A DNA stretch of 64,000 nucleotides, taken from positions 62,001 to 126,000 of the forward strand of contig NZ_JAAXPA010000014.1 in the NCBI RefSeq assembly GCF_012396235.1, written 5' to 3'. Shown piece after piece: positions 1-64,000 of the stretch (its first letter is position 1; every line of letters begins with the position of its first letter). The position numbers were made by a program, and so were the translations under genes. Source of the stretch: Rhodococcus opacus. Its GTDB lineage: Bacteria; Actinomycetota; Actinomycetes; Mycobacteriales; Mycobacteriaceae. The notes below the pieces were generated by a model. That model did not search any database. It had not been told where the DNA came from and was given only the letters and a program-made list of their open reading frames with translations.

Positions 1-404
1 AGGAGACGCTCTCACCGCTCGGCGCACAGTTCGGTCACGTCGCGATGCAACCGGGCGGCCCGCAGGGCACCGCCGTCGTGGACGGCACGCCCGTCCTCAA
101 CTTTCCCGGGAACCCGGTGAGCACGCTCGTCTCGTTCGAGGTGTTCGCGCGTCCCGAGATCCGGCGCGCGGCCGGGCTCCCCGCGACGGAACCCGAGGAA
201 CTGCCGCTCGCCGCGGCCGTCACCTCCATTCCCGGCAAGCGGCAGTTCCTCCGCGCACGCCGCACCGATGCCGGAGTCGAACTCGTGTCCGGCCCCGGTT
301 CCCATCTCGTCGCCGCGATGGCATGGGCGGACGTCCTCGTCGACGTTCCCGCCGACGTCACCGCGCTCGACGCCGGCCAACTCGTGAAGGTGATACCCCT
401 ATGA
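1..404 (+). CDS. moeA: Molybdopterin molybdenumtransferase MoeA, C-terminal part (cut by window edge)
   Basis: Only the last ~134 residues are present, reading in frame from base 3. MoeA inserts molybdate into adenylylated molybdopterin in the cytoplasm, the last step of Moco synthesis. The visible part holds the end of the MoCF-like domain, with the conserved NFPGNPVS loop, followed by the small beta-barrel domain IV. The stop overlaps the next start (ATGA at 401-404), so it is translationally coupled to moaC-moaB. A second MoeA domain lies at the other end of the window, fused to MobA. Confidence 0.93.
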   Translation, partial: ETLSPLGAQFGHVAMQPGGPQGTAVVDGTPVLNFPGNPVSTLVSFEVFARPEIRRAAGLPATEPEELPLAAAVTSIPGKRQFLRARRTDAGVELVSGPGSHLVAAMAWADVLVDVPADVTALDAGQLVKVIPL

Positions 405-1375
405 GCGACCTGACGCACCTCGACAGTGAGGGCCGCGCCCGCATGGTCGATGTGAGCGCGAAAGCGGACACGACCCGAATCGCGGTGGCCGCGGGGCAAT
501 TGGTCACCACACCCGCGGTGATCGAACTGGTCCGGGCCGACGATCTACCCAAGGCGGACGTTCTCGCGACGGCCAGGATCGCCGGGATCTCGGGGGCGAA
601 GAAGACGTCCGAGCTGATTCCGTTGTGCCATCAGCTCGCGCTGTCCTCGGTGAAGCTGGAGTTCGGTTTCACCGACGATGCCATCACGATCGAGGCCACC
701 GCGAAGACGAAGGGCCCGACGGGTGTCGAGATGGAGGCCCTCACCGCCGTGGCGGTGGCCGGATTGACGTTGCACGACATGGTGAAAGCCGTCGACCCTG
801 CCGCGACACTGGACGGTGTCCGGTTGCTCACCAAGGACGGCGGCAAACGCGGACACTGGACGCGTGAGCAGCAGAGCACCGGAATCCCCACGGTGACATC
901 GCGATCCGCGGCCGTTCTGGTCGCCTCGACCGGCGGCGCGAAGGGCACTCGGGAAGACACGACCGGCCCGGTGATCGCCGCATGGCTCGAGGACCGTGGC
1001 TTCACCACCCGGGGTCCGCTGGTCTACGCGGACGCCGACATCGCGGCCGGCCTCGCCGACGCACTGTCCGGCAATCCGGCGCTGATCATCAGCACCGGCG
1101 GCACCGGCGTCTCCCCTACGGATGCGACCCCGGAGGCCACCCGCGCGGTGCTCGACCGCGAACTGCCCGGTGTGGCCGACGCCATCCGGAATCGCGGGAC
1201 GGAGGTCACCCCGCACGCCTCGCTGAGCCGCGGACTCGCGGGTGTGGCGAACGGCACAGTCGTGGTGAATCTCCCCGGTTCGCCGGGCGGCGTCAAGGAC
1301 GGATTGTCCGTCCTCGACCCCATCGTCGACCATCTCCTCGCTCAGGTCGCCGGCGGAGGTGCGCACGATGCCTGA
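401..1375 (+). CDS. moaCB: Bifunctional MoaC-MoaB/Mog fusion, molybdenum cofactor biosynthesis
   Basis: A 324-residue protein. Residues ~1-157 are MoaC (cyclic pyranopterin monophosphate synthase), with the ELIPLCHQL and GVEMEAL motifs. Residues ~168-324 are a MoaB/MogA domain (molybdopterin adenylyltransferase type), with TGGTGVSPTD and LPGSPGG. It therefore joins an early and a late Moco step. The ATG at 401 overlaps the moeA stop and is preferred over an in-frame start 78 bases upstream, which would lie deep inside moeA. The 3' end overlaps moaE. Fusions of this kind are known in related actinobacteria. Confidence 0.93.
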   Translation: MSDLTHLDSEGRARMVDVSAKADTTRIAVAAGQLVTTPAVIELVRADDLPKADVLATARIAGISGAKKTSELIPLCHQLALSSVKLEFGFTDDAITIEATAKTKGPTGVEMEALTAVAVAGLTLHDMVKAVDPAATLDGVRLLTKDGGKRGHWTREQQSTGIPTVTSRSAAVLVASTGGAKGTREDTTGPVIAAWLEDRGFTTRGPLVYADADIAAGLADALSGNPALIISTGGTGVSPTDATPEATRAVLDRELPGVADAIRNRGTEVTPHASLSRGLAGVANGTVVVNLPGSPGGVKDGLSVLDPIVDHLLAQVAGGGAHDA

Positions 1376-1781
1376 CATCCTCGCCCAGATCTCGGATCAA
1401 CCCCTCGATCCCGCCGTCGTCGACGCCGCCGTGGCCGGGCCCGAGCACGGCGCCGTCGTGGTGTTCACCGGAGTCGTGCGCAATCACGATGGCGGACAAT
1501 CCGTTTCGGACCTCGAATACCAGTCGCACCCGGACGCCGAACGCTTCCTCCGTACCGTCTGCGAGGAGGTCGCGGCGTCCACCGGACTGCCCGTGGCGGC
1601 CATCCACCGGGTCGGATCCCTCACCGTCGGCGACCTCGCGGTGGTCGCCGCAGTCGCCGCACCACACCGCGCCGAGGCGTTCGCCGCGTGCGCCGAACTG
1701 GTGGAGCGCATCAAGCACGAGGTACCCATCTGGAAGCGGCAGAAATTCGCCGACGGGGCCTCGGAATGGGTCGGTTTGTGA
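1368..1781 (+). CDS. moaE: Molybdopterin synthase catalytic subunit MoaE
   Basis: MoaE transfers sulfur from thiocarboxylated MoaD to cyclic pyranopterin monophosphate to make molybdopterin. The 137-residue product shows the family features VVFTGVVRNH near the N-terminus, the RVGSLTVGDLAV stretch, and the C-terminal VPIWKRQKF with the catalytic lysines. The ATG at 1368 is preferred because a GGAGG-type ribosome site lies just upstream, inside the end of moaC-moaB; a GTG nine bases earlier is possible. moaD and moaA are not in the window. Confidence 0.93.
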   Translation: MPDILAQISDQPLDPAVVDAAVAGPEHGAVVVFTGVVRNHDGGQSVSDLEYQSHPDAERFLRTVCEEVAASTGLPVAAIHRVGSLTVGDLAVVAAVAAPHRAEAFAACAELVERIKHEVPIWKRQKFADGASEWVGL

Positions 1782-2000
1782 CTCCTCGGTCGGACCGTTC
1801 GGCTGCCACCGGGTAGAGTGGCGATCACTAGGTGACCACGACGGTCATCCAGCGTCGTAGAACGCATTCAGTTCGGTCACCCGAATCCTGTTGGATGTGC
1901 ACCACCGCATCCGCTCTTCTTACGGCGAAGAAGCTTGCCGACCGGCAACGCCGCCAACCTGTGCTCGAGCTCCGACGGAGACCTTCCGTATCGGCCCTCC

Positions 2001-2018
2001 GGGCACAACCCTGTGCCC
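2001..2018 (+). other. Hairpin directly upstream of the helicase ribosome-binding site
   Basis: GGGCAC and GTGCCC form a perfect 6-bp stem around a 6-base loop. It ends two bases before a GAAAGG ribosome site (2019-2024) and the TTG start at 2034. The 250 bases between moaE and the helicase hold no convincing gene, so this looks like a long 5' leader. A role in temperature-dependent translation is inference. Confidence 0.5.
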
Positions 2019-2033
2019 GAAAGGCCTGACCAC

Positions 2034-3452
2034 TTGTCTGATACACATACTCCCGACACGACGTTCGCCGCGCTCGGTGTCCGTGAACCACTGGTGAAAG
2101 CACTCGCCGACAAGGGGATCACCTCCCCGTTCCCCATCCAGGTCGACACCCTCCCCGACACGCTGTCGGGCCGCGACGTGCTCGGCCGGGGCAAGACGGG
2201 CAGCGGTAAGACGCTGGCCTTCTCCATCCCGATGGTGTCCCGCCTCGCGGGTGAACTGTCGGGCGGAAAGCGGCGCCCGGGCCGCCCGGTGGGCCTGATC
2301 CTGGCCCCCACCCGCGAGCTCGCCACGCAGATCACCGCAACCCTCGAGCCCCTCGCAGCCGCCTACGACCTGCGGGTCACCACGATCTTCGGTGGTGTCT
2401 CCCAGAACCGTCAGGTGAGCGCTCTCAAGGCCGGCGTCGACATCGTCGTCGCGTGCCCCGGACGGCTCGAAGACCTGATGAAGCAGAAGTTCGTGAGCCT
2501 CGACGCCGTCGAGATCACCGTGCTCGACGAGGCCGATCACATGGCCGACCTCGGCTTCCTGCCCGTCGTCACCCGCATCCTCACCGCGACTCCCCAGCAG
2601 GGGCAGCGGCTGCTGTTCTCCGCCACCCTGGACAACGGCGTCGACAAGCTGGTGAAGCGGTTCCTGAAGAACGAGGTCCTGCACTCGGTCGACGAGGCGA
2701 ACTCGCCTGTCGCGGCCATGACGCACCACGTGTTCGACGTCGACGGCGTCGAAGCCAAGCGCAAGCTGGTCGAGCGGCTGGCGTCCGGAACCGGACGCCG
2801 GATCCTGTTCATGCGCACCAAGCACCAGGCCCGCAAGCTGGCCCGTCAGCTCACCGAGGCGGGAATCCCCTCGGTCGACCTGCACGGCAACCTGTCGCAG
2901 GCGGCCCGTGACCGCAACCTCGCGTCGTTCTCCGCCGGTGAGGCACGCGTGCTGGTGGCCACCGACGTCGCCGCGCGCGGCGTCCACGTCGACGACGTGC
3001 AGTTGGTCGTCCACGTCGATCCGCCCGCCGAGCACAAGGCATACCTGCACCGTTCCGGTCGCACCGCACGCGCGGGCAGCGCCGGCGACGTCGTGACGGT
3101 TGTGCTGCCCGAGCAGCGGAAGGACCTCGCCGTGCTCATGCGCAAGGCCGCGATCAAGGTGACCCCCGTCCGCAGCACCGCGGAGTCCGCACACGTGCTC
3201 GACCTGGTCGGCGACATCGCACCGCACGTCGCTCCCGCCCCCAAGGCGGCACCGGCGTCGAACGGCGGCGGACGCAATCAGCGACCGGGCGGCGCCCAGG
3301 GTGGACGCGGCCAGGGCGGTCGCGCACACGGTCAGGGCGGCGGCGCACGTCGCTCCCGCTCGGGTGCGGCCGGACGCCCGCGCGCCGCTGCGTCCACGGG
3401 CGGCGGCACCCGCACGGCGTCCGCCGGTGGCTCACGCCGCCGTCAGGGCTAG
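2034..3452 (+). CDS. DEAD-box ATP-dependent RNA helicase (RhlE/CshA type)
   Basis: A 472-residue RNA helicase for RNA unwinding, ribosome assembly or decay. All core motifs are visible: Q motif, GKTGSGKT (I), PTRELA (Ia), DEAD (II), SAT (III), ATDVAARG (V) and HRSGRTAR (VI). Residues after ~400 form a Gly/Arg/Gln-rich basic tail typical of RNA binding. The TTG at 2034 is chosen because GAAAGG precedes it; an upstream ATG at 1935 would add a non-conserved N-terminus. The TAG stop shares a CTAG with the stop of convergent bluB. Confidence 0.9.
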   Translation: MSDTHTPDTTFAALGVREPLVKALADKGITSPFPIQVDTLPDTLSGRDVLGRGKTGSGKTLAFSIPMVSRLAGELSGGKRRPGRPVGLILAPTRELATQITATLEPLAAAYDLRVTTIFGGVSQNRQVSALKAGVDIVVACPGRLEDLMKQKFVSLDAVEITVLDEADHMADLGFLPVVTRILTATPQQGQRLLFSATLDNGVDKLVKRFLKNEVLHSVDEANSPVAAMTHHVFDVDGVEAKRKLVERLASGTGRRILFMRTKHQARKLARQLTEAGIPSVDLHGNLSQAARDRNLASFSAGEARVLVATDVAARGVHVDDVQLVVHVDPPAEHKAYLHRSGRTARAGSAGDVVTVVLPEQRKDLAVLMRKAAIKVTPVRSTAESAHVLDLVGDIAPHVAPAPKAAPASNGGGRNQRPGGAQGGRGQGGRAHGQGGGARRSRSGAAGRPRAAASTGGGTRTASAGGSRRRQG

Positions 3453-4108
3453 AACTTCTCGAGGTGGACGGCGTCGGCCAGTGGCCGGCGCCCCCGCCAC
3501 CCGAAGCGCTCGAGGTCCGGCACCTGCTGGAACTCGGCAACCTTCCCCACGCACAGCCAGGCGATGGGGCGCACCGGGTCGGGGATTCCCAGCAATTCGG
3601 TGAGATAGGGCTCGTCGTAGAACGACACCCAGCCGACGCCGACGTTCTCGGCGGCCGCGGCGAGCCACAGATTCTGGATCGCGAGCACGGCGGAGAACAG
3701 ACCGGTGTCGTCGACCGTGTGCCTGCCGAGGATGTGTTCGCCGCCGCGGCTCCGGTCGTAGGTGACGACGACGCCCATACCGCTCTCGCAGATCCCTTCG
3801 ATCTTGATGGGATCGAACGTCTTCTTCCGGTCTTCGGGCAGCGAGTCCGCGAAACGCCGCCGCGCGCCCGCCACGTGGTCGGCGAACGTGGTCAGCGTCT
3901 CGGTGTCGCGCACGACGACGAAATCCCAGGGCTGAGTGTTGCCGACGCTGGGGGCGCAGTGCGCCGCGCCCAGGATGCGGTCGAGCACGTCGGCCGCGAT
4001 CGGCTCCCCGGTGAATTCGGCCCGCACGTCACGGCGACGACGGATCGCGTCGTACACGGACAGCGCGGGCTCGGGATTCGTTTCAGGACTACACACAGAC
4101 TCGGTCAC
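3449..4108 (-). CDS. bluB: 5,6-dimethylbenzimidazole synthase BluB
   Basis: BluB is a nitroreductase-fold enzyme that breaks down FMNH2 with O2 to form the lower ligand of vitamin B12. The 219-residue product shows BluB-specific features beyond a general nitroreductase: RRRRDVR at the start, APSVGNTQPWDFVVV, the LGRHT segment, IQNLWLAAAAENVGVGWVS and the FGWRGRRPL end. Its ATG overlaps the stop of the upstream COG0523 GTPase by four bases, implying translational coupling and a shared cobalamin or metal role. Generic nitroreductase is the alternative call. Confidence 0.85.
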   Translation of the reverse strand: MTESVCSPETNPEPALSVYDAIRRRRDVRAEFTGEPIAADVLDRILGAAHCAPSVGNTQPWDFVVVRDTETLTTFADHVAGARRRFADSLPEDRKKTFDPIKIEGICESGMGVVVTYDRSRGGEHILGRHTVDDTGLFSAVLAIQNLWLAAAAENVGVGWVSFYDEPYLTELLGIPDPVRPIAWLCVGKVAEFQQVPDLERFGWRGRRPLADAVHLEKF

Positions 4109-5142
4109 GCGGTCACGGTATAGCGGTGCACGCCCAGCATCGCGCCGGGGTCCGCCTCTTCTCCCTCCGCCACGACACAGTCCGCGAGCCGGGTCCGCAC
4201 CTGCTCGGCCTCGATGTCGGCGCCGATGAGCACCAGCTGGGTCGCCCGCTCCTCGCCGGATTCCCAGCGCGTCGACGTGAATCTGATGTGCGGACCGACC
4301 GTCTGCACCTCGAACTTCCGCGACTGCCCGGGCACCGCAAAGTGCACGAATCCCTTGATCCGGTAGATCCCGACCGGTCGCTTCTCGAGGAACTCGACGA
4401 GCCGCCGCGGATCGATCGGGTCGTCCGAGGCGAAATCGACTGCCTCGTAGGACGAGTGGAGGTGATCGTGGTCCTCGCAGTGGTCGTGCTGGTCCAGCAG
4501 GAGCTGGTCGAGGGTGAGTTGCTCCCCCGCCGCCGGTTCACGCCCGGGTTCCCGGTCGAACAACAGGGTGGGCTCGATCCGGCCGTGGTCGGTGGTCAGG
4601 ACGGGCGCGCGGTCGTTGTAGTCGCGGACCATCGCCTGCACGGCGGCGCGCCGGCCGTCGTCGATGCGGTCCGTCTTGTTCAGGATCACGAGGTCGGCGA
4701 GTGTGACGTGCTTGCCGAGGTCCGGGTGCTGCGCCGACATGTCCTCGAACTGCTCACCGTCCACCATCACGACCAGACCGCCGTACACGACGTGCGGGTT
4801 GGTGCTGCCGAGAACGAGCCGAATCATGTTGCGCGGCTCGGCAAGTCCGCTCGCCTCGACGATGATCACGTCGATCTGCGACGTGGGATGCGCCAGGCGG
4901 TCCAGCATCTCGTCCATGTCGCTGACGTCCACGGCGCAGCACATGCAGCCGTTGCTCAGCGACACCATGGAATCGACCTGACCGGCCACCATCATCGAAT
5001 CGATGTTCACGGCGCCGAAGTCGTTGACGATGACGCCGACCCGGACCCCGCGGTTGTTGCGCAGCACGTGGTTGAGCAGGGTGGTCTTTCCCGAACCGAG
5101 GAATCCGGCGACGATGACGACGGGAATCCGCTTCTTCGCCAA
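4105..5142 (-). CDS. CobW/COG0523-family GTPase, putative metal chaperone
   Basis: A 345-residue G3E GTPase of the CobW/YjiA/ZigA group, which delivers Zn or Co to target proteins. Walker A GFLGSGKT is at residues 13-20, the metal-binding C66-x-C68-C69 motif follows, and EASGLAEP and NKTD are visible. A His/Asp/Glu-rich loop near residues 225-235 (HDHCEDHDHLH) fits a metal reservoir. The start is TTG at 5142 with a GGAGG site ~8 bases upstream. The four-base overlap with bluB favours a cobalamin link. No Zur-like operator was seen upstream. Confidence 0.88.
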   Translation of the reverse strand: MAKKRIPVVIVAGFLGSGKTTLLNHVLRNNRGVRVGVIVNDFGAVNIDSMMVAGQVDSMVSLSNGCMCCAVDVSDMDEMLDRLAHPTSQIDVIIVEASGLAEPRNMIRLVLGSTNPHVVYGGLVVMVDGEQFEDMSAQHPDLGKHVTLADLVILNKTDRIDDGRRAAVQAMVRDYNDRAPVLTTDHGRIEPTLLFDREPGREPAAGEQLTLDQLLLDQHDHCEDHDHLHSSYEAVDFASDDPIDPRRLVEFLEKRPVGIYRIKGFVHFAVPGQSRKFEVQTVGPHIRFTSTRWESGEERATQLVLIGADIEAEQVRTRLADCVVAEGEEADPGAMLGVHRYTVTA

Positions 5143-5187
5143 CGCTGCGACCTCCGTGGGACCTCGACGATCTACCGGGCGCCCATC

Positions 5188-6036
5188 CTAGCGCCCCACC
5201 CCCGCGGAGAGGATCGCCGCGTCGACGACGGCAGCGGGCGCCATCGGCAGCGCATGATGCGTGGCTCCGGGAATCGTCGTGACCGTGGCTGACGGGAGCA
5301 ACCGGCGAACGTTCGCCGCCACCCTCCCCGGATCGTGCGCCCGGCTCGCCCCGGCCAGCACCACCGACGTGTGGGCGGTCAGCCGCGCCAGCGCGTCCCG
5401 CTTCGGGCGTGGGGGCACCACGAGCGTGGTGCGGCCGAAGGCGGCCGTCCCGAGCGCGGTGACGCCGAGCCACCGGGGGTCGACTCCGGCGCCTGCGGTC
5501 TCCCAGCCGATCAGGCTCCGCTGCCGCTTCTCCGTCGGCCTGATCAGCACCGGCACCGCACGGAGCAGGTATCTCGGGCTCGTGCCCGCAAAGCAGGACG
5601 TCGGGTCGAGCAGCACCAGGCTGTCGACGCGACGGGAACCGTGCAGCGCGTAGGCGAGGGCGATCATGGCGCCGTACGAATGGCCGACCACTGCGGACGC
5701 GTTCACCTCGAGATGGTCGAGCACGGCGTCCAGCCACTCGAACAGGTTCAAGGCCGTGCGCAGCGGTGCACCGTCGTTCACGCTGCGCCCCACGTCGCCC
5801 ATGACGTCCACCGCGAGCACCCGGTGACTGCGGGCGAGCGCCGCGACGTTCGCGATCCACACGGTCGACGTCGCCCCGCCTCCGGGAAGCAGGAGAAGCG
5901 GCGCCCCCGACGCGGGTCCGCACACGTTGACCCGGGTGGACCCGAACGGTGTGGGGACGTCGACGGGGGTGACGTTCACCGGCCAGTCGTCCAGCAGCGC
6001 GTCGTAGGCGGCAACGAAGTCGTCGACTGCCGACAT
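5188..6036 (-). CDS. Alpha/beta-fold hydrolase
   Basis: A 282-residue cytoplasmic hydrolase. LLLLPGGGATS forms the oxyanion region, VVGHSYGAM holds the nucleophile serine, and GATHHALPMAP supplies the histidine. The substrate cannot be told from sequence. The ATG at 6036 has a good GGAGGG site (6040-6046). It is divergently transcribed from the MarR regulator at 6110 across a near-perfect palindrome, so it is probably that regulator's target. It ends 45 bases before the COG0523 GTPase start, so read-through is possible. Confidence 0.85.
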   Translation of the reverse strand: MSAVDDFVAAYDALLDDWPVNVTPVDVPTPFGSTRVNVCGPASGAPLLLLPGGGATSTVWIANVAALARSHRVLAVDVMGDVGRSVNDGAPLRTALNLFEWLDAVLDHLEVNASAVVGHSYGAMIALAYALHGSRRVDSLVLLDPTSCFAGTSPRYLLRAVPVLIRPTEKRQRSLIGWETAGAGVDPRWLGVTALGTAAFGRTTLVVPPRPKRDALARLTAHTSVVLAGASRAHDPGRVAANVRRLLPSATVTTIPGATHHALPMAPAAVVDAAILSAGVGR

Positions 6037-6051
6037 CAGCCCTCCTCGAAT

Positions 6052-6070
6052 TACCTCGATGATCGAGATA
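6052..6070. promoter_or_regulatory. Palindromic operator between hydrolase and MarR gene
   Basis: CTCGAT-G-ATCGAG (6055-6067) is a perfect 13-base palindrome. Extending to 6052-6070 gives 19 bases with one mismatched pair. It lies in the 73-base divergent region and overlaps a TAGTAT-like -10 for the hydrolase. Position and symmetry suit a dimeric MarR-type repressor; binding is inferred. Confidence 0.6.
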
Positions 6071-6109
6071 CTAGACAATCGAATGAAAAGTCGCAGTAGA
6101 TTGCAGGGC

Positions 6110-6625
6110 GTGAACCCGGACGACGGCGCACAGACCGTGCACCGGCTGCGCGCACTCGCAGTCGAGCTGAACCTGCTCGGTGCCGAATTCGCGCAACTGC
6201 ACGGACTGCACACCACCGATCTGCGCGCCCTGATCTGCATCCTCGACGCCAACCGGGCGGGCCTCGCCGCCACACCCGGATGGCTCGGAGGTCAGCTCGG
6301 CATCAACTCCGCCTCGGTCACCGCCCTCCTCGACCGCATGGAAAAATCCGGCCTGATCCGGCGCGACCGGGACGCCGACGACCGTCGGAGGTCGCTGCTC
6401 GCCGTCACACCCCGCGCCGTCGATCTCGGCCAGACGTTCTTCGGACCACTCATCGACCGGACAGCCTCCGTCCTCCGCGACTTCGACGCTGTCGAAAGAG
6501 CCACCATTTCACGGTTTCTCGACGGTGCGAACCGAGCGGTCGCCGTCGAACGCCAGGCCGGCGCTCAGCGGACGGACGGCGACGGGTCGAGGTCGCGGAC
6601 ACGACGCGCGGGCGACCCCGCGTAG
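6110..6625 (+). CDS. MarR-family transcriptional regulator
   Basis: A winged-helix regulator of ~171 residues. The recognition region (LGGQLGINSASVTALLDRMEKSGLI) and the wing with RDRDADDRRRS are typical of MarR. The GTG at 6110 is my choice. An ATG at 6059 falls inside the operator palindrome and is unlikely, while an ATG at 6083 is possible. No start has a clear ribosome site, so a short-leader or leaderless mRNA is possible. It probably controls itself and the divergent hydrolase. The last ~60 bases overlap the convergent acetyltransferase gene. Confidence 0.85.
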   Translation: MNPDDGAQTVHRLRALAVELNLLGAEFAQLHGLHTTDLRALICILDANRAGLAATPGWLGGQLGINSASVTALLDRMEKSGLIRRDRDADDRRRSLLAVTPRAVDLGQTFFGPLIDRTASVLRDFDAVERATISRFLDGANRAVAVERQAGAQRTDGDGSRSRTRRAGDPA

Positions 6626-7050
6626 AGCCCGTTCGGCTCGCAGTCGCGGGTGACCACCGTGCCCGCCCCGATGACACATCCGTCCCCCACCGTCACTCCG
6701 GGGAGGATGATCGCGCCTGCGCCGATCCAGCATCCGTCGCCGACCACGATCGGGCGGTCGACCACCCGCCCGCCCCGGCCGGAGCTCGGACCGATCTCGT
6801 GCGTGCTCGTGATGAATTGGGCCCGGTGCCCAACAGCGACCTGCCTGCCGAGCGTGATGGGCGCGGTGCCGTCGAACAGCACTCCGCGGTTGACGAACGT
6901 CCCCAGCCCCATCGTGACGTCCTTGCCGCCGAAGTGGCAGCCGGAACAGATGCCGGCCCCCCACACTTTCGCGCCTGCCGCCATCAGCAGGAGAACCCGC
7001 AGCCACACGGGGACGAACGCGGAGGCCTGGACGATGGTGACGAACCGCAT
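6565..7050 (-). CDS. Hexapeptide-repeat (left-handed beta-helix) acyltransferase
   Basis: A 161-residue protein with successive hexapeptide turns such as ITLGRQ, PIVVGDGCWIGAGAIILPGV and VTVGDGCVIGAGTVV, followed by the YAGSPARRVR ending typical of Maa/NodL/WbbJ-type O-acetyltransferases. These act as trimers on sugars or other hydroxyl acceptors; the acceptor here is unknown. The N-terminal ~30 residues are hydrophobic and may touch the membrane. Its 3' end overlaps the MarR coding sequence tail-to-tail by 61 bases. Confidence 0.82.
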   Translation of the reverse strand: MRFVTIVQASAFVPVWLRVLLLMAAGAKVWGAGICSGCHFGGKDVTMGLGTFVNRGVLFDGTAPITLGRQVAVGHRAQFITSTHEIGPSSGRGGRVVDRPIVVGDGCWIGAGAIILPGVTVGDGCVIGAGTVVTRDCEPNGLYAGSPARRVRDLDPSPSVR

Positions 7051-7177
7051 CCCGTCACCCTATCCCCAAGCATCAGGTCCACTACCGGACGTTGCTCGTC
7101 GTTAACTGCGACACCGCCCGAAGATCCGAGGCGCGGCGTACTATGTGGGCGCCATCGAAGATGCCCGAGGGGGGACA

Positions 7178-7579
7178 GTGAGACAACTGGATAGCGACGG
7201 ATTCGCTGCACTGATGGAGTCCATCCCCCACGCGATCAGCGTTCACGACCGGGAACGAAACCTCGTGTTCAGCAACCCCGCCTGTGCGGCCCTGATCGGC
7301 TACGACACCGAAGAATTCGCAGACCTCGAGCACGAGCAGCTGTTCCACCCCGACGACGCCGAACTGTGGGGAACCATGCTCGCCCGGGTCCTGGGCACGG
7401 AAAGCACCAGCGCGACAGCACATCTGCGAATCCGCCACCGGGAAGGCCACTGGATCTGGGTGCGCGTCGCGGCGTCCACGTTCACGGCAGGCACCGAGAG
7501 GTTGGTCGCCCTCGTGCTCCAGGACGAATCCGACACGATCTGGGGCAACCCCACGGCCGCGAGGCAACCGATCCGATAG
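7178..7579 (+). CDS. Stand-alone PAS-domain protein
   Basis: A ~133-residue protein that is almost entirely one PAS fold: IPHAISVHDRERNLVFSNPACAALIGYD, then the FHPDD helix, and HLRIRHREGHWIWVRV as the PAC strands. No kinase, cyclase or DNA-binding output domain follows, so it may be a small sensor acting through protein contacts. The GTG at 7178 is preferred because GAGGGGG lies just upstream; a TACTAT -10-like box is at 7139-7144. Ligand and partner are unknown. Confidence 0.75.
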   Translation: MRQLDSDGFAALMESIPHAISVHDRERNLVFSNPACAALIGYDTEEFADLEHEQLFHPDDAELWGTMLARVLGTESTSATAHLRIRHREGHWIWVRVAASTFTAGTERLVALVLQDESDTIWGNPTAARQPIR

Positions 7580-7587
7580 CCGCGCGC

Positions 7588-7788
7588 TCACCGACCGTCG
7601 CCGGACGCCGCGCCACTGCACGGCGGAGTCCGGACGGTCGCGCCGCACCGCCGACAGAAATGGGTGCGGTGCCCACCGTTGTTCGACGTCGCGCACCCAC
7701 ACACCTCCCACCCCACCAGGCACGTGTTGGCGGCCAGCGTGTGCCCGTTCGGACAGCGCCCCGGCGCGGTTTCGGTTCTGGCGGCCAC
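7588..7788 (-). CDS. Small zinc-ribbon-like protein (66 aa)
   Basis: The product carries CPNGH, then a Cys-Gly-Cys, then HFCRRCG, an arrangement able to bind one or two zinc ions. I do not recognise a named family. The ribbon spacing and full-length reading frame make it likely to be real. The GTG at 7788 has no ribosome site, but TAGATT lies at 7800-7795 on the minus strand. That is the distance expected of a -10 box for a leaderless transcript. Confidence 0.62.
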   Translation of the reverse strand: MAARTETAPGRCPNGHTLAANTCLVGWEVCGCATSNNGGHRTHFCRRCGATVRTPPCSGAASGDGR

Positions 7789-7858
7789 ACGTCGAATCTA
7801 CCCGGTTATCGAACATATGTACGAGTTCGACCTCGAGTACCGTCGCTGCGCTGGTCGG

Positions 7859-8068
7859 TCACATGTAGTTACCGGGCGAACCGTCCTCCTGCCCGTCCTC
7901 CCGCTCCACCAGGAACCAGCTCCCGGGGGCGTAGATCAGCTCCCGGGCGGCACGGACGATGACGAGCGCCCCGGACTCGTGGATGCTGTAGCTGTCGTCG
8001 TCGCCGAAGTCGGTGACGGCGAACTCCGCCAATTGGTCGAATGATCGATGCGTCACAGTGAATGTCAT
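7859..8068 (-). CDS. Small conserved-type hypothetical protein (69 aa)
   Basis: An acidic 69-residue protein with alternating hydrophobic strands (GALVIVRAARELIYAPGSWFLVERED). I do not recognise a domain. The ATG at 8068 is chosen because upstream in-frame codons run into the tRNA-Ala terminator. No clear ribosome site is visible. It lies downstream of the tRNA terminator on the same strand and so should have its own promoter. Confidence 0.55.
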   Translation of the reverse strand: MTFTVTHRSFDQLAEFAVTDFGDDDSYSIHESGALVIVRAARELIYAPGSWFLVEREDGQEDGSPGNYM

Positions 8069-8101
8069 GACGCCAGTGTCCCACCGGGACAAGGGGAGGA
8101 A

Positions 8102-8142
8102 TGAGGAAAGCCTCTCACCCGCATTGTCTGCGGATGAGAGGC
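8102..8142 (-). terminator. Terminator downstream of tRNA-Ala
   Basis: GCCTCTCA (8110-8117) pairs with TGAGAGGC (8135-8142), with an inner CCGCA/TGCGG stem. The minus-strand transcript then reads TTTCCTCAT. It sits 13 bases after the tRNA 3' end. Confidence 0.75.
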
Positions 8143-8154
8143 TTCTCTCGAACG

Positions 8155-8227
8155 TGGAGCTAAGGGGACTCGAACCCCTGACCCCCACACTGCCAGTGTG
8201 GTGCGCTACCAGCTGCGCCATAGCCCC
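8155..8227 (-). tRNA. tRNA-Ala (anticodon GGC)
   Basis: On the minus strand a 73-base cloverleaf begins GGGGCTA and ends TAGCTCCA. The anticodon stem ACACT-GGC-AGTGT and the T-arm GGTTCGAGTC are visible. CCA is not encoded. Confidence 0.95.
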
Positions 8228-8276
8228 GTATTCGGTTGTTCTCCGCACTCGGAATGACTTCCTCCGTGCTCGAAGA

Positions 8277-8306
8277 AAGTTACACCATTGCCGACCGGGC
8301 CAACAA
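8277..8306 (-). promoter_or_regulatory. Promoter of tRNA-Ala
   Basis: TTGTTG (8306-8301), an 18-base spacer and TAACTT (8282-8277) on the minus strand. This predicts a ~43-base 5' leader before the tRNA. The initiator tRNA at 28455 has the same arrangement and the same -10 box. Confidence 0.6.
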
Positions 8307-8331
8307 ATCGCCTGGTCAGAGGCGCTTCGCG

Positions 8332-8377
8332 CCCGTGCGCCTTTCTGGTTGTTCCAGCTACCAAAAAGGCGCACGGG
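8332..8377 (-). terminator. Long hairpin after the DsbA-like gene
   Basis: Two 18-base arms (8332-8349 and 8360-8377) pair with one C-A mismatch around a 10-base loop. It begins 13 bases after the dsbA-like stop on the minus strand. No clear U-tract follows, so it may be a terminator or a stabilising 3' structure. Confidence 0.6.
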
Positions 8378-8389
8378 TGGCGGAGCCGC

Positions 8390-9121
8390 CTACAGCTGCG
8401 ACACCCAGTTCTCGTTGGAGAGTGCATCGATCACGGTGCCGTCCTTGACCACGGCAGGGGTGCCGGTAGCGCCGCTCGCGGCGAGGGCCTGACGGCCCGC
8501 CTCGGCGTGCGTACGGGCCTGCTCGACCTTCGCGCCGGTGGTGATGCACTGGACGGCCTCGTCGGACGCTCCGGCGTCGCCGGCGATCTGCGCGAGCTCC
8601 TCGTTGGTGTGATCGGAGCTGCCGTTCTCCTTCGGCTGGTTCGACGGGGAGAACAGCGCCGCGTGGAACGCCGAATACGCCACGGCGTCACCGGTTTCTG
8701 CGACGCACTCGGATGCCGCGACGGCGCGGGTGGAGTAGTCACCGCTGGCCGAGAGCTGGTCGAGGAAGTTCAGGACGTGATACCGGACGGCCACCTTGCC
8801 GTCGTCGATGGCCTGCGCGAGTTCCTGGCCGTTCTTGTTCTCGAGCTCGGCGCAGTACGGGCACATGGGATCTTCGAACAGGTCGACCGTGGTGGCCGCG
8901 TCGGGGCGGCCGAGAAGTACGACACCGTCGTCCTGCAGCGCCACCTGGACCTCGGAGTTCTGGACCCCGCCGTAACCGTCGTTGCGCGGCTTGCTGCGGT
9001 TGCTCTGCCAGATCACACCACCGATGACCAGTACGGCGATGACCAGTACCGCGAGCCCACCGAGAATGTAGGTGGACCGGCTGGATTCCGGCTGCGGGTT
9101 GTACTTGTTCTTCGAGCTCAC
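8390..9121 (-). CDS. Membrane-anchored DsbA/thioredoxin-fold disulfide oxidoreductase
   Basis: A 243-residue exported thiol oxidoreductase. One membrane segment spans residues ~18-38, followed by a thioredoxin fold facing outward. The active site is C87-P-Y-C90, and a cis-proline loop is visible at TGTPAVV. Two further cysteines (SECVAE and QCITTG) could form a structural disulfide, as in mycobacterial DsbA-like proteins. It follows the MauE-like gene by 41 bases, suggesting a pair in which MauE reoxidises or supports the Dsb protein. The start is GTG at 9121. Confidence 0.88.
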   Translation of the reverse strand: MSSKNKYNPQPESSRSTYILGGLAVLVIAVLVIGGVIWQSNRSKPRNDGYGGVQNSEVQVALQDDGVVLLGRPDAATTVDLFEDPMCPYCAELENKNGQELAQAIDDGKVAVRYHVLNFLDQLSASGDYSTRAVAASECVAETGDAVAYSAFHAALFSPSNQPKENGSSDHTNEELAQIAGDAGASDEAVQCITTGAKVEQARTHAEAGRQALAASGATGTPAVVKDGTVIDALSNENWVSQL

Positions 9122-9162
9122 GTGGATGCAGTCCTTCGACGTCGGATCGATTTACCGAATGC

Positions 9163-9651
9163 TTACTCTGCCACCGCCTGCTGAGGGGTCACTGAGAATG
9201 TGGCGCTGGAGCCGAGCCCCAGCGCGAACAGGGAACGGGGGAACACGATCAGCCACACGGCCAGTGCGAGGAAGCCCACATCCCGGAGGATCTCCTTGGT
9301 GTAGTCCCAGCCGTTCACGTCGGCCGCACCACCGCCGCCGAAGCATCCGCAGTCGATGGACAGCCCGCGGGCCCACACCGAGACGATCACGGCGATGAGC
9401 ACGAGCAGGAGCGCGGCGGACACCGCGGCCGTGGCGCGGACGGCGAGCCCGATCAGCAGGAGCAGCCCGAGCGCGATCTCGAGGAACGGCAACGTGTTGG
9501 CGACGGGCCGGACGAGGTCCTCGGGAAGCAGTTGGTAGGCGCGGACCGCGATGATCGTCTGGGCGGGGTCGGCGACTTTGAGTGCGCCGGAGACCAGCCA
9601 GACGGCAGCGAGAGACAGCCGGGCGAGAAGGGAGACGACCTTGATCCACAC
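9163..9651 (-). CDS. MauE/DoxX-like integral membrane protein
   Basis: A ~162-residue protein with four membrane helices. The DCGCFGGGG motif between helices three and four holds a Cys-x-Cys pair typical of MauE-type proteins linked to disulfide formation. In actinobacteria such proteins often sit directly upstream of a DsbA-like gene, as here. The GTG at 9651 is the first plausible start after the MFS gene stop 27 bases upstream, so it is probably cotranscribed with that gene or coupled to the DsbA gene. Confidence 0.78.
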   Translation of the reverse strand: MWIKVVSLLARLSLAAVWLVSGALKVADPAQTIIAVRAYQLLPEDLVRPVANTLPFLEIALGLLLLIGLAVRATAAVSAALLLVLIAVIVSVWARGLSIDCGCFGGGGAADVNGWDYTKEILRDVGFLALAVWLIVFPRSLFALGLGSSATFSVTPQQAVAE

Positions 9652-9677
9652 TCGAACGAGCGTACCGAAGGCGTCGG

Positions 9678-10904
9678 TCAGACCGCCTCGACCGACACCT
9701 TGGGCGCCGGCTTGTTCGGCACGAGCAGCCAGCCCACTGCGGCGAGAAGCATGACCCCGCCGGTGACGCCGAATGCGACCGCGTAGGACAGGTGCTGGGC
9801 GAGCAGACCCGCTCCGACCGGGCCGAGGACTCCGCCGACGTCGGCGACCATCTGGAAGGTCGCCAGCACGGGACCACCCCGGGACTTCGCGCCCACGACG
9901 TCGGCGACCGCGGCTTGCTGCGCGGGACTCATCACTCCGGATCCGATGCCCGCGATGCCGGACAGCACCAGGAATACCAGCAGGTTCTCGCTGAGTCCCA
10001 TCCCGACGGTGCTGGCGCCACACACCAGCAGTCCGAGCAGGACGAACAGCTTCCGGCCGTAGACGTCGGACAACCGCCCGGACACGATGAGGACGAGTGC
10101 ATTGCCGACGGCGAAGACGGTGAGGGCGATGCCGGCGAGGGCGGCGTCGCGGTGCAGCGCCTCGACGACGAACAGCGGGACCATCGCGACCCGCACGCCG
10201 AAGATCACCCCGCCGAACGCGAAATTGGAGCCGAGCGCGGCGCGGTAGACGGGCTGCCCGAGAGCCTCCCGGAGCGTCATGGCGGCTCCGGCGGCGGTGG
10301 CGTCGGGCGCCGTCAGGTGCGAACCGCGCAGACTCACGAAGACGACCGCGGCCGCGATGACGAGGGCGATCGCGTAGATGACGAACGGAACCCGAAGTCC
10401 GAATCCGACGAGCAGCCCGCCGACGAGGGGTCCGGAGATCGACCCCATCAAGAAGCTCGTCGCGTAGAGCCCGGATACTCGACCGCGGCTGTCCACCGGT
10501 GCGATGCGGATCACCAGGCCCATCGCCGACACCGTGAACATCGTCGAGCCGATGCCCCCGAGCGCGCGGAAGACGAGCAACTGCCAGTAGTCCCCCGCGA
10601 CCGCGCAGGCGGCGGTCGAGGCGGCGACGATCAGGAGTCCGGTGATGTAGACCGGCCGCTCCCCCAGTTTCTGCACGAGCCGGCCGCTGACCGGGGCGAA
10701 GACCAGGCGCATGAACGCGAACGACGAGATCACCACCGTCGCCGCCGTCACGCTCACGTCGAAACTGCGGGCGAACTGTGGGAGGGCGGGTGCGACGATC
10801 CCGAATCCGAGTGCGATGACGAAGCTGGCCGAGACCAGCACCCAGATTTCCGAAGGGAGCCGCGGGCTGCGCCCGGCGGGCAGCCCGGCTGCGCGAGTGT
10901 TCAT
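9678..10904 (-). CDS. Major facilitator superfamily transporter (drug-efflux type)
   Basis: A 408-residue, roughly 12-helix MFS protein. The antiporter motif A variant (GRLVQKLGERPVYITGLL) follows helix 2, and a second copy (GRLSDVYGRKLFVLLG) starts the second half, giving internal two-fold repetition. The substrate is unknown. The ATG at 10904 lies near the start of the hydrophobic core; an ATG at 10946 would add residues across an intergenic hairpin. No ribosome site is visible. Confidence 0.85.
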   Translation of the reverse strand: MNTRAAGLPAGRSPRLPSEIWVLVSASFVIALGFGIVAPALPQFARSFDVSVTAATVVISSFAFMRLVFAPVSGRLVQKLGERPVYITGLLIVAASTAACAVAGDYWQLLVFRALGGIGSTMFTVSAMGLVIRIAPVDSRGRVSGLYATSFLMGSISGPLVGGLLVGFGLRVPFVIYAIALVIAAAVVFVSLRGSHLTAPDATAAGAAMTLREALGQPVYRAALGSNFAFGGVIFGVRVAMVPLFVVEALHRDAALAGIALTVFAVGNALVLIVSGRLSDVYGRKLFVLLGLLVCGASTVGMGLSENLLVFLVLSGIAGIGSGVMSPAQQAAVADVVGAKSRGGPVLATFQMVADVGGVLGPVGAGLLAQHLSYAVAFGVTGGVMLLAAVGWLLVPNKPAPKVSVEAV

Positions 10905-10917
10905 AGTTGAATCCGAT

Positions 10918-10951
10918 GGTAGGTGCCCCCGCAGCGGCGGCGGCACCTACC
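10918..10951 (-). terminator. Intergenic hairpin between pgm and the MFS gene
   Basis: GGTAGGTGCC (10918-10927) and GGCACCTACC (10942-10951) form a perfect 10-bp stem with a 14-base loop. It starts 14 bases after the pgm stop on the minus strand. There is no U-tract. Confidence 0.6.
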
Positions 10952-10964
10952 CCCGGCCGAACAC

Positions 10965-12596
<1,632 letters not shown>

Positions 12597-12670
12597 GAGA
12601 CCTCCTGGAAACTCATCGGGATCGAACTCGACTACCCACCCATCCTGCACCCTCGCACCGGAGTCTGCCC

Positions 12671-13015
12671 TCAAGACGTCAATCGGAATCCCAGCCAGGC
12701 GGCGGCCAGTCCGGCCGCCACACTCGCGACCACGTAGACGACGGACGGGAGCGCCCGCCGGATCCGCAGCAATCCCACCGATTCCACCGCGAACGTCGAG
12801 TACGTGGTCAGTCCGCCGCAGAAACCCGTGCCCAGCAAGGCGAACGTCTGCACGGACATCGACGCCCCCGACAACAGTCCGAGGATCAGGCACCCGGCGA
12901 CGTTCACCAGGAAGGTGGCCACCGGAAAGCTGCGGTACGAGTCGACGTACCGGCCGGTGAGGTACCGCGTCGTCGCACCGAGCGCGCCGCCGAGGGCTAC
13001 GAGGAGGACGGTCAT
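12671..13015 (-). CDS. crcB: Fluoride exporter CrcB/FluC, second subunit
   Basis: A 114-residue, four-helix protein. [21 protein letters not shown] and [16 protein letters not shown] are hallmarks of Fluc channels, with the GxTTxSTF segment lining the Na+ site and pore. Its ATG overlaps the stop of the other crcB copy by four bases, so the two probably form a heterodimeric channel or paired dimers. Confidence 0.92.
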
Positions 13016-13386
13016 GCCGCCGCCTGTCGCGCCAGCCGGTGCCGGTGACCGACGAGCATCCCCAGCCGCGCCGCGAGTAGGGCCGGTATCAGGGTGGCCA
13101 CTACGTAGAGCGTCCCTGTGACGGCGTCCTCCCGCACCGCGTCGACCGCGAACGTCGAGAACGTGGTGAAGCCGCCGAGGACGCCGACTCCGAGGAACAG
13201 TCGCCACAACCGGTCCGGCCCGACCGTCTCGGCGAGGTAACCGAGCAAGAGCGACCCGACCACGTTGATCAGAAGGACGGTCCAGATGCCCGGCCACAGG
13301 GCGGCCAGCAGGAATCTCGCGGACGCACCGAGCGCACCGCCCAGGGCGACCACGGCCACCGGTTTCGTCAGGGACACGGCACACAT
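13012..13386 (-). CDS. crcB: Fluoride exporter CrcB/FluC, first subunit
   Basis: A 124-residue partner of the following copy, with [21 protein letters not shown] and [13 protein letters not shown]. Paired crcB genes are common in actinobacteria, where the two halves assemble antiparallel. The ATG at 13386 has only a weak ribosome site. I looked for a fluoride riboswitch upstream and saw none; the space to the ssrA terminator is only ~45 bases. Confidence 0.92.
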
Positions 13387-13430
13387 CGTGTCACGGCTGA
13401 GGGGCGGGGCCGTTCGAACTCGCAGGGCAC

Positions 13431-13471
13431 AAAAAAATCCGGGCCGGACACCTGGTGGTGTCCGGCCCGGA
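13431..13471 (-). terminator. Rho-independent terminator of ssrA
   Basis: A perfect 15-bp stem (13438-13452 with 13457-13471), loop TGGT, then seven U residues (complement of 13431-13437) on the minus strand. Confidence 0.95.
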
Positions 13472-13476
13472 CTCGG

Positions 13477-13845
13477 TGGAGCTGCCGGGAATTGAACCCG
13501 GGTCCTCCGCAGCAAAGCTAGGGCTTCTCCGTGTGCAGTTTGCTATGTCTCTACTTGGATCTCCCAGTCTCGCAAACAAGCCAGGATGACGATCCCAGTC
13601 GCTGTTGGTTGTCCCATTCGACTCCGCGACCGAGTCGAACGGTAAAGCCCTCTAGCTGATGCCAGTACCCGGGCCGAGGGCGAACCCGGACTGACAGACA
13701 CGCAGTCGCTACTTAGGCAGCGAGTGCGTAGTCGCGCTGATTGGAATCGGCGCTTATATGTTTGCAGCGACGCTTACGGTGGTCTCTTGCCTGCACCGAC
13801 ACGCTTCCCCTACCTCAACGTACGCAGTCGAAACCGTTCAGCCCC
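13477..13845 (-). ncRNA. ssrA: tmRNA (ssrA)
   Basis: The minus strand starts GGGGCTGAACGGTTTCGACT and ends with a tRNA-like T-arm (GGTTCAATTC) and acceptor CAGCTCCA. The tag reading frame runs from 13751 to 13713 and encodes ADSNQRDYALAA then TAA, one residue different from the mycobacterial tag as I recall it. CCA is not fully encoded. A TACACT -10-like box lies at 13883-13878. It rescues stalled ribosomes together with SmpB, encoded ~960 bases upstream on the same strand. Confidence 0.97.
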
Positions 13846-13940
13846 GTACGTGCCCCACGAGTCTCGCGGGGCCACCTAGTGTAACGCGAACCCGGTCCGG
13901 ATTCATCCCGGTTTTCCTCCCGAGTGTCGGCGGCCGTATT

Positions 13941-14783
13941 TCAGCTGGCCACGGCGATCATTCCGACGGCCGCGAGGGCGAGGAGCATCCCCGCCTGCTG
14001 CATTCTGCTCACCCGTTCACCGAGCATCACCATCGCCAGCAGAACGGTGGCGGCGGGGTACAGCGATCCGATCACGCTGACGAGCGACAGCAGACCGCCC
14101 TGGAACGCGTACATCATGGCCGCATTGGCCAGGACGTCGAGGAAACTCACGTACACGGCGAGCTTGAGGGGTTCGCCGTGCGGCAGCACGAAGTGGCCGG
14201 CGGACAATGCGACGAGCCACACCACCGCGGTCGCCGCGGCACGGGACACGGCGAGCGCCCACATCCCGCCGTCGTCACCGATCTGATGCAGCGAGACGAA
14301 GGAGAGCGCGAACGCGACGCCGGATCCGACGGTGAGCAGCGCCACGGTGCGGGTGAAGCGCAGCACCCTGCCCCCGGCGACCTCTCCCGCGGTCTCGTCG
14401 GGAGATTCCCTGCTGACGAGGACGACGGCGACGAGGGCCACGGCGATCCCGATGTACGCGATGGGCCCGGGTCGCTCACCGAACGCGAGCCCGATCAGTA
14501 CCGGAATGCCCGCGACCAGCACGGCCGTCAGCGGCGACACCACCGACATCGGTCCCGAGGCCAGCGCGAGGTAGAACCACCAGACCGCTACACCACCGGC
14601 CACTCCCGCCACGGCGCCCCAGACGAGGGACGACGAGGTGAGTGTGCCCCCGGCGAACGGGGCGATCACGAGCACGATCAGCAGCGACAGCGGGTACGAC
14701 ACGATGACGACGCGTAGCGCCGCGACCCTGCGGGACGCGACTCCCCCGATGAAATCGCTCACGCCGTAACCGATCGCGGCCAC
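13941..14783 (-). CDS. EamA/DMT-family transporter
   Basis: A ~280-residue membrane protein of about ten helices in two EamA repeats, with SPLTAVLVAGIPVLIGLAFGERP closing the first half and GSLYPAATVLLAMVMLGERVS closing the second. The substrate is unknown. The GTG at 14783 is the first standard start. It would shorten the first helix: in-frame codons continue to a CTG at 14807 that overlaps the smpB stop, so a non-standard CTG start is possible. It separates smpB from ssrA. Confidence 0.85.
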   Translation of the reverse strand: MAAIGYGVSDFIGGVASRRVAALRVVIVSYPLSLLIVLVIAPFAGGTLTSSSLVWGAVAGVAGGVAVWWFYLALASGPMSVVSPLTAVLVAGIPVLIGLAFGERPGPIAYIGIAVALVAVVLVSRESPDETAGEVAGGRVLRFTRTVALLTVGSGVAFALSFVSLHQIGDDGGMWALAVSRAAATAVVWLVALSAGHFVLPHGEPLKLAVYVSFLDVLANAAMMYAFQGGLLSLVSVIGSLYPAATVLLAMVMLGERVSRMQQAGMLLALAAVGMIAVAS

Positions 14784-14803
14784 GAGCGCGAGCAGGACGG
14801 ACG

Positions 14804-15277
14804 TCAGCGCATGCCCTTGACTCGGCGGCCGAGTTCGCGGGTCACCTCGCGCTCGGCGGTCCGCCTGGCCAGATCCTGGCGCTTGTCGTAGTCCTGCTTA
14901 CCCTTCGCGAGCGCGAGCTCCACCTTGACCTTGCCGTCGGAGAAGTACATCGACAGGGGAACCAGAGTCTGGTTTCCCTCCCGCGTCTTGCCGACGAGGT
15001 GTTCGATCTCCCGCTTGTGCAGCAGCAACTTCCGGGTACGGCGCGGCGCGTGGTTGGTCCACGTGCCCTGCGTGTATTCGGGAATGTGCAGTGAGCGCAA
15101 CCAGACCTCACCGTCGTCGACGGTGGCGAACGCGTCGACCAGCGACGCCTTGCCCTCGCGCAGACTCTTCACCTCGGTACCGACGAGGGCGATCCCCGCC
15201 TCGTAGACGTCGAGGATGGTGTAGTTGTGACGCGCCTTGCGATTGGTCGCAATGACCTTGCGGCCCTTTTCCTTCAC
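14804..15277 (-). CDS. smpB: SsrA-binding protein SmpB
   Basis: A 157-residue RNA-binding protein needed for trans-translation. It shows [10 protein letters not shown] at the N-terminus, [14 protein letters not shown], the [10 protein letters not shown] segment and a basic C-terminal tail from [10 protein letters not shown] to VKGMR, which enters the decoding site. It is cotranscribed with ftsEX upstream, and its RNA partner ssrA lies downstream on the same strand. Confidence 0.97.
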
Positions 15278-15353
15278 TTTCCGGGCCTTTCAGTCCGCGA
15301 TGTCCGAGGTGAACAGTTCGTACCCTCCAGCATAGGAGAAGAGGCAAACCGAA

Positions 15354-16259
15354 TTATTCGCGGACGTACAAGCGCAGGGTCACGTACGCGGTGACCGCCG
15401 CCATTCCGACGCCCACGAGGATCAGCACCGGTGAGACGAACAGCACGTCACTGTTGGAGATCCGGGCCACGATGTTGGCCTCGTAGACATCCGCGAGCAC
15501 GTCGTCGATGAACATGTTCTTCGCGGTGAACAGGCCCACGATGGCAAGAACGGCACCCACCAGCGCGGCGACCACCGCCTCGAGCAGGAACGGCAACTGT
15601 GTGTACCAGCGGGTGGCGCCGACCAGCCTCATGATGCCGACCTCGGTGCGCCGGGTGAACGCCGCGATCTGAACCATGTTCGCGATCAGCAGGATTGCCG
15701 CGACGGCCTGCACGATCGCGATCGCGAACGCGGCGTTGCGCACGCCGTTGAGGACGCTGAAGAGCCGCTCCACCAGCTCGCGCTGGTTGAGGACGCTCTC
15801 GACTCCCGGGCGGGTGCCGAACTTCTCGTTGATCACGCCGAACCGCTCGGGGTCGCTGAGCTTGACCTTGAACGAGGCCGGGAAGCTGTCGGGGCTGACG
15901 AGTGCGGCGAGCTCGGGTTGATCCTTGAACACCCGCTCCGTCGCGTCCTTCACGGCGTCGTCCCGGTTGAGATACTCCACCGACACCACCGACGGCGTCT
16001 CTTCCAGCTCGGTGCGCAGCGTCTTGCAGATCTCCCCCTCACACCCCGGGTCCGACGTGGAGATGTCGTCGGTGAGAAAGATCTGCACCTCGACGCGGTC
16101 CAGGAAGATCTGCTGGGTTTTGCCGGCCATCTGCACCACCAGCAACCCGCTGCCGAACAGGCCGAGCGAGATCGCGGTGGTGAGGATCATCGCGATGGTC
16201 ATGGTGACGTTGCGACGGAGTCCTGTCAGGACCTCACTGAAAATGAAACTGGCACGCAT
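15354..16259 (-). CDS. ftsX: Cell-division ABC permease FtsX
   Basis: A 301-residue membrane protein: a cytoplasmic N-terminus, one helix (~residues 20-45), a large extracellular domain with a Cys pair around residue 75, then three helices, ending in VTLRLYVRE. With FtsE it forms the complex that activates peptidoglycan hydrolases at the septum. The gene lies 66 bases downstream of ftsE on the same strand. Confidence 0.95.
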   Translation of the reverse strand: MRASFIFSEVLTGLRRNVTMTIAMILTTAISLGLFGSGLLVVQMAGKTQQIFLDRVEVQIFLTDDISTSDPGCEGEICKTLRTELEETPSVVSVEYLNRDDAVKDATERVFKDQPELAALVSPDSFPASFKVKLSDPERFGVINEKFGTRPGVESVLNQRELVERLFSVLNGVRNAAFAIAIVQAVAAILLIANMVQIAAFTRRTEVGIMRLVGATRWYTQLPFLLEAVVAALVGAVLAIVGLFTAKNMFIDDVLADVYEANIVARISNSDVLFVSPVLILVGVGMAAVTAYVTLRLYVRE

Positions 16260-16325
16260 CGGGGAATCAGAGTCCTTCGTAGGAGACTTGGGGACAATAC
16301 TGAAGCTGGAGTGCAGGGAGGGCGG

Positions 16326-17015
16326 CTAACGCCCCACGCCGTACACACCCCGAGCCTCGTCGCGCACCACTCTGCCGAGGTCCAGCTCCACCACCCGACG
16401 GCGCATCGAGTCGACGATGTGGTGGTCGTGGGTGGCCATCACCACCGTCGTTCCGGTGCGGTTGATCCGTTCGAGCAGCAGCATGATGTCCTGGCTCGTC
16501 TCCGGGTCCAGGTTTCCGGTGGGCTCGTCGCACAGCAGCACCAGCGGCCGGTTCACGAACGCCCGCGCGATGGCGACACGCTGCTGCTCACCGCCCGACA
16601 GTTCGGTGGGGAGACGATCCGCCTTCCCGGACAACCCGACCATTTCGAGCACTTCGGGCACGGTCCGGGAGATCATCGCGCGCGGCTTCCCGATCACCTC
16701 GAGCGCGAACGCGACGTTCTCGGACACGGTCTTCTTCTGCAGGAGCCGGAAGTCCTGGAAGACGACGCCCATGCTCTGCCGCAGCTTCGGCACGCGCCGG
16801 GCGGAAAGCTTGTTGACGTGGAAGTCCGCGATGTGAATGTCACCCGACGTCGGCGACTCCTCCTTGAGGAGCAGGCGCATGAAGGTCGACTTTCCCGAGC
16901 CCGACGGGCCGATGAGGAAGACGAACTCGCCCTTGTCCACCTCGACGCTCACCTTGTCCAGGGCGGGCCTCGTGGAGGTCTTGTACGACTTCGACACATT
17001 CTCGACGCTGATCAC
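16326..17015 (-). CDS. ftsE: Cell-division ATP-binding protein FtsE
   Basis: A 229-residue ABC ATPase. Walker [10 protein letters not shown] is near residue 36, the signature LSGGEQQR near residue 140, Walker [10 protein letters not shown], and the H-loop MATHDHH is present. It pairs with FtsX at the membrane during septation and is at its expected place downstream of prfB. Confidence 0.96.
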
Positions 17016-17070
17016 GAGGAGCCAGTCTAGACGTTATCGAACAGTGACCAAATGGAGCAACGCGCGGACG

Positions 17071-17532
17071 TCATCGCCCACTCGGCGGTGTCGCCGACGT
17101 CGTCGGGACGGAAGACGTGGTCGGCGGGGTGCCCGTGGGCGGAGGCGGAAACGGGTTGGGAATCCCGAACGGCAACGTCGGGGTCGACGTCACCTGGCTG
17201 GTCCCCGTGGGCGCCGTCTCCTGCGGGGTCGGCTCGGGCGTCGCCTCGGTGGTCGTGACCGTCTCCGACGTCGACTCGGTCGTCGTCTCGATCTCCGATG
17301 TCGGCAGCGTCGTCTCCTGAAGGGGCGCTTCCCGGGTGGGCACGACAGCCGGCGCGACGGGTCCCTGGACCACTTCTTCGACGGGGTTCAGGTACGTGTA
17401 CAGCGTGTACAGCACCACCCAGAGGATGCACAGCACCAGCGTCGACGTCCGCACCCGTCCGCCGAAGATCTTCGCGGGAAGGAACGACGAGTGCAGAATC
17501 CGGTCGAGTCCGCGCCGCGGTTCGTCGGTCAT
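17071..17532 (-). CDS. Membrane-anchored Pro/Thr/Ser-rich protein
   Basis: A 153-residue protein with a basic N-terminus, one membrane segment around residues 30-47 (TLVLCILWVVLYTLYTYL), and a long tail rich in Thr, Pro, Ser and Glu predicted to be disordered and outside the cell. I recognise no family. Its start overlaps the mscS stop by four bases, and it is followed by ftsE, so it is part of the prfB-ftsEX transcription unit and might act at the cell wall or septum (inference). Confidence 0.75.
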   Translation of the reverse strand: MTDEPRRGLDRILHSSFLPAKIFGGRVRTSTLVLCILWVVLYTLYTYLNPVEEVVQGPVAPAVVPTREAPLQETTLPTSEIETTTESTSETVTTTEATPEPTPQETAPTGTSQVTSTPTLPFGIPNPFPPPPTGTPPTTSSVPTTSATPPSGR

Positions 17533-18425
17533 CCCTCGCCCTCCGCTGCCCGGACCGTCTGAAGGTCCGGTTCGACGGTGATCCCCTGCCGTCTCATCGC
17601 GGTGGCGATGCGCACGCGCAGTGCGCGCCCCACCTGGAACTGCTTGCCCGGCAGGGTTCGCGCCACGACGCGAACGCTGACCTCGTCGACCGTCAGACTC
17701 TCCACTCCCATCACCGTCGGTTCGTCGAGCAGTAGTTTCTTCAGCCCGCGATCCGCGAAGGCCTCGACACCGACCTGGTGCAGCACCTCGTTGACCCGGT
17801 TGATGTCCGACGTCGCCGGGACGGGAACGTCGATCACGGCACGCGCCCAGTCCTTGGACAGGTTGATCGCCTTCACGATCTGGCCGTTGGGAACGGTGAT
17901 GACCTCACCGTCCGAGTTCCGCATCCGGGTGACTCGGAGCGTGACGTCCTCGATCACACCCTCCGCGTCTTCCGACGACCCTGTCACCGCGAGCTGCACC
18001 GTGTCGCCGAACCCGTACTGCCGTTCGGTGATGATGAAGAAGCCGGCGAGGATGTCCTGCACCACGCGCTGCGCGCCGAAACCGAGCGCCGCACCGAGCA
18101 CGGTGGCCGGGGCCACCAGGCTGCCGATCGGCAGGCTCAGCTGATCCAGCACCTTCATCGTTGCGATGACGTAGATGATGGTGATGATCACCCAGGTGAT
18201 CACCTGCGCCACCGAGTGCCGGTGCTTGGTCGCCTCGGACCGCACGAGGGCGTCGCCCTGCATGTAGTTGCTGTCGATCCGGTCGGTGACCTTGCTGCCG
18301 CCCCAATTGACGAATCGCGCCATCAGGATCGCTCCGAGGACGGTGAGCGACACCGCAAGCCCCGTCGACGAGAGCCAGTCGAGCAGGTTCTGGGTGGGAG
18401 CGAACATCGCCGCCGTCGCTTCCAT
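17529..18425 (-). CDS. MscS-family small-conductance mechanosensitive channel
   Basis: A 298-residue protein with N-terminal helices, a pore-lining helix around VAPATVLGAALGFGAQRVVQDILAG, and the beta domain with GDTV, VTLRVTRMRNSDGEVITVPNGQI. These match the MscS core; the C-terminal alpha/beta vestibule follows. It would release solutes on osmotic downshock. It lies five bases before the end of prfB and overlaps the following gene by four bases. Confidence 0.92.
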   Translation of the reverse strand: MEATAAMFAPTQNLLDWLSSTGLAVSLTVLGAILMARFVNWGGSKVTDRIDSNYMQGDALVRSEATKHRHSVAQVITWVIITIIYVIATMKVLDQLSLPIGSLVAPATVLGAALGFGAQRVVQDILAGFFIITERQYGFGDTVQLAVTGSSEDAEGVIEDVTLRVTRMRNSDGEVITVPNGQIVKAINLSKDWARAVIDVPVPATSDINRVNEVLHQVGVEAFADRGLKKLLLDEPTVMGVESLTVDEVSVRVVARTLPGKQFQVGRALRVRIATAMRRQGITVEPDLQTVRAAEGEG

Positions 18426-18430
18426 AGGTA

Positions 18431-19537
18431 TTAGGACGCCTGATTCTCGCGCATCCGCCAGCGGATGCCCGATTCGAGGAATCCGTCGATGTCACCGTCG
18501 AGCACCGCCGACGGGTTGTTGACCTCGTACTCGGTGCGCAGATCCTTGACCATCTGGTACGGGTGCAGCACGTACGACCGCATCTGGTTGCCCCAGGAAC
18601 TGCCGCCGTCGCCCTTGAGCGCGTCCATCTCGGCACGCTCCTCCTTGCGCTTGACCTCGAGCAGCTTGGCCTGCAGAACGCGCATCGCCGACACCTTGTT
18701 CTGTAGCTGCGACTTCTCGTTCTGACAGGTCACGACGATGCCGGTCGGGATGTGCGTCAACCGGACCGCGGAGTCGGTGGTGTTGACGGACTGCCCACCG
18801 GGGCCCGAGGAGCGGTACACGTCGACGCGGACGTCGTTCTCGTTGACGTCGATGTGGTCGGTGGTCTCGACCACGGGCAGGACCTCGACCTCGGCGAACG
18901 ACGTCTGGCGGCGACCCTGGTTGTCGAACGGGCTGATCCGGACCAGCCGGTGCGTGCCCATCTCGACGGACAGGGTTCCGTAGCTGTACGGCGCCTTGAC
19001 CGCGAACGTCGCGCTCTTGATGCCGGCCTCTTCCGCGTAGGACGTGTCGTAGACCTCGACGCCGTAGCCGTGCTTCTCCGCCCAGCGGACGTACATGCGC
19101 ATCAGCATCTCGGCCCAGTCGGCGGCGTCGACGCCACCCGCGCCGGAGCGGATGTTGACCAGCGCGTCACGCTCGTCGTATTCGCCGGAGAGCATCGTCT
19201 TGACTTCCATCGCGGCGATGTCCTCGCGCAGGCTGTGCCGCTCGGCGTCGGCGTCCGCGATGGCCTCCGCGCCCTCGTCCTCGGCGAGTTCGTAGAGCAC
19301 CGGCATGTCGTCGAGCCGCGACCGCAGTTCCTCGACGCGCCGCAGTTCGGCCTGCGAATGCGAGAGCTGGCTGGTGACCTGCTGGGCGTGCTCCTGGTCG
19401 TTCCACAGCTCCGGATCGGCGGCCTGGTGTTCGAGCTCGTCGATGCGGCGGCGCAACTCCTCCACGTCCAGCACCGATTCGACGGTACGGAGGGTGGTGT
19501 CGAGCTCGCTGAGGTCTGCGGATACGTCGGGATGCAC
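18431..19537 (-). CDS. prfB: Peptide chain release factor 2
   Basis: A ~368-residue RF2 that ends translation at UGA and UAA. The GGQ motif that triggers hydrolysis lies in [18 protein letters not shown]. The SPF stop-codon reading tripeptide is in [11 protein letters not shown]. The frame is continuous with no internal stop, so it lacks the programmed +1 frameshift seen in many bacteria. The GTG at 19537 is preferred over a TTG at 19546 by analogy with mycobacterial RF2. Confidence 0.96.
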
Positions 19538-19703
19538 GGTTCCCAAGGTTACCGGGTGCGCGCGCGGGCCCTCTCACCCCTGCTTCCCAGCCGAAGTCAC
19601 CCCTTCCGATCACGGCGAGTCGAACCCTTGCGCACCCCGGACGCTCCTTGTTACATGCACGAGTACGCACATGTTTGTGCCGCCATTCCGGACGGAGTCG
19701 ACG

Positions 19704-20198
19704 ATGACCGTGACCGACCAGTACCTGAAGAACAACGAGGAGTACGCCGCCGGATTCACCGGGCCACTCCCCCTCCCCCCGAGCAAGCACGTCGCGGTTC
19801 TCGCCTGCATGGACGCGCGTCTGGACGTCTACCGGGCCCTCGGCATCCAGGAGGGTGAGTCGCACGTCATCCGCAATGCCGGCGGTGTCGTGACGGACGA
19901 CGAGATCCGGTCGCTCGCGATCAGCCAGCGACTGCTCGGCACCACCGAGATCATCCTCATCCACCACACGGACTGCGGAATGCTCACGTTCACGGACGAC
20001 GACTTCAAGAAGTCCATCCAGGACGAGGTCGGTATCAAGCCGGCCTGGTCGGCCGAGGCGTTCTCCGACCTCGACGAGGACGTCCGGCAGTCGCTGCGCC
20101 GCATCCAGTCCAGCCCGTTCATCACGGCGACCACGTCCCTTCGCGGGTTCGTCTTCGACGTCGCCACCGGAAAACTCGCCGAAGTGAAGATCGACTGA
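19704..20198 (+). CDS. Beta-class carbonic anhydrase
   Basis: A 164-residue zinc enzyme interconverting CO2 and bicarbonate. The zinc ligands C35, H88 and C91 are in CMDARLD and HHTDCGM, and the D37-R39 dyad is present. The short length fits the mycobacterial Rv1284-like subgroup. The ATG at 19704 has a GGAG ribosome site. It diverges from prfB across ~165 bases and precedes hisN by 50 bases. Confidence 0.93.
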   Translation: MTVTDQYLKNNEEYAAGFTGPLPLPPSKHVAVLACMDARLDVYRALGIQEGESHVIRNAGGVVTDDEIRSLAISQRLLGTTEIILIHHTDCGMLTFTDDDFKKSIQDEVGIKPAWSAEAFSDLDEDVRQSLRRIQSSPFITATTSLRGFVFDVATGKLAEVKID

Positions 20199-20247
20199 GT
20201 TCGCGCCGGCGCGGTACGAATAAGCACTACGAGTAATCTGTGCGACC

Positions 20248-21036
20248 GTGACCGACCTCCACGCCGACCTGCAGCTCGCCCTCCGAATCGCCGACGAAGC
20301 GGACGCGATCACCAGGGCGCGATTCGGGGCGCTCGACCTGTCGGTCGACGACAAGCCCGACCTCACACCGGTCACCGACGCCGACCTGGCCGTGGAACGG
20401 GCAGTGCGCGCGACGCTGGAAGCCGAGCGGCCCGCCGACGCCGTCCTGGGCGAGGAGTTCGGCGGCAACGCTCAGTTCACGGGACGCCAGTGGGTGGTCG
20501 ACCCGATCGACGGGACCAAGAACTTCGTCCGCGGCGTCCCGATCTGGGCCACCCTGATCGCGTTGCTCGAGGACGGCGTTCCCACCGTCGGCGTGGTGAG
20601 CGCCCCGGCACTCGCGCGCCGCTGGTGGGCCGCTTCGGGCGCGGGCGCCTGGTCGACGTTCGACAGGTCGGAGCCCACTCGCCTCGCCGTCTCCGCCGTC
20701 GACCGACTCGGATCGGCCAGCCTCACGTTCTCGAGCCTGTCGGGATGGAAGGAACTGGGCATCCGCGAACAGTTCCTCTCCCTCACCGACGACGTGTGGC
20801 GGGTCCGCGGCTTCGGTGACTTCTTCTCCTACTGCCTGCTCGCCGAGGGCGCCGTCGACATCGCCGCCGAACCCGAGGTGTCGCTGTGGGACCTCGCGCC
20901 CCTCGACGTCCTGGTGCGCGAGGCCGGCGGCCGCTTCACCAACCTCGCCGGCGCCGACGGCCCGCACGGAGGCAGCGCACTGGCCACCAACACGCTGCTG
21001 CACGACGAGGCGCTGTCCCGTCTGCGCGCGAACTGA
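20248..21036 (+). CDS. hisN: Histidinol-phosphatase, inositol monophosphatase family (HisN)
   Basis: A 262-residue Mg/Li-sensitive phosphatase. The IMPase metal sites are visible: GEEFG near residue 71, DPIDGTKNF near residue 90, and the second motif [15 protein letters not shown]. In actinobacteria the homologue close to prfB and fadE24 serves histidine biosynthesis, hence HisN; a general inositol-phosphatase role is the alternative. The start is GTG at 20248. Competing hairpins lie downstream. Confidence 0.88.
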
Positions 21037-21069
21037 CGTCGGAGTCAATACAGACAGCGGGTTCTGACA

Positions 21070-21098
21070 GGACTCCGGCGGAGGAGTCCGCCTCCGCC
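21070..21098 (+). terminator. Overlapping hairpins downstream of hisN
   Basis: GGACTCC (21070-21076) can pair with GGAGTCC (21083-21089), or GGCGGAGG (21077-21084) can pair with CCTCCGCC (21091-21098). The two are mutually exclusive. No U-tract follows. Confidence 0.5.
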
Positions 21099-21425
21099 CT
21101 CCTCGGCCCCGAGACTCCCCGATTCCGCGGTTGGCCGCGTCCACCGTCGACGATTCCGGGGCCGCTACTTCACGCCCACCGCACGCGCGGGCACGTTCGG
21201 GATCCTGCCTGGTCGCTGGACCCCACCTGTGGTTACGGCGAACCGCTGCTCGGTCCGAGCCGATTTCGCCCTCGCTCGCGCCGCCCCTCGACTCGACCCG
21301 GCGGTGACGGAGCCGACGAATCCGGGGATATCGATCATCGTGTCGCCCTAGGTGAGCGGACTCGCCGCCACCTCCTCCCCGAACAGGCGCCGGGACGCTT
21401 CCGCGGACGGTCGCAGGCACTCGAA
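21099..21425. other. Intergenic stretch without a recognised gene
   Basis: About 330 GC-rich bases between the hisN hairpins and the fadE24 control region. Open frames exist on both strands but have no family signature or credible ribosome site. I see no RNA gene or repeat here. Confidence 0.5.
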
Positions 21426-21466
21426 CTTACTCAATAGTAGACACCCACCTTACTGCTGAGTAAGAT
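21426..21466 (+). promoter_or_regulatory. fadE24 promoter with two tandem operator repeats
   Basis: TAGACA (21438-21443), a 17-base spacer and TAAGAT (21461-21466) form a good promoter. Two related inverted repeats overlap it: CTTACT-N4-AGTAGA (21426-21441) and CTTACT-N4-AGTAAG (21449-21464), 23 bases apart. This looks like a TetR-type repressor site pair; the regulator is not in the window. Confidence 0.7.
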
Positions 21467-21508
21467 AGATCGTGTCCACGCCCGAACACCGAGAAACAGC
21501 TGGTGATC

Positions 21509-22915
21509 ATGAGCAAGCAAGACACTGTTGCCCCCAACGACAGCGCGAAGCGGAAGCCCCGCGACACGTCCGCCGTCGGACTGAATCCGGTCAAGCGCGA
21601 CGCCATGGGTGCCGCGATGCGCGTGCTGACCAAGATCACCGGTTCCGATCTGGCCGAGAAGTACAACCTTCGCCAGACGATCGACCGGGTGACCTACGAA
21701 GGCACGAAGACCGGCTTCAAGACGCTCGGCGCCGCGACCCGCGGGTTCCAGAAGGTGTCCGGCGGCGGTGCGCCGAAACGCCTCCCCGACAACCCGACCG
21801 CCAAGGCCGGCTACTTCGACCTCACCCCGAGCGACGAGCAGCAGATGATCGTCGAGACCGTGCGCGAGTTCGCGGCCGAGATCCTGCGACCCGCGGGCCA
21901 CGACGCCGACGCTGCCGCCGCTGCCCCTGCGGATCTCGTGAAGCGCGCCGCCGAACTCGGCATCACCCTGATCAATGTTCCCGAGGAACTCGACGGGGCC
22001 GCCAGTGAGCGCGGGGCCGTCACCAACTCCCTCGTCGCCGAGGCTCTCGCCTACGGCGACATGGGACTCGCCCTGCCGATCCTCGCGCCGAGCGGCGTCG
22101 CCGTCGCCCTCACCCAGTGGGGCACCGACTCCCAGCAGAAGACCTACCTGCCCTCGTTCACGGGCGAGCAGGTTCCGAACGCCGCCGTGGTCGTCAACGA
22201 GCCCCGCGCACTGTTCGATCCGTTCGCGTTGCAGACCAAGGCGGTTCGCTCGCCCAGCGGTTACAAACTCAACGGCGTCAAGAGCCTCGTTCCCGCCGCC
22301 GCCTCGTCGGAGCTGTTCATCGTGGCAGCCGAACTCGACGGCAAGCCCTCCTTCTTCATCGTCGAGGCCGACACGAAGGGACTCGTCGTCGAGGCGGACC
22401 CGAGCATGGGTCTGCGCGCCGCGGGCCTCGGCCGGCTCAACCTCACCGACGTCGCCGTGCCCGAGTCGGGGCTGCTCGGCGACGCCGACGCCGACGTGCG
22501 GAAGGCCGAATACGCCGACGCCATCCGGCTGGCCCGCCTGGGCTGGGCGTCGCTCGCGGTCGGAACCGGACAGGCCGTCCTCGACTACGTGATCCCGTAC
22601 GTCAACGAGCGGGTCGCGTTCGGCGAACCGATCAGCAACCGTCAGGCGGTCGCGTTCATGGTCGCGAACATCGGCATCGAGCTCGACGGCCTGCGTCTGG
22701 TGACGTTGCGCGGCGCCTCGCGCGCCGAGCAGGGGCTCTCCTTCGCCCGCGAGTCGGCCCTCGCCCGAAAGCTGGCGTCCGAGAAGGGCATGCAGATCGG
22801 CCTCGACGGCGTTCAGCTGCTCGGTGGCCACGGTTACACCAAGGAACATCCCGTGGAGCGCTGGTACCGCGATCTGCGCGCCATCGGCGTCGCCGAGGGC
22901 ATCGTCCTGATCTGA
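21509..22915 (+). CDS. fadE24: Acyl-CoA dehydrogenase, FadE24-like
   Basis: A 468-residue FAD enzyme of the acyl-CoA dehydrogenase superfamily with an N-terminal extension of ~100 residues. The C-terminal four-helix domain is visible (RLGWASLAVGTGQAVLDY, QAVAFMVANIGIELDG, and LLGGHGYTKEHPVERWYRD near the end). It is followed 29 bases later by fadE23, matching the order I recall beside hisN in mycobacteria, where the pair is induced by isoniazid. The substrate is not certain. The ATG at 21509 is used. Confidence 0.88.
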   Translation: MSKQDTVAPNDSAKRKPRDTSAVGLNPVKRDAMGAAMRVLTKITGSDLAEKYNLRQTIDRVTYEGTKTGFKTLGAATRGFQKVSGGGAPKRLPDNPTAKAGYFDLTPSDEQQMIVETVREFAAEILRPAGHDADAAAAAPADLVKRAAELGITLINVPEELDGAASERGAVTNSLVAEALAYGDMGLALPILAPSGVAVALTQWGTDSQQKTYLPSFTGEQVPNAAVVVNEPRALFDPFALQTKAVRSPSGYKLNGVKSLVPAAASSELFIVAAELDGKPSFFIVEADTKGLVVEADPSMGLRAAGLGRLNLTDVAVPESGLLGDADADVRKAEYADAIRLARLGWASLAVGTGQAVLDYVIPYVNERVAFGEPISNRQAVAFMVANIGIELDGLRLVTLRGASRAEQGLSFARESALARKLASEKGMQIGLDGVQLLGGHGYTKEHPVERWYRDLRAIGVAEGIVLI

Positions 22916-22944
22916 GCGGCCGGATTCGAACTAAGGAAACTGTC

Positions 22945-24150
22945 ATGATCAACCTCGAACTTCCCAAGAAGCTCAAAGCCTCCGCGAATCAGGCGCACCA
23001 GGTCGCCGCGGAAATCTTCCGGCCGATCTCCCGCAAGTACGATCTCGCCGAGCACGCCTACCCCAAGGAACTCGACACCATGGCCGCCATGGTGGAGGGA
23101 CTCAACGACTCCGGTAAGGGCGCGGCGGGCGCCGCCCTCGGACGGGGCGACGAGCCGAAGGTCATCGGGAACGTGAACGGCGGCAACATGTCGTCGCTGA
23201 TGAACGTCATCGAAACCTGCTGGGGCGACGTGGGTCTCACACTGGCGATCCCGTACCAGGGCCTCGGCAACTCGGCCATCGCCGCCGTCGCCACCGACGA
23301 GCAGCTCGAGCGTTTCGGCAAGGTGTGGGCCTCGATGGCCATCACCGAACCCGGTTTCGGTTCCGACTCCGCCGCCGTCACCACCACCGCGGTGCTCGAC
23401 GGCGACGAGTACGTGCTCAACGGCGAGAAGATCTTCGTCACGGCCGGCGAGCGCTCCACGCACATCGTCGTGTGGGCCACCGTCGACAAGACGAAGGGCC
23501 GCGCCGCGATCAAGTCGTTCGTCGTCCCGCGCGACGCCCCGGGCCTGAGCGTCGCCCGCCTCGAGCACAAGCTGGGCATCAAGGCGTCCGACACCGCGGT
23601 CCTGCTGCTGCAGGACTGCCGGATCCCCAGGGACAACCTGCTCGGCACGCCGGAGGTCAACGTCGAGAAGGGCTTCGCCGGCGTCATGCAGACGTTCGAC
23701 AACACCCGTCCGATCGTCGCCGGCATGGCGGTCGGCCTCGGCCGCGCCGCGCTCGAGGAACTGCGCAGCATCCTCTCCGACGCCGGTGTGGAGATCTCCT
23801 ACGACACTCCCGCGTACAACCAGCACGCGGCCGCCGCCGAGTTCCTGCAGCTCGAGGCCGACTGGGAAGCCGCCTACCTGCTCGCGCTGCGCGCAACGTG
23901 GATGGCGGACAACAAGAAGCCGAACTCTCTCGAAGCATCCATGTCGAAAGCGAAGGCCGGTCGCACCGGAACCGCCATCTCCCTCAAGGCCGTCGAACTC
24001 GCCGGCACCTTGGGCTACTCGGAGCGCCCGCTGCTCGAGAAGTGGGCGCGCGATTCCAAGATCCTCGACATCTTCGAGGGAACGCAGCAGATCCAGCAGC
24101 TGATCGTCGCTCGCCGTCTGCTCGGAAAGTCGTCCGCCGAGCTGAAGTAG
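22945..24150 (+). CDS. fadE23: Acyl-CoA dehydrogenase, FadE23-like
   Basis: A 401-residue acyl-CoA dehydrogenase. The FAD-binding ASMAITEPGFGSDSAA stretch, the KIFVTAGERS region and the C-terminal DIFEGTQQIQQLIVARRLLG motif are clear. A good AAGGA site precedes the ATG at 22945. It is adjacent to fadE24 and probably works with it as a heteromer, as found for many paired actinobacterial FadE proteins (known for the family, inferred here). A strong terminator follows. Confidence 0.9.
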   Translation: MINLELPKKLKASANQAHQVAAEIFRPISRKYDLAEHAYPKELDTMAAMVEGLNDSGKGAAGAALGRGDEPKVIGNVNGGNMSSLMNVIETCWGDVGLTLAIPYQGLGNSAIAAVATDEQLERFGKVWASMAITEPGFGSDSAAVTTTAVLDGDEYVLNGEKIFVTAGERSTHIVVWATVDKTKGRAAIKSFVVPRDAPGLSVARLEHKLGIKASDTAVLLLQDCRIPRDNLLGTPEVNVEKGFAGVMQTFDNTRPIVAGMAVGLGRAALEELRSILSDAGVEISYDTPAYNQHAAAAEFLQLEADWEAAYLLALRATWMADNKKPNSLEASMSKAKAGRTGTAISLKAVELAGTLGYSERPLLEKWARDSKILDIFEGTQQIQQLIVARRLLGKSSAELK

Positions 24151-24182
24151 CAGCTCGAGGGGGACTTCCATCGAGGGGTGCA

Positions 24183-24217
24183 GCCCCCGCCGCACTCACC
24201 TGCGGCGGGGGCTTCTT
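24183..24217 (+). terminator. Rho-independent terminator of fadE24-fadE23
   Basis: A perfect 12-bp stem, 24183-24194 with 24201-24212, loop CTCACC, followed by TTCTT. Confidence 0.88.
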
Positions 24218-24314
24218 CGTGCGGGACGTCCGGCTTCACCGGACCGCGCGGCCGGCCCCCTCACGTCATCTACGCTGGACGGGAAATCCGTCACTGCAGC
24301 CGGAGGGGTTCTCC

Positions 24315-25949
24315 ATGCCAGCTCAGCACTTCCTCACCAAGATCACGGACACCGTGGGAGCTGTGCGGGTGATGAACCGCGCAGGCCTCGTTCCCTTTCC
24401 CCGCGTCGACCAGGGCGTCCGATCGATCCTGGCCGTGCGGAAGTACGGTCCGTTCGCCGGGCCCGTCCACGCCAATGCCGAGGCCGGACTGGATGCGGTG
24501 GCCCTGATCGACGAGCGCGGCCCGCTCACCTACACCGACATCGAGGAGCAGTCCAACGCCCTGGTGCGGGCGTGGCAGGCCGATGGCATCACTCCCGGTT
24601 CCGTCATGGGATGCATGTGCCGCAATCATCGCGGCCTGGTCCTGACGATGCTCGCCGCCGCCAAGAACGGCACCAAGCTGGTGCTGATGAACACCGGGTT
24701 CGCCCGGCCCCAACTCGTCGACGTCGCCGCCCGCGAGCAGGTTCAGGCGTTCGTGTACGACGACGAGTTCCACGCGGTCGCCGAGGCCCTCCCGGACGAG
24801 GTCTTCACCTATCGCTCCTGGGCGGAGGACGATTCGACGTCCCAGGTCCGCACGCTCGACGGCGTGATGGAGGGCAGAGACCGCAGTTCGCTGCCCGCGC
24901 CGTCCACGCAGGGCGGTTTCGTCCTCCTCACCAGCGGCACCACGGGCACACCAAAGGGCGCTCCCCGCGGACACACGTCGCCGCTCGCGTCGGCCCAGTT
25001 CCTCGACCGGGTTCCGCTGCGACGCGGGCAGACGATGATGATGGCGGCCCCCGCGTTCCACGGGACCGGAGTCTCCCAGTTCGCACTCGCGCTGGCACTG
25101 GGCCAGACCGTGGTGATGCATCGCAAGTTCGATCCGGAGAACACGATCCGCCTGGTCGAGAAGCACCGCTGCGACACACTGGTCGTCGTTCCCACCATGC
25201 TGCAGCGCATCATCGACCTCGGGCCGGAGACCCTGGCCAAGTACGACACGTCGAGCCTGAAGATCATCTTCGCGGCCGGATCCGCCCTCTCCCCCGACCT
25301 CTGCAAACGCACCACCGCCGCTTTCAGCGACGTGCTCCACAACCTGTACGGCTCCACCGAGGTCGCCGTCGCCACCGTCGCGACTCCGGCCGACCTTGCG
25401 CTGGCGCCGGGCACCGCGGGGCGGGCACCCGTCACCTGCCACGTGGAACTCTATGACGAGTCGGGTCAGCGGATCACCGAACCCGAGACCGTCGGACGGA
25501 TCTTCGTCGCCAGCGGTCTCAGCTTCTCCGGATACACCGACGGTCGCGACAAGGAACGCATCAACGGTCTGCTGTCCACCGGCGACGTCGGCCACTTCGA
25601 CCGCAACGGCCTCCTCTTCGTGGACGGCCGGGACGACGACATGATCGTGTCCGGCGGCGAGAACGTCTACCCTCTCGAGGTCGAGAACCTGCTCGCCGAC
25701 CGGGAGGACGTGCTCGAGGCCGCTGTGATCGGTGTCGAGGACTCCGAATTCGGCCATCGCCTCCGAGCTTTCGTGGTACCCGGCCCGCGATCCGCGAAGG
25801 ACGCCGACGAGTTGAAGGCCCACGTCAAGTCGAACCTGGCGCGGTACAAGGTGCCCCGCGAGGTCATCTTCATCGAAGAACTTCCCCGCAACGCGACGGG
25901 CAAGTTGCTGCGTCGCGTCCTGATCGAGATGGACGTCACGGAGAGCTGA
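24315..25949 (+). CDS. Long-chain acyl-CoA synthetase (FadD2/FadD12-like)
   Basis: A 544-residue ANL-superfamily adenylating enzyme that activates fatty acids with ATP and CoA. Visible are the P-loop LLTSGTTGTPKGAPR near residue 200, YGSTE, the STGDVGHFD region, the DDDMIVSGGENVYPLEVE hinge and the catalytic lysine in ATGKLLRR. GGAGGGG precedes the ATG at 24315. It follows the fadE24-fadE23 terminator and so has its own promoter. The exact substrate is unknown. Confidence 0.9.
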   Translation: MPAQHFLTKITDTVGAVRVMNRAGLVPFPRVDQGVRSILAVRKYGPFAGPVHANAEAGLDAVALIDERGPLTYTDIEEQSNALVRAWQADGITPGSVMGCMCRNHRGLVLTMLAAAKNGTKLVLMNTGFARPQLVDVAAREQVQAFVYDDEFHAVAEALPDEVFTYRSWAEDDSTSQVRTLDGVMEGRDRSSLPAPSTQGGFVLLTSGTTGTPKGAPRGHTSPLASAQFLDRVPLRRGQTMMMAAPAFHGTGVSQFALALALGQTVVMHRKFDPENTIRLVEKHRCDTLVVVPTMLQRIIDLGPETLAKYDTSSLKIIFAAGSALSPDLCKRTTAAFSDVLHNLYGSTEVAVATVATPADLALAPGTAGRAPVTCHVELYDESGQRITEPETVGRIFVASGLSFSGYTDGRDKERINGLLSTGDVGHFDRNGLLFVDGRDDDMIVSGGENVYPLEVENLLADREDVLEAAVIGVEDSEFGHRLRAFVVPGPRSAKDADELKAHVKSNLARYKVPREVIFIEELPRNATGKLLRRVLIEMDVTES

Positions 25950-26380
25950 TCCCGATCCCGGGATCGGTGAACCGGTTCGTGTAGATCTGTTCCGCGGTCG
26001 GCGAATCCGGGATCGCGGCACCCCCGGCGACGAGAATCGGTTTCAGTTCGTCGACCGTCCCCTGCACTCGCGCCATGTCGTACGTTCCGACCGATCCGAC
26101 CGATCCGTCGGCCTCGTTCGCGATCAGCCCTTCGTCCTTCAGCAGTGTCGCACTGAACTCCGCCTCACCCTCGGTATAAGGCGAGAACGAGGAGTCCTGG
26201 GACACGATCCACGATGGCCTCGTTGGTGGACTCGGGAGTGGTGACGTAGTCGGCGGTGGACTGCTGGATGATCGGCACCAGCTTCTGCAGGCACGGCGTC
26301 AGCGATTCCACCTTGTCCGCGCGGACGGAGACGATGGACGCGTAGATGTAGCCCGAGTCCTCCCGTCGCGAGCGCGCGAA
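25936..26380 (-). pseudogene. Decayed ABC-transporter substrate-binding protein
   Basis: Two reading frames on the minus strand join to make the C-terminal ~145 residues of an NMT1/SsuA-type solute-binding protein. The first (about 26372-26205) carries YIYASIVSVRADKVESLT and STADYVTTPESTNEAIV. The second (26205-25936) carries TYDMARVQGTVDELKPIL and PTAEQIYTNRFTDP. A frameshift near 26205 separates them, and the N-terminal half is missing. A possible signal-peptide remnant (RPAAILTFAAAA) lies near 26390-26450. The 3' end overlaps the fadD stop. Confidence 0.7.
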
Positions 26381-26439
26381 CCCCGGCCGTCACGGCCACG
26401 AGCGGCCCCTCGGCGCGGCGGCCGCGAAGGTCAGGATGG

Positions 26440-27071
26440 CCGCGGGCCTGCAGTTTCCCTGCTGTCGCCGGCGGGAGCACTCGCCCTGTGGTCCGCGGTG
26501 AGCTGGTTCGTCCTCTCCCCCGAACGGCAGTTCCTCCTTCCTCCGCCGAATCGCGTTCTCACGCAGTCGCTCCTGGACTGAAAGCACCTGTCCCCTATGC
26601 TCGAGGCCCTCGCCGTCACTGCCCGCGTCCCGCTGATCGGCCTGTGCTTCGGTTACGGAATGACGGCCCGCACACTCGTTGCGTCCTCATCGCCGCCTTT
26701 CCCATCATCACCAACACTCACTTCGGACTCCAGTCCGTCGACCGCGGCCTCCACGACCTGTTCACACTCGGCCGGGCATCCCGATGAGATCGCCTGGTGA
26801 AGCTGGAACTTCGACGGCACTGCCCGCCGTTCTCACCGGCATTCGCACCGCGTCCGGCCTCGTCGCGGTCGGCACGATCATCGGAGACCTGTTCTTCGCC
26901 AAGGGCGAGCCCGGCATCGGCACGCTTCTCGACGTGTTCCGCAGCCGGCTCCAATCCGAGGATCTCGTCGCCGCGATCGTGATCGCGTCCGGTGTCGCCG
27001 TGTTCTCCGCGTTCGGCATCCTGTCCCGACTGCTCGTCGGCAGCTGGCACTCGTGCTGCCACAGATCCTGA
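26440..27071 (+). pseudogene. Decayed NitT/TauT-type ABC-transporter permease
   Basis: Fragments in all three plus frames line up as one permease: LWSAVSWFVLSPERQFLLPP, then a TGG-to-TGA-type stop, then MLEALAVTARVPLIGLCFGYG, then AAFPIITNTHFGLQSVDRGL, then LPAVLTGIRTASGLVAVG and GEPGIGTLLDVF to the end. At least two frameshifts (around 26690 and 26810) and one in-frame stop interrupt it. The order of the fragments is intact, so decay is recent. It lies back to back with the binding-protein remnant. Confidence 0.75.
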
Positions 27072-27094
27072 GCACACCTTCACGAAAGGCCGTC

Positions 27095-27500
27095 ATGCTC
27101 ACTTCCCCGTTCTCCGCCCCGACCGTCGACATCACGCCGTATCTCGCCGGGGGAGCCCGCGCCCACAACAGTGCCGAATGCGCACGTGTGGCGGCGGAAC
27201 TCGACACCGCCTGCCGTGAGGTCGGCTTCGTCCAGATCGTCGGTCACCGGATTCCCGGAGCGACGGTCGACCGGCTGGCCAGTGCACTCGACCCCGCGTC
27301 CGAGTCCCTGAGCATGAGTCTCGGGGTGGAATCCGCGAATCGGATGAACGACTTCTACGAAGCCTTCGTCGTGGGAGCCGAGACCACGACGCCGTGATCG
27401 AACCGCTCCCGGGACTCTCGTCGACGGGGTGCCGGGATATCCGCCGATCACGGTCGCGGAGAACATCGCGGCCAAGGTCGCCGGCGTGAAGCGGGCGTCA
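27095..27500 (+). pseudogene. Internally deleted isopenicillin-N-synthase-like oxygenase
   Basis: The first ~100 residues match the N-terminus of Fe(II)/2-oxoglutarate oxygenases of the isopenicillin N synthase family (PTVDITPYLAGG, ACREVGFVQIVGHRIP). The frame then ends at 27397. A short later stretch (VPGYPPITVAENIAAKVAG, ~27429-27487) resembles the family's C-terminus. The ~200-residue core with the iron ligands (HxD...H) is gone. It would have been the catabolic partner of the decayed transporter upstream. Confidence 0.65.
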
Positions 27501-27662
27501 AACCGACTGCGGCACTTCGCGAAGCCGCGCGGGTCCTGTCCACCCGCTGGCAGCATCAGTCGGTGGGGCGCCCTCCCGCCGGCGATCGAATAGAGTCGAC
27601 GCAGGAGCCGGGCCGGGCGGCGAGGTCACGACCCGCCTCAAGGAAAGGGTTCGGAAGGATCG

Positions 27663-28307
27663 ATGACACACACGGAGCGAGCCCTGCTCACCGAATCCGT
27701 TCACGACACTCTTCGTGAACAGATCTTCTCCGGCGAACTGCCCCCTGGTACGCCACTCAGCGTTCCGGCGCTGGCCGCGAAACTGAACGTCAGCCGTACC
27801 CCTGTCCGGGAGGCCGTGCAGCAACTCATCTACGAGGGCATCGCGGTCTACACCCGCAATGCGGGCGCCAAGGTCGATTCTCTCGACGCGGACTCGATCC
27901 GCGCCGTCTTCGAGGTCCGCGAGGTGCTCGACGGACTGGCCGCATTTCATGCGACTGCCGCCGCCACCCACGAGACGGTGCAGCAGTTGAAGAAGATGGT
28001 GCAAGTCCAACGTGAGCTGCTGGACGGTCCCGCCGATCAGCGCCGCGATTCACGGCTCGACCTCGAATTCCACACCCTCATCCGGGAAACCGCGCGCAAC
28101 AAGCCACTGAGCGTAGCCCTCCTGCGGTTGGACGGGCAATCGCATCTGTACCGGTCGGACATGTGGAGTGCGGATCTGAATCGGAGGCTGGCCGTCACCG
28201 AGCACGAGCGGATCGTCGGCGCCATCGAGTCCGGTGACGCGGTCGGCGCGCGGGCTGCAGCATGCGCCCATGTGGCGGGATTGCTGGTACGAACGACGCG
28301 GATGTGA
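27663..28307 (+). CDS. GntR-family regulator (FadR/FCD type)
   Basis: A 214-residue regulator. The winged helix covers residues ~8-75 (LREQIFSGELPPGTPLS, LNVSRTPVREAVQQL). The FCD all-helical effector domain covers ~80-205 (EVREVLDGLAAFHA, LDLEFHTLIRETA, EHERIVGAIESGD). The metal-ligand histidines typical of FCD appear to be present. It is intact although the adjacent oxygenase and ABC genes, its likely former targets, are decayed. Confidence 0.88.
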   Translation: MTHTERALLTESVHDTLREQIFSGELPPGTPLSVPALAAKLNVSRTPVREAVQQLIYEGIAVYTRNAGAKVDSLDADSIRAVFEVREVLDGLAAFHATAAATHETVQQLKKMVQVQRELLDGPADQRRDSRLDLEFHTLIRETARNKPLSVALLRLDGQSHLYRSDMWSADLNRRLAVTEHERIVGAIESGDAVGARAAACAHVAGLLVRTTRM

Positions 28308-28335
28308 GGGTCGCCCTCGACGGGGGCGAGCAGAC

Positions 28336-28375
28336 AAAAAGAACCGGCGTCCTGGATTCCAGGACGCCGGTTCTT
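28336..28375. terminator. Bidirectional terminator between gntR and tRNA-fMet
   Basis: A 17-bp stem (28339-28355 with 28359-28375) with loop ATT. Five U residues follow on the minus strand, serving the tRNA; it can also end the GntR transcript. Confidence 0.92.
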
Positions 28376-28378
28376 CAG

Positions 28379-28455
28379 TGGTAGCGGGGACAGGATTTGA
28401 ACCTGCGACCTCTGGGTTATGAGCCCAGCGAGCTACCGAGCTGCTCCACCCCGCG
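28379..28455 (-). tRNA. Initiator tRNA-fMet (anticodon CAT)
   Basis: The minus-strand 77-base sequence begins CGCGGGGTGGAGCAG. The anticodon stem GGG-CTCATAA-CCC with three G-C pairs and the unpaired first base (C1 opposite T72) mark it as an initiator tRNA. CCA is encoded at 28381-28379. Confidence 0.95.
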
Positions 28456-28466
28456 TTGCATGAACA

Positions 28467-28496
28467 AAGTTACACGAGCGAACGAACGGATTGCAA
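28467..28496 (-). promoter_or_regulatory. Promoter of tRNA-fMet
   Basis: TTGCAA (28496-28491), an 18-base spacer and TAACTT (28472-28467), ~12 bases before the mature 5' end. It has the same spacing and -10 as the tRNA-Ala promoter. Confidence 0.72.
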
Positions 28497-28563
28497 ATCG
28501 CCCGGAAAGCGTCCGACTAGCAACCTTTCAGCACCACTCGAGTCACATCCGTTACCTGAATGT

Positions 28564-28579
28564 TATGACGCTCGTCACA
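28564..28579. promoter_or_regulatory. CRP/GlxR-like site upstream of the first rpf
   Basis: TATGA-CGCTCG-TCACA matches TGTGA-N6-TCACA except at one position. It lies 335 bases before the rpf start. The second rpf has a similar site at almost the same distance. CRP control of rpfA is established in mycobacteria; here it is inferred. A GTAACG lies shortly downstream in both copies. Confidence 0.55.
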
Positions 28580-28724
28580 TTTCGGGCGAAATCTGTAACG
28601 CTGCCGAGACCTGAAACTTCGGGGACGACCTGGGAAAACAGCGGTCGTTCGTCCCAGCATTTGGACGCCCGTCACAGAAAATCGACCCGTGACCATTCCG
28701 TGATCACCGCGTACGTTCGTTGCC

Positions 28725-28816
28725 AGCCCGAAACTACCGGGCAACGCCGACCCGCCGCAGCTCGACCTGCCCCCGCGGGATTCGGAATCCCGACACCTCG
28801 AGGGGCAGGGACGAGG
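28725..28816 (+). ncRNA. Conserved rpf leader RNA motif, copy A
   Basis: The 5' leader of the first rpf. A GCCCG/CGGGC hairpin with an AAACTAC loop is followed by GCCG-CCCGCCGC, then CTGCCCC pairing with GGGGCAG around an inner hairpin containing TTCGGAATCCC. Nearly the same sequence precedes the second rpf (29525-29617). Some segments loosely recall the ydaO c-di-AMP riboswitch known upstream of actinobacterial rpf genes, but its central GGGGAACC and GGGGUGAAUC blocks are not seen. Together with the promoter this fills the gene-free stretch 28456-28898. Confidence 0.6.
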
Positions 28817-28898
28817 ACAGATCGACCACCGGGTCGGCACACCAGCCGTTACCGCACCACCACCACCTCGTCAGCAGGCGCGGAGAGGAAACAACCAC

Positions 28899-29231
28899 AT
28901 GACCAATTCCAGCATCGTCAAGCGGACCATGGGCGCAATCGCACTCACCGGAGCAGTCATCGGAGTGCCGCTCGGCCTGAGCACCGGCACCGCATCGGCC
29001 GCTTCCGGAGACTGGGACGCCGTCGCAGCGTGCGAGAGCAGCGGCAACTGGGGCGCCGACACCGGAAACGGCTTCTCGGGCGGTCTGCAGTTCACCGACA
29101 GCACCTGGGCAGCGAACGGCGGCTCCGGCTCGCCGGCCAACGCATCGCGCGAGGAGCAGATCCGCGTCGCCGAGAACGTCCTGGCAACCCAGGGACCCGG
29201 CGCCTGGCCGGTCTGCGGACAGTACCTCTGA
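28899..29231 (+). CDS. rpf: Secreted resuscitation-promoting factor, minimal form
   Basis: A 110-residue secreted muralytic enzyme. The signal peptide covers residues 1-34 (cleavage after TASA). The Rpf domain then fills the rest, with catalytic E46 in the ACESSGNW motif, the GGLQF strand, and the conserved pair C45 and C106. It cleaves peptidoglycan during regrowth. It has no LysM, G5 or other wall-binding module. GGAGAGG precedes the ATG. Nearly identical to the first part of the next rpf: a tandem duplicate with its own leader and terminator. Confidence 0.95.
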   Translation: MTNSSIVKRTMGAIALTGAVIGVPLGLSTGTASAASGDWDAVAACESSGNWGADTGNGFSGGLQFTDSTWAANGGSGSPANASREEQIRVAENVLATQGPGAWPVCGQYL

Positions 29232-29248
29232 TCCGCACTTTGCTCGAA

Positions 29249-29288
29249 GTGCCCCGCGCGCAGCACGACTGCGCGCGGGGCACTCCTG
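29249..29288 (+). terminator. Terminator of the first rpf
   Basis: A perfect 15-bp stem (29249-29263 with 29269-29283), loop CACGA, then TCCTG. It separates the two rpf genes into independent transcripts. Confidence 0.85.
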
Positions 29289-29363
29289 AATAGCGAGTCC
29301 TCGTCTTACACCACCGGGACCCGTTTTCCTGCCATTTCGACGTGAGCCGCTGCACAAAATCGT

Positions 29364-29379
29364 GGTGATCCCCACCACA
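29364..29379. promoter_or_regulatory. CRP/GlxR-like site upstream of the second rpf
   Basis: GGTGA-TCCCCA-CCACA is a weaker match to TGTGA-N6-TCACA (one mismatch in each half). It lies 340 bases before the second rpf start, matching the 335-base placement of the first copy. Confidence 0.45.
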
Positions 29380-29524
29380 TAACAGCAGGGTAACGAATAG
29401 ACGCCGAAACGATATCGAGACACTCTGACCTGCAAAGACAGCGATAATTCGCCGTCGCAGCCGGACAGCTGTCCACCATTTTCGCCAGGTGAACTGCGGG
29501 CAAAGCTCCCGTACGGTCGCTCTC

Positions 29525-29617
29525 GGCCCGAAACAACCGGGCGAAAGCCGGCCCGCCGCTGCTAGCTCTGCCCCGCGGGTTCGGAATCCCCGAAACCTTC
29601 GAGGGGCAGGGACGCGG
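29525..29617 (+). ncRNA. Conserved rpf leader RNA motif, copy B
   Basis: The counterpart of 28725-28816, with GCCCG-AAACAAC-CGGGC, GCCG-CCCGCCGC, CTGCCCC...GGGGCAG and TTCGGAATCCC. Differences fall mainly in loops and junctions, as expected for a folded RNA under selection. It ends ~87 bases before the second rpf. It occupies the middle of the gene-free stretch 29289-29703. Confidence 0.6.
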
Positions 29618-29697
29618 CACAGACTCGCAGCCCGGCGTGACGACGCGAACGTCGTCGCCCGCAGGCCGGCCACGCCAGCAAGCGCGGAGAGGATTGA

Positions 29698-30258
<561 letters not shown>

Positions 30259-30273
30259 TCTTTTGCTCATACG

Positions 30274-30312
30274 ACGAGGCCCTGTCATCCGGTTCGGATG
30301 ACAGGGCCTCGT
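30274..30312. terminator. Bidirectional terminator between rpf and the UPF0182 gene
   Basis: A perfect 18-bp stem (30274-30291 with 30295-30312), loop GTT, between convergent genes. Confidence 0.9.
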
Positions 30313-30334
30313 TCTCGTTGTGGCCGAGACGCCG

Positions 30335-33313
30335 CTACTTCGGGATCGCCTCGTACGCGGCGACCGCCTTCTGGACGCGAGCGAGCGCTGCGCCGTAGGC
30401 CGCGAAGTCACCGCTGCGCTGCGCCGACGTCAACGCGTCGAGGGATGCGTCCAACTCCGCCACGGCCGCCGAGACATCCGTGCCGGACGGCGGTGTCGCC
30501 GGAGCGGTGGGCGCCGGTGCCGCACCCTGATCGACGGGCGGCGTGGTGCCGGTCTCCGGGGGCGTCCCTTCTTCCGCACTGGGTGCCGTCGCCACCGAAC
30601 CCGTGCCGGCGCCGAACACCTGGTCGAGCGCCTGCGCCAACGTCGGGGCGTACCCGACACGCACACTGTTACTCGGCGGTGGCTCGCGGTAGCTCACCAG
30701 CACTCGGGACAGCTGCGGGAACGTCGACGTGTTCGGGCCCGTCGAACTTCGCTCCGTATACATCGGTTCGACATAGAGGATGCCGCCGTCCGCGATCGGC
30801 AAGGTCAGCAGGTTGCCGTACTGAATCTTGTTCGATCTCTCGAGCAGGGTTCTCTCCGACGCCACCCGGGGATCCGAGATCATCGAGTTCTGGGTCTGCT
30901 GCGGACCCTGGGTCTGCGTGTCCGTCGGCAACTGAAGCACGGTGAACTTGCCGTAATTCTCCGGATCCGACTTCACCGACAGATATGCGGACAGGAACTC
31001 GCGACTGTAACCCACCATCGCACTGGTCAGATTGAACGACGGTTTCCCGGTCTCGGGATCACCGACCAGCACGTAGTACGGCGGCTGGTTCGCGCTCGTG
31101 TCGATCGTGGGATCGCTCGGAACCGACCAGAACGCGTTGTTGGTGAAGAACTCCTTCGGATCGTCCACGTGGTACTTGGCGAGCATCTCGCGCTGCACCT
31201 TGAACAGGTCCTCGGGATAGCGGAAGTGCGCACGCAGTTCGTCGGGAATCGAATCCGCCGGCTGAACCGCATCCGGGAAGACACCCATCCACGCATCGAG
31301 CACCGGATCGTTCTGGTCCACCTGGTAGAGCTTCACGGTGCCGTCGTACGCGTCGACGGTGGCCTTCACCGAGTTGCGGATGTAGGACACCTCCTTACGG
31401 GGCAGCAGGCGGCCGGTGTTCTGGTCGATGCTGTCCTCGACGAGTCCGTCGAGCGAACTGCGCTGGGCGTACGGGTAGTCCTGCAACGTGGTGTAGGCGT
31501 CCACGATCCACACGACCTTGCCGTCGACGACGGCCGGGTACGAGTCGCCGTCCGCGGTCAGCCACGGGGCGACGTGCGTGACCCGGTCCCGCGGGTCCCG
31601 GTTGTAGATGATCTTGGAATCCGAACCGATGGCACCGGAGAACAGGATGTTGCGCTCGGTGTACTTGGCCGCGAACGCCAGCCGGTTGAACCAGTTGCCG
31701 ATCGGCACACCACCGGAACCGGTGTACGTGTAGCGCGAGGTGTCGGTGTCGTACTCGCGCGGGTCCGAACCCTCGGATCCGCCGACGATCGCGTAGTCGG
31801 CGTCCGTGTCGGCGATGACCTCGCCGTAGTAGATGCGCGGCTGCTCGACCGGAATGACCTGATTACCCGCCTCCTGCGAGGCGATGTCGCTGACCATGTA
31901 GACGGGGTAACCGCTGTTGCTGTTGGCGGCTTCCTCCGCGGACTCGCCGGCAGCGGCGTTCACCCGATTCGCGGGGGCTGCGACCAGTCCGTTGCCGTGC
32001 GTGTAGACGGTGTGCTTGTTGATCCAGTCCGTCTGGTTACCCGTCAGGCTCTTGGACGACAACTCGCGGGCCGCGACGATGTAGTCACGCAACTGCCCGT
32101 CGATGTCGTACCGGTCGATGTCGAGCGTCGGCGGGAAGCCGTAGAAGTTCTTCAACTGCTGCTGCTGGGTGAACGTCCGCGACAGGATGTTCGGATCGAG
32201 CAGTCGCGTGTTCTCGATGGTCATGACGTCGGCGGGCACGTCCCGCGGCGGCTTCGTGCCGTACCCCTGATAGTCCTGGTACTCGACCTTGTCGTCGGTG
32301 ATGCCGTACGCCTGCCGCGTGGCGGCGATGTTCCGCTCGATGTACGCGCTCTCCTTGTCGGCGGCGTTGGGACGCACCGAGAACTGCTCGACCACGAGCG
32401 GCCATACGGCGCCGACCAGGATCGAGGAGAGCACGAGAAGCGCTGTCGCCATTGCGGGAATCCGCAGATCGCGGAGGAAGATCGCCGCGAAGAACGCGCC
32501 CGCGCAGATGACCGCGATGGCCAGCAAGATCAACTTCGCCTGCAGCACCGCATTCATGTCGGTGTAGCTACCACCGGTGAACGTGGGTTCCTTGCGGCTG
32601 CTCGACAGCAGCGAGTAACGGTCGAACCAGTACGCGACGGCCTTGAGAAGAATGAACGTTCCCGCGAGCACCGCCAACTGGACGCGCGCCGCATTGGTCA
32701 GTGCCCCGCCCCGGCCCGCCAGCTTCAGCCCGCCGAAGATGTAGTGCGTCACCAGGCTCGCGAAGAACGCCAGCAGAACCGCGACGAACAGCCAGTTGAG
32801 GACGAAACGGTAGAACGGCAGATCGAACGTGTAGAAGCCGACGTCGAGGCCGAATTCGGGATCGGCGACGCCGAACGCGCCGCCGTTGACGAACAACTGC
32901 ACCGTCACCCAGCTGGACTGGGCGATCAGCCCGGCGAGCAGTCCCACCGCGATCGGAATGGCCAGGCCGAACAAGCGCAGCCGAGTCATCACCGTGGTCC
33001 GGTACCGCGCCACCGGATCGTTGGGACCCGACACCGGGACGAACACCGGCCGCGAACGGTAGGCGAGCAGCAGTGCCAGCCAGACGATTCCGCCGACCAC
33101 GACCCCGACTACGAGGAAGAGGAGCAGACGGGTGACGAGGACCGTGGTGAACACACCACGGAATCCGACCTCACCGAACCACAACCAGTCCGTGTAGGTG
33201 CTGATGAGCCGAGGGCCCACCAGCAACAGGGCAGCGACGACAAGCGCCAGCACCAGCAGCACTCGGCTGCGTTTGGACAACGACGGTAAACCTGCGGGGG
33301 GCCGCATGCCCAC
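30335..33313 (-). CDS. UPF0182-family large membrane protein
   Basis: A ~992-residue protein of the conserved actinobacterial/cyanobacterial UPF0182 family, function unknown. Seven or so membrane helices fill residues ~15-330 (including the TDWLWFGEVGFRGVF region), then a large extracellular domain (~340-880), then an Ala/Pro/Thr-rich linker and a short C-terminal helix. The start is probably GTG at 33313 (MGMRPPAG), with a GGAG site upstream; ATG at 33307 is possible. It corresponds to Rv3193c in the syntenic block. Confidence 0.88.
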   Translation of the reverse strand: MGMRPPAGLPSLSKRSRVLLVLALVVAALLLVGPRLISTYTDWLWFGEVGFRGVFTTVLVTRLLLFLVVGVVVGGIVWLALLLAYRSRPVFVPVSGPNDPVARYRTTVMTRLRLFGLAIPIAVGLLAGLIAQSSWVTVQLFVNGGAFGVADPEFGLDVGFYTFDLPFYRFVLNWLFVAVLLAFFASLVTHYIFGGLKLAGRGGALTNAARVQLAVLAGTFILLKAVAYWFDRYSLLSSSRKEPTFTGGSYTDMNAVLQAKLILLAIAVICAGAFFAAIFLRDLRIPAMATALLVLSSILVGAVWPLVVEQFSVRPNAADKESAYIERNIAATRQAYGITDDKVEYQDYQGYGTKPPRDVPADVMTIENTRLLDPNILSRTFTQQQQLKNFYGFPPTLDIDRYDIDGQLRDYIVAARELSSKSLTGNQTDWINKHTVYTHGNGLVAAPANRVNAAAGESAEEAANSNSGYPVYMVSDIASQEAGNQVIPVEQPRIYYGEVIADTDADYAIVGGSEGSDPREYDTDTSRYTYTGSGGVPIGNWFNRLAFAAKYTERNILFSGAIGSDSKIIYNRDPRDRVTHVAPWLTADGDSYPAVVDGKVVWIVDAYTTLQDYPYAQRSSLDGLVEDSIDQNTGRLLPRKEVSYIRNSVKATVDAYDGTVKLYQVDQNDPVLDAWMGVFPDAVQPADSIPDELRAHFRYPEDLFKVQREMLAKYHVDDPKEFFTNNAFWSVPSDPTIDTSANQPPYYVLVGDPETGKPSFNLTSAMVGYSREFLSAYLSVKSDPENYGKFTVLQLPTDTQTQGPQQTQNSMISDPRVASERTLLERSNKIQYGNLLTLPIADGGILYVEPMYTERSSTGPNTSTFPQLSRVLVSYREPPPSNSVRVGYAPTLAQALDQVFGAGTGSVATAPSAEEGTPPETGTTPPVDQGAAPAPTAPATPPSGTDVSAAVAELDASLDALTSAQRSGDFAAYGAALARVQKAVAAYEAIPK

Positions 33314-33467
33314 GTGCCACACTCCAAGAACTCGGCGACGCTGTCGCGCCGCGATCAACTGCACCGTTCGTTCGTCCACACCCGAACAGCACGGGCGTGA
33401 CCGTTTCGTCCCACTCTACGTAACAACCGAGAGATGCGGCCGTCGGTCCTGTTCCGGGGGTGCGAAG

Positions 33468-34079
33468 ATGGGTCTCGTGAGTGAAGAGAATGTGAACCGA
33501 GAGACGGACGCCCTCGCCCGCTGTGTGCGCGAGGTGGTCGAATTCGTCGATGCCGGAGGGTGGGATCAGCCGCCCCAGATGTTCGCACTCGTCCCGACCG
33601 AACTGCTCGCGGCCGCCGAACCGAGCCTGCTCGACCAACTCGCCGACGGCGCGGAATTGACCCCGGTGGAACAGGATCCGTTCCCCGACGACATCGACGG
33701 CGGGTCGCGCGCACTCGACGAATTCCTCGCCACCACCAGCTGGCCGGAGTCCGTGGTGGGGTGCGCACTCGTTCAGGAGATCGTCGTTCTGCCGCCCGAG
33801 GCGGAGTCCGATCTCGACGACGCGCTCGTCCCCCTGCTGTCCGATCGCGACGCCGCCGACGACGCCGCGCGGGCCGCGGCCGAGTCGCATCCCGACCGCC
33901 GGTCCGCCCGGTTGATCGCCGCCGTGCTGCGCGACGGACCGTCGTTGTGCCTGATGCAGTTGCGCCCCGACGAGGACGCCGACCCGTACGCAGGGATCGA
34001 ACTACTCACCTACGACGATCTGGCACCGAACCTCATCAGCGCGTTGTACGCCACCCTCGACGCGACCGAGGAGGACTGA
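33468..34079 (+). CDS. PPA1309-family protein of unknown function
   Basis: A ~203-residue acidic, cytoplasmic protein. The stretch MFALVPTELLAAAEPSLLDQL, the SWPESVVGCALVQEI segment and HPDRRSARLIAAVLRDG are features I associate with the PPA1309 family of actinobacteria. No catalytic motif is evident. The ATG at 33468 is used; a GTG at 33477 is possible. It is divergent from the UPF0182 gene and converges on the PDZ protease gene, whose stop is four bases away. Confidence 0.75.
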   Translation: MGLVSEENVNRETDALARCVREVVEFVDAGGWDQPPQMFALVPTELLAAAEPSLLDQLADGAELTPVEQDPFPDDIDGGSRALDEFLATTSWPESVVGCALVQEIVVLPPEAESDLDDALVPLLSDRDAADDAARAAAESHPDRRSARLIAAVLRDGPSLCLMQLRPDEDADPYAGIELLTYDDLAPNLISALYATLDATEED

Positions 34080-34083
34080 CCGC

Positions 34084-35106
34084 TCAGCAGTGCGGCGCGT
34101 CCGCTCCGGTATTGATGGCCTCGAGCGCATCGACGGCTCCGTCGAGGTTCTCGACCTTCACCAGCCGGAGCCCGTCGGGCGCACCCTGGCGTGCCTCGTC
34201 GCAGTTCTTCGCCGGCACGAGGAACGTCTCGGCGCCCGCCTCCTCCGCGGCGATCAACTTGTACTTGATGCCGCCGATGGGGCCGACGTCGCCGTCGGAG
34301 TCGATCGTGCCGGTGCCGGCCACGAACTTGCCGCCGTTGAGTTCGCCCGGGCTGAGTTTGTCGATCACGGCGAGGGTGAACATGAGCCCTGCCGAGGGGC
34401 CGCCCACGTCGGCGAGGTTGAAGTCGATCGTGAACGGGACGTCCGGGATCTCCTCGGGAGTGATCCCCAGGTAGCCCTTGGACTCGTCGTCCGGGCGTGC
34501 GCCGAGCGCCACCCGCACCGTCGTCTCGGCGCCGTCGCGCCGGATCACGATCGGCACCTCCGTGTTCGGGGGCACATCGGCCACCGCCTCCTGCACGCCA
34601 CCGACCGTCGACACCGGCTTTCCGTCGACACTCACCAACACGTCGCCCTCGCGCAGCAGTCCCTGGGAGGGGCCGTCCTCACCGACCTTGGCGATCCGCA
34701 GGTTGACCGGCTTGCCCAGGAAGTGGAGTGCCGCGAGTTCCGCGCTGTCCTCCGACTGCTGGAAGTCGGCGTCGTTCTCCTGCTTGACCTCGTCCTTCGA
34801 CTTGTCCGGCGGGTAGACCTCCTCGCGGGGGACGATGCCCTGGCGCCCACTGGCCCACAATCCGAACGCTTCGAACACGTTGAGGTCGTCGCGCACCGCG
34901 ACCGTCGTCATGTTGAGGTGGCCGGTGGTGTCGTCGACCTCCGTTCCCTCGATGGCGACGACTTCCTCACCACCTACTTCGCCGAGTGTGTTGAACGTGG
35001 GTCCCGGCCCGAGGGCCACGTACGGCACCGTGATCACCGTGCCGAGAATTCCGAGTACCACGATCGGGGCCAGCGCAGCCAGAAGCGTCACGATCCGTCG
35101 ATTCAC
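34084..35106 (-). CDS. PDZ-domain Lon-like (S16) serine protease
   Basis: A ~340-residue membrane-anchored protease. One N-terminal membrane helix (~residues 5-28), a PDZ domain around residues 130-215 (GPSQGLLREGDVLVSVDGKPV), then a Lon-type catalytic domain. The serine is in DVGGPSAGLMF and the lysine in PIGGIKYKLIAAEEAG, giving the Ser-Lys dyad. The GTG at 35106 (VNRRIVTLL) matches the start of the mycobacterial homologue Rv3194c; an upstream GTG at 35139 is possible. Confidence 0.9.
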   Translation of the reverse strand: MNRRIVTLLAALAPIVVLGILGTVITVPYVALGPGPTFNTLGEVGGEEVVAIEGTEVDDTTGHLNMTTVAVRDDLNVFEAFGLWASGRQGIVPREEVYPPDKSKDEVKQENDADFQQSEDSAELAALHFLGKPVNLRIAKVGEDGPSQGLLREGDVLVSVDGKPVSTVGGVQEAVADVPPNTEVPIVIRRDGAETTVRVALGARPDDESKGYLGITPEEIPDVPFTIDFNLADVGGPSAGLMFTLAVIDKLSPGELNGGKFVAGTGTIDSDGDVGPIGGIKYKLIAAEEAGAETFLVPAKNCDEARQGAPDGLRLVKVENLDGAVDALEAINTGADAPHC

Positions 35107-35219
35107 CTGGACCAGCGTAGAGCGCGAACCCGCGGACACGACTGTCGGCCGTCCGCGTGTTCGCCGTCAGCGTGACGAGGTGGACAGCCACGGAACCATG
35201 CGCCTTGTACCGTTGAGTC

Positions 35220-36647
35220 ATGAGCAATCCGCCCTTCGGCTTCTCCAAACCCGACGACGATCCCGATCGTGACAAGAACACGGGGGATCAGAACGGGCCC
35301 GACCGCGACAAGAACGCGGGCGGTTCCGGCGACTTCGGTTTCGGGGCGGGTGGTTTCCCCGCCGGGGGCTTCGACCCGGCCTCCCTCGGCCAGATGCTGA
35401 CCCAGTTCGGCCAGATGCTGAGCGGGATGGGCACGTCGATGGGGTCCGGTGAGCATAGCGGCCCGGTCAACTACGAGATCGCGAAGAAACTCGCGCGCCA
35501 GCAGATGGGGTCGGTCGCGCCCATCACCCAGGGCAACTCCGAGGCGATCGCCGATGCCTCACGGCTCGCGGAACTGTGGCTCGACGCCGCGACGACGCTG
35601 CCGGCGGGCGCGACGAAGACCGTCGCGTGGACGCCCAACGACTGGCTCGACAACACCCTCGACACCTGGAAACGGCTGTGCGACCCGGTCGCGGAGAAGG
35701 TGTCCGGCATGTGGGTGCAGGGGCTGCCCGAGGAAGCGCAGCAGATGGCCGGCCCGATGATCGGCATGATGAGCCAGATGGGTGGCCTCGCGTTCGGCTC
35801 CCAGCTCGGCCAGGCCCTGGGCCAGTTGTCGAAGGAGGTGCTCACCTCCACCGACATCGGTCTCCCCCTCGGTCCGGCAGGCACGGGCGCACTGCTTCCC
35901 GCCGCGGTGGAGCGGTTCAGCAAGGGGCTCGAACAGCCCGACCGCGAGATCCTCGTGTTCCTCGCCGCGCGGGAGGCCGCCTACCAGCGCCTGTACAGCC
36001 ACGTCCCGTGGCTGCGTCAGCGTCTCCTCGCCACCGTCGAGGAATACGCCCGCGGCATCACGATGGATTTCTCGGCCATCGAGGACATGGCGAAGGGACT
36101 CGACCCGTCCGCGCTGACCGATCCGTCGCAGCTCGAGAACATCCTGCAGCAGGGCGCATTCGAACCCCAGACCACACCCGAGCAGAAGCAGGCCCTCGAG
36201 CGACTAGAGACACTGCTCGCCCTCATCGAGGGCTGGGTCGAGGTCGTCGTCGCGTCGGCACTGAACGACCGACTCCCCGGCGTCGCCGCCCTCAGCGAGA
36301 CGCTGCGCCGCAGGCGTGCGACCGGCGGACCCGCCGAACAGACGTTCGCGACGCTCGTCGGACTCGAACTGCGTCCCCGCAAGGTCCGGGAGGCCGCGCA
36401 GCTGTGGACTCGCCTCACGTCCGAGTCGACCATCGACGCCCGTGACGGCGTATGGGCCCACCCAGACCTGCTGCCCGACTCGTCCGATCTCGACAGCCCG
36501 GATGCGTTCGTCGAACGTGTGCTCGGACGCGGCGACGGCGGCGATTTCGACAATCCGATGGCACAACTGGAGGCAACCGAGGCCCGCGAGCGGGCCGAGG
36601 AGGCCGAGCGCGGCAAGTCCGGCAAGGACGACGACCCCGAGTCCTGA
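35220..36647 (+). CDS. DUF2342-family zincin-like protein (Rv3195-like)
   Basis: A 475-residue cytoplasmic protein usually annotated as a zinc-dependent metalloprotease or hydrolase. The N-terminal ~60 residues are Gly/Asp-rich and low-complexity. The core includes REAAYQRLYSHVPWLR and LLALIEGWVEVVV. I find no HExxH motif where a zincin helix should be, so catalytic activity is doubtful. The C-terminus is acidic with a coiled stretch. It diverges from the PDZ protease gene. Confidence 0.82.
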   Translation: MSNPPFGFSKPDDDPDRDKNTGDQNGPDRDKNAGGSGDFGFGAGGFPAGGFDPASLGQMLTQFGQMLSGMGTSMGSGEHSGPVNYEIAKKLARQQMGSVAPITQGNSEAIADASRLAELWLDAATTLPAGATKTVAWTPNDWLDNTLDTWKRLCDPVAEKVSGMWVQGLPEEAQQMAGPMIGMMSQMGGLAFGSQLGQALGQLSKEVLTSTDIGLPLGPAGTGALLPAAVERFSKGLEQPDREILVFLAAREAAYQRLYSHVPWLRQRLLATVEEYARGITMDFSAIEDMAKGLDPSALTDPSQLENILQQGAFEPQTTPEQKQALERLETLLALIEGWVEVVVASALNDRLPGVAALSETLRRRRATGGPAEQTFATLVGLELRPRKVREAAQLWTRLTSESTIDARDGVWAHPDLLPDSSDLDSPDAFVERVLGRGDGGDFDNPMAQLEATEARERAEEAERGKSGKDDDPES

Positions 36648-36682
36648 CCTTCTGACCCCACCAATTTTTCGATAGTGGGAAA

Positions 36683-36714
36683 TCCACAGGTCGAAGCACG
36701 TTTCGGCCTGTGGA
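36683..36714 (+). terminator. Hairpin downstream of the DUF2342 gene
   Basis: TCCACAGG (36683-36690) pairs with CCTGTGGA (36707-36714), with an inner CGAA/TTCG. It lies in the 119-base gap before the E1-like gene and has no U-tract. The right arm also contains a single DnaA-box-like TGTGGACAA. Confidence 0.45.
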
Positions 36715-36766
36715 CAACCCGCGTTTTCGGCGCTGATGCCGGGTCGTGGCCTGCGATCCTCAGCGT

Positions 36767-37660
36767 GTGACCATCCAGCCCACGCGACACGTCGGTGTCA
36801 CTCTCGATCCCAGGATCGCCGTACTCGTCCGCCCCGACGGGCGCCTGCAGTTCGGCTGGGATCCCGAGCGCGCTCTCGTACTCGCCCCGCCTCCCGGGGT
36901 CCGGACCGAGCAACTCCTCGCCGTCGTCCGACTGCTCGACGGCAAGAACTCGCGGCCGCACATCCTGTGGACTGCCGTCGGGTACGGCATTGCGCCCACG
37001 GACGTGTCGAAGCTTCTCGGCGACCTCGACCGGGCAGGTCTGATCGATGTCGCCGGGACATCCCCCGTCGCGGACACGATCACGATCCGCGTGCACGGGC
37101 GCGGCCCGCTGTCGGATGCGGTGTCGGCCGGGCTCACGGACGGCGGCATCCGGGTATCCCGCTCCTTCCGCTATTCCGCCGACAGCGACGTCCGGCGGTG
37201 GAACGCCCTGTGCGTCGTGCTCGCGGACGATCTGGTGGCGGAACCTCGGCTCGTCGCGGATCTGGTCCAGAACGGGACACCGCACCTGCAGGTCCGGCTG
37301 CGTGACGGCCGCGGTGTCGTCGGCCCTCTCGTGCTCCCGGGCAACACCAGTTGCCTGCGGTGCGCCGATCTCCTCCGCGCCGCGTACGACGAGGACTGGC
37401 CGCACCTGTCCGCTCAGCTCCTCGGGACGGTCGGGCACGCGAGCCCCGCCGTGATCATGGCCACGGCCGCAGTCGCCCTCGGCCAGCTCGAGGCCGTCTT
37501 GGCCGCGCCGCGAGGCGCGCCGCCCAGCAGCCTCGACGCGACGCTCGAGATCGATCTCGGGGCGCACCGGCTGGTGACCCGGCGCTGGCCGCGGCATGCG
37601 AGCTGCAGCTGCACGTACCTGGCACCCGCTGCGGGCGAATCGAACCGCCTTCGGTCATGA
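36767..37660 (+). CDS. E1/ThiF-like protein (TOMM leader-binding, cyclodehydratase-partner type)
   Basis: A 297-residue protein that resembles the C-protein/E1-like half of YcaO cyclodehydratase systems, which grips precursor peptides. Features are an N-terminal winged-helix-like region, a Rossmann-like centre, and four cysteines arranged as CLRC (~residue 206) and CSC (near the end) fit to bind structural zinc. No YcaO gene or precursor peptide is visible nearby, so its role is unclear. It is the positional equivalent of Rv3196. The start is GTG at 36767. Confidence 0.65.
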   Translation: MTIQPTRHVGVTLDPRIAVLVRPDGRLQFGWDPERALVLAPPPGVRTEQLLAVVRLLDGKNSRPHILWTAVGYGIAPTDVSKLLGDLDRAGLIDVAGTSPVADTITIRVHGRGPLSDAVSAGLTDGGIRVSRSFRYSADSDVRRWNALCVVLADDLVAEPRLVADLVQNGTPHLQVRLRDGRGVVGPLVLPGNTSCLRCADLLRAAYDEDWPHLSAQLLGTVGHASPAVIMATAAVALGQLEAVLAAPRGAPPSSLDATLEIDLGAHRLVTRRWPRHASCSCTYLAPAAGESNRLRS

Positions 37661-37674
37661 TGCATGATGGTGGG

Positions 37675-39012
37675 GTGTCCGACATCCCCCGCAGGAGTTC
37701 CGCCCGCACCGCCAAACTCGCGAGCATCCCGTTGGGGATCGCGGGGCGTGCTGCGATGGGCTTCGGCCGGAAGCTGACCGGCGGCGACAAGGACGAGATC
37801 GACGCACAGCTGAGCGCCAAGGCCGCCGAGCAATTGTTCGCGGTCCTCGGCGAACTCAAGGGCGGCGCCATGAAACTCGGGCAGGCGCTCAGCGTCATGG
37901 AGGCGGCGATCCCCGAGGAGTTCGCGGAGCCCTACCGTGAATCGCTGAACAAGCTGCAGGCGCAGGCGCCTCCCCTGCCCGCGCGGGCCGTCCACAGAAT
38001 GCTCGACCAGCAGCTGGGCACCAAGTGGCGTGACCGGTTCCAGTCGTTCGACGACACCCCGACCGCATCGGCCAGCATCGGCCAGGTACACCGCGCGGTC
38101 TGGGCCGACGGTCGCGACGTGGCCGTCAAGGTTCAGTACCCCGGCGCCGACGAAGCGCTGCGCGCCGACCTGAAGACGCTCGGCCGATTCGCGGGACTGT
38201 TCGCCTCAGTCATGCCCGGCGTCGACGTGCGCCCGGTCATCGACGAGTTCACGGCCCGCACCGAGGAAGAACTCGACTACCGGATCGAGGCGAACAATCA
38301 GCGCCGCTTCGCCAAGGTGTACGACGGGGATCCGCAGTTCGCGATTCCGCACGTGGTCGCCAGTGCCCCCAAGGTCGTGGTCACCGAATGGATGTCGGCG
38401 AAGCCGCTGTCGGCCATCATCGCCGACGGCACCCCCGAGGAACGCAACACCGCGGGTGCACTGCTCGCGGAGTTCCACTTCGCCTCCCCCACCCGCGTCG
38501 GCCTGCTTCACTGCGACCCGCATCCGGGTAACTTCATGCTGCACAGCGACGGCCGCCTCGGTGTCATCGATTTCGGTGCCGCCGCACCGTTTCCGCACGG
38601 GCTTCCCCCGGTGCTCGGGTCCATGGTCCGGCTGGCGCTCCACGAGCAGTTCGACGAACTGACGGAGTTGCTGCACGCCAACGGATTCGTCCTGCCCGGC
38701 CGAACGGTCACCGACAAGGAGATCGCGGACTACCTGCGTCCCGTCACCGACCCGATCCGCACCGAATCGTTCCACTTCACCCGCGCCTGGCTGCAGAAGG
38801 CCGCGGGTTCCGCGACCGACTTCAACAGTGCGCAGTTCCGGACGGCCCGGGCACTGAATCTGCCGGCGGAGTATCTGATGATCTTCCGGGTTCTCGTCGG
38901 CTCGGTGGGAATCTGCGCTCAGCTGGACGCATACGCGCCGTACATGGAGATCCTCACGCGGTGGCTCCCCGGCTTCGCCGACCCCGCCCCCGAGGACGAA
39001 GACACCGTCTGA
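37675..39012 (+). CDS. ABC1/ADCK/UbiB-family atypical kinase
   Basis: A ~445-residue protein. The family's KxGQ motif is present as MKLGQALSVMEAAIPEE, followed by the Ala-rich loop TASASIGQVHRA, the lysine in DVAVKVQYPG, ExD in EELDYRIEANN, the HCDPHPGN catalytic loop and VIDFGAA. UbiB-family members are ATPases that handle lipid-derived quinone precursors. The GTG at 37675 (MSDIPRRSS) fits homologue Rv3197; ATGs at 37657 and 37660 overlap the preceding gene's stop. Confidence 0.9.
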   Translation: MSDIPRRSSARTAKLASIPLGIAGRAAMGFGRKLTGGDKDEIDAQLSAKAAEQLFAVLGELKGGAMKLGQALSVMEAAIPEEFAEPYRESLNKLQAQAPPLPARAVHRMLDQQLGTKWRDRFQSFDDTPTASASIGQVHRAVWADGRDVAVKVQYPGADEALRADLKTLGRFAGLFASVMPGVDVRPVIDEFTARTEEELDYRIEANNQRRFAKVYDGDPQFAIPHVVASAPKVVVTEWMSAKPLSAIIADGTPEERNTAGALLAEFHFASPTRVGLLHCDPHPGNFMLHSDGRLGVIDFGAAAPFPHGLPPVLGSMVRLALHEQFDELTELLHANGFVLPGRTVTDKEIADYLRPVTDPIRTESFHFTRAWLQKAAGSATDFNSAQFRTARALNLPAEYLMIFRVLVGSVGICAQLDAYAPYMEILTRWLPGFADPAPEDEDTV

Positions 39013-39028
39013 GCCCGTAAACACAGAA

Positions 39029-39075
39029 CGGGCGTTCGCCCGGACCACTCATGTGAGTGGCCGGGCGAACGCCCG
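39029..39075. terminator. Bidirectional terminator between the ABC1 kinase and whiB7
   Basis: A 15-bp arm (39029-39043) pairs with 39061-39075, with an inner CCACTC/GAGTGG stem, one bulged A and loop ATGT. It serves both convergent genes. Confidence 0.92.
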
Positions 39076-39099
39076 AATTCTCCCGCCCCGTACCGGTTT

Positions 39100-39420
39100 C
39101 TACGCACAGACCAGAGTCTGTGTCTTGCGCGGACGTCCCCGGGGACGCTTGCGGGCGATCACGACGCCCTGGTCGAAGATCTCCCCACCCCACACGCCCC
39201 ACGGCTCACCCCGATCGAGGGCCGCGTCGAGGCAGCGGGAGCGGATCGGGCAGGACGCGCACAGCGCCTTCGCCTGTTCCAGCTCGGTGGGAGAGTCCGC
39301 AAACCACAGGTCGGGATCATCGACCCGGCAGGGCAGGTCACCACGCGCGGACACTATCTGAACAAATCCGCTTGTGGCGGTTGAGGTTTCGGATACCCCT
39401 CGGCATGTCACGGTAGACAC
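39100..39420 (-). CDS. whiB7: Transcriptional regulator WhiB7
   Basis: A 106-residue Fe-S protein that directs RNA polymerase sigma-A to intrinsic antibiotic-resistance genes. Cluster ligands are C31, C54, C57 and C63. The WhiB GVWGG turn is at 75-79, and an AT-hook RGRPRK at 94-99 defines WhiB7. The GTG at 39420 has a strong GGAGAAGGA site. Expression is controlled by a ~380-base leader with a uORF and a terminator (see 39524-39848). It lies between the ABC1 kinase and uvrD2, as in mycobacteria. Confidence 0.96.
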   Translation of the reverse strand: MSTVTCRGVSETSTATSGFVQIVSARGDLPCRVDDPDLWFADSPTELEQAKALCASCPIRSRCLDAALDRGEPWGVWGGEIFDQGVVIARKRPRGRPRKTQTLVCA

Positions 39421-39523
39421 GTCCTTCTCCTCTGCTCTCATTGCGACGGTCAATCTCTTCGGTTCGATGAAGTGGGTGCGAACCAGAGCCGAGGCTGCGA
39501 GCGGGAAAAGAGCTCGAACTACA

Positions 39524-39557
39524 AAGGCCACGGTCCGCGATGCGGGTCCGTGGCCTT
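39524..39557 (-). terminator. Attenuator in the whiB7 leader
   Basis: AAGGCCACGG and CCGTGGCCTT form a perfect 10-bp stem, with an inner CCGC/GCGG and a 3-base loop. A UUUG run follows on the minus strand. It lies ~22 bases after the uORF stop and ~105 bases before the whiB7 start. It should stop transcription unless uORF translation is disturbed. Confidence 0.8.
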
Positions 39558-39578
39558 GAAAAGACGGTAGGAGTTGAT

Positions 39579-39743
39579 CTACCGAGGAATTCCTCGACAA
39601 CTCCGATACACGGACTCGACTGCTGCTGCGGGACGACGACGGGCTGCCGACCAGACAATCGCCGGTGCCGTTTCCGCCGCGTTCATGCCGAACAGCGCGG
39701 AGGCAGCAGCGACTGCCGTCTCATGTGCTTGGAACTTCGTCAT
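39579..39743 (-). CDS. whiB7 upstream open reading frame (54 aa)
   Basis: An Ala-rich 54-residue reading frame starting MTKFQAHETAV and ending RSCRGIPR. It has a good purine-rich ribosome site (GTGGAGGTGG) upstream of the ATG at 39743. It ends 22 bases before the attenuator. A palindrome CGAGGAATTCCTCG overlaps its last codons, and GGTAG/CTACC can pair across the stop, giving alternative folds. In mycobacteria a uORF at this place senses ribosome-targeting antibiotics; here that is inferred from layout. The peptide itself has no recognised domain. Confidence 0.78.
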   Translation of the reverse strand: MTKFQAHETAVAAASALFGMNAAETAPAIVWSAARRRPAAAVESVYRSCRGIPR

Positions 39744-39810
39744 TTCACTGCCACCTCCACTTCTTCTCGATCCGATGTGAACCACACGGGTCTCCCCGCG
39801 CACTGAAACC

Positions 39811-39848
39811 ACAGTAGGCAATTCTCCAGAACCGCACAACCTATTTTT
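39811..39848 (-). promoter_or_regulatory. whiB7 autoregulated promoter
   Basis: On the minus strand: AAAAATA (39848-39842), GG, TTGTGC (-35, 39839-39834), a 17-base spacer and TACTGT (-10, 39816-39811). An AT-rich tract just upstream of the -35 is the known WhiB7 AT-hook target. Transcription would start near 39804. Confidence 0.8.
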
Positions 39849-39891
39849 GACCTGCAGTGATGCGCGCTACCCCCTGCCGCGTGGGAGTCGT

Positions 39892-42030
39892 TCAGGGACT
39901 ACCGCTTCCCTTGATCACACCGAGGACGTCCTCGCCGAACTGCTCGAGCTTCTTCGCACCGATCCCGGGGATCGCGACGAGCCCGCGATCGTCCTGCGGC
40001 CGCTGCTCGGCGAGAGCCGTCAACGTGTTGTCGCTGAACACCACGTACGCCGGGACCTTCAGCTCCCGCGACTTCTCGAGCCGCCACGACCGCAGCGATT
40101 CGAGCAGCTCCACGTCGACATTGGACGGGCAGCCCTCGCAACGACCGAGCATGGTCGCGGTCGTCCCGATCAGCTGTTTTCCGCACAGCCGGCACCGTGG
40201 ACGCTTCTTGTTGCTCTTGACGGGCGCCGCGATCCGCGAGGCAGGTGAATCTTCGGGGATGAGTCCGTGCAGGAACCGCGAACGGCGCCGCGACTTGCGG
40301 CCCCCCTCGTTCCGGGACAGTGCCCACGACATCTGCAGGTGCTCCCGGGCGCGGGTCACGCCGACGTACAGCAACCGGCGCTCCTCCTCGACGGCCGCCT
40401 CGTCCGGTGCCGAGTTGGAGTCGCCGAGCACGTGCTGGATGGGCAGCGTTCCGTCGGTGAGCCCGACGAGGAACACGGCGTCCCACTCGAGCCCCTTGGC
40501 GGCGTGCAGGGACGCGAGTGTCACACCCTGCACGACGGGTGGATGCCGCGCCTCGGCCCGCAGACTCAGTTCGCGCAACAGCGCGTCGAGGGTCAACTCC
40601 GGATCCTGGGTCAGCTGTTCCTCGGTGAGCGCGACCAGCGCCGACAGCGACGACCACCGTTCGCGAGCCTGCGCACCCGCCGGTTCCGCGTCGGTCAGCC
40701 CCAGCGGAGCGAGGACGGCGCGGACGAGCGTGACCAGGTCGGCGCCGACCGCATCCGGCAGGTCGTCGCGACCTGCGGCCTGGCGCAGCGCCGCGACGGC
40801 CTGGCGCACCTCGGTGCGCGTGAAGAATCCCTCACCGCCCCGGACCTGATACGGGATGTCGAGTTTCGTCAGCGCCTGCTCATGTACCTCGGACTGGGCG
40901 TTGATCCGGTACAGGACCGCGATCTCCGCGGCCGGAGTGCCGGACGCGATGAGCCGCTTGATCGTGCGCGCCACCCCGGCGGCCTCGGCCGGCTCGTCGT
41001 CGAACTCGACGAAACTCGGCTCCGGCCCGGAGTCGCGTTGCCCGATCAGCTGCAGGCGGGTGCCCGCGATCCTGCCGCGGGCCGCTCCGATCACGCGGTT
41101 CGCCATAGACACGACCTCGGGAGTGGAACGGTAGTCGCGCTCGAGGCGGACGACGGTGGCCTCCGGGAACCGGCGCGAGAAGTCGAGCAGGTAGTTGGGT
41201 GTGGCGCCGGTGAACGAGTAGATGGTCTGGTTGGCGTCGCCGACGACGGTGAGGTCGTCCCGCTCCCCGAGCCAGGCGTCGAGGACCCGCTGCTGCAGCG
41301 GAGTGACGTCCTGGTACTCGTCCACGACGAAGCACCGGTACCGGTCGCGAAACTCCTCGGCGACAGCCGAATGCTCCTCGAGTGCCGCCGCCGTGTGGAG
41401 CAGGAGATCGTCGAAATCGAGGAGCATCCCGTCCTGGCCGCGGGCCTTGAGCTGCTCGTAGCCGTGATACACCTCGGCGACCTTCGCGGCGTCGACCGGC
41501 GCCTCCCGGCGTAACTTCGCCACCGCGCGCGGGTAGTCCTCCGGCGCGATCAGCGACGCCTTGGCCCATTCGATCTCGCTCGCCAGGTCGCGGACGCTCT
41601 CCGTGCTGGTGGACAGTCCGACCCGTCCGGCGGCGGACGACACGACCGCGAACTTGCGGTCCAGCAGCCGCCACTCTGTGTCGCCGATCACCTGCGGCCA
41701 GAAGTACCTCAGCTGCCGCAGCGCAGCGGCGTGGAACGTGCGCGCCTGAACCTGCGCTCCCCCGTCGCCGATCCCCAGGCTGCGCAGCCGGCCGCGCATC
41801 TCGCCTGCCGCGCGAGCCGTGAACGTCACCGCCAGCACCTGCCCCGCGGCGACGTGCCCACTGGCCACGAGGTGCGCGATACGCCGGGTGATGGTCCGGG
41901 TCTTCCCCGTTCCGGCCCCCGCCAGCACACACACCGGACCCCGGGGAGCGAGTACCGCTGCGGACTGTTCGGGATCGAGACCGGTACTCGTCACCTCTGC
42001 TGCGCCGGCTGCTGACATGGCGTCCATCAT
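39892..42030 (-). CDS. uvrD2: ATP-dependent DNA helicase UvrD2
   Basis: A ~712-residue SF1A helicase. Walker A AGAGTGKT is near residue 40, DEYQD is motif [11 protein letters not shown] and YVGVTRARE are motifs III-VI. UvrD2 is marked by a tetracysteine zinc module (CRLCGK ... CEGC, ~residues 600-625) joined to a C-terminal HRDC domain (ending [14 protein letters not shown]). It acts in DNA repair and is essential in mycobacteria. Start ATG at 42030 (or 42027/42018). It diverges from the mycoredoxin gene. Confidence 0.94.
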
Positions 42031-42110
42031 GACAGGGGCGACCGACACGGCGCGAAGCGGACGAACACCGCAGTGGGAACACACGACGGAGTCGTGGTGT
42101 TATATCCGCC

Positions 42111-42365
42111 GTGACTGCTACCGACACCCACGCCCTGACCATCTACTCCACCACCTGGTGCGGCTACTGCCGGCGCCTGAAGACGCAGCTGGACGAATCC
42201 GGCATCGGCTACGTGGAGATCGACATCGAGGACGATCCGGCATCGGCGGAGTTCGTCGGCAGCGTCAACGGCGGCAACCACGTCGTCCCCACCGTCAAGT
42301 TCGCCGACGGCAGCACCGCGACCAACCCGTCGTTGTCGCAGGTCAAGAAACTCCTCGGCGTCTAG
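42111..42365 (+). CDS. mrx1: Mycoredoxin (glutaredoxin-like, mycothiol-dependent)
   Basis: An 84-residue thioredoxin-fold protein with the active site W16-C17-G18-Y19-C20, a cis-Pro in HVVPTVKF and the GSTATNPS segment. It reduces protein-mycothiol mixed disulfides. It is the positional equivalent of Rv3198A. The start is GTG at 42111. Its TAG stop shares a CTAG with the stop of the convergent nudC. Confidence 0.92.
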   Translation: MTATDTHALTIYSTTWCGYCRRLKTQLDESGIGYVEIDIEDDPASAEFVGSVNGGNHVVPTVKFADGSTATNPSLSQVKKLLGV

Positions 42366-43273
42366 GATTCCGTCGCTGCTCCCGCCCAGGACTCGATGAT
42401 CCCGCGAGCGATGGAAATCGAGCCGGGGAGCAGCAGCGGGGCGTCGGTGTCCGACGCCCAGTCGCCGAGTTCGAGTGCCGTGCGCACCTCGTCCCGAGTG
42501 AACCACCGGGCCTCGGCGATCTCGCCGTCCGCGAACGTCAGCGGGGCGTCGGGATCGCCGACGGCCGCGAACCCGATCATCACCGAACGGGGAAACGGCC
42601 ACGGCTGGCTGCCGAGGTAGCGCACCTCACGGACGTCGACACCCACTTCTTCCTTGATCTCCCGGACGACGCACGTTTCGAGCGATTCACCGGCCTCGAC
42701 GAATCCGGCCAGGATCGAGAACCGCCGCGCCGGCCACGTGGGCTGCCGGGCCAGCAGGACGCGATCTCCGCCGTCGTGCACGAGGCAGATGACCGCCGGA
42801 TCGGTGCGGGGAAATTCCTCGTGCCCGGTGCTCGTCGAGATCCGCGACCATCCCGACATCGTCGGCTCCGACGGCGCGCCGTCGAGCGCACTGAAGCCTG
42901 CGCTGTCGTGCCAGTTGAGCATCGCGAGCGCCCCGGTGAGTACCCCGGCGTCCGCGTCGTCCAGCGTCCCGCCCAGCATCCGGAGATCGGCCAGCTCGCC
43001 GGTCAGCGCCTGCACCCGCACCGCCCACACGTGCCGATCCTTGCGGATGCCGAGGAAGACCGCCCCCCGTTGCGGTTCGGGGCCGAGTTCGGTGGCGTCC
43101 GCGAACACCAGCCCGTTGTCGCCCACCCGCACCTGTCCGCGGTGATTGACGCGCAGTAGCAGCGCATCCCGCCAGCCCGCTCGCAGTGCGTCCGTGTCCG
43201 AACGCAATTCCTCGGCCCGCCCCACGGCGGAGCGGGACAGGAGCGGGGTGTCGTTCAGCCGGAATGCAGTCAC
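42362..43273 (-). CDS. nudC: NAD+ diphosphatase NudC
   Basis: A 303-residue Nudix hydrolase that splits NADH and may remove NAD caps from RNA. The Nudix box GFVEAGESLETCVVREIKEE starts near residue 185, and the NudC-specific SQPWPFPRS array follows. The zinc ribbon normally between the two domains has lost its cysteines (the WHDSAGFSALDG region), as I recall for the mycobacterial enzyme. It lies between mycoredoxin and the K+ channel, as in Rv3199c. Confidence 0.93.
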   Translation of the reverse strand: MTAFRLNDTPLLSRSAVGRAEELRSDTDALRAGWRDALLLRVNHRGQVRVGDNGLVFADATELGPEPQRGAVFLGIRKDRHVWAVRVQALTGELADLRMLGGTLDDADAGVLTGALAMLNWHDSAGFSALDGAPSEPTMSGWSRISTSTGHEEFPRTDPAVICLVHDGGDRVLLARQPTWPARRFSILAGFVEAGESLETCVVREIKEEVGVDVREVRYLGSQPWPFPRSVMIGFAAVGDPDAPLTFADGEIAEARWFTRDEVRTALELGDWASDTDAPLLLPGSISIARGIIESWAGAATES

Positions 43274-43293
43274 GCCGTCGACAATACTGCCGA

Positions 43294-44361
43294 TCAGTTG
43301 GCGACCCGACGGATGTACAGCAGTCGGTCGTTCTCCTCGATCGAATCGACCTCCGGCGAGCCGACCCGGATCAACCGCCCTTCCCGCACCACACCGAGCA
43401 CGATGTCCGCGAGGTGACGCGGGGAGCCGCCGATCTCGTCCCGCTCCACGGGGCGTTCCGCGATCGCGAAACCGGCCTCCGGAGTCAGGAGGTCCTCCAT
43501 CATCTCGACGACGCTCGGCGTCTTCGTGGCTATGCCGAGGAGCCGGCCGGCGGTCTCTGAGGACACGACGACCGAATCAGCGCCGGACTGCCGGAGCAGA
43601 TGCGTGTTCTCGGATTCGCGGATCGCCGCGACGATCTTCGCCTTCGGTGCGATCTCGCGGGCCGTCAGCGTCACCAGCACCGCGGTGTCGTCACGGTTGG
43701 CCGCGACGATGATCGCCGACGCGTTCTGCGCGCCCGCCAACCGCAGCACGTCCGATTTGGTGGCGGACCCGTGGACCGTGACGAGGCCCTTGCTGGCCGC
43801 CGAGTCGAGCACCGCGTGGTCGGTGTCGACCACCACGATCTCCGACGGCGGAACGTCGTCGCCGAGCATCGCGTCGATCGCGGTGCGTCCCTTGGTTCCG
43901 TAGCCGATCACCACGGTGTGATTGCGCACGTGCTGCCTCCAACGCTGAATTTTGAACGCCTGCCGGGAGCTCTGCGTGAGCGCGGAGAGAGTCGTACCGA
44001 CCAGGACGATGAGGAAGAAGATTCGAAGAGGCGTGATCAGGAGAACGTTGACGAGCCTCGCGGACGGTGTGAACGGCGTGATGTCGCCGTAGCCCGTCGT
44101 CGACAACGACACCGTCGCGTAGTAGATGCAGTCGAGCAGCGACAATTCGTTGTCCTGCACGTCGCGGTAGCCCGCCCGGTCGATGTACACGATGAGAACC
44201 GCCAACGCCAACGCCGCCAAGGCGATACCCACGCGACGGTAGATCGCCCGCGCCGGACTGGTCTGCAGCTCCGGAATCCGGAGTACACCCACCAACGCGA
44301 AGTCGGGCCGGTCGGTCAGGGTGTCCGACCTGCTCAATCTCTCACGCAGCCTACCGGCCAT
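43294..44361 (-). CDS. Potassium channel with RCK/TrkA-N regulatory domain
   Basis: A 355-residue protein. A hydrophobic helix near residue 50, the pore and selectivity filter TVSLSTTGYGDI, a second helix (LRIFFLIVLVGTTLSAL), then a TrkA-N Rossmann domain (VVIGYGTKGRT) and a TrkA-C-like end. It forms a ligand-gated K+ channel, equivalent to Rv3200c. The ATG at 44361 has a GGAG site eight bases upstream. It lies 20 bases from nudC. Confidence 0.92.
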   Translation of the reverse strand: MAGRLRERLSRSDTLTDRPDFALVGVLRIPELQTSPARAIYRRVGIALAALALAVLIVYIDRAGYRDVQDNELSLLDCIYYATVSLSTTGYGDITPFTPSARLVNVLLITPLRIFFLIVLVGTTLSALTQSSRQAFKIQRWRQHVRNHTVVIGYGTKGRTAIDAMLGDDVPPSEIVVVDTDHAVLDSAASKGLVTVHGSATKSDVLRLAGAQNASAIIVAANRDDTAVLVTLTAREIAPKAKIVAAIRESENTHLLRQSGADSVVVSSETAGRLLGIATKTPSVVEMMEDLLTPEAGFAIAERPVERDEIGGSPRHLADIVLGVVREGRLIRVGSPEVDSIEENDRLLYIRRVAN

Positions 44362-44482
44362 ATGTTCGTCTCCACGTTGCACTGAACTCCGACATCGGCT
44401 GGCAGCCTAACCCCGATTGCCCCATCGGTGACACGTCGGAGCCTCGTTGTCGCGAACCGAGTTGTTCGGGCAAGCTCACGTC

Positions 44483-44881
44483 ATGCAACGAGAGAGCCAC
44501 ACACCACGACCGAGCCAGAAGCCCGCACTCCGCCTTGCCGCGCTTCTGCTCGGCGCGGGCACGATGCACTTCGTCGCCCCCAAGTTCTTCGACTCCACGG
44601 TCCCCACCCAGCTTCCGGGCGATGCCCGGACCTACACGTACGTGTCGGGGGTCGCCGAGCTCGCCATCGGCACGGCGCTCGCCGTGCCGCGAACCCGCCG
44701 GCTCGGTGGCGGCCTCGCTGCTCTCCTGTTCGTCGCCGTCTTCCCCGCCAACGTCAACATGGCAGTGGACTGGGTGAAGAGCTCCAAGACGACGAACGTG
44801 CAGAAAGCCGGTGCGCTGCTGCGTCTTCCGTTGCAGATCCCGTTGGTCACCGAGTCACTGAAGGCTCGGCGTCGGGCCTGA
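44483..44881 (+). CDS. DoxX-like membrane protein
   Basis: A 132-residue protein with about four hydrophobic segments and the GTMHFVAPKFFDSTVPTQLP motif common in small DoxX-family proteins of actinobacteria. Its function is unknown. The ATG at 44483 follows a modest ribosome site; a TTG at 44447 would extend it. The 3' end overlaps adnB tail-to-tail by 35 bases. Confidence 0.78.
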   Translation: MQRESHTPRPSQKPALRLAALLLGAGTMHFVAPKFFDSTVPTQLPGDARTYTYVSGVAELAIGTALAVPRTRRLGGGLAALLFVAVFPANVNMAVDWVKSSKTTNVQKAGALLRLPLQIPLVTESLKARRRA

Positions 44882-47800
44882 TCTCGTCGGCGGGAGAACC
44901 GGCGGAACGGAGCAGACGGGCGAGCGCGTCGGCGTCGGGCAGGTGATCCGGCGCGATCGTCCGTCCGGTCCGCACGTAGTGGAAGGCGGCGCGCACCCGC
45001 TCGATCGGAACGTCCATCAGTTCGGCCCACGCCAGCCGGTACGCGGCCAGCTGCATCACGACGGCCTTCTCGTTGGCCGCGCTCGGCTCGGCGCCGGTCT
45101 TCCAGTCGATCACCGTCCACCCGCCGTCGGGATCGGTGAACACCGCGTCGATCCGGCCGCGCAGCACCGTCCCCGCCACCGACGTCTCGAACGGCACCTC
45201 GACCTCGGTCGGGTTGCGGTCGGCCCAGGGCGAGCGCAGGAACGCGTCCTGCAGGGTCGCGAGGTCGGTGTCGGGGCCCGCGCCGGTGTCGGCGGCACCG
45301 GGTAGCTCGTCGAGGTCGAGCAGCCGGGTGGCCCCGAAGCGGCGCTCCACCCAGGCGTGGAACGCGGTACCGCGCCGCGCGAGCGGATTCGGCGGGTACG
45401 GCAGCGGACGCCTCAGCCGGGCGGCCAGGGCGTCCGGGTCGGCTTCGAGTTCGACGAGCTGGCTCACCGACAACTGACCGGGTAACACCACCTCGGTGCG
45501 GGCGTTCGCCCGCGCCTCCCGCTCGGCGAGAAGGGCGTCGACGTCGGCTGCCCAGTTCTCGGGATCGTCGTCCCCGCCTGCCGGTGCCGTCTCGCCTGCA
45601 CTCTTCAGCGCCGCCACGACCAACGCCGCGCCGCGCTCGACCGACTCCCGTCGGAGCCCGAGCGGATCCCGCGGCCACGCAGCCGACTTGGGGGTACTGG
45701 TCAGCGGGTTCTGCTCGTCGGGTTCGGGTGCGGGCGCCCAGATGTCGACGATCCCGATTCCCTCGTGCTCCTCGTCGGTCACCGTGTCGCGCAGTTCGGT
45801 GAGGAACTCCGACGGACCCTTGGGCTCCGTTCCGGATTCTGCCCAGTGGTGACCCGACGCGAACAGCACCCGTTCGGTGCGGGTGAGTGCGACGTAGAAC
45901 AGCCTGCGGTCCTCGTCGAGTTTGCGGGCCGCCAGCGCCGCCTTGTGCGCCTTCACGGCCTCCTCGAGGTCTTTCCGGTCGTACAGGTTCTCGAGCTCGA
46001 GAACGGGCACGCCGTCGGCCGACTCCCCCGGCCGCGCACGGTCTCCGCGCAGCGAGGGCGGCAGTTCACCGACGGCACCGAGCCAGGACCCGGACGCCGT
46101 CCGCGAGGGAAAGACGCCGGCCGTCAGGTGCGGTACCGCCACCACTTCCCACTCCAGCCCCTTGGCCGAGTGCACCGTCAGCACCTGGACGCGGTGCGGG
46201 TCCACCTCGACTTCGCCCGGAGCCAAACCCTTTTCGACCGATTCCGCGGCCGACAGAAAGGCGAGCAGTCCGGTGACGGTGGCCGACGTGCGGCTCGCGT
46301 ACCCGGCGACGACGTCGGCGAAGGCGTCGAGATGTTCGCGGCCCGCACTCCCCCGCGCCGACCGACGCGTCCGGGCCTGTGCTTCGATGCCGATACCCAA
46401 CACCCGTTCGACCTCGGCCACCAGCTCGGTGAGTGGCTGCCCGATCCGCTCACGCAGAGACGCCAACTCCGCCGCGACGGCGGTGATCCGTGCGTAACCG
46501 ACCTGCGAATAGCGTTCGGCGGGACCGGGATCCGCCAGTGCATCCGCCAGGCCGGCCTGCTCCGCGTGCTCACCGGGCAGCGCCTCGCCGACGGCGTCGG
46601 CCAGAGCGGACGAATCGGTGACGGCGCCGGTGGTGCCGTAGCCGGTTCCGATGGCCAGTTCGGAGGCTCGCCGCGACAGCGCCGTCAGGTCGGCGGCCCC
46701 GATCTGCCATCTCGCCCCGGTCAGCATTCGCACGGCGGCACTGCCCGCCATCGGGTCGGCGACCACCCGGAGCATCGCGATCACGTCGGCCACCTCGGGG
46801 GTGTGGAGCAGTCCACCGAGACCGACCACTTCGACCGGCAGACCCCGGGACCGCAGCACCTCCGCGATCGGTGCGGCGTCGGCGTTGCGGCGGATCAGCA
46901 CCGCGGCGGTCGGCGGGTCCTCGCCCCGGCTCGTGGCGTCCGCGTACTGTTCGGCGATGCGGTCGGCCACCCATTCGCGTTCCTGCACGACGTCACCGGT
47001 GAGGGCCAGCCGCACATCACCCGGGACGGCCTGCGGTCGCGCCCGCAGAGTGCTGACCGACACGCCCCGCTCACGCAGGGACGCCGACGCCATGTTGGCC
47101 AGCGCCAGTGCCTCCGGCGGGTTGCGCCAGCTCGTGAGCAGTTCCAGGGTCGGCGCCGGATCTCCGTTCGTCAGCGGGAAGTCCGTTGCGAAGCGGGGCA
47201 GGTTGGCCGCCGAGGCACCCCGCCAGCCGTAGATCGACTGCATGGGGTCGCCCACCGCGGTGAGCGCGAGTTCACCGTCGAGACCGCCGCCGAACAGGGA
47301 CGACAGCAGCACCCGCTGCGAGTGTCCCGTGTCCTGGTACTCGTCGAGCAGCACCACCCGGAAGCGGGTGCGCTCGGCGAGTCCGACTTCGGGGTGGTCC
47401 GCGGCGACGCGTGCCGCGAGCGACATCTGGCTGCCGAAGTCGAGCGCACCTTCGCGGCGCAGCGTGTCCGCGAGACGCTGCACCAGGGGAAGGAGATCCA
47501 CCCGCCGGTGCTGGGTGTCGAGGATGTCGAGCAGTTCCTTGCCGGGGCCGCCGCGCTGTCGCGGTCCGGCGGGCAGGGTGTGGACGAGCTTGTCGAGCTC
47601 GGTGTGCGCCTCTCGCAGATCGTCCGGTTCGACGAGGTGCTCGGCCAGCTGCCCGGACAACGCGAGTACGGCTTCGGTGACCGACGCCGGATTCCGGTCG
47701 GTGTCGAGGTCGCCGTCCCAGGAGCTGACCACCCGGTGCGCCAGCTGCCACAGTTCCGTCTCCGACAGGAGCGTCGCCGAGGGTTCGATGGGCAGCAGGA

Positions 47801-48194
47801 GCCCGTGCTCGGACAGCAGTCGCCCGGCGTAGGAGTGGTAGGTGCTGACTTCCGGTTCGCCCGCGAGGATCCGCGACCGCAGGTCGCCGCTCGGGTCGAC
47901 CCTGCGGAGCAGGTCCGAACCCGCCAGCCGGGCAAGGCGTTTCCTGATCCGGGCGGTCAGCTGCTGCGCCGCCTTCCGGGTGAACGTCAGCCCCAGCACC
48001 GCCTCGGGGTCGACGACACCGTTGGCCACCAGCCACACGACGCGGGCCGCCATCGTCTCGGTCTTGCCCGCGCCCGCCCCCGCGACGACGAGGGTCGGGC
48101 CGAGGGGGGCCGCGATGACGGCGGCCTGCTCCGGGGTGGGTGGATGCTGCCCCAGGCCGATGGCGAGTTCCACCGGGTCGATACGGATGGTCAT
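44847..48194 (-). CDS. adnB: Helicase-nuclease AdnB (lead motor subunit)
   Basis: A 1115-residue UvrD-like helicase with a C-terminal RecB-type nuclease. Walker A AGAGAGKT is near residue 40, motif II is LLDEYQDT, and QSIYGWRGA and VALTRTE are later motifs. The nuclease motif GGWTVIDWKTG is near residue 1040. With AdnA it forms the actinobacterial end-resecting motor-nuclease for double-strand breaks. Intact motifs mark it as the working motor. Its ATG overlaps the adnA stop by four bases. Confidence 0.93.
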   Translation of the reverse strand: MTIRIDPVELAIGLGQHPPTPEQAAVIAAPLGPTLVVAGAGAGKTETMAARVVWLVANGVVDPEAVLGLTFTRKAAQQLTARIRKRLARLAGSDLLRRVDPSGDLRSRILAGEPEVSTYHSYAGRLLSEHGLLLPIEPSATLLSETELWQLAHRVVSSWDGDLDTDRNPASVTEAVLALSGQLAEHLVEPDDLREAHTELDKLVHTLPAGPRQRGGPGKELLDILDTQHRRVDLLPLVQRLADTLRREGALDFGSQMSLAARVAADHPEVGLAERTRFRVVLLDEYQDTGHSQRVLLSSLFGGGLDGELALTAVGDPMQSIYGWRGASAANLPRFATDFPLTNGDPAPTLELLTSWRNPPEALALANMASASLRERGVSVSTLRARPQAVPGDVRLALTGDVVQEREWVADRIAEQYADATSRGEDPPTAAVLIRRNADAAPIAEVLRSRGLPVEVVGLGGLLHTPEVADVIAMLRVVADPMAGSAAVRMLTGARWQIGAADLTALSRRASELAIGTGYGTTGAVTDSSALADAVGEALPGEHAEQAGLADALADPGPAERYSQVGYARITAVAAELASLRERIGQPLTELVAEVERVLGIGIEAQARTRRSARGSAGREHLDAFADVVAGYASRTSATVTGLLAFLSAAESVEKGLAPGEVEVDPHRVQVLTVHSAKGLEWEVVAVPHLTAGVFPSRTASGSWLGAVGELPPSLRGDRARPGESADGVPVLELENLYDRKDLEEAVKAHKAALAARKLDEDRRLFYVALTRTERVLFASGHHWAESGTEPKGPSEFLTELRDTVTDEEHEGIGIVDIWAPAPEPDEQNPLTSTPKSAAWPRDPLGLRRESVERGAALVVAALKSAGETAPAGGDDDPENWAADVDALLAEREARANARTEVVLPGQLSVSQLVELEADPDALAARLRRPLPYPPNPLARRGTAFHAWVERRFGATRLLDLDELPGAADTGAGPDTDLATLQDAFLRSPWADRNPTEVEVPFETSVAGTVLRGRIDAVFTDPDGGWTVIDWKTGAEPSAANEKAVVMQLAAYRLAWAELMDVPIERVRAAFHYVRTGRTIAPDHLPDADALARLLRSAGSPADEIRPDAEPSVTR

Positions 48195-51100
48195 TCCGAC
48201 GTCACCTGCCGTCCCTCGTCGTGCGCGGGGCAACTCGTGCGCACCGGGCAGTGCCGGCAACCGTCGTTGACGCGGGCGAGGAACCCCGGCCCCTTGGTGG
48301 CCGCCGCTGCCGCGTGGATCACCGCGAGCCACGTCTCGAGGTCCTCGTCCGACAGCGGTGCCTGCACCCGCTGGGTGGCGCCTTCCTTCTTGTGCGGTTT
48401 GGCGACGAAGACCAGCCGCGCCCCACCGGGTTTCGACGCCGGCTCCCCGTCGATCGCGCCGGTCGCCGCCGCCACCTGGTACGCCGCCAGCTGGGCGTGC
48501 TGCTGGGCGTCGTCCTTGGTGACCGGTGCGCGGGCGGTCTTCACGTCGACGATGACGGGCCTGCCCTCGGCATCGCGTTCGAGCCGGTCGATCCGCCCCC
48601 GCAACCGGATCGTCGGGGAACCCTCTTCCTGCGGTTCCAGGACACCGTCGACTGCCACCTCGACACCGACCTCGGTGAGTTCGGATCGGGTGTTCCCGAG
48701 CCAGGCGGTGAACGTGGCGAGCATGTCCCGGGTGCGGTCGAGTTCACGCCGCGAGTACCACTGAGATCCCAGATCGATCGAATCCCAGGCGTTCTCCAGT
48801 GCGCGTTCCACCTGATCGGGCGGGATGCGGCCGGCGAGCGCCTGCACCAGCGTGTGCACGAGCGTTCCGGCGATGGCGTGGGTGTTGTCGCCGTCCGTCC
48901 CGCCGTGGCGTTCGAGCAGCCACCGCAACGGGCACGTGTTGAGCAGGTCGATGGTGGACGGCGACAACGACACCGGTCCGTCCTCCTCGTTCCACAACGC
49001 CACGCCGGTGCTCGGTTCGGCGGTGCCGTACCACTGGTCCGGGTGTGCGCCGCGCACTCCGGCGTCGGCGAGCCGGGCGAGTTGCCGCGCCGCGCGGTCC
49101 TGCCGGGCGGGATCGGATTCCGCGACGTCCGGATCGCAGACCACGCTGCGCAATTCGGCGACGAGGGCAGGCAGGGCCAGGACCCGGGTCGCCGGATCCT
49201 CCGCCTGCACGACCGTCTCCTCGACGTCCGAATCCTGGTCTCCGGCGAGCAACTCGTCGACGAAACGGGAGTGAACGAGATCGGCGTCGCCGCTGGCCGA
49301 GTCGACCGCGGTGACGAGCAGGCTCCGCCTCGCCCGGCTGCACGCCACCAGGAACAGCCTGCGTTCCTCGGCGAGGAGCGGTGCGGTGCGCGACATCCGG
49401 TCGGCGGCCGTCTCGCTGCCGTCGGACACTCCGGCGGTCAGGTCGATCAGCGCCTCGGTGCCGAGTAGGCTGCCGCGCGCCCGCAGGCTCGGCCACAGCC
49501 CTTCCTGCACACCCGCGACCGCGACGACGTCCCATTCGCGGCCGGCAGCCGAGTGGGCGCTGAGCACCGAGACGGCATCGACCGGGACGGCGGAGACGTT
49601 CCGCGTGGTGGGAATGGCTTGCCCGGTGAGGTAGTCGACGAACCCGGCGAGCTGTGCACGCGGGAGGCGGTCGACGTAACTCGCCGCGGCGTCGAACAGG
49701 GCGACCACGGCGTCGAGGTCGCGGTCGGCCTGTGCCCCGATCGGACCTCCGCGGGCGGAAGCCGCCGACCAGCGGCGTTCGAGTCCGGTGGCCTGCCATG
49801 CCGCCCACAGCACGTCCTCGATGCCGCGCCCACGGTCCAGGGGCACCTTCGCCTTGCGCAGCACGGACAGCACCCGGTTCAGGGATGCCGCTTCGACGTC
49901 GGTCAGCTTGGCCGTGACCCTGCGGGTGCTGTCGGTCTCGCCCACCAGCACGAGACGGAGGAGCTCGGCCGAGTCGCGGTCGCCGCCGGACGCCAGCTCG
50001 GCGCGCCGCAGTCCCCGGCGAAGACGCCGGAGCGCCACGGGTTCTGCGCCGCCGACGGGGCCGGCGAGCAGGGCGAGTGCGTCCTCGCCCGTGAATTCCT
50101 GCCCCGACAGTGCCCGCAGCACCAGCATCAGTCCCGACACCCCGTGCTGACGGGCCAGCGGCAACTCGGACGCCGCGGTGGTGACGGGCACACCTGCACC
50201 CAGCAGGGCACGACGCAGCGGCGCCAGGGCGCGCGGCACCGAGCGCACGATCACCGCCATCTCCGACCACGGCACCTCGTCGAGGAGGTGGGCGCGACGC
50301 AGGGTGTCGGCGATGAGCGCAGCCTCCTTCGCCGCCGTGCTCAGGACCCGGACCGACGTCCGTCCGCCGTCCCGCGCCGGGCTCCAGATCCGATGCGGCA
50401 GATGCCCCGGAAGCCGGGACGTGATCCGGGCTGCCGTGGTCGCGACCTCCGCCGTACTGCGAAAGTTGACCGGCAGCAACACCTGCCGGGGATCACCCTT
50501 GTCGGCCAGTTCGGCGAGGAATGTCGGGTCGGCCCCGCGGAAGCCGTAGATCGACTGGTCCGGGTCGCCGGCGACGACCGTGGTGCGGGTACCGGTGCCG
50601 ACGAGCCGGACGAGTTCCGCGGCCTGCGGATCGAGGTGCTGAGCGTCGTCGACGAGCAGGTGCCGCACCCGGGCCCGCTCCGTGCGCAGCAGGTCCGGGT
50701 CGGTGGCGAACGCGGTGAGGGCCGCACCGATCAGTTCGGCGGCGTCCAGCGCAGGCGCGGTGGCCTCGGGGGCCTCGACACCGACGGCTCCGCGTAGCAG
50801 CATGCCGTGCTCGTACCGGGCGGCGAACATTCCCGCCGCCACCCACTCGGGACGGGTGTGCCGCCGACCCAGTTTGATCAGGTCTTCGGGGCCGAGGCCG
50901 CGCTCGCTCGAGCGCAGCATGAGGTCGCGCAGTTCGACGGCGAAGCCGCCCAGTGCCAGTGCGGGACGCAGACGTTCGGGCCACATCTCGCCGCCGTCCG
51001 CGATGTCGCCGTGCAGCATCTCGCGCAGCACGGCGTCCTGCTCGGCGCCGGTGATGAGGCGCGGGGGCGGGTTTCCGTGGGCGGCGGCCTGCAGCCTCAG

Positions 51101-51487
51101 CACCGCGAAGGCGTAGGAGTGGACGGTGCGTACGAGCGGTTCACGCGTGGCACGGGGGCCGTGGTGTTCGTCGTGGCCGATGAGCGCGGCGGTGACCTCT
51201 TCGCGCACCCGGCCGGCCGCTCGCTTCGACTGCGTCAGCACCAGCACCGACTCCGGGTCTTCGCCACCGGCGATCCGGTCGACCGCGACGTCCACGAGAA
51301 GCGACGTCTTGCCCGTTCCCGGGCCGCCGAGCACCTGCCAGGGATTCCAGCCCATTCCGAGGGGCGGCGCGGTGAGGACCCGCTGCGTGGCGTCGTCCCA
51401 CACCCGGGCCTCGCGGACCGGGTTCTGACGGTGCACGAGCCGGGCACGGGGAACCGACGTCCTGGTGCGCACCGCCGATTCCGTCAT
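48191..51487 (-). CDS. adnA: Helicase-nuclease AdnA
   Basis: A ~1098-residue partner of AdnB. The N-terminal motor has Walker A GGPGTGKT, but motif II reads LVDDAQHL rather than DEXQD, consistent with a weak motor. The C-terminal nuclease carries PVIVDVKTA. Cysteines in NTCPLRW, GCRHCPVRTSC match the 4Fe-4S staple of AddB-like nucleases. The ATG at 51487 is preferred because GGTGGA lies nine bases upstream; ATG at 51517 is possible. It diverges from the lipV-like gene. Confidence 0.93.
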   Translation of the reverse strand: MTESAVRTRTSVPRARLVHRQNPVREARVWDDATQRVLTAPPLGMGWNPWQVLGGPGTGKTSLLVDVAVDRIAGGEDPESVLVLTQSKRAAGRVREEVTAALIGHDEHHGPRATREPLVRTVHSYAFAVLRLQAAAHGNPPPRLITGAEQDAVLREMLHGDIADGGEMWPERLRPALALGGFAVELRDLMLRSSERGLGPEDLIKLGRRHTRPEWVAAGMFAARYEHGMLLRGAVGVEAPEATAPALDAAELIGAALTAFATDPDLLRTERARVRHLLVDDAQHLDPQAAELVRLVGTGTRTTVVAGDPDQSIYGFRGADPTFLAELADKGDPRQVLLPVNFRSTAEVATTAARITSRLPGHLPHRIWSPARDGGRTSVRVLSTAAKEAALIADTLRRAHLLDEVPWSEMAVIVRSVPRALAPLRRALLGAGVPVTTAASELPLARQHGVSGLMLVLRALSGQEFTGEDALALLAGPVGGAEPVALRRLRRGLRRAELASGGDRDSAELLRLVLVGETDSTRRVTAKLTDVEAASLNRVLSVLRKAKVPLDRGRGIEDVLWAAWQATGLERRWSAASARGGPIGAQADRDLDAVVALFDAAASYVDRLPRAQLAGFVDYLTGQAIPTTRNVSAVPVDAVSVLSAHSAAGREWDVVAVAGVQEGLWPSLRARGSLLGTEALIDLTAGVSDGSETAADRMSRTAPLLAEERRLFLVACSRARRSLLVTAVDSASGDADLVHSRFVDELLAGDQDSDVEETVVQAEDPATRVLALPALVAELRSVVCDPDVAESDPARQDRAARQLARLADAGVRGAHPDQWYGTAEPSTGVALWNEEDGPVSLSPSTIDLLNTCPLRWLLERHGGTDGDNTHAIAGTLVHTLVQALAGRIPPDQVERALENAWDSIDLGSQWYSRRELDRTRDMLATFTAWLGNTRSELTEVGVEVAVDGVLEPQEEGSPTIRLRGRIDRLERDAEGRPVIVDVKTARAPVTKDDAQQHAQLAAYQVAAATGAIDGEPASKPGGARLVFVAKPHKKEGATQRVQAPLSDEDLETWLAVIHAAAAATKGPGFLARVNDGCRHCPVRTSCPAHDEGRQVTSE

Positions 51488-51543
51488 GGGTGGCATTCCA
51501 CCAGAACGGTCCGACATCTCGTGCGGCGACCCGATCCGGCATC

Positions 51544-52329
51544 ATGGGTCACGTGTCAGCACTGAATACGTACCTGTTCGGCGCCGAGGACGGCACGGAG
51601 ATCCTCGCCCTGCACGGACTCACCGGTCACGGCAGACGGTGGGAGGCACTGGCCACCGACCAGCTGCCGGACGCCCGCTGGATCTCCCCGGACCTGCTCG
51701 GGCACGGCCGTTCCACGTGGGCGCCGCCGTGGAACCTCGAAGCCCACGTCGCGAGCCTCGTCGACACACTCGACGCGTATGCGCGGGGACCCGTCCTGGT
51801 GGTGGGCCACTCGTTCGGGTGCGCCCTGGCACTGCACCTGTCGCGCGCCGTCCCCGACCGCGTCCGGGGACTCGTGTTGCTCGATCCCGCGATCGGGCTC
51901 GATCCCGAGGTGATGCAGTCGGTGGCGGATCTCACCATCTCGTCCCCCGACTACACCGACATCGCGGAGGCTCGATCCGAGAAGGTGCACGGCTCGTGGG
52001 GTGAAGTGGCCCGCGACGTCCTCGAGAACGAGATCGCCGAACACCTGGTGCCGCTGGCGAACGGCCGGGTCAACTGGCGGCTGTCCACCCCCGCCGTCGT
52101 CACGGCGTGGGGCGAACTCGCACGCGAGGCCGTCCTGCCGCCCGCGCACCTGCCGACCGTCCTCGTGCAGGCGTCGAAGGTGCAGCCGCCGTATGTCACA
52201 CCCGAATTCCGCAAGGCTCTCACCGACCATCTGGGCGACAACCTGACCGCCGTCGACCTCGACTGCGATCACATGGTGCCGCAGGCCCGGCCCGACGATG
52301 TCGCCGAGCTCGTCCGCACGCTCCTCTGA
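51544..52329 (+). CDS. Alpha/beta hydrolase (LipV-like)
   Basis: A 261-residue hydrolase with the oxyanion HGLTGHGRRW, the nucleophile elbow VVGHSFGCA, and the terminal histidine in DCDHMVPQARPDD. Its position next to adnA matches Rv3203 (lipV). The substrate is unknown, esterase or lipase by family. The ATG at 51544 is used; a GTG at 51553 is also plausible. It is followed 10 bases later by the alkyltransferase-like gene. Confidence 0.85.
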   Translation: MGHVSALNTYLFGAEDGTEILALHGLTGHGRRWEALATDQLPDARWISPDLLGHGRSTWAPPWNLEAHVASLVDTLDAYARGPVLVVGHSFGCALALHLSRAVPDRVRGLVLLDPAIGLDPEVMQSVADLTISSPDYTDIAEARSEKVHGSWGEVARDVLENEIAEHLVPLANGRVNWRLSTPAVVTAWGELAREAVLPPAHLPTVLVQASKVQPPYVTPEFRKALTDHLGDNLTAVDLDCDHMVPQARPDDVAELVRTLL

Positions 52330-52339
52330 TGGTCGCGTG

Positions 52340-52648
52340 ATGGTCGCGACGACGGAGGAACAGGTCGAGGCGGTCCGCGCACTGGTCGCGTCGATTCCGC
52401 CCGGACGGGTGGCCACGTACGGCGACATCGCCTCGGCGGCAGGGCTGTCCAGTGCGCGGACGGTCGGCTGGATCATGCGCACCGACTCCGCCGATCTCCC
52501 CTGGCACCGGGTGCTGGGCGCGTCGGGACGACCGGCGCCGCATCTCGCGCACCGGCAGATCGCGAAGCTCGAACTCGAGGGTGTTCCCATCCGGGACGGC
52601 CGCGTGGATCTCGCGGCGGCCCGGCACCGGTTCGATCAGTCCGGCTGA
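52340..52648 (+). CDS. Alkyltransferase-like protein (ATL, MGMT-like without active cysteine)
   Basis: A 102-residue DNA-binding protein related to O6-alkylguanine-DNA methyltransferase. The PCHRV active site reads PWHRV (W55), so it cannot accept alkyl groups. ATLs instead bind and flag alkylated guanine for nucleotide excision repair. The helix-turn-helix and the YGDIASAAG and ARTVGWIMR segments are preserved. Start at ATG 52340. Equivalent to Rv3204. Confidence 0.9.
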   Translation: MVATTEEQVEAVRALVASIPPGRVATYGDIASAAGLSSARTVGWIMRTDSADLPWHRVLGASGRPAPHLAHRQIAKLELEGVPIRDGRVDLAAARHRFDQSG

Positions 52649-52661
52649 CGCCCCGCCCGCC

Positions 52662-53927
52662 TCAGCACGTGCTCGGCGCGGGATCACCGCGGAACCGGGC
52701 GTCCATCCAGTCCAGCCCCTGCGGCAGCCCCAGCGCCGCCGCCGACAGGTGGTCGGGGGTCGGAGTGAGCAGAGTCTGCACCGGAGTGCCCGCGTCGCAG
52801 TACCGCCGCAGGGTGGTGTCGATCGAATCGACCGGGATCAGTGCGTCCGTCGGGCTGTGCCATTCGAAGATCGGCGTGGTGGGCACGCCCGGATACAGCT
52901 CCAGGCTGTTCTCCTCCATCACCTTCCACGCTTCCGGATCGTCCATGAAGTTCTTGTTGTCGGTCATCTGTGATGCGCTGCGCCCGATTCCGAACAGCAT
53001 GATCTCGTTGGTGCATCCGTTGCCGATCATCTGCTTCATCCAGCGGCCCTGATCGTTGAGCTGGCCGCTGACGTCGATGCGGTCCGGGTATTCGCGCTCC
53101 AGCCCCAGCGCGGCGGCCATCGCGAGACCGAACGCGGGGTGCGGGTTGGTGCCCAGGGCCTCCGCCATCTTCACCAGGTTCATCGGGGTTCCGCCCTCGG
53201 CGGCGCCGACGATGTTCAGTTCGGGGGCGTAGCTCGGTGCCAGCGCCGCCGCCCAGGCCGTGGCCATGCCGCCGCCGGAATATCCGCCCAGTCCGACCTT
53301 GCTGTTCTGCACCTGCAGTTCGGGGACTCGCTGGACGGCGCGGATGCCGTCGAGGGTGATCTGGCCACCGAGCTTCGCCGCGCCGTACGCCATCCTCGGT
53401 CCCAGATGGTCGGGCAGCGCCACTGCCCACCCGCGCGCGAGTGCGATGTTGAGTCCGGCGGCCTCGCGGATCTGGTGCAGGGGGTCGGTGGTGTAGAGCT
53501 CGGTGACGATCTTGCACTTGTTGCCGAGCGAATTGATGATGTGCTGGTACGACACCAGCGGGCCGTCCGGGACGTGGTTCGGGGGCAGCACGTACGTGGT
53601 GTTCGCCGCGATCGGCTTGCCCTCGGAGTCGGTGGTCCGGAACAGCAGCTCCCACATCGCGCTACCGGGGAAGTAGTACGACGGCGGCAGCTGGCGGATC
53701 TTCAGGACTTCGCCCGGAGCATGGTCGGCGACGTCCGCGGGCTGGATGTAGAAGGGGTCCGGGTCGGCGACGGGGAAGATGGCGTCGGCGGCGGGTGGGG
53801 ACAGCAAGGGGGGCACCAGCAATGGTGGTTGTGCCGCGGAGGTACCTGCGCCCACGAGGGCGGCAGTCAGCGCGAGGACCGAGCCGAGTACAGCGGTGCC
53901 GAAGGATCTGCGGAACAACGAACCCAT
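52662..53927 (-). CDS. Secreted lipase (LIP family)
   Basis: A 421-residue exported lipase. The signal peptide covers ~1-35 (AALVGAGTSAAQ). The nucleophile is in GLGGYSGGGMATAW, and the remaining triad is likely D (SPTDALIP) and H (TPDHLSAA). Four cysteines could form two disulfides. This matches the Candida-LipA-like secretory lipase family common in Rhodococcus and Nocardia. The ATG at 53927 has a GGGG site. A CATAGT -10-like box lies upstream. Confidence 0.9.
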   Translation of the reverse strand: MGSLFRRSFGTAVLGSVLALTAALVGAGTSAAQPPLLVPPLLSPPAADAIFPVADPDPFYIQPADVADHAPGEVLKIRQLPPSYYFPGSAMWELLFRTTDSEGKPIAANTTYVLPPNHVPDGPLVSYQHIINSLGNKCKIVTELYTTDPLHQIREAAGLNIALARGWAVALPDHLGPRMAYGAAKLGGQITLDGIRAVQRVPELQVQNSKVGLGGYSGGGMATAWAAALAPSYAPELNIVGAAEGGTPMNLVKMAEALGTNPHPAFGLAMAAALGLEREYPDRIDVSGQLNDQGRWMKQMIGNGCTNEIMLFGIGRSASQMTDNKNFMDDPEAWKVMEENSLELYPGVPTTPIFEWHSPTDALIPVDSIDTTLRRYCDAGTPVQTLLTPTPDHLSAAALGLPQGLDWMDARFRGDPAPSTC

Positions 53928-54069
53928 GACATACCCCACAATTCAGCGAGCGGGTCGACGGCATCACTATGCCAGAGCGTCGATAAAGATCAGCCGCTTT
54001 CCCGGTACCGAAGTGGTCTCTGACCGATACTTCGATTCACAGGTACTTTCGCCGTCGAACACCCGCACG

Positions 54070-55515
54070 TCACACGACGAGCGTCGGTGTCGCGGACATC
54101 GAGGCGTCGCCGGACACGACCAGGGTGGCAAGGATATTCACGGCCGCAGTCAGCTCGGACACCGGCCGCGTGAAGGGTAACCGCTGGTGGTCGTCGAAAA
54201 GATGGCCGGTGCCGAATCGGGGCCCGGGAGCCAGCAGCAACCCCCTCGACCGTGCTGCAGCGCCGAGTTCCGTCGAACTCGTTCCGCCGGGGAGCGTGCA
54301 CCACAGGGACAGACCCCCGGCGGGCAGCACGTAGTCCCACCCGGGCAACTGCTCGTCGACGGCCGCCGCGAGCGCGTCCCGCTGCACCAGGAGGTCACGG
54401 CGGCGCTGCGCGACCAGACGGTCGTGCCAGGCGAACAAGCGCACGGCAGCAAGCTGATCCAGCACCGAGACCGACAATTGCCTGCGCGCCATGATCTTGG
54501 CCATCTGCGCGGTGCGGGCGGCCTCGGCGCGCACCCAGCCGACGCGGATACCTCCCCACACGGTCTTGCTGAGGCTGCCGATCGCCACGGTCGCCGATTC
54601 CGGGACCGGGACGCCGAACGGCTCGAGGTCGTCCGAGCCGTCCAGCACGAGTTCCGCCGCCACCTCGTCGACGACGGTCACCACGCCGTGGCGGGCCAGG
54701 GTCGCGGCCAGCCGCCGCCTGCCGTCGGGAGTCGCCCTGGCTCCCGACGGATTGGAGAAGTCCGGCATCAGGTACGCCACCGTCGGGGCGCTCTGCCGCG
54801 CAGCCCGGTCCGTCTCGGCGACGAACGCGTCCGGGTCGGTCGCATCGATCGGCACCGGAACAGGCCTGCCGCCGGCGGCCTGCACTGACTCGACCGCGCC
54901 GGGATAGGTCGGATGTTCGACCAGGACCCGGTCGCCCGCCTCGACCAGAGCCTCGAACACCACTTCGGTGGCATCGCCCGCGCCGCCGGTGACGAGGATC
55001 TGGTCCGCGGTGGTCGGGCGACCCCGGCTCGTGTAATGGCCTGCTATCGCCGCGCGGAGCGTCGCCAGCCCGCCGGGGTGGTATCCGTGCTGGGGCATGA
55101 AACGGGGCAGCTCGTCGACGGCGTCCAGATAGGCCTCCCTGAGTTCGGGGGCGGCGGCCGGCGCGGCGTTGACGAGGTCGACGACACCGTCCACCGGCGC
55201 ACCCACCATGCTCCCCCACGCCGGCGGACCCGACGGCATCGCCACGAATGTGCCCGATCCGTGTCGCGCCGACGCCCAACCGGCCTCGCGCAGTTCCCGA
55301 TACGCGGCACTGACGGTCACCCGGCTGAGCCGGAGTTCCTCCGCAAGGGCCCGTTCGGCGGGCAGCCGGACTCCCACGGCCATCGATCCGTCGGCGACCT
55401 TCTCGCGGAGGGCGTCGGCGAGCCCGCGGTACAGCGGTTGCCCGCCGGTGGGCGCCGCACCGAGCAGCACCGCCAACTCGGCTGCCGAGACGGTTCGGAC
55501 TGGTTCCACACTCAT
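54070..55515 (-). CDS. MocR-family regulator (GntR helix-turn-helix fused to aminotransferase-like domain)
   Basis: A 481-residue protein. The winged helix spans ~residues 25-95 (LRLSRVTVSAAYRELREAG, GSGTFV). A fold-type I PLP domain follows, with the PLP lysine in GSLSKTVWGG, the HPTYPGAV and MPDFSNPSG segments. MocR regulators sense PLP or amino-compound adducts. It diverges from a 41-residue membrane peptide across a 61-base region with direct repeats, a typical MocR arrangement. Confidence 0.9.
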   Translation of the reverse strand: MSVEPVRTVSAAELAVLLGAAPTGGQPLYRGLADALREKVADGSMAVGVRLPAERALAEELRLSRVTVSAAYRELREAGWASARHGSGTFVAMPSGPPAWGSMVGAPVDGVVDLVNAAPAAAPELREAYLDAVDELPRFMPQHGYHPGGLATLRAAIAGHYTSRGRPTTADQILVTGGAGDATEVVFEALVEAGDRVLVEHPTYPGAVESVQAAGGRPVPVPIDATDPDAFVAETDRAARQSAPTVAYLMPDFSNPSGARATPDGRRRLAATLARHGVVTVVDEVAAELVLDGSDDLEPFGVPVPESATVAIGSLSKTVWGGIRVGWVRAEAARTAQMAKIMARRQLSVSVLDQLAAVRLFAWHDRLVAQRRRDLLVQRDALAAAVDEQLPGWDYVLPAGGLSLWCTLPGGTSSTELGAAARSRGLLLAPGPRFGTGHLFDDHQRLPFTRPVSELTAAVNILATLVVSGDASMSATPTLVV

Positions 55516-55520
55516 ACAGG

Positions 55521-55559
55521 CCACTTTCCCACAGAGGACTGGAAATCGCGGTCCACTTT
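55521..55559. promoter_or_regulatory. Direct repeats in the MocR divergent region
   Basis: CCACTTT occurs at 55521-55527 and 55553-55559, 32 bases (three helical turns) apart. TTTCC and GGAAA between them add inverted symmetry. Direct-repeat operators are typical of MocR regulators. Binding is inferred. Confidence 0.5.
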
Positions 55560-55576
55560 GCACCGACAATCGATAC

Positions 55577-55702
55577 ATGCTGGTAATTGGAATCCTCTTG
55601 ACCCTCAGCCTGGCGTCGGTGGCCTGGCTCTGCGTCAGCACGGCGCACGGCGGACGGTCCGGGCTCGCCGGACCCCCGCGCAGCCACCTGCACAGCGACT
55701 GA
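55577..55702 (+). CDS. Small single-span membrane peptide (41 aa)
   Basis: A 41-residue product: a hydrophobic helix (residues ~2-21, LVIGILLTLSLASVAWL) followed by a short basic, Gly/Pro/His-containing tail. I recognise no family. It is divergently transcribed from the MocR regulator with shared repeats, which suggests a regulated real gene. The ATG at 55577 has no ribosome site, so it might be leaderless. It ends 22 bases before mobA-moeA. Confidence 0.5.
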   Translation: MLVIGILLTLSLASVAWLCVSTAHGGRSGLAGPPRSHLHSD

Positions 55703-55724
55703 GGATGTGCGGCAGCATGAGGGA

Positions 55725-57473
55725 ATGAACTCTGCCGCACCCGTTCACGCGATCGTCCTCGCCGGTGGACGAGCCACTCGGATGGGCGGCGTCGACAAGC
55801 CGGCCGTGGTGGTCGGCGGACGCCGGATGCTCGACACCGCGCTCGACGCCGTCGACGACTGTGAACGCATCGTGGTCGTGGGACCACGGCGCGCCGACCT
55901 CGATTCGACGGTGCTCCAGACGCAGGAGACGCCACCGGGCGCCGGGCCGGTCGCGGGGGTGGCCGCCGGACTGGCGGTCCTCGACGCCGAACCGGGAGAC
56001 CGGGTGATACTGCTCGCGTCGGACCTGCCGTTCGCGGAACCCGCGATGGTGGAGGCCCTCGCCGCCGCCGTGCAGGACGCCGACACCGTGTTCGCGGTCG
56101 ACGAGTCGGGCCGCCTGCAGTTCCTGTTGTCCGCGTGGCGCGTCGGTGCGTTGACCGAGCGCGTGCGCTCGCTCGGGTCGGCGGTCAATCAGCCCATGAA
56201 GGCGCTCGTTCCGGACACGTTCGACACGGTCCTCTTCCGCGGGGTCACCGACTGCGACACACCGGCGGACGTCGAGCGGGCCCGGAGCAGGGCCGCGGCG
56301 GCGCCGGTCACGATCGCCGAGGCCAGGGACGCGATCCTGACCGCGGTCCCCCCGCTCCCACCGCGGTCCGCGGCGCTCGGCACGTCGCTCGGCGCCACCC
56401 TCGCCGAGCCGCTGCTCGCCGCCGAGGCTCTGCCGCGCATCGCCGTCTCCGCCATGGACGGATACGCCGTCGCGGGCGACGGTCCGTGGCTGCTGCGCGG
56501 TGACATCCGGTACGCGGGAAGCTCCGAGGAACTCGAGCTGGCGGAGGGCGAGGCGGCCCGGATCGCAACGGGTGCGCACCTCCCCAGCGGCGCCACCGCC
56601 GTCGTGCGGGACGAATTCGCCGTGGCGACAGACACTTCCGAGGGACCGCGACTGTCCCGCAGCCAGGACGCCCCCGTGCGCGACGACGCGCGACGACGCG
56701 GCGAGGACTGGCACGAGGGGTACCGGCTCGCCGTGGAGGGCACGGCCGTCACGCCCGCACTCGTCTCCGCCGCCGCGAGCGCGGAGGTGACCACCGCGGG
56801 GGTCCGCGGCCCCGTCCGCGCGCACGTGGTGGTGACGGGAGACGAGATCCGGCGGGAAGGTCCGCTGCGACGAGGGCAGACGCGGGACGCTCTGGGACCC
56901 GTTCTCCCCCAGTTCCTCTTGTGGTGCGGCATCCGGACGGTCGCGGACACGCACCTACGGGACACGTCCGACAGCTTCGACGAACTGTTCCGGGAAGTCC
57001 GCCGGCCCGACCTGATCGTGATCGTCGGGGCGACCGGCGGCGGCGCGGCCGACCAGTTGCGTGCGGCGCTCGACCGGGCGGAGGCCCGGATCGTGGTGGG
57101 GAGGGTGCGGTGCCGCCCCGGCGGTTCGCAGGTGACCGCCCTTTTGCCCGACGGACGGGTGGTGCTCGGGCTGCCCGGAAACCCGTACGCCGCGGTCGCG
57201 ACGCTCCTGACCACGGTTCCGTCCATCGCGGCCGCACTCACGGGTCGCACTCCGGCACCGCGTCAGCTGGCGCGTATCGCGAATGCGTCCGAGGTCAGTG
57301 GCGACGCCACCCGGATCCTGCCCGCCGTCCCGCAACCGGACGGCACGTGGCGCGTCGACCCCGGAGTCCGGACCGCGCATCTCGCGGGCCTCATCGACCG
57401 CGAAGCGCTGGCGCTGGTCCCGGCGGGCGCGGCCGACGGGGATCTGGCAGAGCTGGTGCCGCTCCCGCGCTGA
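55725..57473 (+). CDS. MobA-MoeA fusion, molybdenum cofactor maturation
   Basis: A 582-residue fusion. Residues ~1-190 are MobA (GTP:molybdopterin guanylyltransferase) with LAGGRATRMGGVDKP and ASDLPF. Residues ~200-582 are MoeA with AVSAMDGYAV, the MoCF centre (IVIVGATGGG) and LGLPGNPYAA. It combines molybdate insertion with formation of the bis-MGD form used by nitrate reductase. The ATG at 55725 is chosen; an ATG at 55707 is possible. It converges on the nir genes with 4 bases between stops. Confidence 0.9.
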   Translation: MNSAAPVHAIVLAGGRATRMGGVDKPAVVVGGRRMLDTALDAVDDCERIVVVGPRRADLDSTVLQTQETPPGAGPVAGVAAGLAVLDAEPGDRVILLASDLPFAEPAMVEALAAAVQDADTVFAVDESGRLQFLLSAWRVGALTERVRSLGSAVNQPMKALVPDTFDTVLFRGVTDCDTPADVERARSRAAAAPVTIAEARDAILTAVPPLPPRSAALGTSLGATLAEPLLAAEALPRIAVSAMDGYAVAGDGPWLLRGDIRYAGSSEELELAEGEAARIATGAHLPSGATAVVRDEFAVATDTSEGPRLSRSQDAPVRDDARRRGEDWHEGYRLAVEGTAVTPALVSAAASAEVTTAGVRGPVRAHVVVTGDEIRREGPLRRGQTRDALGPVLPQFLLWCGIRTVADTHLRDTSDSFDELFREVRRPDLIVIVGATGGGAADQLRAALDRAEARIVVGRVRCRPGGSQVTALLPDGRVVLGLPGNPYAAVATLLTTVPSIAAALTGRTPAPRQLARIANASEVSGDATRILPAVPQPDGTWRVDPGVRTAHLAGLIDREALALVPAGAADGDLAELVPLPR

Positions 57474-57477
57474 CGGG

Positions 57478-58182
57478 TCAGCGCTGGAACGACAGGGTGC
57501 GCTGTGCGGCCGGAATTCCGCTGCGGTAGCGCTCCGCCACGAGGCCGACGATGGCCGGATCGACACCGAGCGGCTCGGCCACTCCGTCCGCACCGGCATC
57601 AGCGAGACGCGCGTGGAACAGTCCGTGGGCCAGGAGATACGACGCGACGAACACGCGCTTCTCGCCGTCCGCACGCAATCCGACCACCACGTCGGGGACG
57701 CGCGGCTGCGCCGTCGCCACGTAGCCGATCCGGACCCGCGACGCCACGAGTTCCGACAACAGCGCCGCGGCGCGCCGGACGTCGCGCAGGGCCCGCGGGT
57801 CGGACGAGCCGGCCGCGGCGAGCACGACCGCGTCGCCGGGCCGCCAGCCCGCGTCGACGAGGCGCCGCAGCAGGACCTCGGCGAGAACGGGGTCCGGTCC
57901 CAGCGCCCGGGTCACGGCCACCGAGGGGTGACCGCTGTCCGCGACTTCCCGCGGAACATCGGTGTGGACGTGGTAGCCCGACGCAAGGAACGCCGGGACC
58001 ACGACGGCGGGCCCGGTGATGTCGCGGAGCACCTCGGCCGGCGACGGCCCGAGAACGTCCACGAAGGAGACCCGGGTGGGTCCGACCTGCTCGGCGACGG
58101 CGTCGGCGAGCGCGGCGATCATCTCCACGCCCCGGGGACTCCGCGTGCCGTGTGCCACCAGTACCAGTGCTGTCTCGTTCAT
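57478..58182 (-). CDS. Sirohydrochlorin chelatase (CbiX/SirB type)
   Basis: A 234-residue two-domain chelatase. Metal and substrate histidines are visible in VAHGTRSPRG near the N-terminus and SGYHVHTDVP near residue 88; the second half repeats the fold. It would insert Fe into sirohydrochlorin to make siroheme for NirB. Its start overlaps the upstream hemD-regulator gene by four bases, so it is the last gene of the nir operon. Cobalt chelation is the alternative. Confidence 0.87.
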   Translation of the reverse strand: MNETALVLVAHGTRSPRGVEMIAALADAVAEQVGPTRVSFVDVLGPSPAEVLRDITGPAVVVPAFLASGYHVHTDVPREVADSGHPSVAVTRALGPDPVLAEVLLRRLVDAGWRPGDAVVLAAAGSSDPRALRDVRRAAALLSELVASRVRIGYVATAQPRVPDVVVGLRADGEKRVFVASYLLAHGLFHARLADAGADGVAEPLGVDPAIVGLVAERYRSGIPAAQRTLSFQR

Positions 58183-59336
58183 TGCTGTCCCTCCTCACGT
58201 GAATCGACGCAGTCGACGGGGTCGAGAGCGAGGCGGTATCCCCGCTTGACCACCGTCTGGACGGCTTTCGGTGCACCCAGGGACGCCCGCAGCCTGGCCA
58301 CCGCCGTCTCGACGGCGTGGGTGTCGCCGCCGCCACCGGGCAGTGCCGCCAGCAGTTCGTCCCGGGGGACGACCCGGCCGGGCCGGGCGCCGAGCGTACG
58401 CATCAGCGACATCGCAGCGGGGGGCAGCTGCCGCACCTCGCCGTCGACGACCACGCAGCCGCCCCGGATGCTCAATTCGTGCCCGGCGGTCTGGATCTTG
58501 TTCGCCCGCCTGGGCAGCTCGTCGGCGATGTGCCGGGCGAGTGCCCCCAGCCGCGAGCGCGCCGGCATCGTCGTCGGCACCTCGAGTTCGCGCAGCGGTC
58601 CCGCGGTCACCGGTCCCACGCAGGCCGCGAGAACTCGGTGCCGGAACGAGTGCAGCACCATCTCGATCATTCCGGTCTCCTTGGCGCGGGTCAGCAGCGA
58701 GGCCACCGCCGGTGCGCTGGTGAAGCTGACCGCGTCGAGCCCGCCGGAGGCGATCAGTTCGATCATCCGGTCCATCGGGGCCTGGTCCTCGAGCGGCGTC
58801 CACCGGTAGACCGGGACGGCGATCACGTCGGCGCCCGCACAGCGGAGCACCTCGCAGAAGTCCGCGACCGGCTCCCATTCCGTGGTGGCACCGTGCAACT
58901 GGACCGCGATGCGCTTGCCTTCGACGCCCTCACCGAGCAGGTGATCAAGCACCTCCGCCGACGACTCCGAGGCGGGTGACCACTCTTCCCGCAGGTCCGC
59001 GGCCCGGATCGCGCCCTTCGCCTTGGGTCCGCGGGCCAGCAGGCGGCTCGCGGCCAGTGCCCGGCCCAGCTCCTCCGCTTCGCCCCAGCCGTCCGCGGCC
59101 TCCATCCAGCCGCGGAAGCCGATCCCCGTCGTCGCGACGACGATCTCCGGCGGGTTGTCGATGATCTGGCGCGTGACGCGCTCGAGTTCCGTGTCGTCGG
59201 CCAGCGGGATGATGCGGATGGCCGGGGCGTGCACCACGGTGGCACCGCGCCGCGTCAGCAGCGTGGCGAACTCTTCCGCACGCCGGGACGCCGTGATTCC
59301 GATCGTGAACCCGCACAGCGGCGTGTCGTCGTTCAC
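58179..59336 (-). CDS. Uroporphyrinogen-III synthase (HemD) fused to a winged-helix DNA-binding domain
   Basis: A 385-residue fusion. Residues ~1-270 are a HemD fold (GITASRRAEEFATLL, VVATTGIGFRGW, HGATTEWEP, SFTSAPAV). Residues ~290-375 are an OmpR/PhoB-type winged helix (LPPAAMSLMRTLGARPGRVVPRDELL, ETAVARLRASL, VVKRGYRLAL). It is similar to Rv0260c. It may sense tetrapyrrole state and regulate nitrogen genes, or simply supply uroporphyrinogen III. The GTG at 59336 overlaps the nirD stop. Confidence 0.9.
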   Translation of the reverse strand: MNDDTPLCGFTIGITASRRAEEFATLLTRRGATVVHAPAIRIIPLADDTELERVTRQIIDNPPEIVVATTGIGFRGWMEAADGWGEAEELGRALAASRLLARGPKAKGAIRAADLREEWSPASESSAEVLDHLLGEGVEGKRIAVQLHGATTEWEPVADFCEVLRCAGADVIAVPVYRWTPLEDQAPMDRMIELIASGGLDAVSFTSAPAVASLLTRAKETGMIEMVLHSFRHRVLAACVGPVTAGPLRELEVPTTMPARSRLGALARHIADELPRRANKIQTAGHELSIRGGCVVVDGEVRQLPPAAMSLMRTLGARPGRVVPRDELLAALPGGGGDTHAVETAVARLRASLGAPKAVQTVVKRGYRLALDPVDCVDSREEGQQ

Positions 59337-59734
59337 GCGTTCGTGCTGTGAACCTGGACGACGCCGGCCCACACCCGCACGTCGTACACGGGCAGCCGCA
59401 CCGACTCGTCGTCGAGGCAGCGTCCGTCGACCAGCGAGAACACCTGCTTGAGCAGCGGCGACGCCACGGTGGGCTCGCCGGCCCGGTCACCCACGAGGCC
59501 GCGGGACATCACGGCCGCGCGCCCGAACGGGTCGATGTTGCCCACGGCGCGCAGTGATCCGTCCTCGAGGAGAAACAGTGCCACCTGCTCCCCGCCCCGC
59601 AGCAGCACCGCCACCCCGAGACCGGGAATCAGCTGGCTGAGCGGGCACGCGGACGTCCATTCGAGACGGCCTGACTGGACGCTTTCACGCCTGGTTCCAC
59701 TGGCACTGTGCACGTTCATGTCGACGACGGTCAT
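59333..59734 (-). CDS. nirD: Assimilatory nitrite reductase small subunit NirD
   Basis: A 133-residue Rieske-fold subunit that pairs with NirB. Its fold is recognisable (LIPGLGVAVLLRGGEQVALFLL, VGNIDPFGRAAVMSRGLVGD), but the Cys/His ligands of true Rieske proteins are absent, as is normal for NirD. The ATG at 59734 has AAGGAGG six bases upstream. It is 81 bases from nirB, with a small hairpin in between. Confidence 0.92.
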   Translation of the reverse strand: MTVVDMNVHSASGTRRESVQSGRLEWTSACPLSQLIPGLGVAVLLRGGEQVALFLLEDGSLRAVGNIDPFGRAAVMSRGLVGDRAGEPTVASPLLKQVFSLVDGRCLDDESVRLPVYDVRVWAGVVQVHSTNA

Positions 59735-59757
59735 CACAGTCCTCCTTCGGGCTGGTG

Positions 59758-59777
59758 TGTATCCGTGCTTGGATACA
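59758..59777 (-). other. Hairpin between nirB and nirD
   Basis: TGTATCC (59758-59764) and GGATACA (59771-59777) form a perfect 7-bp stem with a 6-base loop, in the 81-base gap of the operon. It may protect or process the mRNA, or partly terminate it. Confidence 0.45.
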
Positions 59778-59815
59778 TCGTTCGGGGTCGGTGTTTCCGC
59801 AGCGTTAAGCGGGGA

Positions 59816-62326
59816 TTACTCCGATGTAGAAGCTGCGAATTTCGGCATTCCCATCAACACCGGGACCTTCCGGACGCCCGTGTCGTCGAACGAGACGGTC
59901 GGATCGGCCTCCTCGGGCGCGTTGACGAACGACACGAACCGCGACAGCTTCTCCGGGTCCTCGAGCACGCCCGCCCACTCGTCCTTGTATCCCAGAACGT
60001 GCTTGGCCATGGCAGCCTCCAGATCGGCGGCGATGCCCAGACTGTCCTCGCACACCACGGCCTTGAGGTGGTCGAGCCCGCCTTCGAGGGAATCGACCCA
60101 CGGCGCGGTGCGCTGGAGACGATCCGCGGTGCGGATGTAGAACATGAGGTACCGGTCGATGTACCGGACCAGGGTCTCGTCGTCGAGCCCACCGGCGAGC
60201 AACTGGGCGTGCTTCGGAGACTGGCCGCCGTTGCCGCCGACGTACAGGTTCCAGCCGTTTTCGGTGGCGATGACGCCGACGTCCTTGCCGCGCGCCTCGG
60301 CGCATTCGCGGGCGCAGCCCGAGACACCGAACTTGATCTTGTGCGGGGACCGCAGGCCGCGGTACCGGTTCTCCAGGTCGACCGCCATACCGACGGAGTC
60401 CTGCACGCCGTATCGGCACCAGGTGGATCCGACACAGCTCTTCACGGTGCGCAGCGACTTGCCGTAGGCCTGACCGGACTCCATGCCCGCGTCGACGAGA
60501 CGCTTCCAGATCGCGGGCAGCTGCTCGACGCGGGCGCCGAACAGGTCGATGCGCTGACCGCCGGTGACCTTCGTGTAGAGGCCGAAGTCGCGGGCCACCT
60601 CGCCGATGACGATGAGCTGTTCGGGGGTGCATTCGCCGCCGGGCATCCGCGGCACCACGGAGTAGGTGCCGTTCTTCTGGATGTTGGCCAGGAAGTGGTC
60701 GTTCGTGTCCTGCAGACCCGCCTGGTTGCGGTGCAGGATGTGGTCCGAGTCGGTGGACGCGAGGATTGATGCGACGACGGGCTTGCAGATGTCGCAGCCC
60801 GAACCCTTCCCGTACTTCGAGATCAGCGCGGAGAACGTGCGCGTGTCGGTGGCCTGCACGATCTCGAACAGCTCGGCGCGGGACTGCTCGAAGTGCTCGC
60901 ACAGCGCCTTGGACATCACCACGCCGGACGACGCGAGGAGCTGCTTGATGGTCGGCAGGCAGCCGCCGCACGTCGTTCCCGCGTTGGTGCAGCTCTTGAC
61001 TTGCGCGATGTCGCAGGCACCGTCGGCGATGGCCCCGCAGATCGAACCCTTGGTGACGCCGTTGCAGGAGCACACCTCGGCGTCGTCGGGCAGGGACCCG
61101 GCGCCGGGCTTCTCCCCCGCCGGCGAGATCAGCGAGGCCGGATCGCCCGGCAGCTCACGTCCGACGAGCGGGCGCAGCGACGCATACGCGGAGGCGTCGC
61201 CGACGAGGATGCCGCCGAGCAGCGTCTTCGCGTCGTCGGACACGACCAGCTTGGCGTAGGTGCCCTTGGCGGCGTCGCTCAGGACCACCTCCAGGGCTCC
61301 GGGCGTCTGAGCGTGCGCGTCGCCGAAGCTGGCGACGTCCACACCCATCAGCTTGAGCTTGGTGGACAGGTCCGCGCCCGGGAACTCCGCCGCTCCGCCC
61401 AGCAACCGGTCCGCGACGATCTCCGCGGTGGTGTAACCGGGAGCGACGAGGCCGTAGCACCGTCCCTCCACCGCGGCGCACTCGCCGACCGCGTAGATGT
61501 TCTCGTCCGACGTGCGGCAGCCGAGGTCCGTGATGATCCCGCCCCGCTCGCCGACCTCGAGTCCGGCGTCGCGGGCCAGCTGGTCCTGCGGCCGCACACC
61601 CGCGGAGAACACCAGCAGCGCGGCCTCGATCACCGAACCGTCGGACAGTTCGACGCTGATCCCGTCCGGACCCTCGGTGATGCCCGCGGTGCCGACACCC
61701 GTGTGGACGGTGAGACCCAGGTCGGTGACCAGGTTGGCGAGCAGCGCTCCGCCGCCCTCGTCCACCTGCAGCGGCATCAGCCGGGGCGCGAACTCGACGA
61801 CGTGCGGTGTCATGCCCATCAACTTGAGGGCGTTCGCGGCCTCGAGTCCGAGCAGGCCACCGCCGACGACGACACCGACGGCGCCGGGTCCGGCCGCGTC
61901 GGCACGCTTCCGGATGCCGTCGAGGTCGTCGAGCGTGCGGTAGACGAAGCACTCCGGCCGGTCGTGCCCGGGGATCGGCGGCACGAACGGGTACGAACCG
62001 GTGGCCATCACGAGAGCGTCGTACGCGACGACCTCACCCGAATCGGTGGTGACCTTGCGGGACTCCCGATCGATGGTCGCGGCCCGGCGGCCGATCCGGA
62101 GATCGACGAGAGCGTCGTCCGGGTAGTCGTTACCCGCGAGCGCAAGCTCCTTGGGGTCCCACGCCCCCACATAGGAGGACAGTCCCACCCGGTCGTACGC
62201 GGGGAGGGGCTCCTCGCAGAGCACCGTCACCGACCAGTCGTCCGACTCGTCGCGCGCACGCAACGCCTCGACGAATCGATGTCCGACCATTCCGTGCCCG
62301 ATGACCACTGCTGACTTGCGGCTCAT
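59816..62326 (-). CDS. nirB: Assimilatory nitrite reductase large subunit NirB
   Basis: An 836-residue NAD(P)H-dependent nitrite reductase making ammonium. An N-terminal FAD/NAD(P) module (VVIGHGMVGHRFVE; VVVGGGLLGLEAA), a BFD-type [2Fe-2S] domain (CSCNGVTKG ... CGGC), a second Cys set (GCDICKP), then the sulfite/nitrite reductase halves with the siroheme-4Fe-4S cysteines in CVGSTWCRYG and SGCARECAE. AAGGAGCG precedes the ATG at 62326. It lies 52 bases downstream of narK. Confidence 0.96.
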   Translation of the reverse strand: MSRKSAVVIGHGMVGHRFVEALRARDESDDWSVTVLCEEPLPAYDRVGLSSYVGAWDPKELALAGNDYPDDALVDLRIGRRAATIDRESRKVTTDSGEVVAYDALVMATGSYPFVPPIPGHDRPECFVYRTLDDLDGIRKRADAAGPGAVGVVVGGGLLGLEAANALKLMGMTPHVVEFAPRLMPLQVDEGGGALLANLVTDLGLTVHTGVGTAGITEGPDGISVELSDGSVIEAALLVFSAGVRPQDQLARDAGLEVGERGGIITDLGCRTSDENIYAVGECAAVEGRCYGLVAPGYTTAEIVADRLLGGAAEFPGADLSTKLKLMGVDVASFGDAHAQTPGALEVVLSDAAKGTYAKLVVSDDAKTLLGGILVGDASAYASLRPLVGRELPGDPASLISPAGEKPGAGSLPDDAEVCSCNGVTKGSICGAIADGACDIAQVKSCTNAGTTCGGCLPTIKQLLASSGVVMSKALCEHFEQSRAELFEIVQATDTRTFSALISKYGKGSGCDICKPVVASILASTDSDHILHRNQAGLQDTNDHFLANIQKNGTYSVVPRMPGGECTPEQLIVIGEVARDFGLYTKVTGGQRIDLFGARVEQLPAIWKRLVDAGMESGQAYGKSLRTVKSCVGSTWCRYGVQDSVGMAVDLENRYRGLRSPHKIKFGVSGCARECAEARGKDVGVIATENGWNLYVGGNGGQSPKHAQLLAGGLDDETLVRYIDRYLMFYIRTADRLQRTAPWVDSLEGGLDHLKAVVCEDSLGIAADLEAAMAKHVLGYKDEWAGVLEDPEKLSRFVSFVNAPEEADPTVSFDDTGVRKVPVLMGMPKFAASTSE

Positions 62327-62378
62327 GCCGTCGCTCCTTCTAGCTTAATTACTCGAGTTCATGCGGTACTGCGTGAGG

Positions 62379-63791
62379 TCACGCCGAGACCGACACCTTT
62401 TCGTCGTCGCCGTCGGAGACGGTGAGCCCACGAGTGACGGACGGGCGGCGCAGGAAGACGAACCAGGTGACGAAGATGCAGGCGATGTAGAAGGCGAGGA
62501 ACACCCAGAACGCCATGGTCGCGGACTTCGCGGTGCCGCCGTAGGACGCGCGCAGCACCAGGTTGATGCCGACGCCGCCGAGGCCGCCGATGGCGCCCGC
62601 GAACCCGATGAGGGCGCCGGACATCGCGCGCGACCACGCCGCCTTGGCGTCCCGGCTCAGTCCCTCGAGTCCCTGCGCCTTGGCCTCGAAGATCGACGGA
62701 ATCATCTTGTAGACCGAGCCGTTGCCGATGCCCGACAGCAGGATGAGGGTGATGAAGCCGAACACGAACGCCACCAGCACTCCGGCCGTGGCCGCGCCGG
62801 GCGTCCCGTCGTCGACGGTGCCGGCGGTGACCAGCACTGCGGCGGCGAGCGCCATGGCGACGAACGTGTAGAGCGTGATCTTGCCGCCGCCGATGCGGTC
62901 GGCGAGCTTGCCGCCCATCGGCCGCGCGATGGAGCCGAGCAGCGGTCCGATGAAGGCGATCTGCGCGGCGTGCAGCGCGGCCGCGGCGGGGGTGGCGCCA
63001 CCGGCGAGGAAGTTGATCTGCAGGACCTGGCCGAACGCGAAGCTGAAGCCGATGAACGATCCGAACGTGCCGATGTAGAGGAAGCTGATGACCCACGAGT
63101 CGGAGAACTTCAGCGCCTTGGCCATCGACCGGAGATCGGACTTCTGGTTGCCGAGGTTGTCCATGAACAGGGCGGCGCCGACCGCGGCGACGGCGATGAA
63201 GACGAGGTAGACGGCGCAGACGATCCAGGGCTCCGTGTTACCCAGGGTGGCGATCACGAGCAGGCCGATCACCTGGATCATCGGGACGCCGATGTTGCCG
63301 CCGCCGGCGTTGAGGCCGAGTGCCCAGCCCTTGAGTCGCTGCGGGTAGAACGCGTTGATGTTGGTCATCGACGAGGCGAAGTTGCCGCCGCCGACGCCGG
63401 CGAGTGCGGCCACGAGGATGAACGTCGTGTAGGACGCGCCGGGGTTCATCATCAGGTACAGGGTGAACAGCGTCGGCACGAGCAGGACGAGGGCACTGAA
63501 GACGGTCCAGTTGCGGCCGCCGAATCGGGCCGTCGCCACCGTGTACGGGATGCGCAGAATCGAGCCGACGAGGGTCGGGACCGCGACGAGGAAGAACTTG
63601 CCCGCCGCGTCGATCCCGTAGATGTCGGTCGGCATGAACAGCACCATGACGGACCAGATCGACCAGACGGAGAAGCCGACGTGCTCAGCGACCACCGACC
63701 AGATCAGGTTCCGCTTGGCGATGTCCTTGCCGCCCGCCTCCCAGGCGTCGACGTCTTCCGCGTCCCAGTGCTCGATGTAGTGCTTCTTCAC
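62379..63791 (-). CDS. narK: Nitrate/nitrite MFS transporter NarK
   Basis: A ~470-residue, 12-helix MFS protein. The nitrate signature glycine-rich helices are visible (AALAGVGGGNFASSM with GWALGLNAGGGNIG in the first half; GFITLILLSGIGNGS and GALIGFAGAIGGLGGVGINL in the second). Nitrate-binding arginines lie in helices 2 and 8. The GTG at 63791 has GAGGAG upstream. It is the first gene of the nitrite-reduction operon. Confidence 0.94.
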   Translation of the reverse strand: MKKHYIEHWDAEDVDAWEAGGKDIAKRNLIWSVVAEHVGFSVWSIWSVMVLFMPTDIYGIDAAGKFFLVAVPTLVGSILRIPYTVATARFGGRNWTVFSALVLLVPTLFTLYLMMNPGASYTTFILVAALAGVGGGNFASSMTNINAFYPQRLKGWALGLNAGGGNIGVPMIQVIGLLVIATLGNTEPWIVCAVYLVFIAVAAVGAALFMDNLGNQKSDLRSMAKALKFSDSWVISFLYIGTFGSFIGFSFAFGQVLQINFLAGGATPAAAALHAAQIAFIGPLLGSIARPMGGKLADRIGGGKITLYTFVAMALAAAVLVTAGTVDDGTPGAATAGVLVAFVFGFITLILLSGIGNGSVYKMIPSIFEAKAQGLEGLSRDAKAAWSRAMSGALIGFAGAIGGLGGVGINLVLRASYGGTAKSATMAFWVFLAFYIACIFVTWFVFLRRPSVTRGLTVSDGDDEKVSVSA

Positions 63792-63906
63792 CCGGGCCTC
63801 CTCGTTGTGTGGGAGACCCAAAGGTAGAAAACCGGTGTTGCGGCGGTGCTGCGGTCGGTGACCACAACGTCAACTGATCCTCACTTTTCAGCCAGGCTGA
63901 TGTGAG

Positions 63907-63923
63907 GTTTCCTGCATGTTTCC
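63907..63923 (-). promoter_or_regulatory. Candidate GlnR half-sites upstream of narK
   Basis: GGAAAC (63923-63918) and GGAAAC (63912-63907) on the minus strand are direct repeats 11 bases apart, the spacing of GlnR half-sites (consensus GTNAC-N6-GAAAC). They lie ~120 bases before the narK start. GlnR control of narK and nirBD is known in actinobacteria; here it is inferred. Confidence 0.5.
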
Positions 63924-64000
63924 TAGGCGTGTCGAAGAGCGTCCTCAGGCTCGGAATCGACGTGCCAGCTGTCCTCGAGCATGCGCGGCTTGCACGCCTG
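63923..64000 (-). CDS. C-terminal end of an unidentified gene (cut by window edge)
   Basis: The last 25 residues of a minus-strand frame, running in from beyond the window and ending RHA with a TAG at 63925-63923. The codon use is GC-rich like its neighbours. Too little is present to identify it, and it might be a chance open frame. Confidence 0.35.
   Translation of the reverse strand, partial: QACKPRMLEDSWHVDSEPEDALRHA

Follow-up and report, generated by a model that had tools for sequence, protein, structure and literature searches.

A predicted pseudoknotted leader RNA before two tandem rpf genes of Rhodococcus opacus, probably a coreless relative of the rpf-type c-di-AMP riboswitch

Rpf proteins are peptidoglycan-cleaving enzymes that assist dormant actinobacteria in returning to growth, and because of these roles their expression must be tightly controlled. 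Here we describe the leaders of two rpf genes found in a window of 64,000 nucleotides (the whole stretch of DNA that was analysed) from the 8.1 Mb genome of Rhodococcus opacus. The genes are arranged head to tail on the forward strand, and both products match the PF06737 profile: the first, of 110 amino acids, occupies 28899-29231, and the second, of 184 amino acids, 29704-30258. One leader element lies 5′ of each gene, with the conserved unit spanning 28726-28813 (copy A) and 29526-29614 (copy B) by model match, and BLAST gives copy B 85% identity to copy A over query bases 7-102. That structured leaders stand before both rpf genes, as the initial annotation had observed, is confirmed, and the four sequence blocks that it described as shared were all found where it had placed them; the pseudoknot described below is a feature beyond those it had described. 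A tRNA gene (28382-28455, reverse strand) adjoins the copy A/B leader, and many relatives (among them L012, L018, L020, L034, L087, L094, L102, L110 and L119) have a tRNA in a similar position, so that it is a conserved neighbourhood of the rpf locus of the window. Between this tRNA and a regulator gene lies a long, perfect, GC-rich palindrome (GAACCGGCGTCCTGGATTCCAGGACGCCGGTTC, 28341-28373), probably a terminator serving both strands, which also gives a sub-threshold P17 match (28.6 bits against a gathering cut-off of 45).

Sequence comparison indicates that both leaders carry one structured RNA, made up of a 5′ hairpin (P1), a stem (P2) and a pseudoknot (PK) in which a strand before P2 is paired with the apical loop of P2. 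All of its parts are on the forward strand. In copy A, P1 (28726-28742) pairs 28726-28730 with 28738-28742 and is followed by the pseudoknot strand PK5 (CCGACCCGC, 28747-28755), a weak candidate for the 5′ strand of a closing helix P0, in the place of the ydaO P1 (28755-28761), the P2 5′ strand (CTGCCCC, 28767-28773), the pseudoknot strand PK3 within the P2 loop (GCGGG-AT-TCGG, 28775-28785) and the P2 3′ strand (GGGGCAG, 28802-28808). The bases just before the Shine-Dalgarno sequence, a possible 3′ strand of P0, lie together with GGAGAGGA at 28874-28889. In copy B, P1 (29526-29542) pairs 29526-29530 with 29538-29542, and is followed by PK5 (CCGGCCCGC, 29548-29556), a similarly weak candidate for the P0 5′ strand (29557-29563), the two P2 strands (29568-29574 and 29603-29609) enclosing PK3 (GCGGGTTCGG, 29575-29584), and the pre-Shine-Dalgarno bases, again a possible P0 3′ strand, with GGAGAGGA (29677-29693). 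P1 and P2 are drawn from the model and covariation, the pseudoknot strands from duplex tests and covariation, and the pre-Shine-Dalgarno bases from the sequence and the P0 test.

A BLAST search with copy A finds a match in 26 of 28 genomes of the genus (E <= 0.01); three of 15 BLAST places examined are not before rpf (L045, L047 and L048), all of them weak (E 4.1e-4 to 1.6e-3). The initial annotation had recommended searching with a covariance model; such a model, R1, built from 8 sequences, matches 130 of 401 genomes of the family at E <= 0.001, in 13 of 31 genera and with up to five matches per genome. Having taken 40 places (L085-L124) of our own choice from among the R1 matches listed, we typed 61 loci in all, and an Rpf reading frame lies downstream in every one. 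Seven of the 68 model matches were kept out of the typing, namely the near-duplicate copy B of L012, the partial L044 and five weak matches with E between 0.0019 and 0.021; among the latter, L041 3178-3265 is possibly copy A in a decayed state. Start codons in the typed loci were picked with a preference for an upstream GAGAGG motif, so the occurrence of GGAGAGGA in 55 of the 61 arises partly by construction. A pattern scan of named genomes returned 108 stretches, and R1 matched 25 of the 80 examined at E < 0.001, every one of them in a record titled Rhodococcus, Rhodococcoides or Prescottella; the remaining 55 stretches are presumably fortuitous.

The duplication of the leader had been understated, for further copies stand before other rpf genes of the same genome. 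Four of the six PF06737 matches of the source genome are preceded by the element, with a weaker copy before a third rpf gene (G000:C45, L038) and another before an rpfA-type gene that has a c-di-AMP riboswitch (G000:C15, L085). At L038 (G000:C45:10280-10343; 28.1 bits, a weak score) the P2 and PK strands are recognisable and the 5′ hairpin looks decayed. Models R1 and R2 find no element at two PF06737 matches on C22, which stand in tandem (G000:C22:137042-138416). Copies A and B lie side by side in several further genomes of the genus by BLAST, and the pattern scan places both on one contig of Rhodococcus wratislaviensis NCTC13229. Since the two copies have been kept together in several genomes, very recent duplication is not the cause of their likeness.

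The promoter side of the element is also conserved. A -10-like box begins 14 bases before P1 in both copies (TACGTT at 28712-28717 in copy A and TACGGT at 29512-29517 in copy B, both forward), and a TANNNT box starts 14 bases (45 loci) or 13 bases (10 loci) before P1 in 55 of the 61 typed loci. Within the 20 bases searched before P1 the box occurs in 56 of 61, against a shuffled mean of 7.4 and a largest shuffled value of 17. With a -10-like box at this distance, P1 probably opens the mRNA, the transcription start probably being at P1 itself or a few bases away. Upstream of copy A lies the direct repeat GTGAC-N6-GTGAT (28689-28704, forward), like the MtrA motif by resemblance only, and a repeat of this form is found upstream in 39 of the 61 loci (block-shuffled mean 0.7). 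The motif was taken from PMC6265350, which places rpfA, rpfB and rpfC of M. tuberculosis among the MtrA targets; that MtrA acts at the loci studied here is a guess from the sequence.

Folding energies of single sequences differ between the two copies, being exceptional for copy A (z -5.0, with 0 of 200 shuffles as good) and unremarkable for copy B (z -0.8, 45 of 200 shuffles). Because copy B is not unusually stable, the case for structure rests on comparison rather than on stability. In alignment A5, of 51 sequences, we scored 5 pairs in P1, 9 in P2, 9 in PK and 3 in a small loop helix. The initial annotation had named a lack of covariation among homologous leaders as an argument against its reading; instead, 19 of the 26 pairs have changed on both sides. 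The number of cells with two-sided changes is 97, compared with 19.5 after shuffling (0 of 500) and 5-26 when the pairing is slid along the alignment. Cells are paired in 98.0% of cases for P1 and P2, 89.2% for PK and 83.5% for the small helix. All of these values except that of PK are flattered, because the model to which A5 was fitted comprised P1, P2 and the small loop helix but not PK. Within PK, the pair 63-108 forms in 25 of the 50 rows, for which bulges that shift the register are partly responsible.

The pseudoknot was also examined without any alignment, by comparing the duplex energy between the pre-P2 strand and P2 loop of each leader with that obtained from swapped partners. Swaps did as well in 0 of 2000 trials with 61 loci, 0 of 2000 with 37 non-redundant loci and 5 of 2000 with 17 non-redundant loci, and three control pairings in stand-alone leaders gave no signal. 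Strands that have changed and yet still pair include CCGGUUCGU/GCGAGCCGG (L042), UCCGGGCCCGC/GUGGGUCCGGA (L089), ACCACCCCGC/GCGGGUGUGGU (L105) and AUGCCGGUCUCGC/GCGGGGUCGGCAU (L112). Other Rfam families were rejected: the best sense-strand match to any of them on either leader with E up to 10, to dauA at 28752-28841, reaches 19.9 bits against a gathering cut-off of 45 (E 4.7).

As to what this RNA is, the initial annotation had named two options, a diverged ydaO and some other RNA regulating in cis. Our results place it between them: the leaders share the periphery of the c-di-AMP riboswitch (ydaO, RF00379) and are without its core. The RF00379 search that it had suggested yields no match to either window leader, at gathering or with E up to 10. 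Its failure to see the central ydaO blocks agrees with this and with our search for the core blocks GAACCCGNCAGCU and GGGGUGAAUCC at 2 and 1 mismatches, in which the window leaders gave no sense-strand match and a sole antisense one at 29691-29701. RF00379 at gathering likewise matches 0 of the 45 sources that hold the 50 coreless leaders, and the 3′ core block is found in 0 of those 50 leaders versus 11 of 11 leaders with core. The reading as a divergent ydaO element with a hidden core was rejected on the RF00379 and core-block searches.

The shared periphery emerges from 11 element-bearing rpfA-type leaders of the family in which RF00379 scores above gathering. In those leaders the P2 of the element is the P2 of the riboswitch, and the module supplies the riboswitch with its 5′ extension as well. 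The distance separating the element from the start codon is 167-187 bases in leaders that have the core and 44-188 bases (median 83) in coreless ones. P2 is optional in the c-di-AMP riboswitch, and its presence is not decisive; in the window leaders this hairpin, which in the riboswitch lies between the 5′ strand of the closing helix and the core, is present and covarying. At L043 (1372-1586) and other rpfA-type loci RF00379 appears to misplace the first ydaO P1 strand: the Rfam alignment of L043 sets it inside the P2 loop, which we read as an effect of the long P2 because the 3′ strand GGCGC can be matched by GCGCC or CGCC immediately ahead of P2. The ydaO construct quoted in PMC5393176 begins AUCGCUGAACGCGGGGGACCC, a start consistent with a P2 between GAA and the G-rich strand. 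Among the RF00379 matches listed, rpf-linked riboswitches score 41-58 bits versus 70-103 for most, and some rpf-linked members may fall below the cut-off.

Outside the family, model R2 has no match in 298 order-level and 296 class-level genomes under strict filters, both draws taking in family members, and relatives there were detected solely through the c-di-AMP core and the pairing logic. A class-level PF06737 search matched 113 of 148 genomes, and the 3′ core block lies upstream of rpf in 22 of the 30 class-level loci examined. These rpf-linked riboswitches with core have a long P2, the loop of which tends to start complementary to the bases before the riboswitch P1. The pairing strands are unrelated in sequence from one to the next, as in ACACCCACC/GGUGGGUGU (L317), CUGCCGGG/CCCGGCAG (L307), GGCGGUGC/GCACCGCC (L316), GGAUCCGU/ACGGAUCC (L297) and GUGACAGC/GCUGUCAC (L320), and in 16 such leaders from 15 loci outside the family the observed pairing is reached by 0 of 5000 swaps. 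The 5′ hairpin is weak outside the family relative to shuffles (-10.08 versus -7.96, sd 1.24), by a helix finder that overlooked or wrongly placed the known 5′ hairpin of several members of the family; six outside leaders (L298, L305, L306, L307, L320 and L322) have a hairpin before PK5 and a TANNNT box 12-14 bases upstream. A descriptor scan of eight rpf leaders without the core block, together with two positive controls, gave no separation from shuffles.

A first contrast with the c-di-AMP riboswitches of other genes often misplaced the non-rpf P2 (matched versus swapped 295/2000), and the contrast was repeated with a single rule for both sets, 6 places being skipped. Under this rule the pseudoknot is strongly supported in rpf-linked riboswitches (n = 36, z -9.0, 0 of 3000 swaps), whereas it is not supported in those of other genes (n = 36, z -0.75, 680 of 3000). 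The median P2 interior is 52 bases in the former and 25 in the latter. These comparisons indicate that the pseudoknot goes with rpf and not with c-di-AMP riboswitches in general. One long-P2 c-di-AMP riboswitch (L290, G453:C8) stands before a gene without the Rpf motif and is possibly an rpf-type leader before another gene.

The Rpf domains themselves divide according to whether their leaders have the core. We built a tree of 82 domains over 77 columns, from the 61 typed loci and 21 further rpf genes with core, leaving out rpf genes with neither feature. One branch, with support of 99/94, has all 50 coreless loci on one side and all 32 with core on the other, which requires one change against a shuffled mean of 25.5 (0 of 500). 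Since rpf leaders with core occur in many families of the class, the simple reading is that the core was lost a single time in the ancestor of the coreless Rpf paralogues, which would then have multiplied while keeping P1, PK and P2.

We favour, as fairly probable, an explanation in which the two leaders are related to the rpf-type c-di-AMP riboswitch, have no core and act on their own rpf genes in cis; such regulation by the element is likely. The frame would have been kept after loss of the core because it has a job of its own. In the mechanism that seems to us the likeliest, P1 and PK5 would be transcribed first, folding as the RNA emerges. While PK5 is held in the P2 loop, P0 would form against the pre-Shine-Dalgarno bases, and once PK5 is freed, for instance to a downstream partner as in copy A, the leader would pass to its other state. 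The output would be rpf translation start or early termination, and the trigger is probably something other than c-di-AMP.

Several observations bear on the steps of this model. The stretch that separates PK5 from P2 serves, in rpfA-type leaders, as the riboswitch P1, whose 3′ strand directly precedes the Shine-Dalgarno sequence; its counterpart in coreless leaders is often complementary to the pre-Shine-Dalgarno bases (CACCAU/AUGGUG at L106 and UAC/GUA at L110, by eye). Matched against swapped partners, P0 is weakly supported, at 383/3000, 69/3000 and 20/3000 with rising stringency, and an earlier P0 test with an over-wide strand gave no signal. The alternative nine-base partner of PK5 in copy A (CGGGTCGGC, 28830-28838, forward) is used in the predicted minimum-energy fold, of a kind that cannot contain pseudoknots, and is not general across the family loci; pairing of PK5 with downstream bases is modest, at 9/3000 and, in the least redundant set, 243/3000. 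The predicted Shine-Dalgarno sequence is mostly paired, its unpaired probability exceeding 0.5 in 7 of 61 loci under a model without the pseudoknot. In Streptomyces, c-di-AMP bound to the rpfA leader reportedly brings about premature termination (PMC10117811), which makes termination as possible an output as translation.

A simpler role, which we consider unlikely but worth keeping in mind, is that the module is a folding or stability scaffold that shields the 5′ end of the mRNA and neither senses nor switches. Such a scaffold would suit the position of P1 at the presumed 5′ end, the retention of the module when the sensor core was lost, and the weak support for the switching helices. However, a simple 5′ hairpin would suffice for stability, and the pseudoknot has been kept across families despite changing sequences and is tied to rpf rather than to riboswitches generally. 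It is very unlikely that the leaders serve instead as a site, on RNA or DNA, to which a regulatory protein common to rpf genes binds. Conserved loop letters besides the pairs, and the MtrA-like DNA repeat, could be so explained, but the repeat sits upstream of the element, and inside the element sequences vary while pairing stays, pointing to structure at the RNA level; recognition of that fold by a protein is possible. Highly improbable, too, is the view that the leaders still work as c-di-AMP riboswitches after extreme divergence: they have the frame and downstream genes of the rpfA-type riboswitches, but RF00379 and the 3′ core block are missing from window and coreless leaders alike, and most of the leaders are too short to hold a core. 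Mere chance or recent-duplication likeness of GC-rich sequence, to which the composition and the ordinary stability of copy B might point, can practically be dismissed in the face of the distribution, the covariation with its compensatory changes, the alignment-free test and the pseudoknot outside the family.

Beyond the reading of each leader as a coreless riboswitch relative, we put forward a broader and more doubtful proposal, which may well prove wrong: that the 5′ hairpin and P2-loop pseudoknot form an independent rpf regulatory RNA domain in several actinobacterial families, sensing an input other than c-di-AMP, that rpf-type c-di-AMP riboswitches are two-input devices, and that an entire radiation of Rpf paralogues within the rhodococcal-mycobacterial family is run by the first input alone. 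If the leaders are coreless riboswitch relatives as we favour, many small rpf paralogues of the family have a structured leader that Rfam 15 leaves unannotated, and rpf-linked members of RF00379 conserve a helix absent from the Rfam alignment examined. Mutations in the pseudoknot could then be used to tell c-di-AMP control apart from a second control exerted on the same transcript, and the clade without the core would serve as a natural experiment on what stays useful in a riboswitch once its sensor is lost. A frame that seems to have lost its sensor, standing before two rpf genes, suggests further, unrecognised RNA control of cell-wall enzymes. We found no description of the pseudoknot or of coreless rpf leaders in the open literature searched, and a prior description is possible.

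Among known systems, the RNA switch in the 5′ UTR of M. tuberculosis rpfB (PMC6009663) is likewise a structured leader of an rpf gene, but is described there as transcriptional and seemingly limited to a subset of pathogenic mycobacteria, and we liken the two by description only. The second domain of the NAD+ (nadA) riboswitch (PMC7708056) is also riboswitch-like, with the ribosome-binding site in a regulatory helix and ligand binding that has escaped detection there; it differs in being another RNA, in tandem with a ligand-binding domain. The c-di-AMP riboswitch before rpfA-type genes differs from the window leaders, which are without its ligand-binding core and without an Rfam match, and the RF00379 alignment examined has no pseudoknot with the P2 loop, unlike the rpf leaders. 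The two have in common the downstream gene family, the 5′ hairpin, the pseudoknot, the long P2 and apparently the site next to the Shine-Dalgarno sequence, and at 11 loci of the family the element and the riboswitch form a single leader.
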